From Tsuneonella suprasediminis (lineage in GTDB: Bacteria; Pseudomonadota; Alphaproteobacteria; Sphingomonadales; Sphingomonadaceae), in contig NZ_RAHJ01000011.1 in NCBI RefSeq assembly GCF_003605755.1, forward strand, positions 1 through 64,000: DNA of 64,000 bases. Direction: 5' to 3'. Below the pieces are notes generated by a model, which worked only from the letters and a program-made list of their open reading frames with translations, searched no databases and was not told the origin of the DNA. Positions 1 through 64,000 of the stretch are shown here, one piece after another; position 1 is the first letter of the stretch, and the number at the start of each line of letters is the position of its first letter. The translations under genes and the position numbers were made by a program.

Positions 1-922
1 TCGGGGTGAGTATGGGGTCGAGCCGATCTGCCGGGTTCTGCCGATCGCCCCATCAACCTACCACGAGCGTGTCGCACAGCGCCGCGATCCGTCGCGCCTG
101 TCACCACGCGCCCAGCGCGACGAAGCAATGAAGCCCGAGGTTCAGCGCGTGTTCGATGCCAACTTCAAGGTCTACGGGTATCGCAAGGTGTGGCGGCAGA
201 TGCAGCGCGAGGGCTTCGATATTGCCCGCTGCACGGTGGAACGGCTGATGCGTGAGCTGGGCCTGCAGGGCGTGATCCGGGGGAAGCCGGTGAAGACGAC
301 GATGAGCGACAAGGCAGCGCCATGTCCGCTCGATCAGGTCAACCGCCAGTTCCATGCACCGGCACCCAACATGCTGTGGGTCTCGGACTTCACCTACGTC
401 GCGACGTGGTCCGGGTTCGTCTATGTCGCCTTCGTGATCGACGTTTACGCCCGCTATATCGTGGGCTGGCGGGTGAGCAGAACGGCGCATGCCAGCTTTG
501 TACTCGATGCCCTGGAGCAGGCGATCCATGACCGACGGCCTGTTCACCGTGGCGGCCTGATCCACCACAGTGATCGTGGCAGCCAATATGTCTCGATCAA
601 GTATACCGAGCGTCTTGCCGAAGCCGGGATCGAACCATCGGTCGGCAGTGTTGGCGACAGCTACGACAACGCCTTGGCCGAAACGATCAACGGCCTTTAC
701 AAGGCCGAGGTCATCCACCGCCGAGGTCCGTGGCGATCATTTGAAGCCGTGGAATACGCCACGCTCGAATGGGTCGACTGGTTCAACAACCGGCGCCTGC
801 TCGCGCCCATCGGCAATATCCCGCCTGCCGAAGCTGAAGCACGATACTACGCCATGCTGGACGACACGCCCATGGCGGCATAATTTAAACCAAATGGCCT
901 CCGGCAATCCCGGGGCGGTTCA
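1..922 (+). mobile_element. IS3-family insertion sequence, 3' part (left end outside window)
   Basis: The window opens inside an IS3-type element. The transposase stop is at 881-883, and about 40 bp later the element appears to end at the CA of 921-922. IS3 ends are 5'-TG...CA-3', and the terminal sequence read inward on the minus strand starts TGAACCGCCCCGGGATTGCC, a plausible terminal inverted repeat. Immediately beyond, at 923, a DUF11-domain reading frame begins mid-domain, which marks 922/923 as the insertion boundary. The left end, OrfA and the target duplication lie outside the window, so element length and group are not determined. Confidence 0.85.
2..883 (+). CDS. IS3-family transposase OrfB (DDE integrase domain), 5'-truncated by window edge
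   Basis: This is the catalytic subunit of an IS3-type transposase, normally made as an OrfAB fusion by programmed frameshifting. The frame is open from base 2, before the first ATG at 128. Its upstream residues (YGVEPICRVLPIAPSTYH) match the usual OrfB N-terminal HTH_21 region, so the true start is outside the window and the ATG at 128 is internal. The RNase-H-fold core is complete: WVSDFTYV carries the first Asp, HSDRGSQYVS the second, and the segment GDSYDNALAETING holds the catalytic Glu. The C-terminus WVDWFNNRRLL is typical. It looks intact at the 3' side and may be active if OrfA is intact. Confidence 0.93.
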   Translation, partial: RGEYGVEPICRVLPIAPSTYHERVAQRRDPSRLSPRAQRDEAMKPEVQRVFDANFKVYGYRKVWRQMQREGFDIARCTVERLMRELGLQGVIRGKPVKTTMSDKAAPCPLDQVNRQFHAPAPNMLWVSDFTYVATWSGFVYVAFVIDVYARYIVGWRVSRTAHASFVLDALEQAIHDRRPVHRGGLIHHSDRGSQYVSIKYTERLAEAGIEPSVGSVGDSYDNALAETINGLYKAEVIHRRGPWRSFEAVEYATLEWVDWFNNRRLLAPIGNIPPAEAEARYYAMLDDTPMAA

Positions 923-1219
923 ATGATTCCTGGCGCAACTGTCGAATATTGTGTTCTGGTGAAGAACACCGGCGACACTGTCGCAAACAATATTCGTGCA
1001 AGCGACAGCATTCCAGATGAGCTAACCTATGCTTCCGGGAGCATGACATCGGGAGTAACCTGTGCCAGCGCGACAACTGCGGAAGATGATGACAGTTCCA
1101 GTGCCGATGAGAGCGATCCGATCGGGGCTTCGATAGAGGGGGCTAATATCACGATGACCGCTGACAGTTTGGATAGCGGAGCAACGATGGCAGTGAAGTT
1201 TCAGACGAAAATCAACTGA
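923..1219 (+). pseudogene. DUF11-repeat surface protein, 3' remnant cut by the IS
   Basis: About 98 codons remain of a protein with a DUF11 (conserved repeat) domain. The segment PGATVEYCVLVKNTGDT followed by SDSIPDELTYASGSM fits the DUF11 pattern PGdtvtYtitvtNtG...DtlP. Such Ig-like domains occur in large secreted or surface proteins of bacteria. The frame starts immediately after the IS end at 922 and is in phase with the last bases of the element, so the ATG at 923 is fortuitous or lies in the target duplication, and the 5' part of the host gene is outside the window. The tail is rich in Asp/Ser. No ribosome binding site is visible. The remnant is probably not expressed as a functional protein. 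Confidence 0.75.
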
Positions 1220-1345
1220 GCAGGCCTCGCTGTTGATCGAAACCTGGCATTTACACTCTTTCGATATTTCCAGCCATCGATCCGGCTTTCGATCAGTTGT
1301 GAAAATGGGGAACGGAATTTCGCCTTCCCCGCGCGAAAGGTCATC

Positions 1346-1939
1346 ATGTCACTTAATCAACTGCAGCTGGTTTTTGCCGGGCTGGCTTGTGCGCTTCTGT
1401 ACATCGTTTTTGCCCTGTTACGGAAATCGAGTACCTTGAATTGGCTGCCCAAGCTCCCACCCCTGCCCATACCCAGACTGACAAACTTTACCGTCCTGCT
1501 CCAGCACATATCGAAACGCAGGAAAAAGGATGAGGAAGTGGTCGTCGTCAGCCCCCAACGGTTGCAGCGGCTTAAATGGACCGAACCGGAAGCCCCGCAA
1601 AGTGATGAGGACCCCGTTCTTACGGATGCTGTCTCTCCAGCAAAATCAGAGCAATCGTTTCCCGCTGAACGGTTTGATCACTATTATGAAGATGTTGAGA
1701 GGCGAGTTGAGCTGATCCTGGCGAAAGTGGAAGCTGGACATCTGTCGATCACCGAATTCGAACAATGCATACGGCTCGATATGATCGATGTAAGACGCGA
1801 CCAGGCCGAGTTGATGGAGTGGGAGAGTCAGTGCCACTTGCCAGTCGCGCAGTTCGAGAAGGCACTGAGTTCAGTGGAAAGTGCGGCGGAATTGCTTGCA
1901 CAATGTCTGGATTGGGCGACCAGCCCCCCCAAATCATAG
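1346..1939 (+). CDS. hypothetical membrane-anchored protein
   Basis: A 197-residue protein I do not recognise. Residues about 6-25 form one hydrophobic segment (FAGLACALLYIVFALL), followed by basic residues and a proline-rich stretch (LPKLPPLPIPRL), so a single N-terminal membrane anchor with a cytoplasmic body is likely. Residues 110-190 are acidic and predicted helical, with heptad-like Leu/Glu spacing suggesting coiled coil. GC content and codon use are lower than in the housekeeping genes to the right. It lies between the IS-cut DUF11 gene and the TadG-like gene in the same direction, with 178 bp to the next gene, so it may belong to the same accessory surface-structure region. No functional motif was found. 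Confidence 0.7.
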   Translation: MSLNQLQLVFAGLACALLYIVFALLRKSSTLNWLPKLPPLPIPRLTNFTVLLQHISKRRKKDEEVVVVSPQRLQRLKWTEPEAPQSDEDPVLTDAVSPAKSEQSFPAERFDHYYEDVERRVELILAKVEAGHLSITEFEQCIRLDMIDVRRDQAELMEWESQCHLPVAQFEKALSSVESAAELLAQCLDWATSPPKS

Positions 1940-2117
1940 AATATTCCTTATATCTCAATCATCTGCACACAATTCATCTCAGTCAACTAACTCTTAGTGA
2001 ATTGCCAGTAATAACGATTGCACGAACCGGCTTCTGGTTTGGGGCTCGGCAGGGTGCGCGACGTAACGACTGACGGCGCGCCAAATCCCCTGTCGCAGTC
2101 GTTGTTGGGGCAATGAG

Positions 2118-4100
2118 ATGACGACACGAATCAAGCAAACGCGAGCGATAACGGTCGACCAGAACGGCAGCCTGCTCCCCATAGGTGCGCTGGGACTCCT
2201 AATTCTAGCCGGATTGATTGGTGGCGGCGTGGATATGAGCCGCGCATACAAGGCGCAAACCCGCCTGCAAGCGGCGTGCGACGCGGGCGTTCTGGCCGGT
2301 CGCAAAGCCGTGATGACAAAAGGGTTCGACGACTTCGCCAAGGGTGAGGCGAAAGCCTATTTTCAGAACAACTTCAACGCTGTTGAGCAAGATGCGACCG
2401 GCACTGTCTTCACCCCCAAATCTAACGACGACGGTAATACAATCGAAGGGGTGGCATCGACCAATGTATCGTCTGTCATCATGCAGATCTTCGGCTTCAA
2501 GACGCTGGCAGTCAGCGTCTCATGCTCGGCGTCGATGGGTGTTGGCAACAGCGACGTAACGATGGTGCTCGACAGCACCGGATCGATGGATGATCGAATA
2601 GGGTGGAGCGGCGATAAAAAAATCGACATGCTGCGAAACGCGATGAAGAACTTTTACGATACTGTGCAAAAATCAGTATCGGGTTCGAACGCACGCGTTC
2701 GCTACGCATTTGTCCCCTACAGTTCCTCCATCAATGTCGGCCAATTGATATACGACAAAAATCCGAACTGGCTGGTCGACGATTATTGGGTTCAGTCACG
2801 CAAGCCACAATACGAGCGAATTTTCGACCATTGGGGCGATCCTGTTTACAGCAACGAAACGGGCGAAAGTTCCGAAAACATCGACTCGACCCAAGACTAC
2901 AGCTCGACTGAGCATAAAAATCGTAACGACTGTAAAGCCAGCCTGCCGGCAGACACCAATTGGCAAAACAGTGGTGGCACCACGACAAGTACCGAGGGGC
3001 CATCGGTCAATAGCGCAGGACAACTGGTCACCACCACAACTACCGCACAAAAACAGACTCGCAAGAGCTACACCTGCGAAGAGCGGACGTCCGGATCGTG
3101 GTGGTGGACCAAGAAGTATTATGTCGCGGTGGTATTGAATTATTCGCGATATTTGTACGATCACCTCTATAAAATTCAGGATCCAGTTTATGTCGACGGG
3201 CCCAATCAGGTGGGCTGGACGTATCAGCGACTGAAATACGATGTTCGGGATTACAAGGCCTTCAAGACCGTCACGACAAAGACCGGGAATGACTATTGGG
3301 GGAAAGCCGTCGATGTATCTTCCAAATGGGAAGGATGCATTGAGGAACGTAAAACTGTTCCTGCATCCGAGTTCGGGTTTGAGAAATCGACCGGCATCAC
3401 CCCAAGCGATGCACTCGACCTGAACATCGATGCAGCGCCAGATGCCTCTGATGACAACACGCGTTGGGCACCCATGTGGCCGGAGGTCGCATATCGTCGT
3501 ACCGTTCGGGCAAATTCAAGCACGCTGACGAGCGCCGATGTTTCCTCATACGGCCAACCTCAAAAACCGGGGATGTCCTTTTGCCCGTACAAGTCCCAGC
3601 TGCTCAAAACCATGAGCAAGTCTGACTTTTACGATTATGCAGATTCTCTCATCGCAGTGGGCAATACGTACCACGATCTTGGAATACTGTGGGGCGCACG
3701 CATAAGTTCACCTCAGGGCATCTTTGCAGATACTGTGAACCAATCTCCTGCCAACGGCGGCAATGTGTCGCGCCATATGATCTTTATGACCGATGGCGCG
3801 ATGGTTCCCAATGTGCAGATTCAGAGCTCCTATGGCATCGAGTTCTTTGACCGCCGGGTTACTGGCGATGGCAACAGCATGCTCACCGCTCGTCACACAT
3901 CACGGTTTCTCACTTTATGCCAGGCTGTGAAGGCAAAAGGTATTCGCTTGTGGGTGATCGCATTTTCGACTGGCCTCACCAACGACCTGTCGAACTGTGC
4001 GTCGGACAACAGCGCCTTCACCGCCAACGATGCCGACGAACTGAACCACGCATTTCAGGAAATCGCCAAACAAGTGGGCGAATTGCGAGTGACGCAATGA
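2118..4100 (+). CDS. TadG-like protein with von Willebrand factor A domain
   Basis: A 660-residue envelope protein. Its N-terminus (residues about 15-60) has a prepilin-like hydrophobic helix, LPIGALGLLILAGLIGGGVD, followed by RAYKAQTRLQAACDAGVLAG, as in TadG/TadE minor pseudopilins of Flp pili. A VWA domain starts near residue 147: VTMVLDSTGSMDD contains the MIDAS DxSxS motif (D152), and a later strand IFMTDGAMVPN is typical of the same fold. About 250 residues of Tyr/Ser/Thr-rich insert sit between the two halves. The start ATG at 2118 follows GGGGCAATGAG. Its stop overlaps the next start (ATGA at 4097-4100), so the three genes are translationally coupled. It probably acts at the inner membrane/periplasm. 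No tad ATPase, secretin or prepilin peptidase is present here. Confidence 0.85.
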   Translation: MTTRIKQTRAITVDQNGSLLPIGALGLLILAGLIGGGVDMSRAYKAQTRLQAACDAGVLAGRKAVMTKGFDDFAKGEAKAYFQNNFNAVEQDATGTVFTPKSNDDGNTIEGVASTNVSSVIMQIFGFKTLAVSVSCSASMGVGNSDVTMVLDSTGSMDDRIGWSGDKKIDMLRNAMKNFYDTVQKSVSGSNARVRYAFVPYSSSINVGQLIYDKNPNWLVDDYWVQSRKPQYERIFDHWGDPVYSNETGESSENIDSTQDYSSTEHKNRNDCKASLPADTNWQNSGGTTTSTEGPSVNSAGQLVTTTTTAQKQTRKSYTCEERTSGSWWWTKKYYVAVVLNYSRYLYDHLYKIQDPVYVDGPNQVGWTYQRLKYDVRDYKAFKTVTTKTGNDYWGKAVDVSSKWEGCIEERKTVPASEFGFEKSTGITPSDALDLNIDAAPDASDDNTRWAPMWPEVAYRRTVRANSSTLTSADVSSYGQPQKPGMSFCPYKSQLLKTMSKSDFYDYADSLIAVGNTYHDLGILWGARISSPQGIFADTVNQSPANGGNVSRHMIFMTDGAMVPNVQIQSSYGIEFFDRRVTGDGNSMLTARHTSRFLTLCQAVKAKGIRLWVIAFSTGLTNDLSNCASDNSAFTANDADELNHAFQEIAKQVGELRVTQ

Positions 4101-4708
4101 TCGGGAATCCCCCTGCACACCTGCCCTACGGAATGCGCGAGTTGCACGCGAATGATCGCGGCGTGACGATCATTGAATTCGCCCTGCTTGCACCTGTATT
4201 TCTTGTCATGCTCGTCGGGACGCTCGATCTGGGGCAGATGATCTATGGTAACGCTGTGCTGAACGGCGCAGTGGAATCGGCCGCGCGCAGTTCGTCGCTC
4301 GAAACGGGCGACATTACTGTGGCCGATCAAATGGTGGAAGATCAGGTTTCCTATGTCTTGCCCGGCGTAGATGTGAAATCGACCCGCACCAGCTACTATG
4401 ACTTCGCGGATATTGGCCGGGCAGAGCAATGGAACGATGCCAACGGTGACGGCACCTGTAACAATGGCGAAGCTTATGTCGATGAAAACGGGAATAATTC
4501 CTGGGATGAAGATATCGGTGTTTCCGGCAACGGCGGTGCCAACGATGTTGTCATCTATACGGTGAAGGCCACTTACGATCCGCTGTTCAAAGTGCCATTT
4601 ATGCCGGAAGCATGGGCCAAACGCACGCTGACATCGTCTGCGGTCCGCAAGAACCAGCCATTCGCTGACCAGACCGAGTATGGCTCCACTGCGGGGACTT
4701 GCGACTGA
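4097..4708 (+). CDS. TadE-family pseudopilin-like protein
   Basis: A 203-residue protein whose start ATG at 4097 overlaps the stop of the VWA gene by four bases; an open frame further upstream lies wholly inside that gene and is ignored. Residues about 20-50 carry the TadE signature RGVTIIEFALLAPVFLVMLV, with the conserved Glu five residues into the hydrophobic helix where prepilin peptidase-type proteins have it. The C-terminal half contains Asp/Asn/Gly-rich runs (DANGDGTCNNGEA, DENGNNSWDEDIG) resembling calcium-binding loops, which is unusual for a TadE protein. It is expected to be anchored in the inner membrane with a periplasmic domain. Likely co-translated with its neighbours. Confidence 0.85.
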   Translation: MIGNPPAHLPYGMRELHANDRGVTIIEFALLAPVFLVMLVGTLDLGQMIYGNAVLNGAVESAARSSSLETGDITVADQMVEDQVSYVLPGVDVKSTRTSYYDFADIGRAEQWNDANGDGTCNNGEAYVDENGNNSWDEDIGVSGNGGANDVVIYTVKATYDPLFKVPFMPEAWAKRTLTSSAVRKNQPFADQTEYGSTAGTCD

Positions 4709-5385
4709 TGGCTGTTCAAATCACACGACTGTGCCGCCGCTTTTCAAGTCTGAAACGGCGATTTCTGGCAGAAACCGCTGCGGTGGCCGCGGTCGAATTT
4801 GCGATTATGTTCCCTGTGTTCATCACCCTGGGTCTGGTCGGCACCGAAATCGCCTATATGTCGACCGTGAACATGCGCGTCAGCCAGATCGCCCTGTCGC
4901 TGGCCGATAACGCATCGCGTATCGGGCAAACCGATAACAGCAGTGTGAGCCCCAATGTGAAAGAGAGCGACATCGATTCAATTATGGCCGGTGCGCTGAA
5001 ACAAGGCGAATCGTTTGATCTCAAGCATAACGGTCGACTGATTTTGTCGAGCCTCGAACTCGATAGCGCTACGGGCAAACAGTATATCCGCTGGCAGCGA
5101 TGCAGCGGCGATCTGGCCCGCACGTCAACCTATGGCAACGATACGGACAACAATGGGCTAACAGGCTCCCCCATCGACGGTGTCGGACAATCGTCCGATA
5201 AAATTCGCGCCAGCACGGATTCGGCGGTGATGATTGCAGAGGTCTATTATGACTACAAAGGGTTGTTCGGAAACCTGCTGCCTACGAAACCGACATTTCG
5301 TCAGGAAGCAATTTTTACGGTAAGAGACGACCGTAATCTGACACCCGGCGTCACAGGCACCGGCGGCCAGTCTTTGTGTAAATAA
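4708..5385 (+). CDS. TadE/TadG-family pseudopilin-like protein
   Basis: A 225-residue third member of the cluster. The ATG at 4708 overlaps the preceding TGA (4706-4708) and has GGGGA upstream; a TTG nine bases earlier is a weaker choice. Residues about 22-50 show the TadE pattern ETAAVAAVEFAIMFPVFITL, again with a Glu at the start of the hydrophobic helix. The helix is followed by a periplasmic domain with no recognised motif and a lone C-terminal Cys two residues from the end (QSLCK), which could pair with another Cys in a partner. It is the last gene before an intrinsic terminator at 5554-5590. Function in pilus-like or secretion assembly is inferred from family and context only. Confidence 0.85.
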   Translation: MAVQITRLCRRFSSLKRRFLAETAAVAAVEFAIMFPVFITLGLVGTEIAYMSTVNMRVSQIALSLADNASRIGQTDNSSVSPNVKESDIDSIMAGALKQGESFDLKHNGRLILSSLELDSATGKQYIRWQRCSGDLARTSTYGNDTDNNGLTGSPIDGVGQSSDKIRASTDSAVMIAEVYYDYKGLFGNLLPTKPTFRQEAIFTVRDDRNLTPGVTGTGGQSLCK

Positions 5386-5553
5386 AGGCTCGCCAAACCA
5401 GGAATGTTTGCGCGCCACCACTCTTCAACTGCTGACTTAATGCAGGCCAGCCACATCCGGCGTTCCCGGTTTTATATCAAAATGGTGGCCCGCGTCCGAT
5501 CAAGATGAGCACTACACCTACGCCATAGCGCTACGATGATGTGTCTTCGAGAA

Positions 5554-5590
5554 ACGGCCAATCTGCGCTGGGTGCAGACTGGCCGTTTTC
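5554..5590 (+). terminator. Rho-independent terminator after the TadE/G cluster
   Basis: An inverted repeat ACGGCCAATCTGC / GCAGACTGGCCGT with a short GC-rich loop is followed by TTTTC. It lies 168 bp beyond the last TadE-like gene and just before the convergent SDR gene, so it may serve both directions, though the T-run is on the + strand. Confidence 0.75.
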
Positions 5591-5659
5591 ATCCCCCCAA
5601 AGCACGTTGGACGATGCAGAACTGAAGCGCTCAGCTTGCCAACTCTGACACGTCCTCCG

Positions 5660-6391
5660 TCAGATTGTCGAGCGCACTGGACGCACGATCAGCGTATTGA
5701 CGTCCACATCCGTCGGCTGTTCTACCGCATAGGCGATAGCGCGTGCGATTGCATCCGGTGTGAGCGCTATGGCGCGGAAATCGACCATCGCCTGCGCTGC
5801 GACAGGATCGGTGATCGTGTCGGCCAGTTCCGATTCCACCACGCCCGGCGCAACGATGGTGACGCGAATGTCGTCATGCTCCATACGCAGCGCCTCCGAG
5901 ATTGCGCGCACCGCATATTTGGTCGCGCTATAGACCCCGCAGTTCGGCCACACGGCATAACCGCCGATCGAGGAAATGTTGACGAATTGGCCGCTGCCCT
6001 GATCCTTGAAGCGCGGGAGGGCGGCTGCAATGCCGTGAAGGACGCCGCGGATATTGACGTCGATCATCCGGTCCCACTCGTCCACCTTCAGGCTGTCGAA
6101 ACGCGACAGCGGCATCAGGCCCGCATTGTTGACCAGCACGTCGACCCGGCCATAGTCAGCCTCCGTCGCTGTGATGAAAGCTTCGAAATTGGCACGGTCG
6201 GTGACATCTAGCGACCGGAAGGCGACTGTGCCTCCCGCCGCGTTCAGTTCGTCCGTCAGCGCGGCGAGCCGATCGGTGCGGCGTGCACCCAGCATCAACT
6301 TCGCGCCGCGCGCGGCCAGCAGCCGCGCCGTTCCTTCCCCGATACCACTGCTGGCACCGGTAATCGCGATCACCTTGTCTTCGATATCCAT
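5660..6391 (-). CDS. SDR family NAD(P)-dependent oxidoreductase
   Basis: A 243-residue classical short-chain dehydrogenase/reductase. The Rossmann cofactor motif TGASSGIG is at 11-18, NNAG at 88-91, the catalytic Ser in NISS (140-141), and Tyr154/Lys158 in the YxxxK motif. The Arg-rich segment after beta-2 (GARRTDRL) suggests NADP(H) preference, which is an inference. The YdfG/serine-3-dehydrogenase-like overall pattern is common; the substrate is unknown. It is divergent from the AraC-type regulator at 6580, with 188 bp between them, a usual arrangement in which the regulator controls the oxidoreductase gene. Confidence 0.92.
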   Translation of the reverse strand: MDIEDKVIAITGASSGIGEGTARLLAARGAKLMLGARRTDRLAALTDELNAAGGTVAFRSLDVTDRANFEAFITATEADYGRVDVLVNNAGLMPLSRFDSLKVDEWDRMIDVNIRGVLHGIAAALPRFKDQGSGQFVNISSIGGYAVWPNCGVYSATKYAVRAISEALRMEHDDIRVTIVAPGVVESELADTITDPVAAQAMVDFRAIALTPDAIARAIAYAVEQPTDVDVNTLIVRPVRSTI

Positions 6392-6579
6392 AATAGTCGC
6401 TCCAGTTCAGACGGACGTAGCCGTCGGATTGATGTTCACCAAATGAGGCTATCTGGTCGGGAGGCGATAGAATGGTCGTCCGAAATGATTGCACGATATT
6501 CCAAAAGTCCGGTCTCAAGCTGGATCGGTGACCGTCAGCACTGTAGAACAGTGTCGAATTTTAGACTGAAGAGGCGCTA

Positions 6580-7476
6580 ATGGTGCATCATGAACTGGCG
6601 AAGCAGATTGCCCAATATGCCAAGCGCGATGGCATCATCGACACCCCTATCTCTCGACTGGCGTTAGTGCGTTCGAGCCATAGCGGCGAGCCAGTGCATA
6701 TGGTGCAGCGCCCGGCGCTGTGCATCATCGCACAGGGGGGCAAGCGCGTCATGCTCGGCGATGCGATAATCGACTATGGCCCCGCCAGCTATCTCGTCGC
6801 CTCGCTCGAGTTGCCCGTCACTGGCGCCGTGACGCAGGCCAGTGTGGAGGCTCCTTATCTCTGTTTCTGCCTCTATCTGGACCCTGCCATGCTGTCGGAG
6901 ATTGCGCTAACCTTGCCGCCCCTGTCGGCGACCACGGAGGATGGCGGAGGGATGACGCTGCACCCGATGACGCCAGAGCTGATCGATGCGGCGACGCGGC
7001 TGACGGCGCTGCTGGGTGAACCGGCGAACGCTCCGCTGCTTGCACCGCTGATCGAGCGGGAATTGCTGGTTCGGCTGATGACCGGTCCGGGTGGGGGCGT
7101 CCTGCGGGCCATAGCCAGTGGCGAAAGCCGTACCAGCCAGATCGCCCGCGCAATCGCCTGGCTCAAAGCCTATTTTCGCGAGCCCTTCAGCGGGCAGCAC
7201 CTCGCCGATCTTGCCGGCATGAGCCTGTCCAGCTTTCATGACCATTTCCGCCGCGTCACTGCCATGACCCCGTTGCAATACCAAAAGCAGCTGCGTTTGC
7301 AGGAAGCGAGGGCGCTGATGCTGGCCGACCGGCTCGACGCGGCAGAGGCAGCCTTCCGCGTTGGTTACGAAAGCCCCTCCCAGTTCAGCCGCGAATATCG
7401 TCGCCTCTTCGGCGTCCCACCCGCCCGCGACATTGGGCGGTTAAGGGCCATGCCGCAAATGGCGACGGCGATTTGA
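6580..7476 (+). CDS. AraC family transcriptional regulator
   Basis: A 298-residue cytoplasmic regulator with an N-terminal AraC_N (cupin-like) domain, residues about 20-160 (PALCIIAQGGKRVMLGD), and a C-terminal pair of helix-turn-helix motifs, residues about 190-290 (LADLAGMSLSSFHDHFRRVT and VGYESPSQFSREYRRLFG). This layout matches the AraC/CuxR-like group often divergent from an aldo-keto reductase or SDR gene. The ATG at 6580 lies after AGAGGCGCTA. The adjacent SDR gene on the opposite strand is the likely target. The ligand is unknown. Confidence 0.92.
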   Translation: MVHHELAKQIAQYAKRDGIIDTPISRLALVRSSHSGEPVHMVQRPALCIIAQGGKRVMLGDAIIDYGPASYLVASLELPVTGAVTQASVEAPYLCFCLYLDPAMLSEIALTLPPLSATTEDGGGMTLHPMTPELIDAATRLTALLGEPANAPLLAPLIERELLVRLMTGPGGGVLRAIASGESRTSQIARAIAWLKAYFREPFSGQHLADLAGMSLSSFHDHFRRVTAMTPLQYQKQLRLQEARALMLADRLDAAEAAFRVGYESPSQFSREYRRLFGVPPARDIGRLRAMPQMATAI

Positions 7477-7636
7477 GAGGACGAGGCGTAGTTTGGCCGT
7501 CTTGGGCCATTCCTCACAAGTCGCTTGGGCGCATTACCGGCGACAGATTGCAGACTGAGTCGCCATCCTCCGCTGGTAACGCTTCTCCAAATGCAAATAT
7601 CACCGTCGCTTGTCGGCGTATCCACGACTTTAAATA

Positions 7637-7727
7637 TGGCGGAGCGGGAGGGATTCGAACCCTCGATACGGGGTTACCGTATACACACTTTCCAGGCGTG
7701 CGCCTTCGACCACTCGGCCACCGCTCC
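7637..7727 (-). tRNA. tRNA-Ser(GGA)
   Basis: Read on the minus strand, acceptor arm GGAGCGG pairs with CCGCTCC, discriminator G and an encoded CCA follow (7637-7639). The anticodon loop is CTGGAAA with anticodon GGA, reading UCC/UCU. A long variable arm (class II) of stem ATACGG / CCGTAT type is present, and the T arm contains GGTTCGAATCC. The 91-nt length is right for tRNA-Ser. Confidence 0.97.
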
Positions 7728-7811
7728 GCATGCCTGATCGACTGAAGGCGGGCACCTAGCGGCAGTGAGAGGCGCTGACAAGCGCCTCAATCCAGTTTAG
7801 GCACGAGAACG

Positions 7812-8219
7812 ATGACACGCACGTTCCGCAAGCCCCCCTCCCCGGCCGAATTCGAAGCAATCGCCCTTGCTGCACTCAATCGGATTCCCGCCCCATTTCG
7901 GGATCATCTGGGAGATATTATCCTGTTGGTGGAGGAGTTTGCCGATGCAGAAACGCTGGCTGATCTGGGTATCGATGATCCTTTTCAACTAACCGGTGTA
8001 TTCGAGGGGATCGGGATGACGCACGCCAGCATTTCCGACAGTGGCCAGATGCCCAATCGTATAAGGTTGTTTCGGCAACCGATTCTCGATGAATGGATTT
8101 CTGATGGTGAAGACCTTGAACACCTCGTCGCACATGTCGTGATTCACGAAATCGGCCATCATTTCGGTTTATCGGACGCCGATATGCATGCGCTGGAGGA
8201 ACAGGCACGGCAAAGCTGA
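7812..8219 (+). CDS. metallopeptidase family protein (Zincin_1, PF06262-like)
   Basis: A 135-residue cytoplasmic protein of the small zincin family (formerly DUF1025). The zinc motif HEIGHHFG lies at about residues 117-124, and the tail LSDADMHALEEQ supplies the usual downstream acidic residues. Family members in alphaproteobacteria are single-domain and of this length; a peptidase substrate has not been defined in the knowledge I can apply here. The start ATG at 7812 is 85 bp from the tRNA-Ser 5' end on the other strand. Its stop lies 37 bp before the secreted cyclophilin gene, so the two may be co-transcribed. Confidence 0.9.
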   Translation: MTRTFRKPPSPAEFEAIALAALNRIPAPFRDHLGDIILLVEEFADAETLADLGIDDPFQLTGVFEGIGMTHASISDSGQMPNRIRLFRQPILDEWISDGEDLEHLVAHVVIHEIGHHFGLSDADMHALEEQARQS

Positions 8220-8256
8220 ACCTTGTCTTTGCAAGCGGGCGTGGCACAATCGGCGG

Positions 8257-9303
8257 ATGATCGCTCGTACCGCACTCGCCGCGCTTTTCCTCGTACAGCT
8301 TGCCAGCCCATCTCTGGCGGACGATTCCAAAACACCTGACACGCCGGGACCGAGCGACATCGTCGCTCAGGCGCCGCAGAGCGATTGGCTGCCGATCCCG
8401 GCAAGCGATCTGTTAGTGATGAAGCTTGCTCCGGACGCCAAGGGCAAAGCATGGCAAGTCGTCATCCAGTTGATGCCCCGCCCGTTCAGTCAGTCATGGA
8501 TCGCCAATATTCGCGTATTGGCCCATGATCGCTGGTGGGATGGCCTCGCCATTACCCGCGTTCAGGACAATTACGTAGTCCAATGGGGTGATCCGAATGG
8601 CGAAGATCCGACAAAGGCCAAAGCTCTGCCCGCGGGACTGAAGTCCACCAGTGGAACTGACTACACTGTCAGTATCGCTGCACTGCCACGGCCCAAAGAC
8701 GCCCCGCCGCCATTTGTGAGCTGCAAGCAAGGACAGGATTGTCCTCCTCCAGCCAAGGCCAAGGAATTCTCCGAGCGAAACGGGTTGATCGACACGGCCA
8801 TGTCAAACGATAGCTATGCTCCGCGCACGACGTTCCGTCTCGGTTGGCCCATAGCGATGGATACCAGGGCGAAGCGCGCATGGCCGGTCCATTGTTATGG
8901 CATGGTCGGGGTCGGTCGCGATTACGCTCCCGATGCCGGAACCGGCGCGGAGTTGTACACGGTGATCGGACAGACGCCGCGCCACCTCGATCGCAACATC
9001 GCGTTGGTTGGCCGCGTGATTGAGGGGATGGAAAATCTGTCCAGCCTTCCTCGCGGCAAAGGCCCATTGGGCTTTTATGAAGACCCGACGATGCACGTGA
9101 GGATCGAAAGCATCCAGCTTGCGAGCGACTTACCGGCGGCCGAGCAACCGCACTTCGAATATCTCGATACCAACAGCATGACATTTGCCCGCTATGTCGA
9201 CGCGCGCGCCAACCGGCGCGATCCGTTTTTCATCGTGCCAGCGGGTGGCGTGGATGTCTGCAACGCACCTGTGCCGGTGCGACGCGTAGCCAAGGAGCAA
9301 TAA
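8257..9303 (+). CDS. secreted cyclophilin-type peptidyl-prolyl isomerase
   Basis: A 348-residue exported protein. The chosen ATG at 8257 gives a clean signal peptide (MIARTALAALFLVQLASP, cleavage near SLA-DD); an in-frame start 69 bp earlier would overlap the zincin gene. The body follows the extended cyclophilin-like architecture found in sphingomonads, with NYVVQWGDPNGEDP near the expected active-site region and a core with KRAWPVHCYGMVGVGRD and LYTVIGQTPRHLDRNIALVG, where Q/F-type active-site positions are diverged. It probably acts in the periplasm on protein folding; isomerase activity is inferred, since some catalytic residues of classical cyclophilins are not obvious. Confidence 0.82.
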   Translation: MIARTALAALFLVQLASPSLADDSKTPDTPGPSDIVAQAPQSDWLPIPASDLLVMKLAPDAKGKAWQVVIQLMPRPFSQSWIANIRVLAHDRWWDGLAITRVQDNYVVQWGDPNGEDPTKAKALPAGLKSTSGTDYTVSIAALPRPKDAPPPFVSCKQGQDCPPPAKAKEFSERNGLIDTAMSNDSYAPRTTFRLGWPIAMDTRAKRAWPVHCYGMVGVGRDYAPDAGTGAELYTVIGQTPRHLDRNIALVGRVIEGMENLSSLPRGKGPLGFYEDPTMHVRIESIQLASDLPAAEQPHFEYLDTNSMTFARYVDARANRRDPFFIVPAGGVDVCNAPVPVRRVAKEQ

Positions 9304-9313
9304 CTGGCGGAAT

Positions 9314-9766
9314 CTAGCCCGGCAGGCCGCCAGTCTGGCGCAATGCCTCGCCCAGCGCGAGCGCAGCCGATGACGCGAGATTCATCGAACGCACTTCGGC
9401 GCGCATCGGAATACGCACCCGCGCATGACACGATTGGGCGACGGTGTCCGGCACTCCGGCGCTTTCCTTGCCAAACAACAGCACATCGTCCGGTTCGAAG
9501 GCGAAGTCGTAGATCGACTGGCTCGCCTTGGTGGTGAACAGGATCAGCCTGCTCTGCCCCAGCGAGGCGTGAAACGGAGACACGCCGCTATGGCGCGTTA
9601 CCGAAACGTGATCGATATAATCCATCGCCGCGCGTCGAACTCTGCGGTCATCCCAAGCGAAACCCATTGGTTCGATCAGATCGACTGCCGTCCCCATACA
9701 GGCACCGAGGCGCATCACGGCGCCGACATTTCCGGCAATTTCAGGTTCGAACAAGGCAATACGCAT
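9314..9766 (-). CDS. trmL: tRNA (cytidine(34)-2'-O)-methyltransferase
   Basis: A 150-residue SPOUT-superfamily enzyme that methylates the wobble ribose of tRNA-Leu isoacceptors using S-adenosylmethionine. N-terminal IALFEPEIAGNVGAVMRLGA is the family hallmark, and the knotted SAM-binding region is seen in LLFGKESAGVPDTV, followed by RIPMRAEVRSMNLASSAALA. The ATG at 9766 is preferred to a TTG twelve bases upstream. It ends 10 bp from the convergent cyclophilin gene and lies 18 bp downstream of the VOC gene, suggesting an operon with the VOC gene and the (p)ppGpp synthetase. Confidence 0.95.
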   Translation of the reverse strand: MRIALFEPEIAGNVGAVMRLGACMGTAVDLIEPMGFAWDDRRVRRAAMDYIDHVSVTRHSGVSPFHASLGQSRLILFTTKASQSIYDFAFEPDDVLLFGKESAGVPDTVAQSCHARVRIPMRAEVRSMNLASSAALALGEALRQTGGLPG

Positions 9767-9784
9767 AGGATTACGCAAGCGTTA

Positions 9785-10147
9785 TCAGAGCTTCTGCATC
9801 AATTCGATGCGATTGCCGAAAGGATCGTGAATATCGCCGCGCACATAGCCATCGAGCGGAGATCCTTCTGAGAATTTGATCCCATGCGTTGCCAAATATT
9901 CCCGCGTCGCAGCAAGATCATCGACCAGCAATGCGGGATGCGCTTTTGCGGCAGCGCGGAATGGCTCCTCCACACCAAGATGGATGTTCACACCATCTCC
10001 CACAAACCAGCACCCGCCCCGTTTCGCCAGATCGGCAGGTTTGGGCACTTCGACAAGCCCCAGAACTGCGCCATAAAAGCTCCGCGCATCAGCCTCACCA
10101 TCTCGAGGCATGGCAAGCTGCACGTGATCGAGGCCGACAATTCCCAT
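9785..10147 (-). CDS. VOC/glyoxalase superfamily protein
   Basis: A 120-residue single-domain member of the vicinal oxygen chelate fold. It shows the two beta-alpha-beta-beta-beta modules (GLDHVQLAMPRDGEADARSF and a second half ending DIHDPFGNRIELMQ), with the conserved His of the first strand (LDHVQL) and the Glu of the last (RIEL). The start at 10147 is four bases beyond the stop of the upstream (p)ppGpp gene; a longer start would overlap it. Substrate unknown; it may be a glyoxalase-, dioxygenase- or resistance-type enzyme. Confidence 0.9.
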   Translation of the reverse strand: MGIVGLDHVQLAMPRDGEADARSFYGAVLGLVEVPKPADLAKRGGCWFVGDGVNIHLGVEEPFRAAAKAHPALLVDDLAATREYLATHGIKFSEGSPLDGYVRGDIHDPFGNRIELMQKL

Positions 10148-10151
10148 CGCC

Positions 10152-12242
10152 CTAAATCCGATCTGCCTGCGCCACCGCATCGCTCGCGCGAAGGGCACTG
10201 ACTGTCCGTGTCAAATGCGCCAGATCGGTAAAGTCAGCAGTCACTTCGTAAGTAACGAAAGGGCTTTCGGTTTGCGTTTGTGATAGAGCCACCACGTTCG
10301 CGTGCCCTTTGGCGAATATCGATGCCATTTCGGCCAGAGTGCCGGTGCGATCGTATAGCGTAACCCGTATGCCACCGACTGCACCCTGACTACGTTTGCC
10401 CCATTGAAGATCAACCCAATCGGCATCGACCCCGTTCGCCAGTTCGAGACAATCGATGGTGTGCACCTCGACCGTCTCGTTAGGGCGGCGCAAGCCAACG
10501 ATGCGATCGCCAGGGACAGGGTGACAGCATTCAGCCAGGGTGAACGCCACGCCGGGAGTCAAACCACGGATCGAAACCGCCCGTTCCTGACGCGGGCGAT
10601 GCTCGACTTCCGGCAATTGCGCTGTGCTTCCCGGCATCAGCGCTTCCATCACTTCCCGATCGGGCAATTTGGCAGAACCGATGGCGATCATCAGATCTTC
10701 TTCGTCTTCCAGCTCAAGCCGCGCGAGCGCCTCGCGGATGGCCTTCTTGCCGATCTTGGCAGGCATCTGCGCCACGATTTCATCGAACAACTGCTGCCCG
10801 AGAGCGGCAATCTCCGCCCGTTCCTTCATCCGCACCGCACGGCGGATCGAAGCCCGCGCCTTACCCGTGACGACAAAGCCGAGCCATGAAAGCTGCGGCT
10901 CCGCACTCTTCCCCTTAATGATCTCGACGACATCGCCATTGTTGAGCGGTGTGCGTAACGGCATATGCCGTCCGTTGATCTTCGCCCCGACGGTCTGCGC
11001 CCCAAGATCGGTATGCACTGCAAAGGCAAAATCGACTGCTGTCGCACCTTTGGGCAACTGGAACAGCGCACCCTTGGGCGTAAACGCGAAAATGCGATCC
11101 TGATAGATTGCCAGCCGGGTGTGTTCGAGGAGCTCTTCAGGATCGTTGCTGGCATCGACGATTTCGATAAGGTCGCGCAGCCAGCCGACCTGACCATCAG
11201 GACGATTACCCTGTTTGTAGGCCCAGTGCGCCGCGAGCCCGAATTCGTTGGTGCGATGCATTTCACGAGTTCGCACCTGCACCTCCACCCGCATTGAATT
11301 CTGATAGATCAGGGCCGTGTGCAGACTGCGATAACCATTCGTTTTCGGGGTTGAGATGTAATCCTTGAACCGCCCCGGAATGAACTGCCAGGTGCGATGC
11401 AAGACCCCCAGCGCGCGATAGCAATCGTCGACATCATGCGTGATAACGCGGAACGCCATGATGTCGGTAACCTGTTCGAAGCTGACGTGACGCTCTGCCA
11501 TTTTCCGCCAGATCGAATAGGGGTGTTTTTCTCGTCCCGACACCTCAACCTGCAACCCTGCTGCGGACAGCGCCTGTTTGATTTCCAGCGCAATGGCATC
11601 GACCTGCCCGCCATCCTGAGCCCGGATCTGCTCCAGCCGCCCTGTGATGGTGCGATAGCCTTCCGGCTCAAGCTGCTCGAATGCCAGCAACTGCATCTCG
11701 CGCATATATTCATACATGCCCACCCGCTCCGCCAGGGGAGCATAGATATCCATCGTTTCGCGGGCGATCCGCTGGCGTTTCTCCGGTGATTTGATGAAAT
11801 GCAGCGTCCGCATATTGTGCAGCCGGTCGCCCAGCTTGACCAGCAGTACGCGGATATCCTCACTCATCGCCAGCAGGAACTTACGCAGGTTTTCGGCCGC
11901 GCGTTCGTTTTCCGGCATCGCTTCGATCTTGGACAGCTTGGTCACGCCATCGACCAGCCGGGCGACTTCGCTTCCGAAATTTTCCTCGATATCTTCGATT
12001 GTTACCAGCGTATCTTCAACGGTATCGTGCAGCAGTGCCGTGATAATGGTCTGTTGATCGAGCTTGAGATCGGTCATCAACCCGGCGACTTCGACCGGGT
12101 GGCTGAAATAAGGATCGCCGCTGGCGCGCTTCTGGCTGCCATGCTTTTGAACCGTATAAACATAGGCGCGGTTCAGCGCGGCCTCGTCCGCATCGGGATC
12201 GTAGGCTTTGACTCGTTCGACCAGTTCGTATTGACGCAACAT
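10152..12242 (-). CDS. bifunctional (p)ppGpp synthetase/hydrolase (Rsh, RelA/SpoT family)
   Basis: A 696-residue stringent-response enzyme. An HD hydrolase domain occupies the N-terminus (HDTVED at 72-77, intact H/D and E/D pairs). The synthetase domain follows at about 230-350 (GREKHPYSIWRKM, then RFKDYISTPKTNGYRSLHT; the RxKD motif is the type found in bifunctional enzymes). Next come a TGS domain (FTPKGALFQLPKGATAVDFA) near 385-445 and a C-terminal ACT domain. Alphaproteobacteria usually have a single long Rsh, so this likely makes and degrades (p)ppGpp for starvation control. It heads a minus-strand set with the VOC and trmL genes. The promoter should lie in 12243-12337. Confidence 0.97.
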   Translation of the reverse strand: MLRQYELVERVKAYDPDADEAALNRAYVYTVQKHGSQKRASGDPYFSHPVEVAGLMTDLKLDQQTIITALLHDTVEDTLVTIEDIEENFGSEVARLVDGVTKLSKIEAMPENERAAENLRKFLLAMSEDIRVLLVKLGDRLHNMRTLHFIKSPEKRQRIARETMDIYAPLAERVGMYEYMREMQLLAFEQLEPEGYRTITGRLEQIRAQDGGQVDAIALEIKQALSAAGLQVEVSGREKHPYSIWRKMAERHVSFEQVTDIMAFRVITHDVDDCYRALGVLHRTWQFIPGRFKDYISTPKTNGYRSLHTALIYQNSMRVEVQVRTREMHRTNEFGLAAHWAYKQGNRPDGQVGWLRDLIEIVDASNDPEELLEHTRLAIYQDRIFAFTPKGALFQLPKGATAVDFAFAVHTDLGAQTVGAKINGRHMPLRTPLNNGDVVEIIKGKSAEPQLSWLGFVVTGKARASIRRAVRMKERAEIAALGQQLFDEIVAQMPAKIGKKAIREALARLELEDEEDLMIAIGSAKLPDREVMEALMPGSTAQLPEVEHRPRQERAVSIRGLTPGVAFTLAECCHPVPGDRIVGLRRPNETVEVHTIDCLELANGVDADWVDLQWGKRSQGAVGGIRVTLYDRTGTLAEMASIFAKGHANVVALSQTQTESPFVTYEVTADFTDLAHLTRTVSALRASDAVAQADRI

Positions 12243-12337
12243 TGCCTATAGGATGTGCGAATTGTTCGCACGAGAGCAAGCGGAAATATGGCGCGCACGC
12301 AACTATTTGCGCGCGCGCCGCGTAACCGGTGGAAAGA

Positions 12338-14245
12338 TCAGTCTTTCAGTACGACCTTATCGACCGAAGCTTGTGTGACAGAATGATAGCCCGCCCGTGT
12401 TTTTGCATAGATGCGCTTGGCAATCGGTTGCCCCCAATCACCCTGCTCCATCAAAGCAGCGAACAGCGGACGCACGAATTTGGTCCGCCCGACATGCGAC
12501 AGGAACCGATCCGCCTGTTCAACCGCAGGATCGAAACGATTGGCCAGTGCGAGGTTGAGCCACAGGAACAGCTCTTCGTTGTTTCCGCTTGCCGATAGAC
12601 TCAGCGCGCTGTCGAGAGCGGCAAGCTGATCCGCGCTCCGCTGCTGCGGCAGGCTTTGCAGGAAACGCTGGCGTTCGGCCGATGTCCAGCCATCCCAGGT
12701 AGCTTTCGCCGGGATGGTGCCCGCATCGGCATAGGCCTTCGCCGCAGCATCGACGGTCGCAAACGCCGCCGGATCGGGGCGCAATACGTTGGCGGGCAGG
12801 CCGGGATCGAAAATCCATTCGTGCAGCTTGAGCTTGTTCGCTTCGACTTTGCCATTGACGAGATGGGCCAGCATATCGTCGTAGATCATCTGCGACGTGG
12901 CAGGCTGAAATGCGTGCTTGTCGAACCATTGGCGCAACCATGCGTCGAACCGTTCCCGCCCAACCGCATGTTCCAGCGTCCGCATGAATGCCGCGCCTTT
13001 GTTGTAAACGATCGCACTGCCTGCACTGTCGGTTCCATCGGGCTGATGCAGCGCTGTACCGGGCGCGTCGCTGCCCACGCGATCAAGTGTTTCGATAATC
13101 GCTGTGTAATCGAGCGATGCCTCCTGCTGAGCGCGCTTTTTGCCGTAGATTTCTTCGACGATGCGATTTTCGAAATAGCTCGTCACACCTTCGTTCAGCC
13201 AGCCATCGCCCCACACGGCATTGGTGACCAGATTGCCTGACCATGAATGGGCCAGTTCGTGCGCGATCAGCCCCGTCAGGCTGCGATCACCGGCGATGAA
13301 TGTCGGGGTCAGGAACGTCAGCGTCGGGTTTTCCATCCCGCCATAAGGGAAGCTGGGCGGCAACACGATCATATCGTACCGCCCCCAGCGATAGGGGCCG
13401 TAGAGTTTCTCTGCTGCACTCACCATCGCTTCGGTATCGGCCAGTTCGCTGGCTGCGGCGTCGAGCATTTTGGGTTCGGTCCAAACCCCGGTGCGCGGGC
13501 CAAGCGGGCGGAAGGCAATATCGCCAGCCGCCACCGCGATCAGATAAGGCGCAACCGGCTTATCCATTTCATAGGTGAAGGCGCGACGATCACCCAGATC
13601 CTCTGTCTCTCCGACTTTGAGGCCCGACATAACGACAGTCAGCGGTTTCGGGGCTGTCACGCGCGCGCGCCATGTCTGGCGAATGCCGGGGCTATCCTGC
13701 GTTGGAATCCACGTGCGGTTGAGGATCGCCTGCCCCTGACTGAACAAGTAGGGATATTTTCCACCCGCCGTCTGTTCCGGCGACAGCCATTGCAGCGCGT
13801 CTGCATCGCTGGCGGAATACGCGATCCTGACAGTCCGGCTTTCTCCGCCGGCGCCAATCTGGATCGTCAGCGGCGCGCCCTTCTCTCCATCAGAAGCCCC
13901 GACTGTGAACGGCAAGGCCTTGCCCTGCCCATCCGTCACACTGGCGACTTTCAGCCCTTTGTCATCGAGCACCAGTTCCCTCGCGCCCGGTGCCGCCAGC
14001 ACCGACAAAGTCGCTGTGCCGCCGACCGATTTCCCTGCAAAATCGAGCGCGAGATCGAGATCGACATGCGTCACGCGGGCGACTTGGGGCCGCGCATACG
14101 TCGACGTGTCGAGCGCGTCGGGCGACGTCAGCACGGGCGCGACCAGCGGCGTTGTGCGCGCGGTGTCGATGTTCCCTTCCATCGGAACGGTGGTGCAGGC
14201 GGTGGTGGTCAGCAACAAGGCAACGGCGGAAAAGGCAAAGCGCAT
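12338..14245 (-). CDS. M1 family metallopeptidase, lipoprotein
   Basis: A 635-residue aminopeptidase of the leukotriene-A4-hydrolase-like group. The start at 14245 has GGAG six bases upstream and gives a lipoprotein signal with lipobox LLTTTAC (Cys near 17); a longer start 36 bases upstream lacks this. The zinc site is HELAHSW with the third ligand Glu in WLNEG, and the exopeptidase motif PYGGMENPTLTF (GAMEN-like, here GGMEN) is present, with an ARM-like C-terminal helical domain. It should act in the periplasm on N-terminal residues of peptides. hemF lies just upstream on the same strand, 66 bp away. Confidence 0.95.
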   Translation of the reverse strand: MRFAFSAVALLLTTTACTTVPMEGNIDTARTTPLVAPVLTSPDALDTSTYARPQVARVTHVDLDLALDFAGKSVGGTATLSVLAAPGARELVLDDKGLKVASVTDGQGKALPFTVGASDGEKGAPLTIQIGAGGESRTVRIAYSASDADALQWLSPEQTAGGKYPYLFSQGQAILNRTWIPTQDSPGIRQTWRARVTAPKPLTVVMSGLKVGETEDLGDRRAFTYEMDKPVAPYLIAVAAGDIAFRPLGPRTGVWTEPKMLDAAASELADTEAMVSAAEKLYGPYRWGRYDMIVLPPSFPYGGMENPTLTFLTPTFIAGDRSLTGLIAHELAHSWSGNLVTNAVWGDGWLNEGVTSYFENRIVEEIYGKKRAQQEASLDYTAIIETLDRVGSDAPGTALHQPDGTDSAGSAIVYNKGAAFMRTLEHAVGRERFDAWLRQWFDKHAFQPATSQMIYDDMLAHLVNGKVEANKLKLHEWIFDPGLPANVLRPDPAAFATVDAAAKAYADAGTIPAKATWDGWTSAERQRFLQSLPQQRSADQLAALDSALSLSASGNNEELFLWLNLALANRFDPAVEQADRFLSHVGRTKFVRPLFAALMEQGDWGQPIAKRIYAKTRAGYHSVTQASVDKVVLKD

Positions 14246-14311
14246 CAGTAACTCCGATTTATCGGGCGGTCTGGATTTCAACGGGCGGGCAACCGGTTGG
14301 TGCCCTTCACA

Positions 14312-15181
14312 TCAGCTCCACGTTGCTTCGGGTGGCAGGCTCATCAGAATGGCATCGATATTGCCGCCGGTTTTAAGGCCGAACAACGTACCGCGATCAT
14401 AGACAAGGTTGAATTCGGCATAGCGCCCCCGCCATTCGAGCTGCGTGCGCTTATCCTCCGGGGTAAATTCCGCCCCCATCCGGCGACGAACAAGCTGCGG
14501 GTACACATCGAGAAACGCCTTCCCGACATCCTGCGTGAACGCGAAATTGCGTTCCCACGCGGCAACACCGCCATCTTCGCCATCGCATTCGAGGTGGTCG
14601 TAGAAGATTCCGCCAACTCCGCGCGCCACACCGCGGTGGGGGATGAAGAAGTAATCGTCCGCCCATTTGCGGAAACGGTCGTAATATGTCGGATTGTGAC
14701 CCGCACAGGCGGCACGGAAGGCGGCATGGAACTGCTCGGTATCGTCGTCATACGGGATCGGCGGGTTGAGATCGGCCCCGCCCCCGAACCACGCCTTCCC
14801 GGTGACCAGGAAGCGGGTGTTCATATGCACCGCGGGCACATGCGGGTTGGCCATATGCGCCACCAGACTGATGCCGGTTGCGGTAAAGCCGGGGTTTTCC
14901 TCGCTCGCCCCGTTGATCGTATCGGCAAATCCGGGCGCGAAATTGCCGTGAACGGTGGAGACGTTGACCCCCACTTTCTCGAACACTTTGCCTTTCATCA
15001 CGCCGCGCGTGCCGCCACCGGGGCTTTCGTTGCCCTCTTCTTCGCGCTGCCAGGGCGTATATTCGAACGCGGCGTCCGATCCCGCTTCGCGTTCGATCGA
15101 TTCGAAGGCAGCGCAGATCTGATCGCGCAGGCTTTCGAACCAATCCTTCGCGCGGGCGGTATAAGGTGTCCAGTCGGTCAT
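14312..15181 (-). CDS. hemF: oxygen-dependent coproporphyrinogen III oxidase
   Basis: A 289-residue enzyme of haem synthesis that converts coproporphyrinogen III to protoporphyrinogen IX with O2. Family motifs are clear: EFNLVYDRGTLFGLKTGG at the C-terminal side, WFGGGADLNPPIPYDDD, and HRGVARGVGGIFYDHLE. Length matches HemF (about 280-300). The ATG at 15181 gives a standard N-terminus (MTDWTPYTARAKDWF). A longer frame upstream overlaps the divergent pdeM gene and is rejected. Only 45 bp separate its start from pdeM, so the divergent promoters are tightly packed. Confidence 0.97.
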   Translation of the reverse strand: MTDWTPYTARAKDWFESLRDQICAAFESIEREAGSDAAFEYTPWQREEEGNESPGGGTRGVMKGKVFEKVGVNVSTVHGNFAPGFADTINGASEENPGFTATGISLVAHMANPHVPAVHMNTRFLVTGKAWFGGGADLNPPIPYDDDTEQFHAAFRAACAGHNPTYYDRFRKWADDYFFIPHRGVARGVGGIFYDHLECDGEDGGVAAWERNFAFTQDVGKAFLDVYPQLVRRRMGAEFTPEDKRTQLEWRGRYAEFNLVYDRGTLFGLKTGGNIDAILMSLPPEATWS

Positions 15182-15226
15182 GCGGACATCCTTGCCAAGC
15201 CTGCGCGACTGGGGCAAGAGGCTCAA

Positions 15227-15934
15227 ATGGTTCCCTTTTCGTTCTGCGGCGAAGAATTTGCCCTGTGCCAGACAAATGCGCTCTACTGGCCGCGGGAGCG
15301 GGCGTTGCTGGTGGCGGACCTGCATCTGGAGAAAGCCAGCTTTTACGCCACGCGCGCCGGGCAAATGCTGCCGCCTTACGACAGCCGGGAAACACTGGAG
15401 CGGGTGGCACTGGCAATTCGTGAAACCGGTGCACGCAGGGTATTCACATTGGGGGATAACTTTCACGACTCTGCCGGACCGGACCGGTTGGAACCGCACG
15501 CGGCAGGGATGCTAGCTGCCCTTACCCGTGCGACCGACTGGGTATGGATCACCGGCAACCATGATGCCGCTATGCCGCCCCGGATCGACGGGACGCTGGC
15601 AACCGCACTCGATGTCGGCGGAATGATCCTGCGCCATCAGGCTCAGCCGGGAGAAACCCGGCCAGAGCTGTCGGGCCACTTCCACCCGCGCCTTCACCTG
15701 ACGGTGCGTGAACGTCGCATCCGTCGCTCGTGCGTGGTCGTATCACGCAATTCCGTGGCGGAGGGGCGCGTATCGGGACGGATGATCCTGCCTGCTTTCG
15801 GCGCGCTCACCGGGGGGATGGATGCCGCCGATCCGGCCATTCTGAAGGCGCTTCAGCCGGCCTCCGGCATCGATGCGCTGGTGCAGGCAAGTGGCAAGCT
15901 GGCCACTTTTCCCCTGTGGCGTGCAGCCGCATGA
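15227..15934 (+). CDS. pdeM: ligase-associated DNA damage response endonuclease PdeM (metallophosphoesterase)
   Basis: A 235-residue calcineurin-like phosphoesterase. Metal ligands appear in order: ADLHLEK, LGDNFHDS, WITGNHDA and the later SGHFHPR. This family is usually encoded near an ATP-dependent ligase and a helicase/exonuclease set (ligase-associated repair operon); those partners are not in this window, so the gene is detached here. The ATG at 15227 is preceded by AAGAGGCTCAA. The C-terminal region (SRNSVAEGRVSGRMILPAFGALTGG) fits the family. Activity as nuclease or phosphodiesterase is inferred from family. Confidence 0.9.
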   Translation: MVPFSFCGEEFALCQTNALYWPRERALLVADLHLEKASFYATRAGQMLPPYDSRETLERVALAIRETGARRVFTLGDNFHDSAGPDRLEPHAAGMLAALTRATDWVWITGNHDAAMPPRIDGTLATALDVGGMILRHQAQPGETRPELSGHFHPRLHLTVRERRIRRSCVVVSRNSVAEGRVSGRMILPAFGALTGGMDAADPAILKALQPASGIDALVQASGKLATFPLWRAAA

Positions 15935-16010
15935 GTGTTCCCCTTTGCGAATCCGTCGATAATCACTAAGTAGCCCGCACGACAAACAGGCAATTTCAGG
16001 AGACTGCCCC

Positions 16011-16553
16011 ATAGCCCGTCCACCCCGGCGCTCGATGACGCCGCCCGTAAAGAGCGGCCCGCGCTTTGATAACATGATTCAGTCCGACAAGGTTCGCGTG
16101 ATCGACGAGAACGGCGAGAACCTTGGCGTGTTGTACACCCGCGAAGCGATTGAACAGGCCGCCGACGTCGGCCTCAACCTCGTGGAAGTTTCGCCCAACG
16201 CCGATCCGCCGGTGTGCAAGTTCCTCGATGTCGGCAAGTTCCGGTACGAGGCGCAGAAGAAGGCCAACGCCGCACGTAAGACCCAAAAGACGCAGGAGAT
16301 CAAAGAGATCAAGATGCGTCCGAACATCGACACGCATGATTATGACGTGAAGATGCGTAACGTGAACCGCTTCATCGAAGATGGTGACAAGGTGAAGGTG
16401 ACCCTGCGTTTCCGTGGTCGCGAAATGGCGCATCAGGAACTCGGTATGGACCTGCTCAAGCGCGTTCAGGAAGATGTGGCAGAGATTGCCAAGGTCGAAG
16501 CGTTTCCGCGCCTCGAAGGGCGCCAGATGCTGATGGTGCTTGCTCCCAAGTAA
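16011..16553 (+). CDS. infC: translation initiation factor IF-3, probable ATA start
   Basis: IF-3 binds the 30S subunit, keeps 50S off and checks the start codon. The protein shows both domains and the linker: [33 protein letters not shown] and a Lys-rich helix, then HDYDVKMRN and [15 protein letters not shown], ending MLMVLAPK. The start given here is the non-standard ATA at 16011, because AGGAG at 15998-16002 sits eight bases before it. The first ATG (16035) has no Shine-Dalgarno. From ATA the protein is 180 residues, from ATG 172. Non-AUG starts are the known basis of infC self-control in Escherichia coli (AUU). The N-terminal extension RPPRRS is basic, as in many alphaproteobacterial IF-3. 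Confidence 0.93.
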
Positions 16554-16620
16554 GCTTCGGAACCTCCGGGTTTGCTTGTCGGTTACCATTCCGAAGGTCG
16601 CAACCCGGAGACTTCTGCTC

Positions 16621-17217
16621 ATGAGATGCCCGCATATTTCCATGCTGCTCGTCGGCACCTTGGCGCTTGGCGCCTGCCAGCAGCAGACAACCTCCCCCGA
16701 ACAGCAGGCAGCAGCGAATTCGACCGCTCCCGTCGCCATTGCCAGCGAAGCTGCGACACCCGCCCCTGTCGCCGCTAAATCGTCATCGCCTCCTGCTGCG
16801 GATGCCGTTCCGCAGCCCGGCACCCCGTCGGATATCACCGACGCCTATCGCGGCGAGAAGGGTGCGCGGGGCGTCTTGCTCACGTGGGCGCGCGCGTTGG
16901 AGAACGGCAACTATGCCCTCGCCTGGGAGCAATTCGGCAATGACGGCAAGGATAGCGGCACCAGCAAGGCGCTCTATTCGGCGCAGTTCGACAAATACCG
17001 CCGTATAACCGTGGCGATGCCGTCCGGCACGATGGAAGGGGCCGCAGGCTCGACCTACTATACCGCACCGACCACTCTCACCGGCGAATTGCGCGGCGGC
17101 GGGGTCGAAGTGCTTAAGGGCGACGTGGTATTGCGGCGCGTCAACGATGTGCCGGGCGCCAGTTCGGACCAGCTCCACTGGCATATCTACAAGGCTGACC
17201 TGAAGCCTGTGAGCTGA
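16621..17217 (+). CDS. hypothetical lipoprotein
   Basis: A 198-residue protein with a lipoprotein signal: MRCPHISMLLVGTLALGAC, lipobox LGAC with the lipidated Cys near residue 19, then QQQ. Residues 20-60 are a low-complexity Ala/Pro/Thr linker. The globular C-terminal part (residues 75-198) contains RGVLLTWARALENGNYALAWEQF and ends near DQLHWHIYKADLKP, a small fold that is found in other sphingomonad lipoproteins but for which I have no function. A start 81 bp further upstream overlaps infC and is not used. Its +2 residues after Cys (Gln) suggest outer-membrane sorting. Confidence 0.8.
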   Translation: MRCPHISMLLVGTLALGACQQQTTSPEQQAAANSTAPVAIASEAATPAPVAAKSSSPPAADAVPQPGTPSDITDAYRGEKGARGVLLTWARALENGNYALAWEQFGNDGKDSGTSKALYSAQFDKYRRITVAMPSGTMEGAAGSTYYTAPTTLTGELRGGGVEVLKGDVVLRRVNDVPGASSDQLHWHIYKADLKPVS

Positions 17218-17349
17218 TCCGGTCCGGCGGACTTGACCATCGGACATCCACCCGCCCCCTCCCCCATTTTCCGCAATGGCGACATCGTCCCCCCTTGCCG
17301 CGTCCGCCGTAGGCGCTAGATTCTTCGCGGGATTGGGGAGGTATCTGGA

Positions 17350-18768
17350 ATGACAGCACGCCATATCGGCTTTATTGTCGGGCTGCTTGCCTTTGGCGTC
17401 ACACTGGTCGTGCCGCCGCCCGCCGGAATGAGCGCGCAGGCGTGGTCCGTTGCCGGGCTGGTGGTGTGGATGGCGGCATGGTGGATGACCGAAGCCCTGC
17501 CGCTGACGGTAACCGCGATGCTGCCATTTCTGGTACTGCCGATGAGCAACGTCATGACCGCCAACGAGACGGCGAGCGCATATTACTCCCCGATTCTGTT
17601 CCTCATCCTCGGCGGCGCATTCATCGCGCTGGCGATTGAGCGGACCGGGCTTCACCGTCGCCTTGCTCTCGCTCTGCTCAAGAGCATCGGTGCGAATGGC
17701 GGGCAAGGCCGCCTGCTGTTCGCCTTTATGGTCGCTGCGGCGATCCTGTCGATGGCGATCTCCAACACCTCCACCTCTCTCATCATGATGCCGATGGCAC
17801 TGGCCGTGCTGACCGGCGGGGGGATGGACGACAGCCACAAGGAGGGGCTCAACGGGGCATTGCCGATGGGCATTGCTTTCGCCGCCAGTATCGGCGGCCT
17901 CGGTACGATTGTCGGCAGTCCGACCAACGCCATCGCCGTGGGCCTGGTGGATCAGCTTACCGGCACCCGGATCACCTTCGCGCAATGGAGCCTGTTCGGG
18001 TTGCCAGTCGTACTGGTCGGAGTTCCGCTGGCGGCGTGGATTATCGCCAGAGTGCAGCAGGTCAGTGCCCACCCTTTCGACGTGGCGGGTGCGCGTCAGG
18101 CGATCGACACGCACACCCAATGGTCCACTGCCGAGAAGCGTCTGGTGCCCCTGATCGCTGGCACTTTCGCGCTGTGGCTCGCGCAGCCGCTGCTCGAACC
18201 GATGATGCCCAAGGGCGCGCTGACCGACGGCACAATTGCCGTTGCTGCCAGCTTTCTGCTGTTCATACTGCCCGATGGGACCGGCCGCCCGCTGCTGACA
18301 TGGCAGGAGGCAGACCGGGCACCGTGGGGTGTGATCATGATGTTCGGCGGCGGGCTGGCGCTGGCCGCCGGGATGGGCGAATCCGGGCTGGCCGAATGGC
18401 TGGGCCAGTCGCTGCTGCCGCTGGCCAGTGTGCCGCTGATCGTCGTCGCTCTCGCGGTTGTCGCGCTGATGATCGTCATCACCGAATTTGCCAGCAATGT
18501 CGCCACCGCCAGCGCGATCATGCCGGTCGTCGCCAGCCTCGGCATAGCCTTGGGAGTCGATCCGATCTGGCTGGCGATGCCCGCGGCACTGGCCAGTAGC
18601 TGGGGCTTCATGCTGCCCGCAGGCACCGGGCCGAACGCGATTGCATGGGCCACCAACCGCATCGCCCTGCCCCGGATGATCGGTGCCGGGGCAGGGCTGG
18701 ACGTAGCAGGGGTTTTCCTGATCGTAGGGGTGGTGTGGGCCATGCAGGCATTGCTTGGTTTCGGTTGA
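17350..18768 (+). CDS. SLC13/DASS family divalent anion:sodium symporter
   Basis: A 472-residue inner-membrane transporter with about 11-12 hydrophobic segments. The two substrate/sodium clamshell loops are visible: AISNTSTSLIMMPMAL (SNT) near residue 140 and GSPTNAIAVGL near 200 (TN), with a later pseudo-repeat EFASNVATASAIMPVV near 380. These features place it with DASS di-/tricarboxylate or sulfate transporters. Its substrate cannot be read directly. It sits just upstream of a SAM-riboswitch-like leader and a sulfur amino acid enzyme in the same direction, but the leader between them argues for separate control. Start at 17350 follows TTGGGGAGGTATCTGGA. Confidence 0.93.
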   Translation: MTARHIGFIVGLLAFGVTLVVPPPAGMSAQAWSVAGLVVWMAAWWMTEALPLTVTAMLPFLVLPMSNVMTANETASAYYSPILFLILGGAFIALAIERTGLHRRLALALLKSIGANGGQGRLLFAFMVAAAILSMAISNTSTSLIMMPMALAVLTGGGMDDSHKEGLNGALPMGIAFAASIGGLGTIVGSPTNAIAVGLVDQLTGTRITFAQWSLFGLPVVLVGVPLAAWIIARVQQVSAHPFDVAGARQAIDTHTQWSTAEKRLVPLIAGTFALWLAQPLLEPMMPKGALTDGTIAVAASFLLFILPDGTGRPLLTWQEADRAPWGVIMMFGGGLALAAGMGESGLAEWLGQSLLPLASVPLIVVALAVVALMIVITEFASNVATASAIMPVVASLGIALGVDPIWLAMPAALASSWGFMLPAGTGPNAIAWATNRIALPRMIGAGAGLDVAGVFLIVGVVWAMQALLGFG

Positions 18769-18785
18769 AATCACTTCATTGCAAC

Positions 18786-18916
18786 GGTAACCCGTTGTCT
18801 GAAACGGGTTACCCGGCGGAGATGCGTTCCTGAGGAGGTTAGGAACGCCAGCGCCCCGGTTGGCTCCACCGGCTCCCGCCTTCCTGGGAGCGTGACGACA
18901 ACAGGAAGGGTGCCCA
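18786..18916 (+). promoter_or_regulatory. structured leader, SAM-riboswitch-like, with Shine-Dalgarno-sequestering pseudoknot
   Basis: This 130-base leader precedes a PLP sulfur amino acid gene. It contains an 11-bp perfect hairpin (18786-18796 with 18803-18813), an 8-bp perfect hairpin GCGTTCCT / AGGAACGC (18823/18848) with loop GAGGAGGTT, a CCGGT / ACCGG hairpin and a GCTCCC / GGGAGC hairpin. The last hairpin's loop CCTTCCT (18879-18885) is exactly complementary to AGGAAGG (18903-18909), which is also the apparent ribosome binding site of the next gene. Sequence context (CAGCG, GTGACGACAACAGGAAGGGTGCC pattern, split here) recalls SAM-I/IV-variant riboswitches; the class assignment is from memory and uncertain, the pairing is seen directly. 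Confidence 0.65.
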
Positions 18917-18920
18917 TCCG

Positions 18921-20189
18921 ATGGCCGACTCCAAATCCGCCCCTCGCCCGCTCAAGCCCAGCACGATGATGATGGGGCATGGCTACGATCCCGCTCTGTC
19001 GGAAGGCTCGCTCAAACCGCCGATCTTCCTCACCAGCACTTTCGCGTTCGAGAACGCAGCGGCGGGCAAGCGCCACTTCGAAGGGATCACCGGCAAGCGG
19101 CCGGGTGGTGCCGACGGGCTGGTCTATTCGCGGTTCAACGGCCCCAATCAGGAGATACTGGAGGATCGCCTGAGCATCTGGGACGGGGCGGAAGACGCCC
19201 TCTGCTTCTCCAGCGGGATGACCGCGATTTGCGTGCTGATGCTGACCTATTGTTCCGCTGGCGACGTGATTATCCATTCCGGCCCGCTCTATGCCGCGAC
19301 CGAAGGCTTCGTTGCCAAGACCCTTGCCAAGTTCGGCGTGAGCTACATCGACTTCCCTGCTGGCGCGAGCAGCGAGGAACTGGACGACGTGATCGCCCGG
19401 GCCAGGGCGCAGGCCGCCGATCAGGGGGGCAAGCTGGCGATGATCTACCTCGAAAGCCCCGGCAACCCGACAAACGCACTGGTCGACATCGAAGCCGTTT
19501 CGGCGGCGCGCGATGCCGCGCTGGGCACGGACCACGCCTGCCCGATCGCCATCGACAACACTTTCCTCGGCCCGCTGTGGCAGCGTCCGCTGGATCACGG
19601 CGCGGACATCGTGGTCTATTCGCTGACCAAGTACGTGGGCGGGCATTCGGACCTCGTGGCGGGCAGTGTCGCGGGGGCGAAGAAGTGGATCGATCCGGTG
19701 CGAATGCTCCGCAATACGATGGGCGGGATCGCCGATCCGAACACCGCATGGATGCTGTTGCGAAGCCTCGAAACGGTCGAACTGCGGATGAGCCGTGCGG
19801 GCGAGAATGCCGCTAGGGTCTGCGCCTTCCTCAAGGGGCATCCTAAGATCGAACGGCTCGGCTACCTCGGCATGATCGACGATGCGCGGCAGCAGGACAT
19901 CTACGACCGGCATTGCACAGGTGCAGGCAGCACCTTCTCGGTGTTCATCAGGGGTGGCGAAGCCGAATGCTTCCGCTTCCTCGACGCGCTGCGGATCGCC
20001 AAGCTGGCAGTCAGTCTGGGCGGGACGGAGACGCTTGCCAGCCACCCTGCCAGCATGACCCACCTGTCCGTTCCCGATCCGCGCAAAGTCAGCCTGGGCA
20101 TCTCCGACAATCTCGTCCGCATCAGCATCGGGATCGAAGACGCAGACGATCTGATCGCCGATTTCGAACAGGCGCTGGACGCGGTCTGA
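18921..20189 (+). CDS. cystathionine gamma-synthase/methionine gamma-lyase family PLP enzyme
   Basis: A 422-residue fold-type I PLP enzyme of trans-sulfuration. The PLP Lys is in YSLTKYVGGHSDLVAG (near residue 237), the cofactor stacking region is FSSGMTAI, and ESPGNPTNALVDI and GTETLASHPASMTH are the usual substrate-pocket segments. Family members of this size with N-terminal GHGYDPALSEGSLKPPIFLTS are annotated cystathionine gamma-synthase family; whether it is a synthase, a gamma-lyase or a sulfhydrylase is not determined from sequence. The leader at 18786-18916 suggests repression by a methionine-pathway metabolite. ATG at 18921 has AGGAAGG about eleven bases upstream. Confidence 0.93.
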   Translation: MADSKSAPRPLKPSTMMMGHGYDPALSEGSLKPPIFLTSTFAFENAAAGKRHFEGITGKRPGGADGLVYSRFNGPNQEILEDRLSIWDGAEDALCFSSGMTAICVLMLTYCSAGDVIIHSGPLYAATEGFVAKTLAKFGVSYIDFPAGASSEELDDVIARARAQAADQGGKLAMIYLESPGNPTNALVDIEAVSAARDAALGTDHACPIAIDNTFLGPLWQRPLDHGADIVVYSLTKYVGGHSDLVAGSVAGAKKWIDPVRMLRNTMGGIADPNTAWMLLRSLETVELRMSRAGENAARVCAFLKGHPKIERLGYLGMIDDARQQDIYDRHCTGAGSTFSVFIRGGEAECFRFLDALRIAKLAVSLGGTETLASHPASMTHLSVPDPRKVSLGISDNLVRISIGIEDADDLIADFEQALDAV

Positions 20190-20238
20190 GGCGAAGGCCG
20201 GAGCAAGGGCCGGAACCCAGCTGCCCCGCATCACGATA

Positions 20239-20269
20239 GAGGCCCGACCCACGCGATGGGCCGGGCCTC
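20239..20269 (+). terminator. strong hairpin, probable terminator
   Basis: A 13-bp stem with one mismatch (GAGGCCCGACCCA with TGGGCCGGGCCTC, 5-base loop) lies 50 bp after the PLP enzyme stop, between it and the convergent small gene at 20294-20509. No immediate T-run follows on either strand, so it may be a stabilising or Rho-assisted end. Confidence 0.6.
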
Positions 20270-20293
20270 ATAGCATTGATATGACTTGCCTTT

Positions 20294-20509
20294 TTATGGA
20301 CTTACAGGCGTATCGTCACCATTGGTGGCAGCGATCACGCCCAATGCGACCACTGCGATCACACCGACAATGGCGATGATCCCACCGCTTTCCATACCGT
20401 TGGTGTTCTTCGCAGGCGCAGAAGCGCGGGCAGCAGGCTCTGCAAGCGCGGGTGCGGCGGCAAGCGAAGCAGCCGCCATACCGGCGGCAATGTAACGCGT
20501 ATATTTCAT
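20294..20509 (-). CDS. small secreted/membrane protein
   Basis: A 71-residue protein with an N-terminal signal peptide (MKYTRYIAAGMAAASLAAAP, then ALA cleavage site) and a second hydrophobic glycine-rich segment (GGIIAIVGVIAVVALGVIAA) near the C-terminus ending NGDDTPVSP. GGAG lies upstream of the ATG at 20509, supporting translation. Similar very short proteins with signal peptide plus one membrane helix are common in sphingomonads; the function is unknown. Ala-rich composition could suggest low complexity, but start signal and spacing are good. Confidence 0.75.
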   Translation of the reverse strand: MKYTRYIAAGMAAASLAAAPALAEPAARASAPAKNTNGMESGGIIAIVGVIAVVALGVIAATNGDDTPVSP

Positions 20510-20680
20510 GGTATCTCCAAGCTTTTATAAATTGTAGAGATGCCACAGACCCAATTATATTTATCGATTTATTATTCTGCGACCAGCACCGTTAAAGCAA
20601 ACATCGGATCATTTCACAATAACCCCGCCGCTCTATTACAGGTGACCGGACCCAATAACCCCACCACTCGTCGAACTTAC

Positions 20681-21355
20681 TCACCCCAGAGCATAGTCGC
20701 TGACGAACGCATTGGTCTTACGCTCCTGCCCGAACGTGCTGGTGGGGCCGTGGCCGGGGATGAAGGTTATGTCATCGCCCAGCGGCCATAGCTTCTGCGT
20801 GATCGAATCGATCAGATCCTGATGGTTGCCAAGCGGGAAATCGGTGCGCCCGATACTGCCCTGAAACAGCACATCGCCCACGATGGCGAAGTGGCTGGGC
20901 CGATGAACGAACACCACGTGTCCCGGCGTGTGGCCGGGGCAATGGATCACATCCAACGTCAGATCGCCCACTGTCACCGTGTCGCCATCGACCAGCCAGC
21001 GATCGGATTCGAACGGGCGCCCTTCCATTCCCATCCGCTGGCAATCTTCCACCAGCCGCGCGATCCAGAAGCGGTCGTCCTCGTGCGGCCCTTCTATCGG
21101 CAGGCCCAGCTCTTCCGCCAGCATCCCCGCTTGCCCGCAATGATCCATATGGCCGTGGGTAATCAGCAGCTTTTCCAGCGTGACCCCGGCGCGCTCCACC
21201 GCCAGCTTCAGCTTGTCGATCTCTCCGCCGGGATCGACCAGCGCACCCTTCATCGTCTTGGTGCACCAGATCAGCGAACAGTTCTGCTGATAAGGCGTAA
21301 CAGGGATAATCGCAGCGCGCATCGGCGGCGCGGCAGAGGTGGTGGTATCGGTCAT
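20681..21355 (-). CDS. MBL fold metallo-hydrolase (glyoxalase II-like, YcbL type)
   Basis: A 224-residue metallo-beta-lactamase-fold hydrolase. The zinc motif THGHMDHCGQAG (HxHxDH) is near residues 65-76, CPGHTPGHV supplies the third ligand region, and GDVLFQGSIGRTDFP and PGHGPTSTFGQE complete the site. It matches the short YcbL/type II glyoxalase-like group, lacking the long C-terminal domain of GloB. It probably hydrolyses a thioester in the cytoplasm. It is followed on the same strand by a gap of 171 bp to the small protein gene. Confidence 0.93.
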   Translation of the reverse strand: MTDTTTSAAPPMRAAIIPVTPYQQNCSLIWCTKTMKGALVDPGGEIDKLKLAVERAGVTLEKLLITHGHMDHCGQAGMLAEELGLPIEGPHEDDRFWIARLVEDCQRMGMEGRPFESDRWLVDGDTVTVGDLTLDVIHCPGHTPGHVVFVHRPSHFAIVGDVLFQGSIGRTDFPLGNHQDLIDSITQKLWPLGDDITFIPGHGPTSTFGQERKTNAFVSDYALG

Positions 21356-21464
21356 AGCGCGAATGTGAGGTCTGCGGCGCGCGGGTGCAAGCGGGAACTG
21401 GCCAGCAGTCCGCTCTTCGCTTTGTCATGCGGAGCGATCCCATGCGGATCGCTCCGCACGGGTA

Positions 21465-22031
21465 TTATCCTTCTGGATCGCTGGCAGGTGTGCCCGCTGT
21501 ATCGCTCGATTCCATAGCCGCGTCCGCCTTGGTTTCCAGCGGCTTTCGCTTGGCGACTTCCGCATCGACCAGTTGCATGAGCGCCACGTATGGCTCCCCT
21601 TGCCGGATCAGCATGGCATCGGTCGCCTTGTTGCCGAAGATGATGCTCCGGGTCTTGGATTCGTTGAGGAACAGGTTGAGCCGGAGCGTCGTCTGGCCGG
21701 GCTGCATTTCCTCCACGAGGAATTGCGCGGTCTGCGTGTATTTCTTCTTCCCCAGCCCCCAGAAGATGTTGAACATCAGCTTCGATTTGGCATCGGTGTG
21801 ACCCGATATCGTGCCCGCATCCTTGCTCGCCTCGATACCGAGATAGCCAGCGGACTGAAGCGCAGCGACCGCGCTGGAAAACACCACCTTGTCCGATACA
21901 GGATAGGTTCTGGATTGAACTGCGGCCAGTTCCGAAGCCGATAGCTCCGGCAGTTTTTCCCGGGCGGTTACCTGCCCCGGCAAACACACCACCATTGCCA
22001 ACGCGGCAAGCGCGAGACTTAACTTCTTCAT
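21465..22031 (-). CDS. hypothetical secreted protein
   Basis: A 188-residue protein with a clear signal peptide (MKKLSLALAALAMVVCLPGQ, cleavage near VTA). The start ATG at 22031 lies after AGGGGGCAATAATA; a longer start is not needed. The mature part has YPVSDKVVFSSAVAALQSAGYLGIEAS and a core TDAKSKLMFNIFWGLGKKKYTQTAQF, a pattern seen in conserved periplasmic/outer-membrane associated proteins of Gram-negatives that look like the C-terminal domain of BamC-like or DUF799-type proteins; I would not assign either. Tail is acidic/Thr-rich. Function unknown. Confidence 0.8.
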   Translation of the reverse strand: MKKLSLALAALAMVVCLPGQVTAREKLPELSASELAAVQSRTYPVSDKVVFSSAVAALQSAGYLGIEASKDAGTISGHTDAKSKLMFNIFWGLGKKKYTQTAQFLVEEMQPGQTTLRLNLFLNESKTRSIIFGNKATDAMLIRQGEPYVALMQLVDAEVAKRKPLETKADAAMESSDTAGTPASDPEG

Positions 22032-22196
22032 TATTATTGCCCCCTTCGATCGTCGAGGGGAAGATGCTGGACTGCTGCGCCGCTCCGCTGTCAATGACGT
22101 TAACTAATTCATGGACGTATTTGTTCTTCAATTCGAACGCGATAACTGCATCTTCAAGCGAACTACTGGCGACGACGGAGGATATGTAAGTCACTC

Positions 22197-22850
22197 TCAC
22201 AACCGCCCCCCTTTCCACACCACGCGGCCCACTATCTCGATATCGCACAGCGCGAATTCCTGCGGCGGATAGGCGTAGTTCTGGCTGAGCAGGACGACGC
22301 GGTCCGGCCCCGCCGCCGCCAGCCGCTTCACCATCAGCGCATCGCCCACGCGCACGACATGGATGCCATCGCGCAAAGTGCGCTGCGCGGTATCGACGAG
22401 GATTTCGTCCCCGTCGTTCAGCAATGGCTCCATCGAATCGCCCATCACCGTGATCGCGGATAGCTGCGCCCGTTCCAGCCCGTGTTCGCGCAACCATCGG
22501 CGCGAGAAGCGGAAACTGTCGAACGGTTGCTCTCCGCTGGCCACGGCGCCGCTGCCCGCGGCCGCCGCCACCGGCAGGCGCGGCACCTCCACCCAGTTGG
22601 ATCGGGAAGTCGGCGCTGTGTGGTATTTTTCCTCCATTCCGCCCAGTTCGGATTCTGCCACGCCGAAGAACTCCGCCAGTGCACGGCGATCCCCCTCCTC
22701 CAGCTTGCGCGGGCTACCCTTGCGGATAAACTGCTGCAAATAGCTGGAATTGCGCCCGATCATATCCGACAGGCCCGCCAGACTCACACCACGGTCTGTG
22801 GCCAGATCCAGCAAGCGCTGCCGCGCATCGTGATTGGGATATTCACTCAT
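22197..22850 (-). CDS. S24 family peptidase, CI/LexA-like repressor
   Basis: A 217-residue regulator with an N-terminal HTH (LAGLSDMIGRNSSYLQQFIRK, split between helices around residues 25-45) and a C-terminal S24 self-cleavage domain. Catalytic Ser is in VMGDSMEP (about residue 139) and Lys in LMVKRL (about 175); a hydrophobic, Ala/Gly-rich linker (VAAAAGSGAV) is a likely cleavage site. The start is ATG at 22850 because AGGAAG lies just upstream; a GTG six bases earlier is possible. The upstream 45 bp contain repeated TAGG/CCTA half-sites, so auto-repression is likely. No prophage genes are adjacent, and it resembles stand-alone repressors found in sphingomonad core genomes. Confidence 0.9.
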   Translation of the reverse strand: MSEYPNHDARQRLLDLATDRGVSLAGLSDMIGRNSSYLQQFIRKGSPRKLEEGDRRALAEFFGVAESELGGMEEKYHTAPTSRSNWVEVPRLPVAAAAGSGAVASGEQPFDSFRFSRRWLREHGLERAQLSAITVMGDSMEPLLNDGDEILVDTAQRTLRDGIHVVRVGDALMVKRLAAAGPDRVVLLSQNYAYPPQEFALCDIEIVGRVVWKGGRL

Positions 22851-22858
22851 TGCCACTT

Positions 22859-22894
22859 CCTATACGTAGGATTTTTCCTAGACAAGTAGGATTT
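22859..22894. promoter_or_regulatory. clustered CCTA/TAGG half-sites, candidate operator
   Basis: Four half-sites lie between the S24 repressor gene and the divergent small genes: CCTA(N4)TAGG at 22859-22870, then CCTA at 22877-22880 and TAGG at 22887-22890. The 9-base GTAGGATTT is repeated at 22866 and 22886, exactly 20 bp apart, about two helical turns, which fits two repressor dimers on one DNA face. Confidence 0.5.
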
Positions 22895-22951
22895 CGCGCG
22901 CAAGCTAGGCTGCTCGATCGCACCATTCGACTCAATTTGACGAGAGCCCCC

Positions 22952-23140
22952 ATGCTTATTCGCACCATCGAGAAGTTCCTCCGCACCCATGACATGCCGC
23001 CCACCAGGTTCGGCCGCCTCGCCGCCCACGATCCGCGCTTCGTGCTCGATCTGCGGATGGGGCGCGAACCGCGTGCCGAGACGGTGAAAAGGACGGAACA
23101 TTTCATGAACAACTATCAGGATTCGACCCATGCAGGCTAA
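22952..23140 (+). CDS. small hypothetical protein, likely DNA-associated
   Basis: A 62-residue basic protein (MLIRTIEKFLRTHDMPPTRF ...) whose first 40 residues could form a short helix-turn-helix: a helix EKFLRTHD, then MPPTRFGRLAAHDPRFVLDLRMG, a sequence resembling HTH-type XRE minimal domains. It is divergent from the S24 repressor and 95 bp from it. The final 11 bases overlap the next gene's start, so the two are translationally coupled. Homologous small genes beside an S24 repressor are familiar in sphingomonads; no function is assigned. Confidence 0.75.
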   Translation: MLIRTIEKFLRTHDMPPTRFGRLAAHDPRFVLDLRMGREPRAETVKRTEHFMNNYQDSTHAG

Positions 23141-23459
23141 GCCCGAACGCGGCCCCGTCCGCCATCTCCGCAATGCGCTGGCGCAGATTGCCGGGCCGGA
23201 TGCCCGCTTTGTGCGCCATGTCGAACGCCCGTGGGCCAGCGCTACATTCGAAGGCACCCGCCACACCTTTGGCCTGCGCTTCGAGGGCATCGGCGCCATT
23301 GCGGCGGGGGAAGCCTTCATCGCCGCTCTGCCCGATCATGAGTTCGCCATACCTGGCCAGCTGGTGGCGGAGGCCACTGTTGCCGAAGTCGATCATACGC
23401 TTGCTCCTGTTCCTGTCCTCTCGCTGCGATGCGAGCTGCTGATGCTGAAGGACGCGTAG
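23130..23459 (+). CDS. conserved hypothetical protein
   Basis: A 109-residue soluble protein (RGPVRHLRNALAQIAGPDAR, then WASATFEGTRHTFGLRFEG) with no signal peptide or membrane helix. The ATG at 23130 overlaps the end of the preceding gene, giving coupled translation. The C-terminal half is rich in beta-prone sequence (PGQLVAEATVAEVDHTLAPV). I do not recognise a family. Together with the preceding gene it forms a two-gene unit probably under control of the S24 repressor. Confidence 0.75.
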   Translation: MQAKPERGPVRHLRNALAQIAGPDARFVRHVERPWASATFEGTRHTFGLRFEGIGAIAAGEAFIAALPDHEFAIPGQLVAEATVAEVDHTLAPVPVLSLRCELLMLKDA

Positions 23460-23749
23460 CCCGCCCCGCAACGGCACCCTGAACACCTGTCCCATTCACT
23501 CCATTTCAGGAGAGCGGCGGGCAATCCAGCCGCTCTCCTCATCCCCCGGTCCGGACCACAGCAAAGTGGCAGCGACTCGCCTCCGGAGCCCCCCGCTTCC
23601 AGCCCATGCCGCCCCCGATACAGACGTTGCAAACCGTCTGGTTTGCCGCAGTTCGTTCCCCAAACCACGATGAAATGTGGCCAGACCGGGGCAAGGTGAC
23701 TCCGCGGGGGTGCCGGTGGCGGAACCTTGCGGGTAAACCCGCCAGCGTT

Positions 23750-24295
23750 ATGGACGGGATCTGTTTCAACATTCGCCACGGCGCACTGCGCGGTTTTGCA
23801 TTCGCGGTTGCGCTGGCTCTGCCGGCATCGCTTTCCGCGCCGGTTCGGGCGGACGACAGCGCCGATGCGTTTGCGGCCAACTTCGCCGGTATGGCGAAGG
23901 CGGCGCCTGCATTTGCCGCGGCATCGCATGCGGTCAACCTCTCCACCATCACTCCGCCGGTGGACGATCAGGCCGCCGACGATGGCGACGATGCCGGGCA
24001 GGTGATCGGCAGCGGGATCGCGTCGTATTACGGGCGCAAGTTCAACGGCCGCCCCACCGCCAGTGGCGAACGGTTCGACATGAACGCGCTGACCGCCGCG
24101 CACAAGACACTCCCCTTCGGCAGCAAAGTGCGGGTGACCAACCCGCGCAATGGCAAGTCGGTGGTGGTCCGCATCAACGACCGTGGGCCGTATTCGCATG
24201 GCCGCCTGATCGACCTGAGCCGCGCAGCGGCGAGCGAGATCGGCCTTGTCGGGCCGGGCAGCGGCACGGTCGAACTCGCCCTGCTCGACGGCTGA
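23750..24295 (+). CDS. rlpA: septal ring lytic transglycosylase RlpA family protein
   Basis: A 181-residue exported protein. The signal peptide ends near VRA after a hydrophobic run ([16 protein letters not shown]). The double-psi beta-barrel domain (residues about 90-178) has [38 protein letters not shown] and [20 protein letters not shown], the catalytic region of RlpA glycan-strand lytic transglycosylases. There is no SPOR domain, so it is a short form. A longer start at 23606 gives no signal peptide in the first 48 residues and is not preferred. It acts on denuded glycan at the septum or poles. Confidence 0.88.
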
Positions 24296-25469
24296 GCCGA
24301 CCACATACCTCCCTCGACCTGAGCGCCCCGCGCCACCGCCACCGCTGGCCGCGCGTGCGCCGCGCTGGCGTCAGTAGCTCGCCCCCGCCCCCGGCTTGCG
24401 CGGCGCGGGTGGTTGCCAGCCGGAGGTAGTGCCCGCTCTGTGGAGTAGCGGCGTCTTTCGCATAGCGCGCGGGCAGCACCCAATGCGTTTCGTCGTATTT
24501 GCGGATGCTCAGTTCGGGGCGCGACACGCCCTTGTGGTCCAGCGTCCACCACTCCTCCTTGTTCCAGTGAAAGCCGCAGACCTGTTCGCAGATGCAGTCG
24601 CGCAGTTCACCGAAGGTGCCGTGCGAGTTGGCGGTTTCGATCAGCGCCTCGAATGGCGGAGCGTCCTCCGGCCGGTTGTCGAGCATCTCGTCGACCTCAT
24701 CCAGCCAGGTGGGGCCGCCATCGTCGGGTTCGTCGTTCGTCCACCCCACCCACAGCTCGTCCGCACCGAAGTCCTCGATCACCGGCATCGTGTGCAGCTC
24801 GACGTGATCGGCATAGGGATTGTCCTCCGGCTCCCCGTTTTCAGCAAGAGACATGGACCGCATGTTACACTGTCCTGGGGAAGAAAAGTCGCACTTCTCC
24901 ACCCCGCCCTTTTCCGGGGTGGGCGCAGCGGGGGACGGGGCCAGCGGCTCCCCACGGGCGAAGGCGTCGAGCACCGCTTCGAACCCATCGGCCAGCTCCG
25001 CCAGTTCGGCGCGTTCGGCCAGCCGGTCGAGCCGCGCGAGATGCGCCAGCAACAGGCGGCTGTCATAGCGGCGGCGAGTGGCCACCTCCTCCCCATGATA
25101 GAACACCGCCTCCTCCACGCCATCCAGCGCGCGGTCGGCCAGCACCTCTTCGGCATGAGAACGGGCGGAGAGCAGCGCCACATCCCACGCCCGCGCAAAT
25201 TCGCGGCAGGCCCGCCGCGCGCGATAGGCGCTCTGATGGCTGACCCCCACCCGCCGGGCAGCCCGCCGCGCCGATCCGCCATCGGCCAGCGCCCGGAGAA
25301 ACTCCGCCTGCCGCTCCCGCGTAAAGCCCGTCTGCGGCGGACGGGTTTCGTCACCGGGCAAAGCAGCGATCAGCGCGGGAAGATTGGGCGTAGCCGCAGC
25401 CGCCTGCGCACCCCCGCCCGCGCCATCATCGGCGCCATCGTGGGGAGGATTGGGGTGAGAGATGGTCAT
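24174..25469 (-). CDS. helix-turn-helix protein; 3' end possibly frameshifted
   Basis: A frame of 431 residues. Residues about 50-85 contain an HTH ([20 protein letters not shown]), followed by a helical region, a linker and a second conserved block with [19 protein letters not shown] and [20 protein letters not shown]. Residues past about 345 become low-complexity Arg-rich and the frame runs 122 bp into the 3' end of rlpA on the other strand. Shifting one frame near 24430-24450 instead gives a natural ending, [19 protein letters not shown], with stop at 24371-24373 and no overlap. I infer a frameshift (biological or sequencing error). The protein may be a phage-derived terminase-small-like HTH regulator; function unknown. 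Confidence 0.7.
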
Positions 25470-25652
25470 GGTCCGGTTCTCCGTATGGGGAAGTGGACCG
25501 GGTATTTATGGGGGAAAGGGGGGTGTAGGAAAGGGGGGCAGGACTAATGAGCGCAACACAGTTAACCCCAATCGAACCACCGTGATTATCCGGGCTACAG
25601 CTCTGTTTATAAGTTACTATTGCACATAATAGATTGAACAGGCATTAATTTT

Positions 25653-26960
25653 TTGAAATCTGATAATTTGAGGCTCAAATTGAAAGTAAATGTGCATACT
25701 TGGGCAAGGCTCACCCGCCTTGATCTGCAAAATTTGAGCGTCTCACTTGGCAATGCGGCGCTCAAATTTCGTAAACAGTGGCCTCAAAATGGAGAGGGGC
25801 GAGAAATTAAGGCAACCACCGAAAAAATAACGCGGACGCTTGACCGAACTTTTGATCGACGTGATTTGAATTTTTCCTTCGATGTCATAGAAGAAGTTAT
25901 TTCATATTTTAACAATTTAACAAAAAATTCATTTTTTATAGATTCAATATCATCGGAAATATATATTGATAGAAAAGGAAATTACTCAACATATTATGAG
26001 TACATTTCATCAGTGCTTACTTCATATTCGAGTTACATATCTGCCCATAGACCTCCAAGAGAAAATAAAACAAAAATAATAAATAAATCGACTAATATAA
26101 ATAAAAATACTCTAAATCAAACATTAGGCGATATTGTTCCAGGCCAAAAATTAGCTCCGATACAGTTTTCTGTTTCAAACGGGAAACTATATATTAGGCG
26201 CCAGAATTACAAATCAAAAAGAGAGGATCGTCACTTACTAACATATGGAAAAACAGCACTACAAACCGATGCCTCTTCGATTATCGAATCTCTTGGAAAA
26301 ACAAATGTCGACCCGCGCTTATCAGTTGCGATAGCTGAGATACGAGATGTCTTAGGGTCGGACGCCGACGTAATAAGACTCGGAATGTTGAGCACAACCT
26401 GCGACGTACTCGTAAGGAGATTTAATGAGCAACTTCCTGAAACTATCAGTGCAAAGTTTGAGGCATTCGGGACAAACTTGTCGATGTTTGTTAGCCAGTT
26501 CCCTGATTGGCAGAAATTTGTAACAAATGCAGATTTAGGAAAAGAAATTGAATACAAAGACGTATCCAATATATTTTCCGTAGGAATGAATTTCGTTAAT
26601 TTGCTAAAGTCTAATGAAGACCTAATTGACCCACAAGTACCTAAATCTATCCAACTTCTACTTGAGGCCATAAGAGATCCAAGCACCTCTTCGAAAAGAG
26701 CTATATTTGGAGTCGTTAGAACGCTTGAGAACTTGATTGCAACTATATTCACAAGCTTTGGCAACCTCTTTGGAGCCGGATTTACTGGTGTGAGCGATGG
26801 ACTGAAAGTATCGGCAAAGTGGGCAACCATCATGTTCCTCCTGACAGCAACCGCAAACAACGCCACCACGCTAGCACCTTCCATCTCAAAAATAACCATT
26901 TCTGACTGGATGACCCAGGCATCTGAAATTATAAAAAAATCAATAGGTTCTGGAAGCTAG
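25653..26960 (+). CDS. AT-rich hypothetical protein (putative acquired)
   Basis: A 435-residue protein on a segment far poorer in GC than its surroundings, with Lys/Asn/Ile-rich codon use (KTKIINKSTNINKNTLNQ). The first start in frame is TTG at 25653; no strong Shine-Dalgarno is seen, so the true start could be a later GTG near 25692. The middle is rich in charged helices. The C-terminal 110 residues have a hydrophobic glycine-rich stretch (LFGAGFTGVSDGLKV) and KWATIMFLLTATANN, likely one or two membrane helices. I recognise no domain. It lies beside a second AT-rich gene on the opposite strand and a decayed uvrA end, so transfer is likely. A role in phage defence is possible but is only a guess. 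Confidence 0.75.
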   Translation: MKSDNLRLKLKVNVHTWARLTRLDLQNLSVSLGNAALKFRKQWPQNGEGREIKATTEKITRTLDRTFDRRDLNFSFDVIEEVISYFNNLTKNSFFIDSISSEIYIDRKGNYSTYYEYISSVLTSYSSYISAHRPPRENKTKIINKSTNINKNTLNQTLGDIVPGQKLAPIQFSVSNGKLYIRRQNYKSKREDRHLLTYGKTALQTDASSIIESLGKTNVDPRLSVAIAEIRDVLGSDADVIRLGMLSTTCDVLVRRFNEQLPETISAKFEAFGTNLSMFVSQFPDWQKFVTNADLGKEIEYKDVSNIFSVGMNFVNLLKSNEDLIDPQVPKSIQLLLEAIRDPSTSSKRAIFGVVRTLENLIATIFTSFGNLFGAGFTGVSDGLKVSAKWATIMFLLTATANNATTLAPSISKITISDWMTQASEIIKKSIGSGS

Positions 26961-27000
26961 CAATTAAGTTAGGGATACTACCTCCCCTCGCAACATCACG

Positions 27001-27060
27001 CGTAAAGACCGCCCCGTATAGCTTCGCTCGCTACCCGCGCTTCTGCTACCATCGTGCCGT
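27001..27060 (-). pseudogene. decayed duplicate of uvrA 3' end
   Basis: On the minus strand this region translates to ERSYTGRSLRVML, close to the UvrA C-terminus [13 protein letters not shown] encoded at 27666-27730, and upstream DNA still resembles the preceding UvrA codons with small deletions and a frame change. At the DNA level CCGCCCCGTATA is identical at 27009-27020 and 27705-27716, with matching bases on the right side as far as CGCTCG. The copy is in the same orientation as uvrA and is non-functional. It brackets the 27110-27607 gene. Confidence 0.7.
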
Positions 27061-27109
27061 CGCACGTCACCTTCGACACGGAGCAGTCAACTGAGAACAC
27101 TGCTTTTTT

Positions 27110-27607
27110 TCAAAGCCTTCTTTCCATGAGCAGCGCCTTTGCCTTCTTGACATACTCCGATATTTCAGAAATCCTCGAGATTGAGTTGAAATGAATATTC
27201 ACTCCATTACACCCAACTGCAAGCATCATTGATCCGCGATCATTGTTAAAAACAATAAATGATAGTCCGCTTATCTCAAATTCTATTTCCGAATACTCAA
27301 ACCTTTCCATAGTTATCTTTGCCCCAGACAACTTATCCAGAGCAGAAATCAGACCATCTAAGTCTTCTATTTTGACAAGCGTTGCAGCAGTCTGAGGATA
27401 ATCTCCACCCGTACTAAGCTCAAAACGCGCAAAGTAAGAAGCAGAGTTGGTATCCGCGATAATTGCCTCTCGCGCTTCAACGTGAACAGAACCGTAATTA
27501 ATTCCCGACACAGTACCGACAGGAGTGTAACTGCGAACCACAATACCGCGTACTTCGTCTGCGTCTTCAAACTCAGAATTAACAGGCGCCGTTCGAGCAA
27601 GATTCAT
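27110..27607 (-). CDS. hypothetical protein in AT-rich insert
   Basis: A 165-residue cytoplasmic protein (no signal peptide or membrane helix), beta-rich with a helical tail (SEISEYVKKAKALLMERRL). The ATG at 27607 follows GGAGG with five bases spacing, a strong start; a TTG four codons earlier is within the ribosome binding site region. Asp/Glu-rich. I recognise no family. It is convergent with the AT-rich gene at 25653 and lies between the uvrA remnant and the functional uvrA, so it may be the cargo of an element that uses the uvrA 3' end as its target. Confidence 0.78.
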   Translation of the reverse strand: MNLARTAPVNSEFEDADEVRGIVVRSYTPVGTVSGINYGSVHVEAREAIIADTNSASYFARFELSTGGDYPQTAATLVKIEDLDGLISALDKLSGAKITMERFEYSEIEFEISGLSFIVFNNDRGSMMLAVGCNGVNIHFNSISRISEISEYVKKAKALLMERRL

Positions 27608-27665
27608 CTTAGCCTCCAAAAATGAGGCACCTTTTTAACGTATAAAAAATTGAAAACTAGTCTCT

Positions 27666-30587
27666 TTAAGTAGCATCATTCTTATTCAGCAACGGTTTGA
27701 GATACCGCCCCGTATAACTCCGCTCGTTCGCCGCCACTTCTTCCGGCGTCCCTTCGGCCACTATCTCGCCGCCGCGGACGCCGCCGTCCGGCCCAAGGTC
27801 CACGATCCAGTCTGCCGTTTTGATCACGTCCAGATTGTGTTCGATCACCACTACGCTGTTCCCCTGATCCACCAGACGGTGGAGCACTTCCAGCAGTTTG
27901 CGGACATCTTCGAAGTGCAGGCCGGTGGTCGGTTCGTCCAGAATATACAGCGTTTGCCCGGTGCTGCGGCGGGCGAGTTCCTTGGCCAGTTTCACCCGCT
28001 GCGCCTCCCCGCCCGATAGGGTGGTGGCCTGTTGCCCCACTTTGACATAGCCGAGGCCGACTTCGTTCAGCATGTGCATCTTGTCGCGGATCGGGGGCAC
28101 GGCCTTGAAGAATTCTTCCGCGTCCTCGATCGTCATGTCGAGCACGTCGGCAATGCTCATCCCCTTGAACTTCACCTCCAGCGTTTCGCGGTTATAGCGT
28201 TTGCCGTGGCATTCCTCGCACGTGACGTACACGTCGGGCAGGAAGTGCATTTCGATCTTGATCAGGCCGTCGCCCTGGCACGCCTCGCACCGGCCGCCCT
28301 TCACGTTGAAGCTGAACCGGCCCGGTTTGTACCCGCGCGCCTGCGCCTCCGGCAGACCGGCGAACCAGTCGCGGATATTGGTGAAGGCGCCGGTGTATGT
28401 CGCCGGGTTGCTGCGCGGGGTGCGGCCGATCGGACTTTGATCGATTTCGATCACTTTGTCGCAGAATTCGAGGCCGGTCACTTTATCGTGCGCCCCTGCC
28501 ACCACGCGCGCGCCGTTGAGCTGCCGCGCGGCGGAGGCATAGAGCGTGTCGATGGTGAAGCTCGACTTGCCGCTGCCCGAAACCCCGGTGATGCAGGTGA
28601 ACGTGCCCAGCGGGATCGCGGCGGTGACATCGCGCAGGTTGTTGGCCCGCGCGCCGTGCACTGTCAGGTGGTGGCCGTTGCCCTTGCGGCGCTGTTCGGG
28701 CACCGCGATCTTGCGCCGCCCGGTCAGGTAATCGGCGGTGAGCGATCCCTTGGCCTTGAGGATATCTTTCAGCGTGCCCTGCGCCACGATCTGCCCGCCG
28801 TGCACCCCGGCGCCGGGGCCGAGATCGACGATATGGTCGGCGGTGCGGATCGCATCCTCGTCATGTTCGACCACGATCACGGTATTGCCCAGATCGCGCA
28901 GCCGCTTGAGCGTTTCCAGCAGCCGGTCGTTATCGCGCTGGTGCAGGCCGATGCTCGGTTCGTCGAGCACGTAGAGCACGCCGCTGAGCCCGCTGCCGAT
29001 CTGGCTGGCGAGGCGGATGCGCTGGCTTTCCCCCCCGCTCAGCGTGCCGCTGGTCCGGTCGAGGTTGAGGTAATCCAGCCCGACATTGTCGAGGAAGCCC
29101 AGCCGTTCGTTGATTTCTTTCAGGATGGCGCGGGCGATCTGGTTCTGCTGATCGGTCAGATGATCGGGCAGCGCGAGGAACCAGTCCTTCGCCAGCGTCA
29201 CGCTCATCTGCGTGGGGGTGGCGATGTCGGTCGGGCCGTTGGGGCCGGGCACTTTCACCGCCAGCGCTTTCTCGTTCAGGCGTTTGCCGCCACACGCCTC
29301 GCACGGCTGAGCGGTCTGGTACTTGCTCAGTTCCTCGCGCATCCACGCGCTTTCGGTCTGCATCATCCGCCGGTTGAGGTTGCCGATCACCCCTTCGAAC
29401 GGTTTGCTGACGGTGTATTCCTTGCGCCCGTCCTTGAAGGTGAGCGCCACCGGCAGGCCGCCGGTGCCGTGCAGGATGATGTCGCGCTGATCCTGCGCCA
29501 GATCTTCCCACGGGGTCGTCAGGTCGAAATCGTATGCTTTCGCCAGACTGGTCAGCACCTGCATGTAATAAGGCGACGGCGGATTGCTCTTCGCCCAGGG
29601 CACCACCGCGCCTTTTTTCAGCGAAAGCTGTTCGTTGGGCACCACCAGTTGCGGATCGAACAGCAGCTTCTCCCCCAGCCCGTCGCACGTGGGGCAAGCG
29701 CCCTGCGGCGCGTTGAAGCTGAACAGGCGCGGTTCGATCTCTTCGATGGTGAACCCGCTGACCGGGCAGGCGAATTTTTCGCTGAACACGATGCGGTTGG
29801 CGGGGATGCCCGCCCCCTTCATCGCGCCGCCCGCGCTCGCTTCCGCCTCGCGACCCGGCACGACGCCATCGGCCAGATCGACATAGGCCAGCCCTTCGGC
29901 CAGCTTGAGCGCGGTTTCGAAACTGTCGGCCAGCCGGGTTTCGATGCCGGGGCGCACCGCCAGCCGGTCGACCACCACTTCGATATCGTGCTTGTATTTC
30001 TTGTCGAGCGCGGGGGCCTGTTCGATTTCGTACAGCTCGCCATCGATCCGCACGCGGGTAAAGCCCGCCTTCTGCCATTCGGCCAGTTCGCGGCGATATT
30101 CGCCTTTGCGCCCGCGCACCACCGGGGCCAGCAGATAGAGCCGCGTCCCTTCGGGCAAAGTCATCACCCGGTCGACCATGTTGGACACCGTCTGCGCTTC
30201 GATCGGAAGGCCGGTCGCCGGGCTATACGGCACCCCCACCCGCGCCCACAGCAGCCGCATGTAGTCGTAAATTTCAGTCACCGTCGCCACGGTGGAGCGC
30301 GGGTTGCGGCTGGTGGTCTTCTGTTCGATACTGATCGCGGGGGACAGCCCGTCGATATGTTCGACATCGGGTTTCTGCATCATCTCCAGAAACTGCCGCG
30401 CGTAGGCGCTGAGGCTTTCGACATAGCGCCGCTGCCCCTCGGCATAGATCGTGTCGAACGCGAGGCTCGATTTGCCCGAACCGGACAAGCCGGTGACCAC
30501 GATCAGCGCATCGCGCGGCAGGTCGATATCGATACCCTTGAGGTTGTGCTCGCGCGCGCCGCGCACGGAAATCGTGGTAAGTGCCAT
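27666..30587 (-). CDS. uvrA: excinuclease ABC subunit UvrA
   Basis: A 973-residue DNA damage recognition ATPase of nucleotide excision repair. Both ABC modules are intact: Walker [15 protein letters not shown] (about 32-45) and [15 protein letters not shown] (about 660), signatures [12 protein letters not shown] and [12 protein letters not shown], and Walker B regions [15 protein letters not shown] and [15 protein letters not shown]. Zinc-binding Cys pairs appear in [23 protein letters not shown] and [10 protein letters not shown]-terminus ...[19 protein letters not shown] is complete; the adjacent decayed duplicate of this end is described separately. No other uvr gene is near. Confidence 0.98.
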
Positions 30588-30724
30588 GCAGGCTATGTTC
30601 CGGTAATGTTCACGTTAGTCAAGGGGATGCGCGTGGCCTTCCCCGGTGCCGTTGCGATGTGGGCGGCACGCGCGCGAATACAACCCGCGCGAGCGACAGA
30701 CCAGCGAACAACAGGAACGACAGG

Positions 30725-31498
30725 TCAGTCCGTCACCGCGCGGCGATAGAGGTGCCAGGTCGCATGGCCCAGCACCGGCAGCGCGATCAGCAGGCCAAGG
30801 AACGCCGGGATCATCGCCATGAACAGCACCACCGCGATAATCAGCGCCCATGCCATCATCACCGGGCGGTTGTGGTTGATGACGGCAAGGCTGGTGATGA
30901 TCGCAGTCAGGAAATCGACTTCGCGGTCCACCAGCATCGGCAGGCTCATCACTGTCACGGCATAGAATGCCAGCGCCATCAATCCGCCCACCGCGCCGCC
31001 CACCACCAGCATGGCGATGCCCGCCTGCGTAGTGAAGATCGCCAGCGATTCCGATCCGATCCCGCTTTCGGCCAGAAAGATCGCGAATATCGAATGGGCG
31101 ACGATCATCCAGAAACTGAAGGCGACGAACACGATCACCCCCATGCTGATAATCTGATCGTCCCCTCGCCCGCGCAATGCGCCCAGCACCGCGCGCCAGC
31201 TACGCGGCAAACCCGCTTCGCGCCGGCGGCTGACTTCATAGAGGCCCACCGCCACGAATGGTGCGATCAGCGGGAAGCCCGCCGCCGCCGGGATCAGCCA
31301 GGTGGGCGATTTCCACGCGAACAGCGCATAGCCAACGAACAGACCGCCACCGACATAGATCGATCCGAAAAACAGCCCGAACAACGGACACGCCAGAAAA
31401 TCGCGCGCGCCCGCCGCCAGCGCCGCCCACAAATCGCGCAGCGCCAGATCGCGCGCCACCGTGACCGGCGCGATCTGCGCCTGACCGACACTGGTCAT
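30725..31498 (-). CDS. DUF2189 domain-containing membrane protein
   Basis: A 257-residue inner-membrane protein with about six hydrophobic segments: FGSIYVGGGLFVGYALF, LIPAAAGFPLIAPFVAVGLY, ISMGVIVFVAFSFWMIVAH, GIAMLVVGGAVGGLMALAF and a C-terminal pair near AWALIIAVVLFMAMIP and FLGLLIALPVLGHATW. Conserved DUF2189 pieces include YEVSRRREAG and the C-terminal HATWHLYR. Function of DUF2189 is not established. It stands alone, with uvrA ending upstream on the same strand and poxB beyond it. Confidence 0.88.
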   Translation of the reverse strand: MTSVGQAQIAPVTVARDLALRDLWAALAAGARDFLACPLFGLFFGSIYVGGGLFVGYALFAWKSPTWLIPAAAGFPLIAPFVAVGLYEVSRRREAGLPRSWRAVLGALRGRGDDQIISMGVIVFVAFSFWMIVAHSIFAIFLAESGIGSESLAIFTTQAGIAMLVVGGAVGGLMALAFYAVTVMSLPMLVDREVDFLTAIITSLAVINHNRPVMMAWALIIAVVLFMAMIPAFLGLLIALPVLGHATWHLYRRAVTD

Positions 31499-31594
31499 CG
31501 CATACTCCCCCTCATCCCGCCCCGGTTATCCGGGGTCTTCGCCGGGCAAGCTGCATCAGATCGGCGCAGCGGGCAATACCCCGCGCGCAGGCAA

Positions 31595-33310
31595 TCACCG
31601 CAGGAAGTTATCGCGCAGCAGAGAGACGACTTCCTTCGTCCGCCCACTGAGCACTGCCTTCACGCCGAACAGCGCGGTGCTGGCCACTTGCCCCAGCTTC
31701 ACTTCGGGCGGCATCACCAGTTCGACCCGGTTGACCTTCACATCGAGCAGAGCCGGGCCAGGTTCGGCCAGCCATTTGTCCATCGCCGCGCTAAGATCGC
31801 TGGCCCGGTCCACCCGCCATCCGGCAATACCAATGGCCTCTGCCACCTTGGAAAAATCGGGATTTTCCAATCCGGTATAATGATCGACCAGCCCTTCCAC
31901 CCGCTGTTCCATCTCCACGAAGCCGAGCGTGGAATTGTTGAACACCAGCAGTTTGAGCGGCACTTTCTCCTGCACCAGAGTCAGCAGGTCGCCCATCAGC
32001 ATGGTCATCCCGCCATCGCCGCACATCGCAATCACCTGCCGATCGGGATAAGCGATTTTCGCGCCAATCGCCTGCGGATAGGCGCTGGCCATCGTGCCGT
32101 GGAGCAGGCTGTTGAGAAACCGCCGTTTCCCGTTCGCGGCAATGTGGCGCAGCATCCACACCATCGGCGTGCCGACATCGGACACGAAAATCGCATCGTC
32201 CGCCGCCACCCGATCGAGCATATTGGCAACGAATTGCGGGTGGATCAGAGTGTCGTCCGATTCCTCCCCCGCGTCGCGATATCCGTCGATATCTTCGCGC
32301 CACTGATCGAGCGCCTTGTCGAGATGCGCGCGATCCGGCTTTGCCGCCAGCATCGGGGTCAGCGCGTCCAGTGTCGTCGCGCTATCCCCGATCAGCCCCA
32401 TATGGATCGGCGCGCGGCGGCCCAGATGGGTCGGGTCGATATCGACCTGCACGATCTTCGCCTGTGCGGGATAGTATTGCGTGTACGCGAAATCGCAGCC
32501 GAGGCAGAGCACCAGATCGGCGCGATGGATCGCCTCCACCCCCGCCTTGTTGCCGAGAATGCCGTTGACCCCGACATTATAGGGGTTGTCCGGTTCCAGC
32601 CATTCCTTCGCGCGGGTGGTGTGGACCATCGGTGCGTTGAGTTTTTCGCACAGCGCCACGATCTGATCGTGGGCATCGCGCGCACCGATGCCGGCATAGA
32701 CAGTGACCTTCTCGGCGGCATCGATATCCCGCGCCAGTTCGGCCAGTTCGCTGTCGCTGGGCCGCGTGCGGGGATCGGGGCGATAGACCTGCCAGTCGGC
32801 CTTATCGTCGTCCTTCTCGGTGAACATGTCGCCGTTGACGATCACCACCGCCACGCCGCGCCGGGTCAGCGCCGCCTGCGCCGCCTTGGCGACGATCCGT
32901 CGCGCCTGTGCGGGGTGGGAGATATATTCGCAGAACACCGAATGCTGTTCGTAAATCTTGTGCTGATCGACCTCCTGCGGGAAATCGAATCCTTTCTCCC
33001 GCCGGTCCACGTCCGATGCGATCAGCAGGACCGGCGCACCGTTGCGGTGGGTTTCGTATATTCCGTTTACGAAATGCAGGCTGCCCGGTCCGCAGGTGCC
33101 AGCACATACTGCCAGTTCGCCGGTCATATAGGCCTCGCCCCCGGCAGCGAAGGCTCCGACTTCTTCGTGCCGCACGTGAACCCACCGCAGGTTCGAACGC
33201 GAAACCGCGTCGGTGAAATGATTGATCGTATCCCCCGGTATCCCGTAAATCCGCTTCGCCCCTGCCTGTTCGATTGTATCGACGACGATTTCGGCAACGG
33301 TCTTTGCCAT
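31595..33310 (-). CDS. poxB: pyruvate oxidase/dehydrogenase (quinone), TPP-dependent
   Basis: A 571-residue ThDP- and FAD-dependent flavoenzyme of the PoxB/acetolactate-synthase superfamily; Escherichia coli PoxB is 572. The N-terminal ThDP domain has GIPGDTINHF and the conserved Glu region HEEVGAFAAGGEAY; the C-terminal domain carries the ThDP-binding motif MCGDGGMTMLMGDLLTLVQ with the terminal Asn run. PoxB oxidatively decarboxylates pyruvate to acetate and CO2 and passes electrons to quinone. The start at 33310 (MAKTVAEIVVDT) is used; a longer frame upstream is Arg/His-rich antisense-like sequence. A related acetolactate-type decarboxylase is the alternative. Confidence 0.88.
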   Translation of the reverse strand: MAKTVAEIVVDTIEQAGAKRIYGIPGDTINHFTDAVSRSNLRWVHVRHEEVGAFAAGGEAYMTGELAVCAGTCGPGSLHFVNGIYETHRNGAPVLLIASDVDRREKGFDFPQEVDQHKIYEQHSVFCEYISHPAQARRIVAKAAQAALTRRGVAVVIVNGDMFTEKDDDKADWQVYRPDPRTRPSDSELAELARDIDAAEKVTVYAGIGARDAHDQIVALCEKLNAPMVHTTRAKEWLEPDNPYNVGVNGILGNKAGVEAIHRADLVLCLGCDFAYTQYYPAQAKIVQVDIDPTHLGRRAPIHMGLIGDSATTLDALTPMLAAKPDRAHLDKALDQWREDIDGYRDAGEESDDTLIHPQFVANMLDRVAADDAIFVSDVGTPMVWMLRHIAANGKRRFLNSLLHGTMASAYPQAIGAKIAYPDRQVIAMCGDGGMTMLMGDLLTLVQEKVPLKLLVFNNSTLGFVEMEQRVEGLVDHYTGLENPDFSKVAEAIGIAGWRVDRASDLSAAMDKWLAEPGPALLDVKVNRVELVMPPEVKLGQVASTALFGVKAVLSGRTKEVVSLLRDNFLR

Positions 33311-33453
33311 ATTGGGGAGGCCTTTCCAGGTATGCTTCGAGGCAACGTAGAAGTACGCAGCATTTCCTTTACGGATAACGCGCGCGACAGTTCCACAATG
33401 GCCCCGCTGTCTGCCCTTGGCCAGAGCGGTATGCCTGCCTATTGTTTGCGGCA

Positions 33454-33999
33454 ATGGTCGCTGCCCTGCCCCGCCTGTTCGTTGCTCTGCGCCCACCGGT
33501 CGCCGTGCGCGACGTGCTGATCGACACGATGGACAGCGTGGCCGCCGCCCGCTGGCAGGACGATGAACAACTGCACCTGACCTTGCGCTATATCGGGGAA
33601 ACCGATCCGCGCGTGGCGGACGATCTCGTCGATGCACTCGGCCGGATCGATGCGCCACGGTTCGAACTGGCAGTGCACGGTGTCGGTTTTTTCGAACGCA
33701 AGGGGCAGCCAACTGCTTTGTGGGCAGGCATCGCCCCCAATGCCGCGCTCGACACCTTGCAGAAGAAAGTCGAACGGGTGTGCCAGTCGGTCGGGCTGGA
33801 GGCGGAACACCGCAAGTTCACGCCGCACATCACGCTCGCCCGGCTGAACAGCGCGGCGGGGCCGGTGGCGCCCTGGCTGGCGCAGCATTCGCGGCTGGCC
33901 GCGCCCGCCTGGCCCGTCGATAGCGTCCGCCTTTACGAAAGCACGCTGACACCCGGCGGATCGCAATACGATCCGGTGGTCGAATGGCGGCTGCGATGA
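33454..33999 (+). CDS. thpR: RNA 2',3'-cyclic phosphodiesterase
   Basis: A 181-residue 2H-phosphoesterase. Both HxTx motifs are present: LHLTLRYIG and HITLARL, spaced as in the LigT/ThpR family. Such enzymes open 2',3'-cyclic phosphates on RNA ends. The start at 33454 has no strong Shine-Dalgarno and an alternative TTG four codons earlier is possible. It is divergent from poxB with a 143 bp gap and stands 182 bp before the M3 peptidase. Confidence 0.93.
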   Translation: MVAALPRLFVALRPPVAVRDVLIDTMDSVAAARWQDDEQLHLTLRYIGETDPRVADDLVDALGRIDAPRFELAVHGVGFFERKGQPTALWAGIAPNAALDTLQKKVERVCQSVGLEAEHRKFTPHITLARLNSAAGPVAPWLAQHSRLAAPAWPVDSVRLYESTLTPGGSQYDPVVEWRLR

Positions 34000-34181
34000 A
34001 CGCTCTATGGTCGACAAACTGCTGTTCTCTATCGACGAGCGACACGAATCCGGTTGCAACCGCAACCGATCCCGGCTTCAACCGTTGATACAGTATCTCC
34101 ATGCCTGCCTTGTGCCCGCGCCCATCTGTCGCGGTCGTTCGGTCAGTGCCAATTCCGCATAATACAACAGGGAGCACCACC

Positions 34182-36407
34182 TTGATTAAGACACGCCTAT
34201 TCGCTGCCGCCGCACCTGCCGTTCTGGGCGCCGCGATGCTCGGAGGATGTACCACGATGCAGGATTATTCCACCGCCGACCGGCCCGAAACCGCAGCTGA
34301 CACTGCCGCTGAAAACGGCCCGCCGGCCATTCCGCAGGGCACCGGATATTTCGCGCAACCTTCCGACCTGCCGCTGCACGCACCCGATTTCAGCAAGATC
34401 AAGGATACCGATTACGCCCCCGCCTTCGAACAGGCGATGAAGATTCATTCCGCCGAAGTGCAGGCTATCATCGACAACCCCGCACAGCCGACGTTTGAAA
34501 ACACCATCGTCGCGCTGGAAAAATCAGGCCGGATGCTGGGCCGTGTCGCCACCGTGTTCTATGCGCTGACCGGCGCCAACACCAACGACACGCTGCAGGC
34601 AGTCGATGCCGAAATCAGCCCCAAGCTCTCTGCCCACTCCGACGGGATCACGCTGAATCCCCACCTGTTTGCGCGGGTGAAGGCGGTGTACGATGCGCGC
34701 GCTTCGCTCGGCCTCGATGCCGAAGACAGCAAGCTGCTGGAAGAAACGTATAAGGGGATGGTCCATGCCGGGGCGATGCTGACGCCTGAGCAGAAGGCGA
34801 AAGTGAAGGAAATCAATTCCGAACTGTCCACCATCACCACCGAATTCAGCCAGCAGCTGATCTCCGCCACCAAGGCGGCTGCTCTGGTGGTGGATGACAA
34901 GGCCAAACTGGCCGGTCTGTCCGATGCCGAAATCGCCGCTGCGGCCAAGACTGCCGAAGAACGCGGGATGCCCGGCAAATATGTGATCGCCCTGCAAAAC
35001 ACCACGCGCCAGCCCTCGCTCGGCGCGCTGACCGACCGGGCCGTGCGTGAAAAGCTGTTCACCAACAGCTGGACCCGCGCGGAAAAGGGTGACGAGAACG
35101 ACACCCGCAAAACCGTCGCCCGCATCGCAGAACTGCGCGCGCAGAAGGCCGCGCTGTTCGGGGAACCCGACTGGGCCAGCTATGTCATGTGGGATCGCAT
35201 GGCGAAAAACCCCAAAACCGCGCTCGATTTCATGGAACAGATGGTCCCCGCTCTCGCCGCCCGCCAGCGCGCCGATGCAGCCATGCTGAACGAAGAAATC
35301 AAGGCCAGCGGCAAGAACTTCGCCGTCAAGCCGTGGGATTGGGAAATGTATGCCGACAAGGTGAAGGCGAAGAAGTTTTCCTTCAACGAAGACGAAGTAA
35401 AACAGTACTTCGAAGTGCACCGGGTGCTGGAAGATGGTGTGTTCTATGCCGCCAACAAGCTCTATGGCCTGACCTTCAAGAAACGCACCGACCTGCCGGT
35501 CTATAACCCGGACGTGAGCACATACGATGTGTTCGATGCCGATGGCAGCCAGTTGGGCATCTTCTACTTCGATCCGTTCCAGCGCGACAATAAGCGCGGC
35601 GGCGCGTGGATGAGCAACTTCGTCGATCAGAGCCACCTGTTCGGTGACAAGCCGGTGATCTACAACGTGCTTAACATCCCCAAGGCACCCGATGGCGAAC
35701 CGCAACTGGTCAGCTTCGACAATGTCGAAACCATGTTCCACGAATTCGGCCACGCGCTGCACGGGTTCTTCGCCAACGGCAAATACGCCTCGCTTTCGGG
35801 CACGGCGGTGGCCCGCGACTTCGTGGAATACCCCAGCCAGACCAACGAGATGTGGGCCAGCTACCCCGAAGTTCTGGCGCACTATGCCAAAAACTGGAAA
35901 ACCGGCGCGCCGATCCCGCAGGCGCAGATCGACAAGATCATCGCCGCCAAGAAGTTCAATCAGGGCTACGATTTCGGTGAAGTCGTCGAAGCGGCATTGC
36001 TGGATATGAAATGGCATGCGCTGACGCCCGAACAGGCAGCGGCGATCAAGGTGCCCACCGATGTCGATGCGTTCGAGGACAAGAGCCTCAAGCAGCTCGG
36101 CCTCGAAACCGATCTGGTGCCGCCGCGCTATCGCAGCAGCTATTTCAGCCACATCTTCTCCGGCCCGACCGGGTATTCGGCTGGCTATTACAGCTATCTG
36201 TGGACCGAAATGCTCGACCGTGACAGCCAGAAGTGGTTCCTCGACAATGGCGGCCTGACCCGCAAGAACGGCCAGCATTATCGCGACACCATCCTCAGCC
36301 GCGGTGCTGCGGAAGATTACTTCAAAATGTACAAGGATTTCACCGGCCATGAACCCAGCGTCGAACCGATGCTGGAGGCGCGCGGTCTGGTGCCTGACAA
36401 GAAGTAA
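34182..36407 (+). CDS. dcp: M3 family metallopeptidase (peptidyl-dipeptidase Dcp-like), lipoprotein
   Basis: A 741-residue zinc peptidase. The TTG at 34182 is preferred because GGGAG lies seven bases upstream and because it gives a lipoprotein signal ending LGAAMLGGC; an ATG at 34101 would add an atypical N-terminus. The zinc site HEFGHALHG with a downstream Glu is in the conserved FETMFHEFGHALHGFFANG block (split here), followed by GTAVARDFVEYPSQTNEMWA. It likely removes dipeptides from the C-terminus of periplasmic peptides. Its stop is three bases from the convergent btuD stop. Confidence 0.93.
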   Translation: MIKTRLFAAAAPAVLGAAMLGGCTTMQDYSTADRPETAADTAAENGPPAIPQGTGYFAQPSDLPLHAPDFSKIKDTDYAPAFEQAMKIHSAEVQAIIDNPAQPTFENTIVALEKSGRMLGRVATVFYALTGANTNDTLQAVDAEISPKLSAHSDGITLNPHLFARVKAVYDARASLGLDAEDSKLLEETYKGMVHAGAMLTPEQKAKVKEINSELSTITTEFSQQLISATKAAALVVDDKAKLAGLSDAEIAAAAKTAEERGMPGKYVIALQNTTRQPSLGALTDRAVREKLFTNSWTRAEKGDENDTRKTVARIAELRAQKAALFGEPDWASYVMWDRMAKNPKTALDFMEQMVPALAARQRADAAMLNEEIKASGKNFAVKPWDWEMYADKVKAKKFSFNEDEVKQYFEVHRVLEDGVFYAANKLYGLTFKKRTDLPVYNPDVSTYDVFDADGSQLGIFYFDPFQRDNKRGGAWMSNFVDQSHLFGDKPVIYNVLNIPKAPDGEPQLVSFDNVETMFHEFGHALHGFFANGKYASLSGTAVARDFVEYPSQTNEMWASYPEVLAHYAKNWKTGAPIPQAQIDKIIAAKKFNQGYDFGEVVEAALLDMKWHALTPEQAAAIKVPTDVDAFEDKSLKQLGLETDLVPPRYRSSYFSHIFSGPTGYSAGYYSYLWTEMLDRDSQKWFLDNGGLTRKNGQHYRDTILSRGAAEDYFKMYKDFTGHEPSVEPMLEARGLVPDKK

Positions 36408-36410
36408 GGG

Positions 36411-37139
36411 TTAACCGGGAATCAGTGCCCGCGCGCCCGGCTCTCCCAGCCAGCGCGCGGGTACGCCCCATACGCGGGCGATGACATCTTCCGACAAGGC
36501 CATTTGCGGATCGCCATCTGCCGCCTTTACTCCGCGATCGAGCACGATAACGCGGTCGGCATAATTCATCGCCAGTGCCAGATCGTGCAGCACCAGCACC
36601 ACCCCGACCCCGTCGCGCGCGGTGCGCCGGAAATGCCCGATCAGCGCCAGTTGATGCGCGATATCGAGCGCCGCCAGCGGTTCGTCAGCCAGAATCCAGC
36701 GCGGTGTCCCTGCCAGCACCCGCGCCAGCAAGGCCCGCGCCCGTTCCCCACCCGAAAGCTGCGACACCGGCCGTTCGGCAAACGGATCGAGATCGAGCGC
36801 GGATAGCGCCTCCGCCACTTCCGCTTCTCCCCGGTCGCGATGCGGCAAGCGCCCCAGTGACACGAGGTTCCGCACGGTCAGATCCCACGCGATCTCGCCA
36901 TTCTGCGGGAGATAGCCGATGGTCTGCGCCCGTTCGCACGACCGCATCTGGTCGAGCGGCCTGTGATCGAGCGCGACCAGCCCGCCTTCGGTCGGCAACA
37001 GGCCCGCAAGACATTGCAGCAAAGTGGACTTGCCCGCACCGTTCGGCCCGCAGATCGCCGTCACCTGGCCGGTTTGCATCGCCGCCGTAACTTCTTCAAG
37101 CCGCCCCTCTACGGTCAGCTCTGCCGCGATCAGGCTCAT
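36411..37139 (-). CDS. btuD: ABC transporter ATP-binding protein, cobalamin uptake
   Basis: A 242-residue ATPase. Walker A is GPNGAGKSTLL, signature LSGGERARALLARVLAG, Walker B WILADEPLAALD, and the switch His follows in VLVLHDLALAM. Overlaps the permease gene by four bases (ATGA), so is coupled to it. The B12 riboswitch upstream of the linked receptor gene and the substrate-binding protein next in order support cobalamin over iron-siderophore transport. Confidence 0.93.
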   Translation of the reverse strand: MSLIAAELTVEGRLEEVTAAMQTGQVTAICGPNGAGKSTLLQCLAGLLPTEGGLVALDHRPLDQMRSCERAQTIGYLPQNGEIAWDLTVRNLVSLGRLPHRDRGEAEVAEALSALDLDPFAERPVSQLSGGERARALLARVLAGTPRWILADEPLAALDIAHQLALIGHFRRTARDGVGVVLVLHDLALAMNYADRVIVLDRGVKAADGDPQMALSEDVIARVWGVPARWLGEPGARALIPG

Positions 37140-38089
37140 GCCAGCCCCCGTCGCATTTGCATCAGCAGCCAGAGGAAAAACGGCGCCCCGACAAGGCTGA
37201 GCGCAATGCCCAGCCGCAATTCGGTGACCAGCGGAAGTATCCGGCACAGACAATCGGCCACCAGCACCAGCAACGCCCCCGCCAGCGCACTCGGCAGCAT
37301 CAGCGAACTGGGACGCCGGTCGGTCAGCGGGCGGACAAGGTGCGGCACGATCAGGCCTACAAAGCCGACGATCCCCGCCACCGCGACCCCGCTGCCGACC
37401 GTCAGCCCCACGCCCGCGACCAGCCAGCATTGCAGGCGGTCGGGGTCCATCCCCAGACTGCGCGCCGCGCTTTCGCCCAGCACCAGCGCATCCAGCCCGC
37501 GCGCAGCCATCATCAGGCATGCGATCCCTGCCAGCGTCAGCGGCGCGGCGATCCACACTTCGGGCCAGCCGCGATCGGTCAGCGCACCCATCAGCCAGTT
37601 GACGATTTCGCTCATCGCGAAGGCATTGGGGGCCAGACTGATCGCCAGACTGGTCAGCGCACCGGCAAGACTGGCGATCATCATGCCCGCCAGCGTAAAC
37701 AGCGCGATGCCACCCGTGCGCCCGGCAATCGCCGCCAGCAGGGCCATCGCGCCCCCTGCCCCGACCAGAGCGAATAGCGGCAACAGATAAGGGCTGGCAG
37801 CATAGCCGAACCACAGGCTCACCACTGCGCCCAGCGCCGCGCCGGGGGCGATCCCGAACAGGCCCGGATCGGCCAGCGGATTACGCAGATACCCCTGCAT
37901 CGCCGCACCGCTCGCCCCCAGCCCGGCACCGATGACAATTGCCAGCAACGCGCGCGGCAACCGTAGTTCCATCAGGATCGCCGTGGCATTGGGCGTCGTC
38001 GCCGGATCGATCCACACACGCCCCGCCAGCAGCGACAGCGGCACGGCAATCGCCAGCAGGATAAGCAGGTTTCTGACAAGCCGGGTCAT
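37136..38089 (-). CDS. btuC: FecCD/BtuC-type ABC transporter permease
   Basis: A 317-residue inner-membrane protein with about ten hydrophobic helices. Family hallmarks include LRLPRALLAIVIGAGLGASG near residue 45, GYLRNPLADPGLFGIAPGAA, and the coupling-helix region GFVGLIVPHLVRPLTDRR. The start at 38089 follows the overlap with the binding-protein stop (ATGA). It forms the membrane channel for BtuD, importing vitamin B12 delivered by the periplasmic binding protein. Confidence 0.94.
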   Translation of the reverse strand: MTRLVRNLLILLAIAVPLSLLAGRVWIDPATTPNATAILMELRLPRALLAIVIGAGLGASGAAMQGYLRNPLADPGLFGIAPGAALGAVVSLWFGYAASPYLLPLFALVGAGGAMALLAAIAGRTGGIALFTLAGMMIASLAGALTSLAISLAPNAFAMSEIVNWLMGALTDRGWPEVWIAAPLTLAGIACLMMAARGLDALVLGESAARSLGMDPDRLQCWLVAGVGLTVGSGVAVAGIVGFVGLIVPHLVRPLTDRRPSSLMLPSALAGALLVLVADCLCRILPLVTELRLGIALSLVGAPFFLWLLMQMRRGLA

Positions 38090-38913
38090 GAAATCGCCCG
38101 CCGGATGGCCGCCAGCCGATCCGCGACCCGCACGATTGTCGGCCCCGCGCAATAGAGCAGCGTCGGATCGAACGGGACCGTCGCCATTCCCGGCACATCT
38201 TGCAAAACGGGGTGATGCTGCCCCCGTTCATCGCCCGCCACCAGCAAGACCCGTGGCGGATCGCTCAGCATACGTTCGAGAGAGAGGTATTCGGCCTGGC
38301 CCATACCGCGCGCCGCGGTTTGGTTGGCAAGGCCCGCATTGGCCATCAACTGGCTCACCAGCGCGCTGTCGCCGGGGACGGTTCCACCCAGTTGCCACAG
38401 GATCGCCGGAACGGCTGGCCCATCCCAGCGCCCCCGCTGCACAGCGGCCTCTATCCGCCGCACCAGCGCTTCGCCGCGTTCGGGATATCCGGCGAGTGCA
38501 GCCAGTTTGCGAACCTGTGCGATGCTGTCATCCACCGAACTTGCAATGTCGATGGTTTCCACCCGCATCCCCAGTCTGACAAATGCCGCACGGGTGGCAG
38601 GCTGCATATATGTGCCGCCGACAACGACTTGCGGATCGAGCGCGAGCACTTCCTCCACTGTCCCGCCAGTGGTGCCGTATGTCCGCGCAAGCGATACGTC
38701 CATCGAACTGGCCTGCGGATCGCGGCTGTAATGGCTCAGCGCGAGCACCTGATCCTTCTCCGCGACTTCGGCCAGAATGGCATCGGTGCAGGGATTGAGG
38801 CTGACGATGGTCGGGTGTCTTGCTGGCTCCGGCGCGGCAGCCGCAGTGCAACCCGCCATCAGGAAGAACAGAGCGACCGGAAGGATGCTTCGCACCTTGG
38901 CCCGTCGCCGCAT
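38086..38913 (-). CDS. btuF: ABC transporter substrate-binding protein (cobalamin), lipoprotein
   Basis: A 275-residue class III binding protein. The ATG at 38913 gives a lipoprotein signal ending FFLMAGC; an ATG 48 bases upstream is possible but adds a non-signal N-terminus. Conserved core includes IVSLNPCTDAILAEVAEKDQ, near the start of the fold, and VVVGGTYMQPATRAAF. Together with btuC and btuD it makes an import ABC transporter. Substrate preference for cobalamin is inferred from the riboswitch-linked btuB receptor upstream. Confidence 0.88.
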   Translation of the reverse strand: MRRRAKVRSILPVALFFLMAGCTAAAAPEPARHPTIVSLNPCTDAILAEVAEKDQVLALSHYSRDPQASSMDVSLARTYGTTGGTVEEVLALDPQVVVGGTYMQPATRAAFVRLGMRVETIDIASSVDDSIAQVRKLAALAGYPERGEALVRRIEAAVQRGRWDGPAVPAILWQLGGTVPGDSALVSQLMANAGLANQTAARGMGQAEYLSLERMLSDPPRVLLVAGDERGQHHPVLQDVPGMATVPFDPTLLYCAGPTIVRVADRLAAIRRAIS

Positions 38914-39003
38914 GGCGGACACCGGGTGGCCCGTTGCCCCACGGCTGGGATAATCAGCCATGAGACAACGGCAGCGGCGCTGTTTCCGGGTGCAGCGAAG
39001 CGA

Positions 39004-40863
39004 TCACATCTTCAACCGCACACCGACATATCCGGCGCGACCCTGTGTGCCGTAACCAGCGACCGTTTCATAATCGGCGTCGGTCACGTTTTCGACCCGG
39101 CCGAACAGCTCGAACCGGTTGGCAATCGGCAGGCTGGCGCGGATATCGCCCACGGCATAGGGGGCCAGCCGCGTGGTATTGGCGGCGTTGTCAAAGCTTT
39201 CGCCTACCAGCCGCACGTCGCCGCCGATCACCAGACCGACCGGAGTGGTCCAGTCGAGCGATGTGGTCAGCGTGTGCTGCGGCCGCCGGGCGAGCCAGTT
39301 GCCGGTCGCCCGGTCGGTCGCTTCGACATAGCTATAGGCGATTTGCGTCCGCAGGTTTTCCGACGGGGCGAGACCGAATGCGACTTCGACGCCCTGCGCG
39401 CGCGCACGGCCTACATTGTCATATGTGCCATATGGGCGGTCGCTGCAGACCCCGTCGCTCACCCCATAACACGAAACAAAATCGATCAGATCTTCGCTAT
39501 CCCGCCGGAAAAGTGTGATCGCGGCATAGGTCGGCGCAGCGCGGTCGCGCCATGCCAGGCCGAGATCGTAGCTGGTGGCCTGTTCAGGACGCAGGCTCAC
39601 ATTGCCGTAGTCCGACAGCAACTGATACAGTGTCGGGGCCTTGAACCCTTCGCCCACGCTGGCGCGCAGGCGCAGGTCGTGGACGATTTCAAAGCTGGCA
39701 TCGGCACCGAAGCTGGTTTCGCCGCCGAACCGTTCGTGTTCGTCATGGCGCACACCGACATGCGCGGCATAACGCGGGGTTTCGATGCCGATCTGGGTGT
39801 AAGCCCCCCATGTGTTGGTGGATTCGTGCTTGCCTCCAATATCGGCAAACCGCGTCCATTCGCCGTTACCGCCGAAATTGACCACCAGCGGCCCGACCGC
39901 GCGCCATGTCCCGCGCAAGTCCGCCCGATCGAGATGCCCGGCAATCGTGTATGTCGGGTCGCTACCGATGTCGGGATTGTAGTTTTCGCGCTGCGTATCC
40001 GCGAACGACCATGCCCCCTGCAGATAGAGCGTACCGCTGTCGTACACCGCGCCCGCTGCGCCCGAATACTGTTCGGTCTTCTGCGTTTCGTTAGTGTCGG
40101 CAAAGGTATAGCTCGGCGCAGGGAAGCCATCGACATCGAGATCGCCCTTGGCATAACGGCCACGCACGAACAGTTCGAAGCTGGGCGAGAGATAGGCCCG
40201 TGCCTCGCCATTGGCGGCGAACTGTTCGAACCCGTCAGGCTCTGTCCCGGTGCGGGCCGAGGAATAGCCATCGGTGCGATACCAGCTGGCCGATCCGCCA
40301 AGGAAATAGGCATCGCTACCGATACCTCCGCTGGCGTTGAGATAGGCGGTTTCGTTGCTGCCATATTCGGCGCTGGCCTGCAGTCCGCGCTGCGCCCGCG
40401 TGGTCACTGCCAATACCCCGCCCATCGCATCCGAACCCCAGATAGTGGAGTTCGCGCCGCGCAGCAGATCGATCTTCTCGATATTGCCGGCCAGCAGGTT
40501 GCCGAAATCGTACCCGCCGCCGGGCGAGGCCGGATCGGCCACCCGCACGCCATCGACCAGTACCAGCAATTGCTGGGAAGCAGCACCGCGCACGCTCACG
40601 CTGGTTACCGCGCCGGGGGCGCCGTTGCGCGTGATCGAAACACCGGGCGCGCGTTGCAGAACGCGGGCAATATCCGCACCTTGAATCGAATCGATTTCAT
40701 CGGCGCCGATCACTGTTACCGGCTGCCCGGTATCGACGACATTGCTGCCTGTGCCGCTGGCGGTCACCGTGATCGTGGTCGGATCGGCTTCGTATGCGTC
40801 CTCCCCCGCAAAAGCAGGCGATGCAATTGCGACACAACTCAACAAAAACAGATATTTAGACAT
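39004..40863 (-). CDS. btuB: TonB-dependent vitamin B12 receptor
   Basis: A 619-residue outer-membrane receptor; the E. coli BtuB is 594. The signal peptide (MSKYLFLLSCVAIASPAFA) is followed by a TonB-box-like TTITVTA and a plug domain (GADIARVLQRAPGVSITRNG), then a 22-strand barrel ending with an aromatic-terminated strand (GYVGVRLKM). The cobalamin riboswitch at 40930-41118 controls it directly. The three transporter genes lie downstream on the same strand, so this is a complete B12 uptake set. Confidence 0.95.
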   Translation of the reverse strand: MSKYLFLLSCVAIASPAFAGEDAYEADPTTITVTASGTGSNVVDTGQPVTVIGADEIDSIQGADIARVLQRAPGVSITRNGAPGAVTSVSVRGAASQQLLVLVDGVRVADPASPGGGYDFGNLLAGNIEKIDLLRGANSTIWGSDAMGGVLAVTTRAQRGLQASAEYGSNETAYLNASGGIGSDAYFLGGSASWYRTDGYSSARTGTEPDGFEQFAANGEARAYLSPSFELFVRGRYAKGDLDVDGFPAPSYTFADTNETQKTEQYSGAAGAVYDSGTLYLQGAWSFADTQRENYNPDIGSDPTYTIAGHLDRADLRGTWRAVGPLVVNFGGNGEWTRFADIGGKHESTNTWGAYTQIGIETPRYAAHVGVRHDEHERFGGETSFGADASFEIVHDLRLRASVGEGFKAPTLYQLLSDYGNVSLRPEQATSYDLGLAWRDRAAPTYAAITLFRRDSEDLIDFVSCYGVSDGVCSDRPYGTYDNVGRARAQGVEVAFGLAPSENLRTQIAYSYVEATDRATGNWLARRPQHTLTTSLDWTTPVGLVIGGDVRLVGESFDNAANTTRLAPYAVGDIRASLPIANRFELFGRVENVTDADYETVAGYGTQGRAGYVGVRLKM

Positions 40864-40929
40864 TAAACCTCCAATAATGAACGAACTCGTCGCTCATCAA
40901 CGGGAGGCGCGGACATGCGCTTCACGTCT

Positions 40930-41118
40930 GCCACCGGTAACACCCCGCCCGGCAACACGAACGACCGTCTCAGGCAGGTCTCCTGGCTCCCGGATCAACG
41001 CTTCTGGCCGCCTTCCCGATCTCGCGATCAGTGGCGAATGGCCATTCGCTCCCCGGTCACAGTTGCGGGGGCAGCGGGAGAATATGACTCCCTTCCCTCT
41101 TAGGCCCGAATAATCGGA
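40930..41118 (-). promoter_or_regulatory. cobalamin riboswitch (AdoCbl aptamer) upstream of btuB
   Basis: Read on the minus strand, the conserved pieces appear in order: GGCCTAAGAGGGAAGG, CTGCCCCCGCAACTGTGACC, a variable hairpin, then the B12 box GCCAGGAGACCTGCC (40973-40987), followed by expression-platform sequence up to the btuB start at 40863. This order, and the invariant CCGCAACTGT, are the cobalamin riboswitch pattern. High adenosylcobalamin should repress btuB. The remaining 41119-41304, up to the divergent SleB gene, holds no feature I can support. Confidence 0.95.
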
Positions 41119-41304
41119 CAACCCGTGACGATGGCGGGCCGATACGCGCGGCGATTACGAAAGGCAAGCGCGCGCACCACTCGTTTACCACTTGGCAAGC
41201 ACACCGCTTAACTCTGCCTTGCAAGGTGTGCCGCCAAGGGACGGTTGCCGTAACCGCGCTCGCGATATGCGCCCGCGTCCGCTACGCGCCGCTAAGGCGC
41301 GGCT

Positions 41305-42552
41305 GTGGAAGCCAGCGGTGCCCCGTGCGATGCAGTACGCAATGCAGTAAAGGAATTCGCGATCCGTCAGCCTGCCACCTCTGCCCGCCGGATACGGCGC
41401 AACCGCAGGCCTTCGCGCATTGCGGAGTGGCTGCGTGCGTTCGGCGGCGCGTCCGATGGCAAGCATCGTGGCCGGCGGTTTCTGGCACTGGCCGCCGCGA
41501 TTGCGGTTCCGGCGATGGCCGCACCGGGCGAATGGAGCCGGTTCGATTTCGATCCCGCCAGCGTGCAGGATGCCACGCCCATGCCGTTCGAAACACCGGG
41601 CCAAAGCTTCCCCGGATCGGCGTTCTTCTATCTGCAAGATGTGCCCGATCTGCCCGCCGGGTATAGCGACGACGATCTGCCCCCCGCGCTGAACACAGGC
41701 GCGCACTGGGATGGCGAACCCGCGCCCGATGCCACGGACGCGCCCGGCTCGCGGCTTGTCGCGCGGCCGTTCACTGAAATCGGCAGCGGGATCAGCAAGG
41801 CGCGCGCGCTGCGCTGCCTGACGATGGCGGTCTATTACGAAGCCGCGAATGAAAGCACCGATGGCCAGCGCGCCGTGGCACAAGTGGTGCTTAACCGCGT
41901 GGCGCACCCCAGCTATCCCGACAATGTATGCGGCGTAGTGTTTCAGGGCAGCGAGCGGCAGACCGGGTGCCAGTTCACATTCACTTGCGACGGGTCGCTC
42001 AATCGCCAGCCGATGGTGGTAAAATGGAACCGCGCCGCCGCGGTGGCGCAGGCCGCGCTGAGCGGATATGTCTATCGCCCCATCGGCCTCGCCACACATT
42101 ACCATGCGACTTACGTGCTGCCCTATTGGGCATCCAGCCTCGACAATGTTGGCACAATCGGACTGCACACCTTTTATCGCTGGCGCGGCGCGGCCGGACG
42201 GCTGGCGGCGTTTTCCGATGTCTATCGCGGCAGCGAACCGATTGCCGCGCCGCATCCGCGCACAGCCGCACCATCCCCCGATTCCGCGCCGGATCCGGTG
42301 ATGCTGGCGCGGGCATATGAAGCCGCTCACAAGCCGACCGACAGCCTCACCGCGTCGCCCGCCGTGGCCAGCAGAGCCATTGCTGGCGCCGGGTCAAACA
42401 GTAGCGCGGCCCCCTCGCCACCGCCCGCTTACGCGCAATCGGTGGCCGCGCGCGGGGGCGACCGGATCTATCAGGCGAACGACCTGCCGAATTCCAGCAA
42501 TGTGAAGGCCGAATACGCCAACTCGGGGCGCTGGATCGCCCAGCCGAACTGA
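41305..42552 (+). CDS. cell wall hydrolase, SleB-type (Hydrolase_2)
   Basis: A 415-residue peptidoglycan hydrolase. The GTG at 41305 is the first start, giving a long basic N-terminus and a hydrophobic segment FLALAAAIAVPAMAAP that could be a late signal anchor. The Hydrolase_2 domain occupies residues about 170-300, with LTMAVYYEAANESTDGQRAV, VVLNRVAHPSYPDNVCGVV, and CQFTFTCDGS; the catalytic Glu is in YYEAANES. SleB relatives are lytic transglycosylase/amidase enzymes. The C-terminal 100 residues are a low-complexity Ala/Pro/Ser region. Substrate and regulation are not shown. Confidence 0.88.
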   Translation: MEASGAPCDAVRNAVKEFAIRQPATSARRIRRNRRPSRIAEWLRAFGGASDGKHRGRRFLALAAAIAVPAMAAPGEWSRFDFDPASVQDATPMPFETPGQSFPGSAFFYLQDVPDLPAGYSDDDLPPALNTGAHWDGEPAPDATDAPGSRLVARPFTEIGSGISKARALRCLTMAVYYEAANESTDGQRAVAQVVLNRVAHPSYPDNVCGVVFQGSERQTGCQFTFTCDGSLNRQPMVVKWNRAAAVAQAALSGYVYRPIGLATHYHATYVLPYWASSLDNVGTIGLHTFYRWRGAAGRLAAFSDVYRGSEPIAAPHPRTAAPSPDSAPDPVMLARAYEAAHKPTDSLTASPAVASRAIAGAGSNSSAAPSPPPAYAQSVAARGGDRIYQANDLPNSSNVKAEYANSGRWIAQPN

Positions 42553-42701
42553 CCGGGACCGGGCGATAAGGTTAACAGCGTGGAAAGCATGCTGTTTAGC
42601 ATCCCACAAACATCATTCCGGCATAGCGATGGCACTTCCTCTCGCCGCAGAGGAACAATTCAGAACAAAGCCCTTAATAATCATAAGGATCGCTTCGCCC
42701 G

Positions 42702-43013
42702 ATGTCCTATCGCTATGCCTTCGTCCGTCACGCGATCTGTTCACCCGTAACACGCGCGCTGACAACCAGGGCACCCGCGCGGGCAGCGAATGACAATGGT
42801 AATCATCACCGCGCATCGAACGAGGCGGTGCTGCAGGCGGCCTTGCGGCATTTCGGCCAGCACGGCCTGCGCGCAGCGGAAGTGGCGCGCAAACACGCCG
42901 AAGCGGCATTCTTCGCAAACGACCGGCTCGCTTATGACTGGTGGCTGGCGATCTGCCGCACGCTCGACAAGCGTCTGGCGCGGCTGACCGAGGGCACCCT
43001 GTCGGTAAACTAA
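42702..43013 (+). CDS. conserved hypothetical protein
   Basis: A 103-residue basic protein, no signal peptide or membrane helix. Residues 45-103 form a helical pattern (HFGQHGLRAAEVARKHAEAA, DWWLAICRTLDKRLA) typical of small conserved alphaproteobacterial proteins. It stands alone between the SleB hydrolase and the GGDEF/EAL gene. I have no function for it. Confidence 0.7.
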   Translation: MSYRYAFVRHAICSPVTRALTTRAPARAANDNGNHHRASNEAVLQAALRHFGQHGLRAAEVARKHAEAAFFANDRLAYDWWLAICRTLDKRLARLTEGTLSVN

Positions 43014-43139
43014 ATCCGGCATCTGCGAGGCTGCATCGGCTCTGGCCTAACAACGGCTGCCTGTAGCCAATGACACCCCCCGATAAACGTCAAGCCGATC
43101 TTAACTATCCGGTGACCTCTTTGCGATAATGCCTGCGTT

Positions 43140-45104
43140 GTGGTGGATCGAAAACTCCATAAAGCCGTAAGGCGCGTGTTCCCGAAGGGACGCCGGACTG
43201 CTCTGGATCAGAGAGTCAGACGCACCCTTGTACACTCACTCTATGCTCAGCCGGTCAGTCTCGCACTGGGGGCATTGTGCGGCATTGTCTCCACCGGGTT
43301 TTCCGCGTTCATTACCGGCAGCACAGCTCTCTATGCACTGTCGGCCACGTTGTGCATCGTGGCGATTGCACGCGTCACACTCTCTCTGATCCTCGCTGAA
43401 CGTCAGCGCGACACCAGCACATATACACTCGAAGTCATCTACGAGATCGGCGCATTCAGTTATGCCATTACGCTTGGCATCACCGCAGCGCTGGCATTGG
43501 TGTTGCATGTCGATGTCGGGGTTCAGGTTCTGATGCAGGCCAACGCTATCGGATATGGCATCGGCATCTGCGCGCGTAACGCCGGGCGTCCGATGATCGC
43601 GATGGGGCAACTGACGCTGGCCACCGGGCCGATCATTCTGGGCGCATTGTATGTGGGGACGTTGCCGTTGATCGCTCTGGCGATCACGATGGCCATGCTG
43701 ATTCCCGCAATGGCCTCTATTGTCGCCAATCTCTTCCGGATGTTGCGCGAATCCATCGCCGCTGCGGAAACCAGTGCCAAGCTGGCCAGCAAGATGCAGA
43801 CTCTGGCGCGAACCGATGTCGTCACCGGGCTGGCGAACCGCGCAGGGCTCAATCACGCGATGGTCGAAAAACTGCTCGCGTTGCCGGACGATCGGATGCT
43901 GGCGCTGTTCTGGCTCGATCTCGACCGCTTCAAGGAAGTCAACGACCTGCTCGGTCATCCTGTCGGTGACCGGGTTTTGAGCGAAGTCGCGCGCCGCCTT
44001 AAAGAGGTCGCCCCCGATGGCGCGATCGTGTCGCGCTTCGGCGGTGACGAGTTCATTATGGTGTGCGAAGTCGACACCCGCAGGCATTGTGAAGAACTGG
44101 CCGACGAAGTCCTGTCCTATGTTACCCGTGCCATGCGCGTCGATGGCGAGCGGTTGGAAATCCCTTCGTCGATGGGCGTGGCGATCCTGCCCGACGATGG
44201 ACACGACGCGGATACTTTGATGCAAAGTGCCGACCTTGCGCTCTATCAGGCGAAAGTGGGCGGCCGTAATCAGGCGCGGTTCTATGACTGTTCGATGAGC
44301 CGCGACCTCGTGCGTCGGCGCGAAATCGAGGCAGAATTGCGCGCTGCGATCCAGCGTGACGAACTGTCGATCTTCTTCCAGCCGATCGTCGATCTCGAAA
44401 CCGGGCGTATCCGCACGTTTGAGGCACTGGTGCGCTGGTTCCACCCGGAAAAGGGGGAACTGCGGCCAGACGAATTCATCCCTGTGGCCGAAGAAACCGG
44501 CGTTATCGTCACTCTGGGCAACTGGATCACCAAGCAGGCCGCCCGCGCAGCGGCCACCTGGCCCGAAGATGTCACGCTGGCGGTCAACCTTTCGCCGCTG
44601 CAGATCCGTGCACCGGGTGCCGCGATCGGCATTCTCGCCGCGATCCGCGAAGCAGGCCTTGCACCCGAACGGCTGGAGCTGGAGGTAACCGAAAGCCTGT
44701 TCCTCGACGATAGCGAGTCGACCGGCGCCTTTATCGAAGAACTTTCAGCAGTCGGCGTCCGCTTCGCACTCGACGATTTCGGCACGGGTTATTCCTCGCT
44801 CGGCTACATCAACAAATTCCCGTTCAGCAAGATCAAGGTAGATCGCAGCTTCGTGTCCGGCCCCAAAGTCGGCCGCAAGAGCGACGCGATCATCCGCGCC
44901 GTGGCCGAAATGGGCGCGCGCCTTGACATGGCCATAGTCGCAGAAGGGCTGGAAACCATCGAACAGGTCCGCGCTGTGTCCGCTGCCGGATGCACTCTGG
45001 GCCAGGGATATTATTTCAGCCGGGCCGTGCCCGACTATCTCGCCGCGCTGCTGCTGGCGCAGGAACGCAACCCGAAAGGCGTGAACCGCGCCGCTGTCGG
45101 GTGA
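43140..45104 (+). CDS. membrane-bound GGDEF-EAL protein (c-di-GMP metabolism)
   Basis: A 654-residue signalling protein. About five N-terminal membrane segments (residues 35-200) form an uncharacterised sensor. A GGDEF domain follows (motif RFGGDEF at 299-305, with WLDLDRFKEVNDLLGH upstream) and an EAL domain (EAL at 428-430, NLSP, LDDFGTGYSSL). Both catalytic motifs look intact, so the protein may be a diguanylate cyclase, a phosphodiesterase or both. An RxxD inhibitory site upstream of GGDEF is not seen. Starts at GTG 43140, a few bases before another GTG. No signalling partner gene is adjacent. Confidence 0.93.
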   Translation: MVDRKLHKAVRRVFPKGRRTALDQRVRRTLVHSLYAQPVSLALGALCGIVSTGFSAFITGSTALYALSATLCIVAIARVTLSLILAERQRDTSTYTLEVIYEIGAFSYAITLGITAALALVLHVDVGVQVLMQANAIGYGIGICARNAGRPMIAMGQLTLATGPIILGALYVGTLPLIALAITMAMLIPAMASIVANLFRMLRESIAAAETSAKLASKMQTLARTDVVTGLANRAGLNHAMVEKLLALPDDRMLALFWLDLDRFKEVNDLLGHPVGDRVLSEVARRLKEVAPDGAIVSRFGGDEFIMVCEVDTRRHCEELADEVLSYVTRAMRVDGERLEIPSSMGVAILPDDGHDADTLMQSADLALYQAKVGGRNQARFYDCSMSRDLVRRREIEAELRAAIQRDELSIFFQPIVDLETGRIRTFEALVRWFHPEKGELRPDEFIPVAEETGVIVTLGNWITKQAARAAATWPEDVTLAVNLSPLQIRAPGAAIGILAAIREAGLAPERLELEVTESLFLDDSESTGAFIEELSAVGVRFALDDFGTGYSSLGYINKFPFSKIKVDRSFVSGPKVGRKSDAIIRAVAEMGARLDMAIVAEGLETIEQVRAVSAAGCTLGQGYYFSRAVPDYLAALLLAQERNPKGVNRAAVG

Positions 45105-45150
45105 GCCGCGACCGCCGCTTTTCCCGCAGGATCAACGGTTTCTCACTGGC

Positions 45151-45180
45151 TTGACAAGCCCGTTTTGGGCTTCATATTGT
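45151..45180 (+). promoter_or_regulatory. sigma70-type promoter of the TCA operon with palindromic spacer
   Basis: TTGACA (45151-45156), an 18-bp spacer and TATTGT (45175-45180) make a near-consensus promoter, about 170 bp before mdh. The spacer contains AAGCCC GTTTT GGGCTT, a perfect 6-bp inverted repeat that could be an operator. Confidence 0.6.
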
Positions 45181-45244
45181 AATTGATAACTGTTAGCAAA
45201 GATAGTTGGCGTCATTAGACCTTTTGTCGGTTGCATTCGCCTGA

Positions 45245-46312
<1,068 letters not shown>

Positions 46313-46353
46313 TCCGGCGGGCCTGAAACAGACGCATCCAGAGAGGAAAATTC

Positions 46354-47244
46354 ATGTCCATTCTCGTCGATAAGAATACTAAGGTCATTACTCAGGGGAT
46401 GACTGGCGACACCGGCACATTCCACACCCAGCAGGCGCTCGATTACGGCACGCAGATGGTGGCGGGCGTCACGCCGGGCAAAGGCGGCACCGAACACATC
46501 GGCTTGCCGGTGTTCAACACGGTCAAAGATGCCAAGGCCGCCACCGGCGCGACCGCATCGTGCATCTATGTTCCGCCGCCGTTCGCCGCCGATTCGATCC
46601 TCGAAGCGATCGACGCGGAAATCGAACTGATCGTCGCCATCACCGAAGGTATTCCGGTGCTCGACATGGTGCGCGTGAAGCGCGCGCTCGATGGCAGCAA
46701 GAGCCGCCTGATCGGCCCCAACTGCCCCGGCGTGCTGACCCCCGGCGAATGCAAGATCGGCATTATGCCCGGCAGCATCTTCAAGAAGGGTTCGGTTGGC
46801 GTCGTGTCCCGTTCGGGCACCCTGACTTACGAAGCCGTGCACCAGACCACGATGGTCGGCCTTGGCCAGACCACCGCAGTCGGCATCGGCGGCGACCCGG
46901 TCAACGGCACCAACTTCATCGACGTGCTCGACCTGTTCCTGTCGGACGATGAAACCAAATCGATCATCATGATCGGTGAAATCGGTGGCTCCGCAGAGGA
47001 AGAAGCCGCTGAATTCATCAAGGAACAGGCCAAGAAGGGCCGCAAGAAACCGATGGTCGGCTTCATCGCGGGCCGCACGGCACCTCCGGGCCGCCGCATG
47101 GGCCATGCCGGTGCCATCGTGTCCGGCGGTCAGGGCGGCGCGGAAGACAAGATCGCTGCGATGGAAAGCGCGGGCATCCGCGTCTCCCCGTCGCCCAGTG
47201 AACTTGGCACCACGCTCGATGCGCTGCTGAAGGAACTGGCGTAA
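46354..47244 (+). CDS. sucD: succinate--CoA ligase subunit alpha
   Basis: A 296-residue subunit that carries the phospho-His. Motifs: CoA-binding [42 protein letters not shown], and [20 protein letters not shown] with the active-site His in GRRMGHAGA. The beta subunit sucC is expected just upstream in most alphaproteobacteria but is absent here; 41 bp separate it from mdh. Works as an alpha2-beta2 or alpha-beta enzyme linking succinyl-CoA cleavage to ATP/GTP formation. Confidence 0.97.
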
Positions 47245-47305
47245 CTCGCCTGAATTATACTTATTGAAGGGCCGACGGGGGGCGTCGGCGCGTTGAGGTA
47301 ACCCA

Positions 47306-50161
47306 ATGGGTAACGAAGCACACGATTTCCTCCCTGACGGTCAGGATTCCGGGCCGCAACCCGGTCCGTCCTGGGCCAACCCGCGCTGGCCGCTGGTCGG
47401 CGGTGAGAGCGAGGACGATCTGACGCAGGCGCTCGATCCGACAGCGATGAAGCTGGCGGTAAAAGCGGCTGCGACCAAAACGGGCAAGCAGATGGACGAA
47501 AAGGCGGTCGAACAGGCCGCCGACGATTCGATCCGCGCGATGATGCTCGTCCGCACGTATCGGGTACGCGGCCATCTTGCCGCTAACCTCGATCCGCTGG
47601 GCCTTTCCAGCCATGAGCTGCCTGCCGACCTGACGCCCGAATTCCACGGCTTTTCCGGCGCCGCGCTCGATCGCCCGGTTTATGTCGGCGGGACGCTGGG
47701 CCTCGAATGGACCACCATCGGCGAACTCGTGGCGATCCTGCGCAAGAATTATTGCGGCAAGGTCGGCTTCGAATACATGCACATCGCCGATGTGGAGGAA
47801 CGCCGCTTCATTCAGGACCGGATCGAAGGGATCGACAAAGTCATCACCTTCACCCCGGAAGGCAAGCGCGCGATTCTGGCGGCAGTGATCCGCGGCGAAC
47901 AATACGAAGATTTCCTCGGCAAAAAATACGTCGGCACCAAGCGGTTCGGCCTCGACGGCGGGGAATCGATGATCCCCGCACTCGAAGCGGTGATCAAGTA
48001 TGGCGGCCAGATGGGCGTGCGCGAAATCATTTACGGGATGGCTCACCGTGGCCGTCTGAACGTGCTCGCCAACGTGATGGCCAAGCCGTATCGCGTGATC
48101 TTCCACGAATTTTCCGGCGGCAGCGCCAACCCCGAAGATGTCGGCGGTTCGGGCGATGTGAAATACCACCTCGGCACCAGCACCGACCGCGAATTCGACG
48201 GGATCAAGGTTCACATGAGCCTGGTGCCCAACCCCAGCCATCTGGAAGCGGTGGACCCCGTCGTGCTCGGCAAGACCCGCGCGCAACAGGCCATTCGCGA
48301 CGATCTGAAGAAGCACGAACAGGTTCTGCCTGTGCTGATCCACGGCGATGCGGCATTTGCGGGTCAGGGCATCGTGTGGGAATGTTTCGGCTTTTCCGGG
48401 GTGCGCGGGTATAACACCGGCGGTTGCATCCATTTCGTGATCAACAACCAGATCGGCTTTACCACCAGCCCGAAATTCGCCCGCTCCTCGCCCTACCCCT
48501 CCGATGTGGCGAAGGGCGTTCAGGCTCCGATCCTGCACGTCAACGGCGACGATCCCGAAGCGGTGACGTTCGCCTGCAAGATGGCGATCGAATACCGCCA
48601 GACATTCGGGCGCGATATCGTGATCGACATGTGGTGCTATCGCCGGTTCGGCCACAACGAAGGGGACGAACCGAGCTTTACCCAGCCGCTGATGTACGAC
48701 CGGATTCGTCAGCACCCCAAAGTCAGCGTGCTCTATTCCGATCGCCTGCTGAACGAAGGCATGATCGAAAAGGGCGATCCCGATGCCATGCGCGAAGAAT
48801 TCCGTGCGCATCTGGATGAACAGTTCGACGGGGCTGCGGATTACAAGCCAAATGCAGCCGACTGGTTCGGTGGCCGCTGGGCTGGGCTGAACAAGCCCGC
48901 CGATTCCGAAGAAGCGCGCCGCAATGTCGATACTGCGATCTCGCGCAAGCTGTTCGACAGCCTCGGCCGCACTCTTACGACTGTGCCCGACGATCTGACG
49001 ATCCACAAAACGCTCGGCCGCGTGCTCGATGCCAAGCGCAAGATGTTCGACACCGGCGAAGGGTTCGACTGGGCCACCGCCGAGGCGCTCGCTTACGGCA
49101 GTCTGGTGACCGAAGGATATGGCGTGCGCCTGTCCGGCCAGGATTCTGGGCGCGGCACGTTCAGCCAGCGTCACGCGGTGTGGATCGATCAGAAGACCGA
49201 AGACAAGTACATTCCGCTGTGCCAGCTGCCGCATGGCAAGTTCGAGGTGTATGACAGCCCGCTGTCCGAATACGGCGTGCTCGGCTTCGAATACGGGTTC
49301 GCGATGGCCGATCCCAAATCGCTGGTCTTGTGGGAGGCCCAGTTTGGCGATTTCGCCAACGGGGCGCAGATCATCATCGATCAGTTCATCGCCAGTGGCG
49401 AAGCCAAATGGTTGCGCGCCAACGGTTTGGTGATGCTCCTGCCGCACGGCTACGAAGGTCAGGGGCCGGAACACAGCTCGGCCCGGCTCGAACGATTCCT
49501 GCAACTGTGCGCCAACGATAACATTCAGGTGTGCAACATCACCGTGCCGGCGAACTATTTCCATGTTCTCCGCCGCCAGATGCTGCGTCCGTTCCGCAAA
49601 CCGCTGATTATCGTGACTCCCAAGAGCCTGCTTCGCCACCCGATGGCGAAAAGCACTGTCGAGGAATTCACGGGTGAAAGCCATTTCAAGCGGATTATGT
49701 CGGATACGGCCGAAATTGCAGACACCAAGGTGAAACGCCTTGTGCTCTGTTCGGGCAAGGTCGCCTACGACCTGATCGAGAAGCGCGACGAGGAAGGGTT
49801 GGAAGACGTCTCTATCGTCCGCCTCGAACAGCTTTATCCCTTCCCCGGTGAGCCGTTGGTGATCCGCCTGAAACGGATGAAGAACCTCGAAACGGTCGTC
49901 TGGTGTCAGGAAGAGCCGAAAAACAACGGCGCATGGTTCTTCGTTGAAAGCAAGATCGAAGAGGCGTTGAACGAAGCCGGGCATACCGGGATGCGCCCGT
50001 GTTATGCCGGACGCGAAGTGGCGGCATCGCCTGCCACCGGCCTTGCCAAACGCCATGTCGAACAACAGCGGTCGCTGGTGCAGGTCGCACTTGGCCTTGC
50101 CGATGGCGGCGCGGATGCCCGCGCAAAGCTCAAGGCATCCGCTCGCAAGAAACCCGCCTGA
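47306..50161 (+). CDS. sucA: 2-oxoglutarate dehydrogenase E1 component
   Basis: A 951-residue ThDP enzyme. The N-terminal [12 protein letters not shown]2-binding-like start is followed by [17 protein letters not shown], the ThDP motif [13 protein letters not shown] and [10 protein letters not shown] region, and a C-terminal transketolase-like domain with [20 protein letters not shown]. It decarboxylates 2-oxoglutarate and transfers the succinyl group to the lipoyl E2. sucB starts 17 bp after its stop. Confidence 0.98.
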
Positions 50162-50178
50162 GGAACAGGAACTTTTCA

Positions 50179-51420
50179 ATGTCCCAAGAAGTCAAAGTCC
50201 CCACTCTGGGTGAATCGGTCACAGAAGCGACCATCGGTGAATGGCTGAAACAGCCGGGCGAAGCGGTCGCTGTCGACGAACCGATTGCCAGTCTTGAAAC
50301 CGATAAGGTCGCTGTCGAAGTCCCCTCCCCCATCGCAGGGGTGATGGGCGAGCACAAAGTCGCCGTTGGCGACACAGTCGAAGTCGGTGCGGTGATCGCC
50401 ATCGTCGAGGAAGGCAGCGCGGGCGCTGCCCCCGCCAAGCCTGCCGCTGCGGCGCCCGCTTCATCGTCGGACAATGGCACGTTGGAAGACACCGTTCCGG
50501 CGCAGGCGAAGATCCACGATCCCGATGCCGCACAGACGCTTTCGCCCGCTGTACGCCGCGCTGTGCTCGAACACGGGGTCGATCCAACGCAGATCAAGGG
50601 CACTGGCAAAGACGGTCGCCTGACCAAGGAAGACGTTGTCGCCGCCGCGCAGGCAAAAACCGCCTCGCCTGCACCAGCCGCCGCTACGCCGACACCTGCC
50701 GCCGCTGCGCCTGTCGGGAGCCGCAACGAAGAACGGGTCAAGATGACCCGTATGCGCCAGACTATCGCGAAGCGGCTGAAAGGCGCGCAGGACACTGCCG
50801 CGCTACTGACCACTTTCAACGACTGCGATATGAGCGCCGTGATCGAAGCGCGCGAAAAGTACAAAGACGTTTTCGCCAAGAAGCACGATATCAAACTGGG
50901 CTTCATGTCATTCTTCGCCAAGGCAGCCTGTCTTGCGCTGAAAGATATCCCTTCGGTCAACGCGCAGATCGATGGCGATGAAATCGTTTATTTCGATTAC
51001 GTCGATATCTCGGTCGCGGTCAGCGCGCCCAACGGGCTGGTCGTGCCGGTCGTGCGCGATGCCGACAAGAAGGGCTTTGCCCAGATCGAAAAGGATATCG
51101 CGGACTTCGGCAAACGCGCCAAGGACGGTTCGCTGACGATGGAAGACATGAAGGGCGGCACCTTCACCATTTCCAACGGCGGCGTGTTCGGCGGCCTGAT
51201 GTCGACCCCGATCATCAACCCGCCGCAGAGCGCCGTGCTCGGCCTGCACCGGATCGAAGATCGCCCGGTCGTCCGCAATGGCGAGATCGTGATCCGCCCG
51301 ATGATGTACATCGCGCTCAGCTACGACCACCGACTGATCGACGGTCGCGAAGCGGTCACCGCACTGAAAACGATCAAGGAAGCGATCGAAGATCCCACCC
51401 GGATGCTGATCGACCTGTAA
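50179..51420 (+). CDS. sucB: 2-oxoglutarate dehydrogenase E2 (dihydrolipoyl succinyltransferase)
   Basis: A 413-residue E2. The lipoyl domain (residues 1-77) has the target Lys in [12 protein letters not shown] linker rich in Ala/Pro follows, then the peripheral subunit-binding domain ([16 protein letters not shown]), a second Ala/Pro linker, and the catalytic domain with the His-Asp motif [12 protein letters not shown] near the C-terminus. ATG at 50179 is preceded by AGGAACAGGAAC. A longer frame upstream overlaps sucA and is rejected. Confidence 0.98.
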
Positions 51421-51495
51421 TCCATTTGGTTCGCTGCCCGCAGCGACCCCAGACAAATGCCCTGCGCTGGATACAAGGGGCGAACGGAGTTGAAA

Positions 51496-52893
51496 ATGTC
51501 GGACTACGATTACGACGTCCTGATTATCGGTGCTGGACCCGGCGGCTATGTCGCGGCGATCCGTGCGGCGCAGCTTGGCCTGAAAACCGCCTGTGCCGAA
51601 GGACGCGAAACGCTGGGCGGCACCTGCCTCAACGTCGGTTGCATTCCGTCAAAGGCGATGCTCCATGCCAGCGAGTATTTCGAAGCGGCCAAGGGTGGCG
51701 CGATGGCCGAAATGGGCATTGAGGTGACCCCTAAGCTCAACCTCGGTCAGATGCACAAACAGCGGATCGACGCCGTGGGCGGCCTGACGAAGGGCGTCGA
51801 ATTTCTGTTCAAGAAGAACAAGGTCGACTGGCTGAAAGGCTACGCCACCTTCAAGGACGCGCACAGCGTGGAAGTGAACGGCGAAACCAAAACCGCCAAG
51901 ACCGTGGTGATCGCCACCGGTTCGTCGGTCACTCCGCTGCCGGGTGTCGAAGTGGACAATGCCAAAGGCGTGGTTGTCGATTCGACCGGCGCGCTCGAAC
52001 TGCCAGCCGTCCCCAAGAAGATGGTCGTGATCGGCGGCGGTGTGATCGGGCTGGAACTCGGCTCGGTCTGGCGCCGTCTGGGCGCGGAAGTCACCGTGGT
52101 CGAATTCCTCGATCAAATCCTGCCCGGCATGGACGCCGATGTGCGCAAGGAAGCGCAGAAAATCTTCAAGAAACAGGGCATCGAATTCAAGCTCGGCACC
52201 AAAGTCACCGGCTGCACGGTGAAGGGCAAGAAAGCCACGCTGACGCTGGAACCGGCCGCTGGCGGCGATGCGGAAACGCTGGAGGCCGATTGCGTGCTGG
52301 TGTCGATCGGACGCAAGCCCAATACCGATGGCCTCGGCCTCGACAAGATCGGTCTGGAAACCAACAAGCGTGGCCAGATCGAAGTCGACGGTGAATTCCG
52401 CACCGCTGTCGATGGTGTGCGCGCCATTGGCGATGTCATCCCCGGCCCCATGCTGGCGCACAAGGCGGAAGACGAAGGCATCGCCGTGGCCGAATGGATC
52501 GCCGGACAGACCGGCATCGTCAATCACGACGTGATCCCCAGTGTGGTCTATACATGGCCGGAAATCGCTGGCGTCGGCCTGACCGAAGAGGCCGCGAAGG
52601 AACGCGGCGCAGTGAAAACCAGCAAGTTCCCGATGCTGGCCAACAGCCGCGCGAAGACCAACCACGAACCCGATGGCTTCGTGAAAGTCATCGCCGACGC
52701 TGAAACCGACCGCGTGCTAGGCGTGTGGATCATTGCCTCCGTCGCCGGAACAATGATCGCGGAGGCCGCACTGGGCATGGAATTCGGCGCGACCAGCGAA
52801 GACATCGCCTATACCTGCCACGCGCACCCGACCCATTCGGAAGCGATCAAGGAAGCGGCAATGGGCGTGATGGGGAAACCGATCCACACCTGA
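51496..52893 (+). CDS. lpdA: dihydrolipoyl dehydrogenase (E3)
   Basis: A 465-residue flavoprotein that reoxidises the dihydrolipoyl group of E2. FAD-binding GAGPGGYVAAIRAAQLG and the redox disulfide GGTCLNVGCIPSKAML are at the N-terminus; GGGVIGLELGSVWRRLG is the NAD-binding region, and the dimerisation motif CHAHPTHSEAIKEAAM with catalytic His-Glu ends the protein. It closes the operon, 76 bp after sucB. Start chosen at 51496, with AACGGAGTTGAAA upstream. Confidence 0.98.
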   Translation: MSDYDYDVLIIGAGPGGYVAAIRAAQLGLKTACAEGRETLGGTCLNVGCIPSKAMLHASEYFEAAKGGAMAEMGIEVTPKLNLGQMHKQRIDAVGGLTKGVEFLFKKNKVDWLKGYATFKDAHSVEVNGETKTAKTVVIATGSSVTPLPGVEVDNAKGVVVDSTGALELPAVPKKMVVIGGGVIGLELGSVWRRLGAEVTVVEFLDQILPGMDADVRKEAQKIFKKQGIEFKLGTKVTGCTVKGKKATLTLEPAAGGDAETLEADCVLVSIGRKPNTDGLGLDKIGLETNKRGQIEVDGEFRTAVDGVRAIGDVIPGPMLAHKAEDEGIAVAEWIAGQTGIVNHDVIPSVVYTWPEIAGVGLTEEAAKERGAVKTSKFPMLANSRAKTNHEPDGFVKVIADAETDRVLGVWIIASVAGTMIAEAALGMEFGATSEDIAYTCHAHPTHSEAIKEAAMGVMGKPIHT

Positions 52894-52920
52894 TTTATTA
52901 AGGGCTATCGCGACATAGGA

Positions 52921-53727
52921 TTGCACCGCCCCATCTCCGTCTGCGCTATCGCGCTGTCCGTGACACTGCTTGTCAGCGGGTGGTGGATGGTGGGCGCGGG
53001 TGCACCTCGCATTTATGCCATTGTGAACCTTGCCGCCGTGGTCGCGGGGGTGCCACTCGCGCTCGCAATCGCACGGGTTCCTGCGAATGCTGCGCTGATC
53101 GCCCCCGCAGTTCTAGGCGCGCTGGCGCTGATGTTCGGCCCTTCCAGCGAAGGAGTCCATCGGTGGGTCGCTCTGGGCGGGCTGAGCATACATGCGACAA
53201 TGCTGGCAGGGCCGTGTTTCGCGGTGGCATTCCAGCGGATTGGCGGATGGCCGGCCTCCATCGCGGCAGTCGCCTTCGCTGCTGTCACCGCTTTCCAACC
53301 CGATTTTGGAATGGCGCTTGCACTGACTTGCAGCGTTGCAGCGACTCTGGTCGTCCGGCGCGATTTGCCAACTCTGGCTGCCTTTGCCTGCGCGGCATTG
53401 GCGACGGTGTGGACAGCATGGCGCGGCGATCCGCTGTCAGCCGTGCCGTTCGTGGAAGGCGTAGTACAGCGCATGGCGAGCGAACACAGCGCAGCCGCAC
53501 TGATTTCGCTGGCATTACTGGCGCTTGCGACAGCAGCCCCCACGCTTTCGCGCGAAGGGCGATACGCAGGCGGACTTGCATTCGCCGGATATTCTGCCGG
53601 ACTTGTCGGCGCATCGCTGATTGGCCCCTTCCCCGCACCGCTGGTCGGATATGGCGCCGCCCCCGTTCTCGGCTACTGTCTGGCTCTCGGCCTGCTCTTC
53701 AGGCCGTTGAGCGCCACCGACCGCTAG
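52921..53727 (+). CDS. SEDS (FtsW/RodA)-like membrane protein, reduced
   Basis: A 268-residue multi-pass protein, TTG start at 52921. It shows the SEDS layout in short form: HRWVALGGLSI (80-90, cf. RWIxLG), AVTAFQPDFGMALAL (121-135, cf. QPDFGT), then PFPAPLVGYGAAPVLGYCLA (236-255, cf. LPLISYGGSS). Eight or nine hydrophobic segments instead of ten. The catalytic Asp loop (TDFIFA in FtsW/RodA) is not found: the matching region reads MASEHSAAALISLALL. This suggests an inactive relative that could regulate or bind cell-wall synthases. It follows lpdA by 27 bp. SEDS assignment is an inference from scattered motifs. Confidence 0.7.
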   Translation: MHRPISVCAIALSVTLLVSGWWMVGAGAPRIYAIVNLAAVVAGVPLALAIARVPANAALIAPAVLGALALMFGPSSEGVHRWVALGGLSIHATMLAGPCFAVAFQRIGGWPASIAAVAFAAVTAFQPDFGMALALTCSVAATLVVRRDLPTLAAFACAALATVWTAWRGDPLSAVPFVEGVVQRMASEHSAAALISLALLALATAAPTLSREGRYAGGLAFAGYSAGLVGASLIGPFPAPLVGYGAAPVLGYCLALGLLFRPLSATDR

Positions 53728-53779
53728 GAACTGTCCGCTAACTCGCGTATTGATAGGCGAAGGGGAACAGGGGCACGTT

Positions 53780-55264
53780 ATGGCGAACGGCTGGGTTCAC
53801 AGGCTGGCGATGGCTCTCTGCGGCACCATGGCGCTGGCCGGTTGCAAGCAATCGAGCGAACCGTTCGCGCCCCCTCCCCGCGCCAACGATGCTATCGAAG
53901 TCCCCGATGAAAATTCGGTCATCGCGGTGCCTGTTAAGGCTGACTTGTCGAAACTGGTCGATAATGTCGCGCGCGAAATTCCGCGCACACTCTACCAGAT
54001 TGATCGCAAGGATCAGACGTGCCTCGCGTCGAAAAAGGTCAAAGTCGCTTTCGTCAAACTCAAGACTCCCAAGATCAAATGCGACATCGTCGGCACTGTC
54101 ACGCGCGGCAAAATGGCCATTGCCGGGCGCGGGCGCGATATCGTCGTGACAATGCCAATCCACGCCGAAGTGCACGCCAAGGATATTGCAGGCATTCTCA
54201 AGCAGGAAACCGCCACTGCCGATGCCAATGTACGCGCTGTGATCCGGCTGTCGATCGATCGGCAGTGGAACCCGCGGGGCAAGATCGCCATCCGGTACGA
54301 CTGGACCGACACGCCGCACATCGACTTCCTCGGCCAGCGGATCGAATTCACCAAAGATGCCGACAAAGAACTGAAAAGCGTAATCGCCAAGCTCGAACGC
54401 AGCCTTCCGCGAGAGCTGGAGAAAGTCCACTTGCGCCGCGATATCGAGCGATTGTGGGGCGAAGCGTTCACTGTCCTTCAGCTCAACGAGAAAAACCCGC
54501 CAGTGTGGATGCGGATCGAGCCGCAGCAATTGCAGTATGGCGGCTATTCACTTTCCGGCAAAACGCTGAATCTCAAGCTGGGAATGACCGCCCGAACCCA
54601 GACTTTCGTTGGCGACAAGCCTGCACCCCCGGACAAGAAACCACTGCCACCACGCACACCTTTGTCGGAAACGCCCGGCAAGCTGGCATTCTTCATCCCG
54701 GTCGTGGCCGATTACGCAGAGCTGGAACCCGTGATTGCCAGGGCACTGAACAAGCGGGCTGCCCGACCATTCAAAGTGCCCGGCATCGGCCCGGTGCAGG
54801 CGCGATTCGGGAAGATAGAGGTTTACGGATCCACCGGCGGCCGCGTGGCCGTGGGCGCCACCTTCACGGCACAGCGGACCGACGGGAAATATGGCGCGGC
54901 CAACGGAACGGTCTGGCTCACCGGCGTGCCGCATAACCAGCCGAATTCACGCAAAGTGTCGTTCAGCGATGTCTCGGTGACGGGCGACAGCGACCGGATG
55001 GAAACCGATATCCTGATGCGGCTTGCCAGTGCGCCGGGATATCAGCAGGCAATCGCCGATGCCCTGACACAGAATTTCGAAGGCGATTTCGATGATCTGA
55101 AAGGCAAGATCGAACGCGCCATCGCTCGCCGCCGCGAAGGCGATCTGGTAATTCACGCCCGGATCGATGAAGTGAACACCGGAGAGCTGAAGGCGGCCGG
55201 GCGCGGGCTGTATCTTCCGGTGCAGGGCTCCGCGACGACATCGATCACATTGACCGCCCGCTGA
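53780..55264 (+). CDS. DUF4403 family lipoprotein-like protein
   Basis: A 494-residue envelope protein. The ATG at 53780 gives MANGWVHRLAMALCGTMALA, then GC (lipobox LAGC), a lipoprotein signal. The remainder, beta-rich, resembles DUF4403: ATADANVRAVIRLSIDRQWN and LPVQGSATTSITLTAR near the end, with repeated Ig-like or BPI-like beta segments. A TTG earlier start is possible. Function unknown; DUF4403 proteins have been proposed to be envelope lipid carriers only by fold similarity, which is not shown here. Confidence 0.8.
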   Translation: MANGWVHRLAMALCGTMALAGCKQSSEPFAPPPRANDAIEVPDENSVIAVPVKADLSKLVDNVAREIPRTLYQIDRKDQTCLASKKVKVAFVKLKTPKIKCDIVGTVTRGKMAIAGRGRDIVVTMPIHAEVHAKDIAGILKQETATADANVRAVIRLSIDRQWNPRGKIAIRYDWTDTPHIDFLGQRIEFTKDADKELKSVIAKLERSLPRELEKVHLRRDIERLWGEAFTVLQLNEKNPPVWMRIEPQQLQYGGYSLSGKTLNLKLGMTARTQTFVGDKPAPPDKKPLPPRTPLSETPGKLAFFIPVVADYAELEPVIARALNKRAARPFKVPGIGPVQARFGKIEVYGSTGGRVAVGATFTAQRTDGKYGAANGTVWLTGVPHNQPNSRKVSFSDVSVTGDSDRMETDILMRLASAPGYQQAIADALTQNFEGDFDDLKGKIERAIARRREGDLVIHARIDEVNTGELKAAGRGLYLPVQGSATTSITLTAR

Positions 55265-55537
55265 CGGGGTCGGCTGATCGCAACCCTGCCGCGCCTCGCG
55301 TCTGAATTCGGGAGTAAATCCTGGAGAAGCCGATGTCTTCAGGCCACCCGAAGAACCCGGCGCAATCGCGTTGGCGCAGCTGATCGAAAGAGAGCTGGGA
55401 TAGCAGATGATCCGTGATTAGCATGAGCAGGTACTGAGCGCACATTCTGCACATAAACCGATATTAAGGCTTCCCGGTTCGATATTGGGCACAATCCCGC
55501 TTTTCCCCCATCGCCAGATTCGGGTAAAGGCGAGCAC

Positions 55538-56206
55538 ATGATTGGCCCTGCCCTGCCCCCGTTTCTCGACCTTGCCGGCACGGCGATATTCGCGCTTACC
55601 GGTGCACTGCTGGCCGCCAGACTACGCCAGACATTCGTGACGATGGCGTTCTTCGCGCTGGTCACCGGCGTGGGCGGCGGATCGTTGCGGGATATGTTGC
55701 TGGGCGCGCCGGCCTTCTGGTTGCACAGTCCGTGGGTGGCGGCGGTGATCTTCGCAACTGCGCTGGTGGCGTGGTTCACTCCGCGCCGGTGGTGGGACAA
55801 CGAATTGCTGGAATGGGCCGATGCGATGGGGCTGGCCGCTTTCGCGGTGCTGGGTGCAGCCAAGGCGCTGGCGTTTGGTGTCGCTCCATTGCCTGCTGCG
55901 GTGCTGGGCATCGTCACCGGCTGCGCGGGCGGCGTGATCCGCGATGTAATCGCAGGCGAACCCTCTATCCTGATGCGGCCAGAGCTATACGTGACGGCAG
56001 CGGCGCTATCGGCAATCCTGACAGTCGGCGGCGAAGTGGCGGGTCTGCCTGCCGTTATCGCGTGGAGTGTAGCATGGGCCGCCGGTTTCGCGCTGCGCGG
56101 GACAGCAATCCGCTGGCGGCTCGCCTTGCCATCATACCGAGAGGGCAAGGAGCGAGACAAGGTCAGTGAGCCGGCAGATCCTCCACCCCCGAAGAACGAT
56201 CGTTAG
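55538..56206 (+). CDS. trimeric intracellular cation channel family protein (UPF0126/YadS)
   Basis: A 222-residue inner-membrane protein with two copies of a three-helix unit. GVGGGSLRDMLLGA and CAGGVIRDVIAGEP are the two conserved Gly-Gly-x-x-Arg-Asp signatures, one per repeat. Prokaryotic TRIC proteins form homotrimeric potassium-permeable channels. ATG at 55538 follows AAAGGCGAGCAC. The C-terminal tail is basic and hydrophilic. No linked gene suggests a specific role. The 273 bp before it (55265-55537) contain nothing I can call. Confidence 0.9.
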   Translation: MIGPALPPFLDLAGTAIFALTGALLAARLRQTFVTMAFFALVTGVGGGSLRDMLLGAPAFWLHSPWVAAVIFATALVAWFTPRRWWDNELLEWADAMGLAAFAVLGAAKALAFGVAPLPAAVLGIVTGCAGGVIRDVIAGEPSILMRPELYVTAAALSAILTVGGEVAGLPAVIAWSVAWAAGFALRGTAIRWRLALPSYREGKERDKVSEPADPPPPKNDR

Positions 56207-56211
56207 GAAGA

Positions 56212-57018
56212 TCAGCCGCTGAAATCAGGCTGTTCCGCAGTTGAGTACCGCCCGTCGTCAACTTCGTCGCCAATCGGGCCGCCGGGATAGGCTGGTGCCG
56301 CATTGCGATCGATATCGCTGTCAACCGCCGGGCCGGATGCACCGCCACCGGGGATGGCCGATTGATTCTGCCACGCCTGAGCATATCGCTCGCTGCTCCA
56401 CTGCCGGTCCTCCACCGCTCCGCGTGAGGACCGCCCGAAATCGATGCCGTCGATCCGGCCATCGCGCCCGACCATGCATGTGAAAGGCGCGCCCGTCACC
56501 AGATTGCCCTCCACCCGCCAGCCTTCGCCGTACCGTTCGGCCGAATGGATGCTGTCGACCCGGCCATTTCTCCCTGCGGCATCGGCACAGCTATCGACCG
56601 CGCGGCTTAACCCCGCACTGTCGCCATACGGCGGCTGATCGGGGCGGCTGCGATATTCGGGATAGCGATTATCCGGATAACGCGTATCGGGATAGCGTGT
56701 GTCGGGGTATGGCCGGTTGCGATAGCGATCATCGTTATCGCGCGAAGACTTGGTAACGGCGCTCGCGACAGCGGCAATCGCCCCAACCACCAGCAGACCA
56801 CCGATAACATCGCCTGCATCGATACGGTCGCGACGATAGTGCCGTCCCCACCGTCGTGAGTGGTCGGCATTGTCGGAATCGGCATGAAATCCACCGATTG
56901 CGATGACATCGCTGGCGATGGAGGGATGCGGCATCTCCGCAGCGGCCAGCGGTGATACTGCCATCGATGCGCTGGCCATCAGTGCAACGGCAGCGGCGAA
57001 TTTGGAATAACCGGTCAT
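56212..57018 (-). CDS. hypothetical secreted protein with YPDxR repeats
   Basis: A 268-residue protein with signal peptide (KFAAAVALMASASMAVSPLA), a short hydrophobic segment (DVIGGLLVVGAIAAVASAV), then tyrosine/proline/asparagine-rich repeats (YPDTRYPDTRYPDNRYPEYR) and a C-terminal domain with SCADAAGRNGRVDSI and EGWRVEGNLVTGAPFTCM. The last two parts match those of the next gene at 57143-57742, so the two are tandem paralogs, diverged in the repeat section. No function known; probably envelope-anchored. Start 57018 chosen for the signal peptide. Confidence 0.78.
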   Translation of the reverse strand: MTGYSKFAAAVALMASASMAVSPLAAAEMPHPSIASDVIAIGGFHADSDNADHSRRWGRHYRRDRIDAGDVIGGLLVVGAIAAVASAVTKSSRDNDDRYRNRPYPDTRYPDTRYPDNRYPEYRSRPDQPPYGDSAGLSRAVDSCADAAGRNGRVDSIHSAERYGEGWRVEGNLVTGAPFTCMVGRDGRIDGIDFGRSSRGAVEDRQWSSERYAQAWQNQSAIPGGGASGPAVDSDIDRNAAPAYPGGPIGDEVDDGRYSTAEQPDFSG

Positions 57019-57142
57019 ATCAATGTCCCCATCCACGGAGATCTGCGACAGAGCGCCGCATAGTGACGACGAAATTAGGCGGTCCAGGCTTGCGTAAGCC
57101 TGAACCGCCCCTTCGGTGGCTCGTTAGCGGTGCGTGCTCAGA

Positions 57143-57742
57143 TCAGAGCCCGCGGATACCGCTGTAATCGAGATCGACGACGCGCCCGTAGCGCACTTCG
57201 CATTTGAACTTTCCGCTATCCCAACCGCGATAGCTGTTGTTCCAGCCACGGTAGTCGTTACCCCAGCCTGAACCGTAATTCCGGTCACCCCGGCGCCATT
57301 CGCGGCCCATGTTACTCACGGCGATCCGGCCTTCGACCTTGTAGCCATTACGTTTGCGATCAATATCGCGAATGTCGGTCACCCGCGCGCCGCGATAGCC
57401 ATAGCGTTGGGCGTTGCGTTGTGCCGCGGCCACGCACTGCTGCACCGCATCGCGCGATCCCGCACGGGCGTAGCGATCATTGCCATAGCGGTTGTCGTAA
57501 CGGTCGCCGTAGCCATAGCGATCATCATATCGGCCATCGCGATAGCTGCGATCTTTGCCGATAGACGACGCGACAGCAGCGATACCGCCGATAATCAGCG
57601 CCCCTGCGATGATTTCACCTGCGCCGATACCGTCATGATCGCGGTCGCGGGCCATTGCGGGGCTTGCCGAAGCCATTGCCATCGCGCCAGCCGCGACGGC
57701 ACCGATGGTTCCTTTGGCCAATGCGTTGGTCATGGTCTTCAT
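57143..57742 (-). CDS. hypothetical secreted protein, paralog of the neighbour
   Basis: A 199-residue protein with signal peptide (MKTMTNALAKGTIGAVAAGA, then MAMASASPAMA), a hydrophobic segment (AGEIIAGALIIGGIAAVASS), an Arg/Tyr/Asp-rich repeat (RYDDRYGYGDRYDNRYGNDR) and a C-terminal Cys-containing module (VQQCVAAAQRNAQRYGYRGA and KVEGRIAVSN, FKCEVRYGRV). It shares the whole domain order with the gene at 56212-57018. Its start is at 57742 (AGGACACT upstream). It ends near a terminator at 57877. Function unknown. Confidence 0.78.
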   Translation of the reverse strand: MKTMTNALAKGTIGAVAAGAMAMASASPAMARDRDHDGIGAGEIIAGALIIGGIAAVASSIGKDRSYRDGRYDDRYGYGDRYDNRYGNDRYARAGSRDAVQQCVAAAQRNAQRYGYRGARVTDIRDIDRKRNGYKVEGRIAVSNMGREWRRGDRNYGSGWGNDYRGWNNSYRGWDSGKFKCEVRYGRVVDLDYSGIRGL

Positions 57743-57876
57743 AGTGTCCTCACTTTCGGGCGGCGAAGGAGTGCCGCCTTGTGAAGACGTTGTAAGCGAT
57801 TCGCGGTGTGATATCCCTGAACTGGCAATGCAGCCAACGTTCATCTAATCTGCTACTTTCATGAACGAATAAAACA

Positions 57877-57908
57877 AAAGGCCGCGAGAGTTTCCTCTCA
57901 CGGCCTTT
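57877..57908 (-). terminator. intrinsic terminator of the rplQ operon
   Basis: On the minus strand, AAAGGCCGTGAGAG / CTCTCGCGGCCTTT with a four-base loop (one mismatch) is followed by TTTTGTTTTA. It lies 39 bp after the rplQ stop, closing the ribosomal operon. Confidence 0.9.
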
Positions 57909-57946
57909 CCTATTTCATCCCCTTTTTAAGAGGGGCGACGACGCGA

Positions 57947-58366
57947 TCAGGCGTCTTCGAATTCTTCTTCGTTCATGACCGGGCCGCTGTCCTGCCCCTT
58001 GGCATCGACATCGCGATCAACCAGTTCGATGATCGCCATCGGCGCGGCATCGCTGCCGCGGATACCAGCCTTGATAACACGGGTGTAGCCGCCATCACGG
58101 TCGGAATAACGCTCAGCCAGAACGTCGAACAGCTTCTTAAGCTGGGTTTCATCGCCAAGACGGCTCATGGCCAAACGGCGGTTCGACAAGCCACCACGCT
58201 TTGCCAGCGTGATCAGCTTTTCGAAATAAGGGCGCAGTTCTTTCGCCTTAGGCGTGGTGGTGAGGATCTGCTCATGCTTCACCAGCGCAGTGGCGAGATT
58301 GCGAAGCAGCGCGGCGCGGTGGCCGGATTTACGCTGCAGCTTACGGCCGGAAAGTTTATGACGCAT
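57947..58366 (-). CDS. rplQ: 50S ribosomal protein L17
   Basis: A 139-residue ribosomal protein with the standard opening [20 protein letters not shown], then [15 protein letters not shown] and an acidic C-terminal tail (NEEEFEDA). Start at 58366 is preferred to a longer frame upstream. Last gene of the cluster before the terminator at 57877. Confidence 0.98.
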
Positions 58367-58452
58367 ATCTGTTCCTTCATTCGTAGGGGGCCCGTACAAG
58401 GTAGCCCGATCCAGGACCGTTAAGGGACGGCCCGTTACCCTGATTGCGAAAC

Positions 58453-58530
58453 CCCGAAACAATCCGGGGCACCAAACTGCCAGAGAAGCCCTGACAGTGT
58501 GAGCGGCCCCGCCGTACGCGAAGGCCGCTC
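58453..58530 (-). other. three consecutive hairpins between rpoA and rplQ
   Basis: Immediately after the rpoA stop, GAGCGGCC pairs with GGCCGCTC (58501-58530, loop 14). Then CTGCCAGAG pairs with CCCTGACAG (58479-58499, mismatched) and CCCCG with CGGGG (58453-58470). They could act as processing sites or attenuators; no T-run follows the last. Confidence 0.5.
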
Positions 58531-58537
58531 ATAGTAC

Positions 58538-59590
58538 TTAGCCGAGCAGCTCCTGTTCGAGCTTCTTGGCCATTTCTTCGATATTTTCCGGCGGCCAGCC
58601 AGGGATATCCATGCCGAGGCGCAGCCCCATCGAGCTCAGGACTTCCTTGATCTCGTTGAGCGACTTGCGGCCGAAGTTCGGTGTGCGGAGCATCTCTGCC
58701 TCGGTCTTCTGAACCAGGTCGCCGATATAGATGATGTTGTCGTTCTTCAGGCAGTTGGCCGAACGCACCGACAGTTCCAGCTCGTCCACCTTCTTGAGCA
58801 GGTAACGGTTGAGCTGGTTGGTGTCGTTTTCTTCCGGCTGAGCGGCAACACCGATCATCGGGCTGGAAGGCTGCGGAATGCCATCTTCGAAGTGGACGAA
58901 CAGCGTGAGCTGATCCTGCAGGATGCGGGCGGCATAGGCCAGCGCATCTTCCGGGGTCACAGTGCCATCGGTTTCGATCGTCAGGCTAAGCTTGTCAAAG
59001 TCGAGCTCCTGCCCAACGCGGGCGTTTTCAACTTTGTAGCTGACCTGACGGACCGGCGAATACAGCGAATCAACCGGGATCAGACCAATCGGCGCATCGG
59101 CCGGACGGTTGCTGACCGCAGGAACATAGCCCTTGCCGGTATCGGCAGTGAGTTCCATGTTCAGGGTCGCACCATCGTCGAGATGGCACAGCACCAGATC
59201 CTTGTTCATCACTTCGATGTCGCCCGAAACGGCGATATCGCCCGCCTTCACCGGGCCGGGGCCCGTTGCCGAAAGCTGCAGACGCTTGGCGCCTTCACCT
59301 TCCATCTTGAGGGCAATCTGTTTCACATTCAGCACGATATCCGTCACGTCTTCACGCACACCGGCGAGCGACGAGAACTCATGCAAAACATTTTCGATCT
59401 TGATCGAAGTGATCGCGGCACCCTGAAGGCTGGAGAGCAGCACACGGCGCAGCGCATTGCCGAGCGTCAGGCCAAAGCCCCGCTCAAGCGGTTCGGCAAC
59501 GAATGTTGCCTTACGGCCCTTGGCGCCTTCCTTGACGTCGAGGGTATTGGGTTTCTTGAGTTCCTGCCAGTTCTTGGTGTTGACGGACAT
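58538..59590 (-). CDS. rpoA: DNA-directed RNA polymerase subunit alpha
   Basis: A 350-residue alpha subunit. The N-terminal assembly domain has [20 protein letters not shown] and the C-terminal domain (residues about 250-350) the helix-hairpin-helix [36 protein letters not shown]. Length is standard. ATG at 59590 after AACCCCAGGGGAAATCC. Confidence 0.98.
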
Positions 59591-59693
59591 GGATTTCCCC
59601 TGGGGTTAAATGCGGGCGGGACCGGCTGCGCTGGGCGGCGCGTCCGGTCCGTGAATGGCGGCGGGGCTCAACACCCCGCCGGGCAGGTACGGA

Positions 59694-60083
59694 TCAGACG
59701 CGACGACGTTTGGAAGGCCGAACCCCGTTGTGCGGGATCGGGGTCACGTCGCGGATCGAAGTAATGGTAAAGCCCACCGCAGCCAGACCGCGCAGTGCAC
59801 TTTCACGACCCGAACCCGGGCCCTTCACTTCAACTTCCAGCGTACGGACACCGTGTTCGGCAGCCTTCTTACCAGCATCGTCAGCGGCGACCTGAGCTGC
59901 ATAAGGGGTCGACTTACGGCTCCCTTTGAAGCCCATCATGCCCGCGCTGGACCAGCTGATAGCATTGCCCTGCGCGTCTGTGATGGTGATCATCGTGTTG
60001 TTAAAGCTGGCGTTGATGTGGGCAACACCGCTCGAAATGTTTTTCTTATCGCGACGCCTGATACGGCCGGGTTCGCGTGCCAT
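59694..60083 (-). CDS. rpsK: 30S ribosomal protein S11
   Basis: A 129-residue r-protein with [40 protein letters not shown] and the C-terminal [20 protein letters not shown]. 52 bp separate it from rpsM. Confidence 0.98.
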
Positions 60084-60134
60084 GATGGTATTCCTCTATC
60101 TCTACGGATGAAGTGAAGTAGCGGGGAGCCCGGC

Positions 60135-60503
60135 TTACTTCTTCTTCCCGGCGATCGGCTTGGCCTTACCCTTGCGGGTGCGGGCATTGGTGTGGGTGCG
60201 CTGTCCACGAACGGGCAGGCCCGAACGGTGACGCAGACCACGATACGAACGCAGGTCCATCAGACGCTTGATGTTCATCGCGGTGTCGCGACGCAGGTCG
60301 CCTTCCACGCGGTGATCGGCGTCGATCGTTTCACGGATCTGCAGGACTTCCGCGTCGGTCAGGTCCTGAACACGACGGGCGTGATCGATCCCCAGCTTGT
60401 CAGCAATCTTGACGGCGGTCGTGCGACCGATCCCGTGAATGTAGGTGAGCGCGATAATAACGCGCTTGTTGGTGGGGAGGTTTACCCCGGCAATACGAGC
60501 CAC
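60135..60503 (-). CDS. rpsM: 30S ribosomal protein S13
   Basis: A 122-residue r-protein with [39 protein letters not shown] and the C-terminal [28 protein letters not shown] (two pieces). First gene of the rpsM-rpsK-rpoA-rplQ unit, with its own promoter about 260 bp upstream. Confidence 0.98.
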
Positions 60504-60768
60504 TTAATTCTCCATGCTCCACAGAGGTTTGATCGACCGACTTGCGAAGGGCGGCAGACCCCTATCTCAACGCTGCAACTTCTCGACAAGGCGGGTGCCC
60601 TGACGGCAAAAAACCCGGATGGCGCGCTTTCGGCTGACGCCTGCCGGACCAATTCCGTCATGTCGAAGAACGCGGCGCTTACGGGGATTTTCCTGCCCCG
60701 TCAACAACCTTACGCACGATCAGTGACGGCTGGAGCCATATGGGCACCACCGACCGTTCTGCAAGTCT

Positions 60769-60797
60769 GTAATACTACGCAACAGTCCGTACGTCAA
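60769..60797 (-). promoter_or_regulatory. sigma70-type promoter for rpsM-rpsK-rpoA-rplQ
   Basis: On the minus strand, TTGACG (60792-60797), a 17-bp spacer and TATTAC (60769-60774) match sigma70 well. It lies at the very end of the SRPBCC gene (stop at 60794) and leaves a leader of about 260 nt before rpsM, in which 60504-60768 shows no coding region. Confidence 0.65.
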
Positions 60798-61546
60798 AGT
60801 ACGCCGGGATCCTTCGCTTCGGGTGTCGGATTGCTATCAGCCTTGCCACCCTGCCCTTTTGGCCCATCGTTCAGCTTTTCATTCGCGAGCGCATCAAGCG
60901 CCGCGCCCACATCCGCCGCATCGCCCGATAGCAGTGGGTCAGAACCAGCATCCTGTTCCACCTTATCGGGTTTAACTTCCTCGGCCTCAATTCGCCCCAA
61001 CTTATCCGCCAACCCGTTGAGTTGCTGGCTCATCACGCCGTCGACCGCCTTCGATATCGTGTCTGGAGGATACCGCAGCACTCCGCCCACGATATATTCC
61101 CACATTATGCGTGTGCCCCCTTCGTCAGTCGCTTTCATCGTGATGGTCAGAACACCTTGTACAGGTTCGCTTTGCAAAGGCCCCAGTGCACCGCGCATAC
61201 GCAGCGCCTTGCCCGGCTCCGCCAGAACAACTTCCATATGCTGTGCACTGCCAGCCAGCCCTGGGCTGTTCGCGGTCGGTTTCGCGGGAATTCTCTCGCA
61301 GAAGCATCCTCCGCCTTGCGGAGTGAGCGTCAGATTAGTGGCATCGCCCGACCAGGTGTGCCCGCTGTTCCACCACTCGCCTGGCTTTATCAGCATCAGC
61401 CATGTGGCCAGAGTGTCCGCTTTCACGACCACGCTATCGCGCGTTACGAACAACGATGCGTCGGCCTGCATAACCTCAGCGCGCGCACCATGTGCCGCAA
61501 GCAGCGCAGGCATACCCGCAAAGCACGCCAGAATCGTCTTCCTCAT
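60794..61546 (-). CDS. SRPBCC-superfamily secreted protein
   Basis: A 250-residue exported protein with signal peptide (MRKTILACFAGMPALLAAHG, then ARA). The body fits a polyketide-cyclase/START-like (SRPBCC) fold: VVKADTLATWLMLIKPGEWW, GTRIMWEYIVGGVLRYPPD, typical of periplasmic members. The tail after residue 200 is a low-complexity acidic region. It lies between adk and rpsM, an unusual place for a non-ribosomal gene. Ligand unknown. Start 61546 chosen for signal peptide; five codons longer possible. Confidence 0.8.
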   Translation of the reverse strand: MRKTILACFAGMPALLAAHGARAEVMQADASLFVTRDSVVVKADTLATWLMLIKPGEWWNSGHTWSGDATNLTLTPQGGGCFCERIPAKPTANSPGLAGSAQHMEVVLAEPGKALRMRGALGPLQSEPVQGVLTITMKATDEGGTRIMWEYIVGGVLRYPPDTISKAVDGVMSQQLNGLADKLGRIEAEEVKPDKVEQDAGSDPLLSGDAADVGAALDALANEKLNDGPKGQGGKADSNPTPEAKDPGVL

Positions 61547-61602
61547 CGGATACCCCTTCATCCCTTCCGCGTTATTTCACGCGGAAGGGCGATAGAAAAG
61601 GG

Positions 61603-62250
61603 TCAACCGGCCAGAACGCTTTCGATCTCTTCGCTGACGGCATCCATATCCGCCATCCCATCTACCCGACTAACGATGCCACGTTCTTCATAAATGGGCA
61701 AAATCGGCGCAGTTTTGGCGCGGTATTCTTCCATCCGTTTCCGAACAGTTTCTTCATTGTCGTCAGGCCGGCGCTTGAATTCGGTGGACCCGCATTTGTC
61801 GCAGACCCCCGCAACTTTCGGCTGCTTGAACACGTCATGGTAACCAGCGCCGCACTGAGCACAGGTAAAGCGACCCGTGATTCGTTCGACGAGCGCGTCT
61901 TCGTTCACTTCCAGCTCGATCACATGATCGAGCTTACGGTCATGTCCGGCCAGAATTGCATCGAGCGAATGCGCCTGCGCTTCAGTGCGCGGATAGCCAT
62001 CGAAAATGGCGCCCGTATCGGGGCCCATCGCCGCCAGTTCGGCATCGATCAGCTTGCTGACAATCTCATCCGAGACAAGCTCTCCACGCTCCATCACCGC
62101 CTTGGCTTCAAGGCCGACCGGAGTGCCAGCCTTGACCGCCGCCCGCAGCATGTCGCCTGTGGAGAGCTGGCGCATCCCATGCCGATCGACCAACCGTTGA
62201 GCCTGAGTACCCTTGCCCGCTCCCGGCGGTCCAAGAAGGATGATGTTCAC
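61603..62250 (-). CDS. adk: adenylate kinase
   Basis: A 215-residue AMP kinase. P-loop GPPGAGKGTQAQRLV at the N-terminus, AMP-binding region GQLSTGDMLRAAVKAG-like, FDGYPRTEAQAH and LID domain with a Cys4 zinc site (CAQCGAGYH, CDKCG). Lies between secY and the SRPBCC gene. Confidence 0.98.
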   Translation of the reverse strand: MNIILLGPPGAGKGTQAQRLVDRHGMRQLSTGDMLRAAVKAGTPVGLEAKAVMERGELVSDEIVSKLIDAELAAMGPDTGAIFDGYPRTEAQAHSLDAILAGHDRKLDHVIELEVNEDALVERITGRFTCAQCGAGYHDVFKQPKVAGVCDKCGSTEFKRRPDDNEETVRKRMEEYRAKTAPILPIYEERGIVSRVDGMADMDAVSEEIESVLAG

Positions 62251-62280
62251 TTTGCGCCACCCCCGAAAATTATGTGAAAC

Positions 62281-63645
62281 TTACCGCAAACGCCCCTTGA
62301 GACGAGCCTTCTTGATCAAATCGCCATACTGGTGCGCCAGCAGGTGCGACTGAATCTGGCTGATCGTATCCACCGTTACGTTGACAACAATCAGCAAGCT
62401 CGTTCCGCCGAGGAACAGCGGGATACCGGTCTGCGCGATCATATATTCGGGAATCACACAAACCAGAGTCAGGTATATTGCGCCAACCACGGTGATGCGA
62501 GTCAGCACATAGTCTAGGTAGTCTTGCGTGCGCTTGCCTGGACGGATGCCGGGAATGAACCCACCGTTCTTCTTCAGGTTCTCTGCCGTTTCTTCCGGAT
62601 TGAAGACAACCGCAGTGTAGAAAAAGCTGAAGAAGATAATGCCCGCAGCATAGAGCGCCATATACAGCGGCTGCCCGTGGCGCAGGTAGAAGTTGAGCGT
62701 GTTGATAACCCCGCCCATCGTCGAATCGGGGTTGATCCCTTCACCGGCGAACTGGGTAATCGTGAGCGGCAGCAGCAGGAGCGAGCTGGCGAAGATCGGC
62801 GGAATAACGCCGGCCGTGTTCAGCTTCAGCGGCAGGTGGCTGCGGTCGGCCTGCATCATGCCACGTGCGCTGGCGCGCTTAGGATATTGGATCAACAAGC
62901 GACGCTGAGCACGCTCCATGAAGCAAATCAGCAGCACGAGGCCGACGATCATCGCGACAAAGAAAATGATCACGAACGGGCTGATCGCACCGGACCGGCC
63001 GCCTTCGAACAGGTTTGCCGTAAAGCTCGGAAAGCGCGAAATAATACCCGCCATAATGATCAGCGACACGCCGTTCCCGATCCCGCGACTGGTAATCTGC
63101 TCGCCCAGCCACAGCAGGAACATCGAACCGCCTACGAGGCTGATGACAGCCACAATACGGAACATTATCCCCGGCATCACAACAGCTTGGAGGCCTGCCT
63201 GCGCGCCGTAAGCCTCAAGGCCAGTCGCAAGGAACCAGCCTTGAATGGCACAGAGGAATACCGTGCCGTAACGCGTATATTGATTGAGCTTCTGACGACC
63301 GCTGGCCCCTTCCTTCTTCATCGCGGCAAGCGCAGGATGGAGAGAGGCGGCAAGCTGAACCACGATCGATGCCGTGATATAGGGCATGATGCCAAGCGCG
63401 ATCAGGCTCATACGTTCGAGGCTTCCGCCAGAAAACGTATTGAACAGATCAAGGATACCGCCCTGCGTCTGCTCATACAGCTGTGACAACACCAACGGGT
63501 TCACACCCGGCAGCGGCACGAAGCTGAGAAAGCGGAAGACGATCAGAGCACCGATCGTGAACCAGATACGGTTCTTCAGTTCGGTAGCCTTGGAGAAATT
63601 CGCGAAGCTGAGATTGCTCGCAATATTGTCGGCGCTGGATGCCAT
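62281..63645 (-). CDS. secY: protein translocase subunit SecY
   Basis: A 454-residue ten-helix channel. Start at 63645 (MASSADNIASNLSFANFSKA); the longer frame upstream is not conserved. Motifs: RIWFTIGALIVFRFLSFVPL, helix 2-3 plug region ISLIALGIMPYITASIVVQ-like, ITSRGIGNGVSLIIMAGI and the cytoplasmic loop PEETAENLKKNGGFIPGIRP. Part of the spc operon: rplO upstream, adk 30 bp downstream. Confidence 0.98.
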   Translation of the reverse strand: MASSADNIASNLSFANFSKATELKNRIWFTIGALIVFRFLSFVPLPGVNPLVLSQLYEQTQGGILDLFNTFSGGSLERMSLIALGIMPYITASIVVQLAASLHPALAAMKKEGASGRQKLNQYTRYGTVFLCAIQGWFLATGLEAYGAQAGLQAVVMPGIMFRIVAVISLVGGSMFLLWLGEQITSRGIGNGVSLIIMAGIISRFPSFTANLFEGGRSGAISPFVIIFFVAMIVGLVLLICFMERAQRRLLIQYPKRASARGMMQADRSHLPLKLNTAGVIPPIFASSLLLLPLTITQFAGEGINPDSTMGGVINTLNFYLRHGQPLYMALYAAGIIFFSFFYTAVVFNPEETAENLKKNGGFIPGIRPGKRTQDYLDYVLTRITVVGAIYLTLVCVIPEYMIAQTGIPLFLGGTSLLIVVNVTVDTISQIQSHLLAHQYGDLIKKARLKGRLR

Positions 63646-63753
63646 CAGTAAACCCGATATTCCTGCATTGTTGCCCGGACCCTCCCGGTGAGGGAATTCA
63701 CATAGGGTGCAGGTTGGCAAATGTCGAACCTGCAAGGGCCATAAAATGCACGA

Positions 63754-63824
63754 TCCCGGTGAAAGCTGGGGTCAAGGGCGGTCGATTGACGACAAAATGC
63801 CCGTAACCCCGGCTCGCACCGGGA
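63754..63824 (-). other. long imperfect inverted repeat in rplO-secY gap
   Basis: Arms at 63754-63772 and 63806-63824 (15 of 19 pairs, TCCCGGTG / CACCGGGA and GGGGT / ACCCC) flank a 33-base loop, with an inner GTCAA / TTGAC pair. No T-run follows. It may be a processing or attenuation element, or a dispersed palindromic repeat. Confidence 0.55.
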
Positions 63825-63833
63825 CGTCAATTC

Positions 63834-64000
63834 TTACTTAGCGTCGGCCTTCGCGTCAGCTTTCTTCGGTGCAAGAACCTCGACCGAACCGCCAGCCTTC
63901 TCGACTGCGTCGATCGCGCCCTTGCTGGCCCCGGCGACAATGAACTTGGCCTTAGCCTTCAGTTCACCCTTGCCAAGCAGACGGACACCGTCCTTGCCAC
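63834..64000 (-). CDS. rplO: 50S ribosomal protein L15, C-terminal part (cut by window edge)
   Basis: Only the last 55 codons are in the window. They encode [20 protein letters not shown], then [20 protein letters not shown], then [13 protein letters not shown] and stop at 63834. This is the L15 C-terminal domain with the typical Lys/Ala tail. Its neighbour secY is 188 bp downstream on the same strand. Confidence 0.97.

Follow-up and report, generated by a model that had tools for sequence, protein, structure and literature searches.

A compact, strongly diverged relative of the SEDS glycosyltransferases that appears to keep an acid at the catalytic position of a shortened loop 4 in Tsuneonella suprasediminis

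The window analysed here, 64,000 nucleotides of a Tsuneonella suprasediminis contig, carries on its + strand a gene for a compact protein of 268 residues (52921..53727), with the length and reading frame given in the initial annotation. The gene starts with TTG; upstream of this codon the frame is open for just nine codons and holds no alternative start, and the next in-frame start on the + strand is a GTG at 52960. The nearest relative, a gene of Tsuneonella flava whose protein is 84% identical, has its TTG at the same place, which, together with the short open frame upstream, makes the TTG at 52921 a plausible start. Only 27 bases separate it from the stop codon of lpd (51457..52893, + strand; dihydrolipoyl dehydrogenase, TIGR01350, E 1.4e-162), the last gene of sucA-sucB-lpd; sucA at 47306, sucB at about 50179, lpd and the compact gene follow one another in line. 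A simple consensus scan of the + strand from 52700 to 54100 found neither a sigma-70-like promoter nor a terminator-like site, and we infer that the gene is probably co-transcribed with sucA-sucB-lpd. Downstream on the + strand lie a DUF4403 (PF14356) gene at 53750-55264 and, further on, a PF03458 'Gly_transporter' gene at 55538-56206, a relative of which is also found near the family gene in other loci. Two further SEDS genes in the genome pass the Pfam cut-off.

SEDS proteins polymerise the cell wall, are essential and serve as drug targets, and three segments of the compact protein, HRWVALGG (residues 80-87), QPDFGMAL (126-133) and PLVGYGAAP (240-248), had been read as their marks; these motifs are real and have SEDS counterparts. 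Scanned alone, the window protein scores 11.4 bits against Pfam PF01098 (E 0.16, residues 32-165 only) and does not reach the curated cut-off of 26.4 bits, and the NCBIfam RodA model gives E 1.4; two of the eight relatives scanned with their N-terminal prefix pass the Pfam cut-off (L134 at 28.4 bits and L068 at 27.2 bits). Fifteen SEDS proteins are matched by a profile built from ten relatives, and in nine of them the N- and C-terminal halves are hit separately and in collinear order; comparison of 64 family members with 15 SEDS proteins by hhalign gives a probability of 98.2% in local (E 2.9e-14) and 99.3% in global alignment, recovering the SEDS relation first suggested by the motifs. Searched against PDB sequences, a 61-row family profile finds E. 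coli and Thermus RodA at E 1.4e-8 to 7.6e-8 and FtsW at about 0.006, with noise starting at 0.03; all of these matches run through the N-terminal part of the profile (9-177). The family set was reduced from 74 matches to 64 unique sequences by removal of contained copies, and the broken or cut copies L005, L021 and L015 stand outside it. Row set A2 comprises 60 of the 64 plus the window row (leaving out L003, which is the window itself, L023, L036 and L075), A4 the window and 53 of 68 loci (15 in-frame extended or near copies omitted), and A5 19 of the 22 PadR loci. Judged by these profile comparisons, the compact protein is homologous to SEDS proteins beyond chance; by strict motif and cut-off, it should not be named FtsW or RodA.

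The AlphaFold2 model of the window protein, computed from 54 rows (pLDDT 91.9, pTM 0.91), contains ten long helices and one short one, with a beta-hairpin predicted at residues 82-91. Its closest match by VIA-align is RodA 6bar, with Z 20.2 and rmsd 3.2 over 254 of the 268 residues, and FtsW (Z 19.5 and 18.5) and E. coli RodA (Z 15.8) are matched as well, in line with the label 'SEDS-like' that the protein had been given. WaaL 7tpg (Z 9.8, rmsd 4.7, 233 residues aligned) is the sole non-SEDS family above Z 8, the remaining families all lying below 5 and those missing from the match list being uninformative. Below E 0.01, Foldseek returns no entries other than those of RodA (TM at most 0.69, E 8.4e-5). 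The model of a PadR-coupled relative (L134, pLDDT 86.3) gives a similar ranking over its residues 61-333, with RodA at Z 19.5, WaaL at 10.9 and the next family at 5.5. A ten-helix SEDS (GT-C_B) fold is therefore predicted for the compact protein with near certainty.

The catalytic Asp of SEDS proteins sits in loop 4, which in FtsW also bears residues through which the PBP activates the enzyme. What is left of this large periplasmic loop (ECL4) in the window protein spans residues 169-189 (53425..53487, + strand), between TM7 and TM8. The distance from D128 of the QPD motif to E179 is 48-60 residues in the family (median 51, n=103), compared with 95-103 residues from the QPD Asp to the catalytic Asp in SEDS proteins (median 96, n=15), so about half of the stretch holding the loop is gone. 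Joint alignments of the compact family with SEDS proteins show that TDFIFA, the SGG..G.G stretch and the long periplasmic loop 4 are absent; the window protein has PFVEGV where SEDS proteins have TDFIFA, and thus lacks an H[TS]D[FY]xF motif. Within PFVEGV, Glu179 (53455..53457, + strand) aligns with the catalytic Asp of SEDS proteins (D262 in E. coli RodA), a position assigned by alignment and not from coordinates. It does so in both joint alignments of 64 members and 15 SEDS proteins, and when the alignment was repeated 24 times with six settings and random subsets, the register held in 21 and was off once by +2 and twice by -3. The column is acidic in all 106 members, three distant ones included (Glu in 80, Asp in 26); among the 103 rows there are 77 Glu and 26 Asp, with Glu in 55/55 lpd-linked rows and Asp in 21 of 22 PadR-linked rows. 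In the 26 Asp members, Val or Ile precedes the acid in place of Thr/Ser. We gave no weight to the register in HMMER alignments to PDB chains, whose second stretches score below zero bits: for 8tj3, gap-free extension of this stretch pairs the family Glu with the residue that we take to be D262, and for 6bas (the D255A mutant, likewise <0 bits) the family Glu lies three residues later. The initial annotation, which described a protein lacking the catalytic loop because TDFIFA and its Asp had been replaced, was thus right about the missing letters and a loop stretch cut to roughly half; the catalytic column itself still holds an acid, Glu179 here, in every member examined. The alignments lend good support to a catalytic acid kept throughout the compact family, and the view that it was lost is rejected on the acidic column and the register.

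Of the residues that FtsW and RodA require, several are retained in the family and others are missing. R81-W82 (53161..53166, + strand), the 'RW' of periplasmic loop 2 and by our own mapping presumably R101-W102 of E. coli RodA, is present in 106/106 rows. In the QPD motif, Q126-P127-D128 (53296..53304, + strand), D128 is found in 106/106, Gln in 105/106 and Pro in 103/106 rows. In P238-A-P-L-V-G243-Y244-G245 (53632..53655, + strand), the counterpart of the SEDS 'PLISYGG', P238 and G243 are present in 106/106 rows, Y244 in 91/103 and G245 in 98/103. Hence R81, W82, D128, P238 and G243 are invariant in 106 rows, including the three distant members. Published mutant positions were mapped onto the family by alignment and, in part, by motif position, and the equivalences are our own assignment. 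The family retains the counterparts of FtsW W138, of FtsW D297/RodA D262 (as Glu or Asp), of Y379 (91/103) and of G380 (98/103), without the His-Thr pair before the acid. The corresponding E. coli FtsW mutants W138A, D297A, Y379A and G380A fail to complement, and H295A and T296A are reported to do so (PMC8765783). For RodA, D262A and P257A are reported as dead and E258A, H260A and T261S as working (PMC10449877). The counterpart of P257, position 174, is Pro in 49/103 and Ala in 48/103 rows, the window protein having Ala; position 89, which corresponds to R109, is mixed and not conserved, and the R210 counterpart is lost in the family. The FtsW study also lists dominant-negative mutations at Y242/R243, Q147 and G199 (PMC8765783); in the family, the stretch with Y242/R243 is deleted, the Q147 counterpart is His in 50, Gln in 38 and Asn in 15 of 106 rows, and the G199 counterpart is mostly Ala or Ser, with Gly in 10/64 and also in the window protein. 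The excerpts of the literature consulted describe no Glu-for-Asp swap in a SEDS protein. In the families of CAZy clan GT-C1, as summarised in a survey, an Asp or Glu occupies the acceptor-activating place and an Arg serves the diphosphate (PMC10920833).

In a quick tree, the compact family is split from SEDS proteins by a long branch with 100% support, and its standing as a clade separate from FtsW and RodA is well supported, which agrees with the earlier suggestion of a family of its own. Within the same GTDB family, 103 of 397 genomes encode a member, with E-values of at most 1.6e-11 (107 matches, four genomes contributing two rows); in the genus, 5 of 11 genomes do, one of the five copies being broken. 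Among the matches listed, those next in rank (from E 1.3e-10) align chiefly over the N-terminal half and come from ORFs 371-656 residues long; six of these, L087-L092, all have the H-T-D motif. Among 385 genomes of the class, searched at E 1e-12, full-length matches are only two, both in the same GTDB family, and 41 other genomes match part of the profile in ORFs of at least SEDS length; among 296 genomes of the order, searched at E 1e-18, all 62 matches fall inside the GTDB family. Among 398 genomes of the phylum, at E 1e-18, at least six match, three of them outside the GTDB family and one of these three in another class; six is a lower bound because this search, which used a PadR-type profile, missed the known members G011 and G151. 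The compact family thus occurs rarely beyond its GTDB family. Named carriers include Tsuneonella, Novosphingobium, Sphingomonas, Qipengyuania, Aurantiacibacter, Citromicrobium and Brevundimonas, together with MAGs named Caulobacter and Phenylobacterium. The members on contigs labelled as Gemmatimonadetes and Rhodospirillaceae MAGs (L128, L131) are placed by the tree amid PadR-type rows of sphingomonads, and these contigs are probably misbinned. The family gene is frame-broken in two genomes (G006, loci L005/L021, and G423:C47), through sequencing error or gene decay, and G291 has two copies.

Across 102 loci (68 + 34, some representing the same genome under two names, e.g., L073 and L190, and with the loci of short flanks, L003-L052, left out), lpd lies within three genes upstream in 55 and a PadR-type gene directly upstream in 22; six genes follow pth, four follow a 2-oxoacid dehydrogenase E2-like gene and 15 lie elsewhere. 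Neighbour names at these loci are presumptive, assigned by eye, except for lpd, whose window copy was scanned. All PadR rows fall inside one 34-row clade of the quick tree (support 96) and most lpd rows in a 44-row clade (support 98). The window sequence, T. flava and one Novosphingobium sequence form a separate group (support 96) nearer the pth and E2 loci, so that the lpd linkage occurs in several clades.

The PadR-coupled form is longer and differently organised. One of its 22 regulators was scanned and matches Pfam PadR (L131, E 2.3e-12); 17 of the 22 cluster by BLAST, and the other five are recognised by a shared motif. At 22/22 loci, the stop of the PadR-type gene overlaps the in-frame start of the SEDS-like gene by four bases. 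The resulting proteins have 357-399 residues, of which roughly 70-90 form an N-terminal prefix; this prefix matches no NCBIfam model in six proteins and no Pfam model in eight, nor in two pieces scanned alone. A separate small gene between padR and the SEDS-like gene was considered and rejected, since this segment is in frame with the SEDS part at 22/22 loci. By eye, a TTGAC resembling a -35 box lies ahead of the PadR-type gene at 21 of 22 loci (TTGAT in L188) and runs into a palindrome; the palindrome is close to AAATCTACNTANGTAGATTT at 21 of the 22, including L161, L138 and L131, and a different one is present in L065. The palindrome is a likely operator through which PadR would repress its own gene. 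Control of this kind was rejected for the window gene: the palindrome is absent from the window (up to 1 mismatch) and the box-plus-palindrome pattern from the genome (up to 3 mismatches), no PadR gene lies beside the window gene, and the one PadR match of the genome (E <= 0.001) is on another contig.

Among known systems, the compact protein most resembles RodA/MrdB and FtsW (PF01098, CAZy GT119), sharing the ten-helix fold throughout, RW, QPD, (S/G)YG and the acid in the catalytic column. It differs from them in its length of 268 residues, in the spacing from QPD to the acid (about 51 vs 96 residues), in the Glu, and in having neither TDFIFA nor SGG..G.G. The PadR-coupled relatives recall Lmo0421 of Listeria monocytogenes, which one study describes as a non-canonical FtsW/RodA homologue of weak similarity in a sigC-lstR(PadR) operon (PMC6624303). 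Lmo0421 reportedly replaced neither FtsW nor RodA and altered none of the antibiotic responses tested; its authors note a spontaneous Lmo0421 mutation in a wall-less L-form and suggest an antibiotic-resistant back-up role (PMC6624303). A second study gives its length as 416 residues and sets it aside (PMC6686043). The likeness, drawn by description alone, lies in the SEDS relation, in the PadR coupling of the relatives and in comparable lengths (357-399 vs 416 residues); unlike this Firmicutes gene, the window gene has no adjacent PadR gene. The Listeria PadR coupling thereby gains an alphaproteobacterial parallel. WaaL (GT121) and the inverting BP-Pols of clan GT-C1 share the broad fold class and, according to the survey cited above, the clan pattern of Asp/Glu plus Arg (PMC10920833), whereas the compact protein is clearly closer to RodA than to WaaL (Z 20.2 vs 9.8). 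That survey places a His at the acceptor-activating position of WaaL (PMC10920833); the SEDS-aligned column of the family, which comes from a SEDS and not a WaaL alignment, holds Glu or Asp, not His. A search of titles and abstract beginnings, with subscription journals and preprints outside its scope, yielded no published description of the compact family among the matches listed.

The best explanation of these data is that the protein belongs to a compact branch of the SEDS glycosyltransferases that has diverged strongly. Since the loop is cut down, yet the acid at the catalytic position is kept, there is a fair chance that the protein is an enzyme with a specialised role and not a dead one. 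As a plausible mechanism, Glu179 (Asp in the PadR-coupled relatives) would be the base by which the sugar acceptor is activated, and Arg81 would help to hold the diphosphate-lipid-linked donor, which would make the protein a membrane glycosyltransferase of GT-C1 type that works on the outer side of the inner membrane. With the loop 4 part carrying YQ..R and SGG..G.G gone, its substrate is probably not lipid II polymerised together with a class B PBP; it would probably be another lipid-linked envelope glycan, or the protein would carry out a modification reaction. In the relatives whose start is overlapped by a PadR-type gene, behind a palindrome by a -35-like box, the enzyme might provide a switched accessory function; in the lineage of the window, the gene would instead be expressed from its place after sucA-sucB-lpd. 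We put the probability that the compact protein is a minimal GT-C-type glycosyltransferase whose lipid-linked substrate is not PBP-coupled lipid II at about one half. Only tentatively do we extend this to a class of minimal SEDS-fold glycosyltransferases in sphingomonads and some other Pseudomonadota, which would dispense with most of the loop 4 domain and with a class B PBP, act with a Glu/Asp base on some lipid-linked glycan that is not lipid II, and include an inducible, PadR-coupled form of 357-399 residues with an N-terminal helical prefix. A natural SEDS fold that has lost much of loop 4 and kept the acid would reveal the purpose of the loop and the set of residues sufficient for the chemistry, and would widen the range of the SEDS fold beyond FtsW, RodA and SpoVE.

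A role as regulator or sensor, counting two forms together, retains a large minority of the probability. The protein could be a pseudoenzyme or regulator that keeps the SEDS fold without transferring sugars and that would tune or protect wall synthesis by binding either a SEDS/PBP partner or a lipid-linked precursor. This would be consistent with the missing core of loop 4 and the missing R109 and R210 counterparts, with the loss of the P257 counterpart in half of the members, and with the Listeria homologue, which is PadR-linked, shows no FtsW/RodA function and is mutated in an L-form (PMC6624303). We regard such a role as possible, if doubtful, given that the acid of the catalytic column (106/106), RW and the QPD Asp are kept, residues that a pure binder would not obviously need; the regulator of cell wall synthesis that the initial annotation considered gains no positive support here, and the retained active-site residues speak mildly against a pure regulator. 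PadR-type coupling with the palindrome at 22 of 102 loci and the patchy presence in 103 of 397 genomes would also suit an envelope-stress or drug-response protein under PadR, acting as precursor binder or exporter, or as an antibiotic-resistant back-up, without glycan chemistry of its own. This is unlikely, as 55 of the 102 loci, and likewise that of the window, follow lpd with equally conserved active-site residues, and the palindrome is absent from the window and the box-plus-palindrome pattern from its genome.

Patchiness, which extends to the genus (5/11, one broken), and the frame-broken copies in G006 and G423 might instead reflect a decaying, dispensable paralogue without function, and the dN/dS of 0.34 between the window gene and that of T. 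flava is not very low. Values of 0.08-0.40 across 15 chosen close pairs and several positions invariant in 106 sequences make such decay very improbable. That an unrelated multi-span membrane protein resembles SEDS proteins by chance, as the sub-threshold single-sequence Pfam score might suggest, is rejected as having a negligible probability in view of the profile-profile E-value, the PDB matches ahead of noise and the fold match to RodA (Z 20.2, unrelated folds <5).

The less frequent surroundings of the family gene have features of their own. In L056, L070, L074, L078, L082 and L086, the genes preceding it are, by names given by eye, presumably rplY (L25) and pth. In L081, L083, L084 and L085, it follows the E2-like gene, a second lipoyl-enzyme neighbour that could be due to chance. 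In L199, a distant member at 3246-4230, in which QPD reads QHD, lies between what look by eye like ruvB and a ybgC-like gene, perhaps at the head of a tol-pal region.
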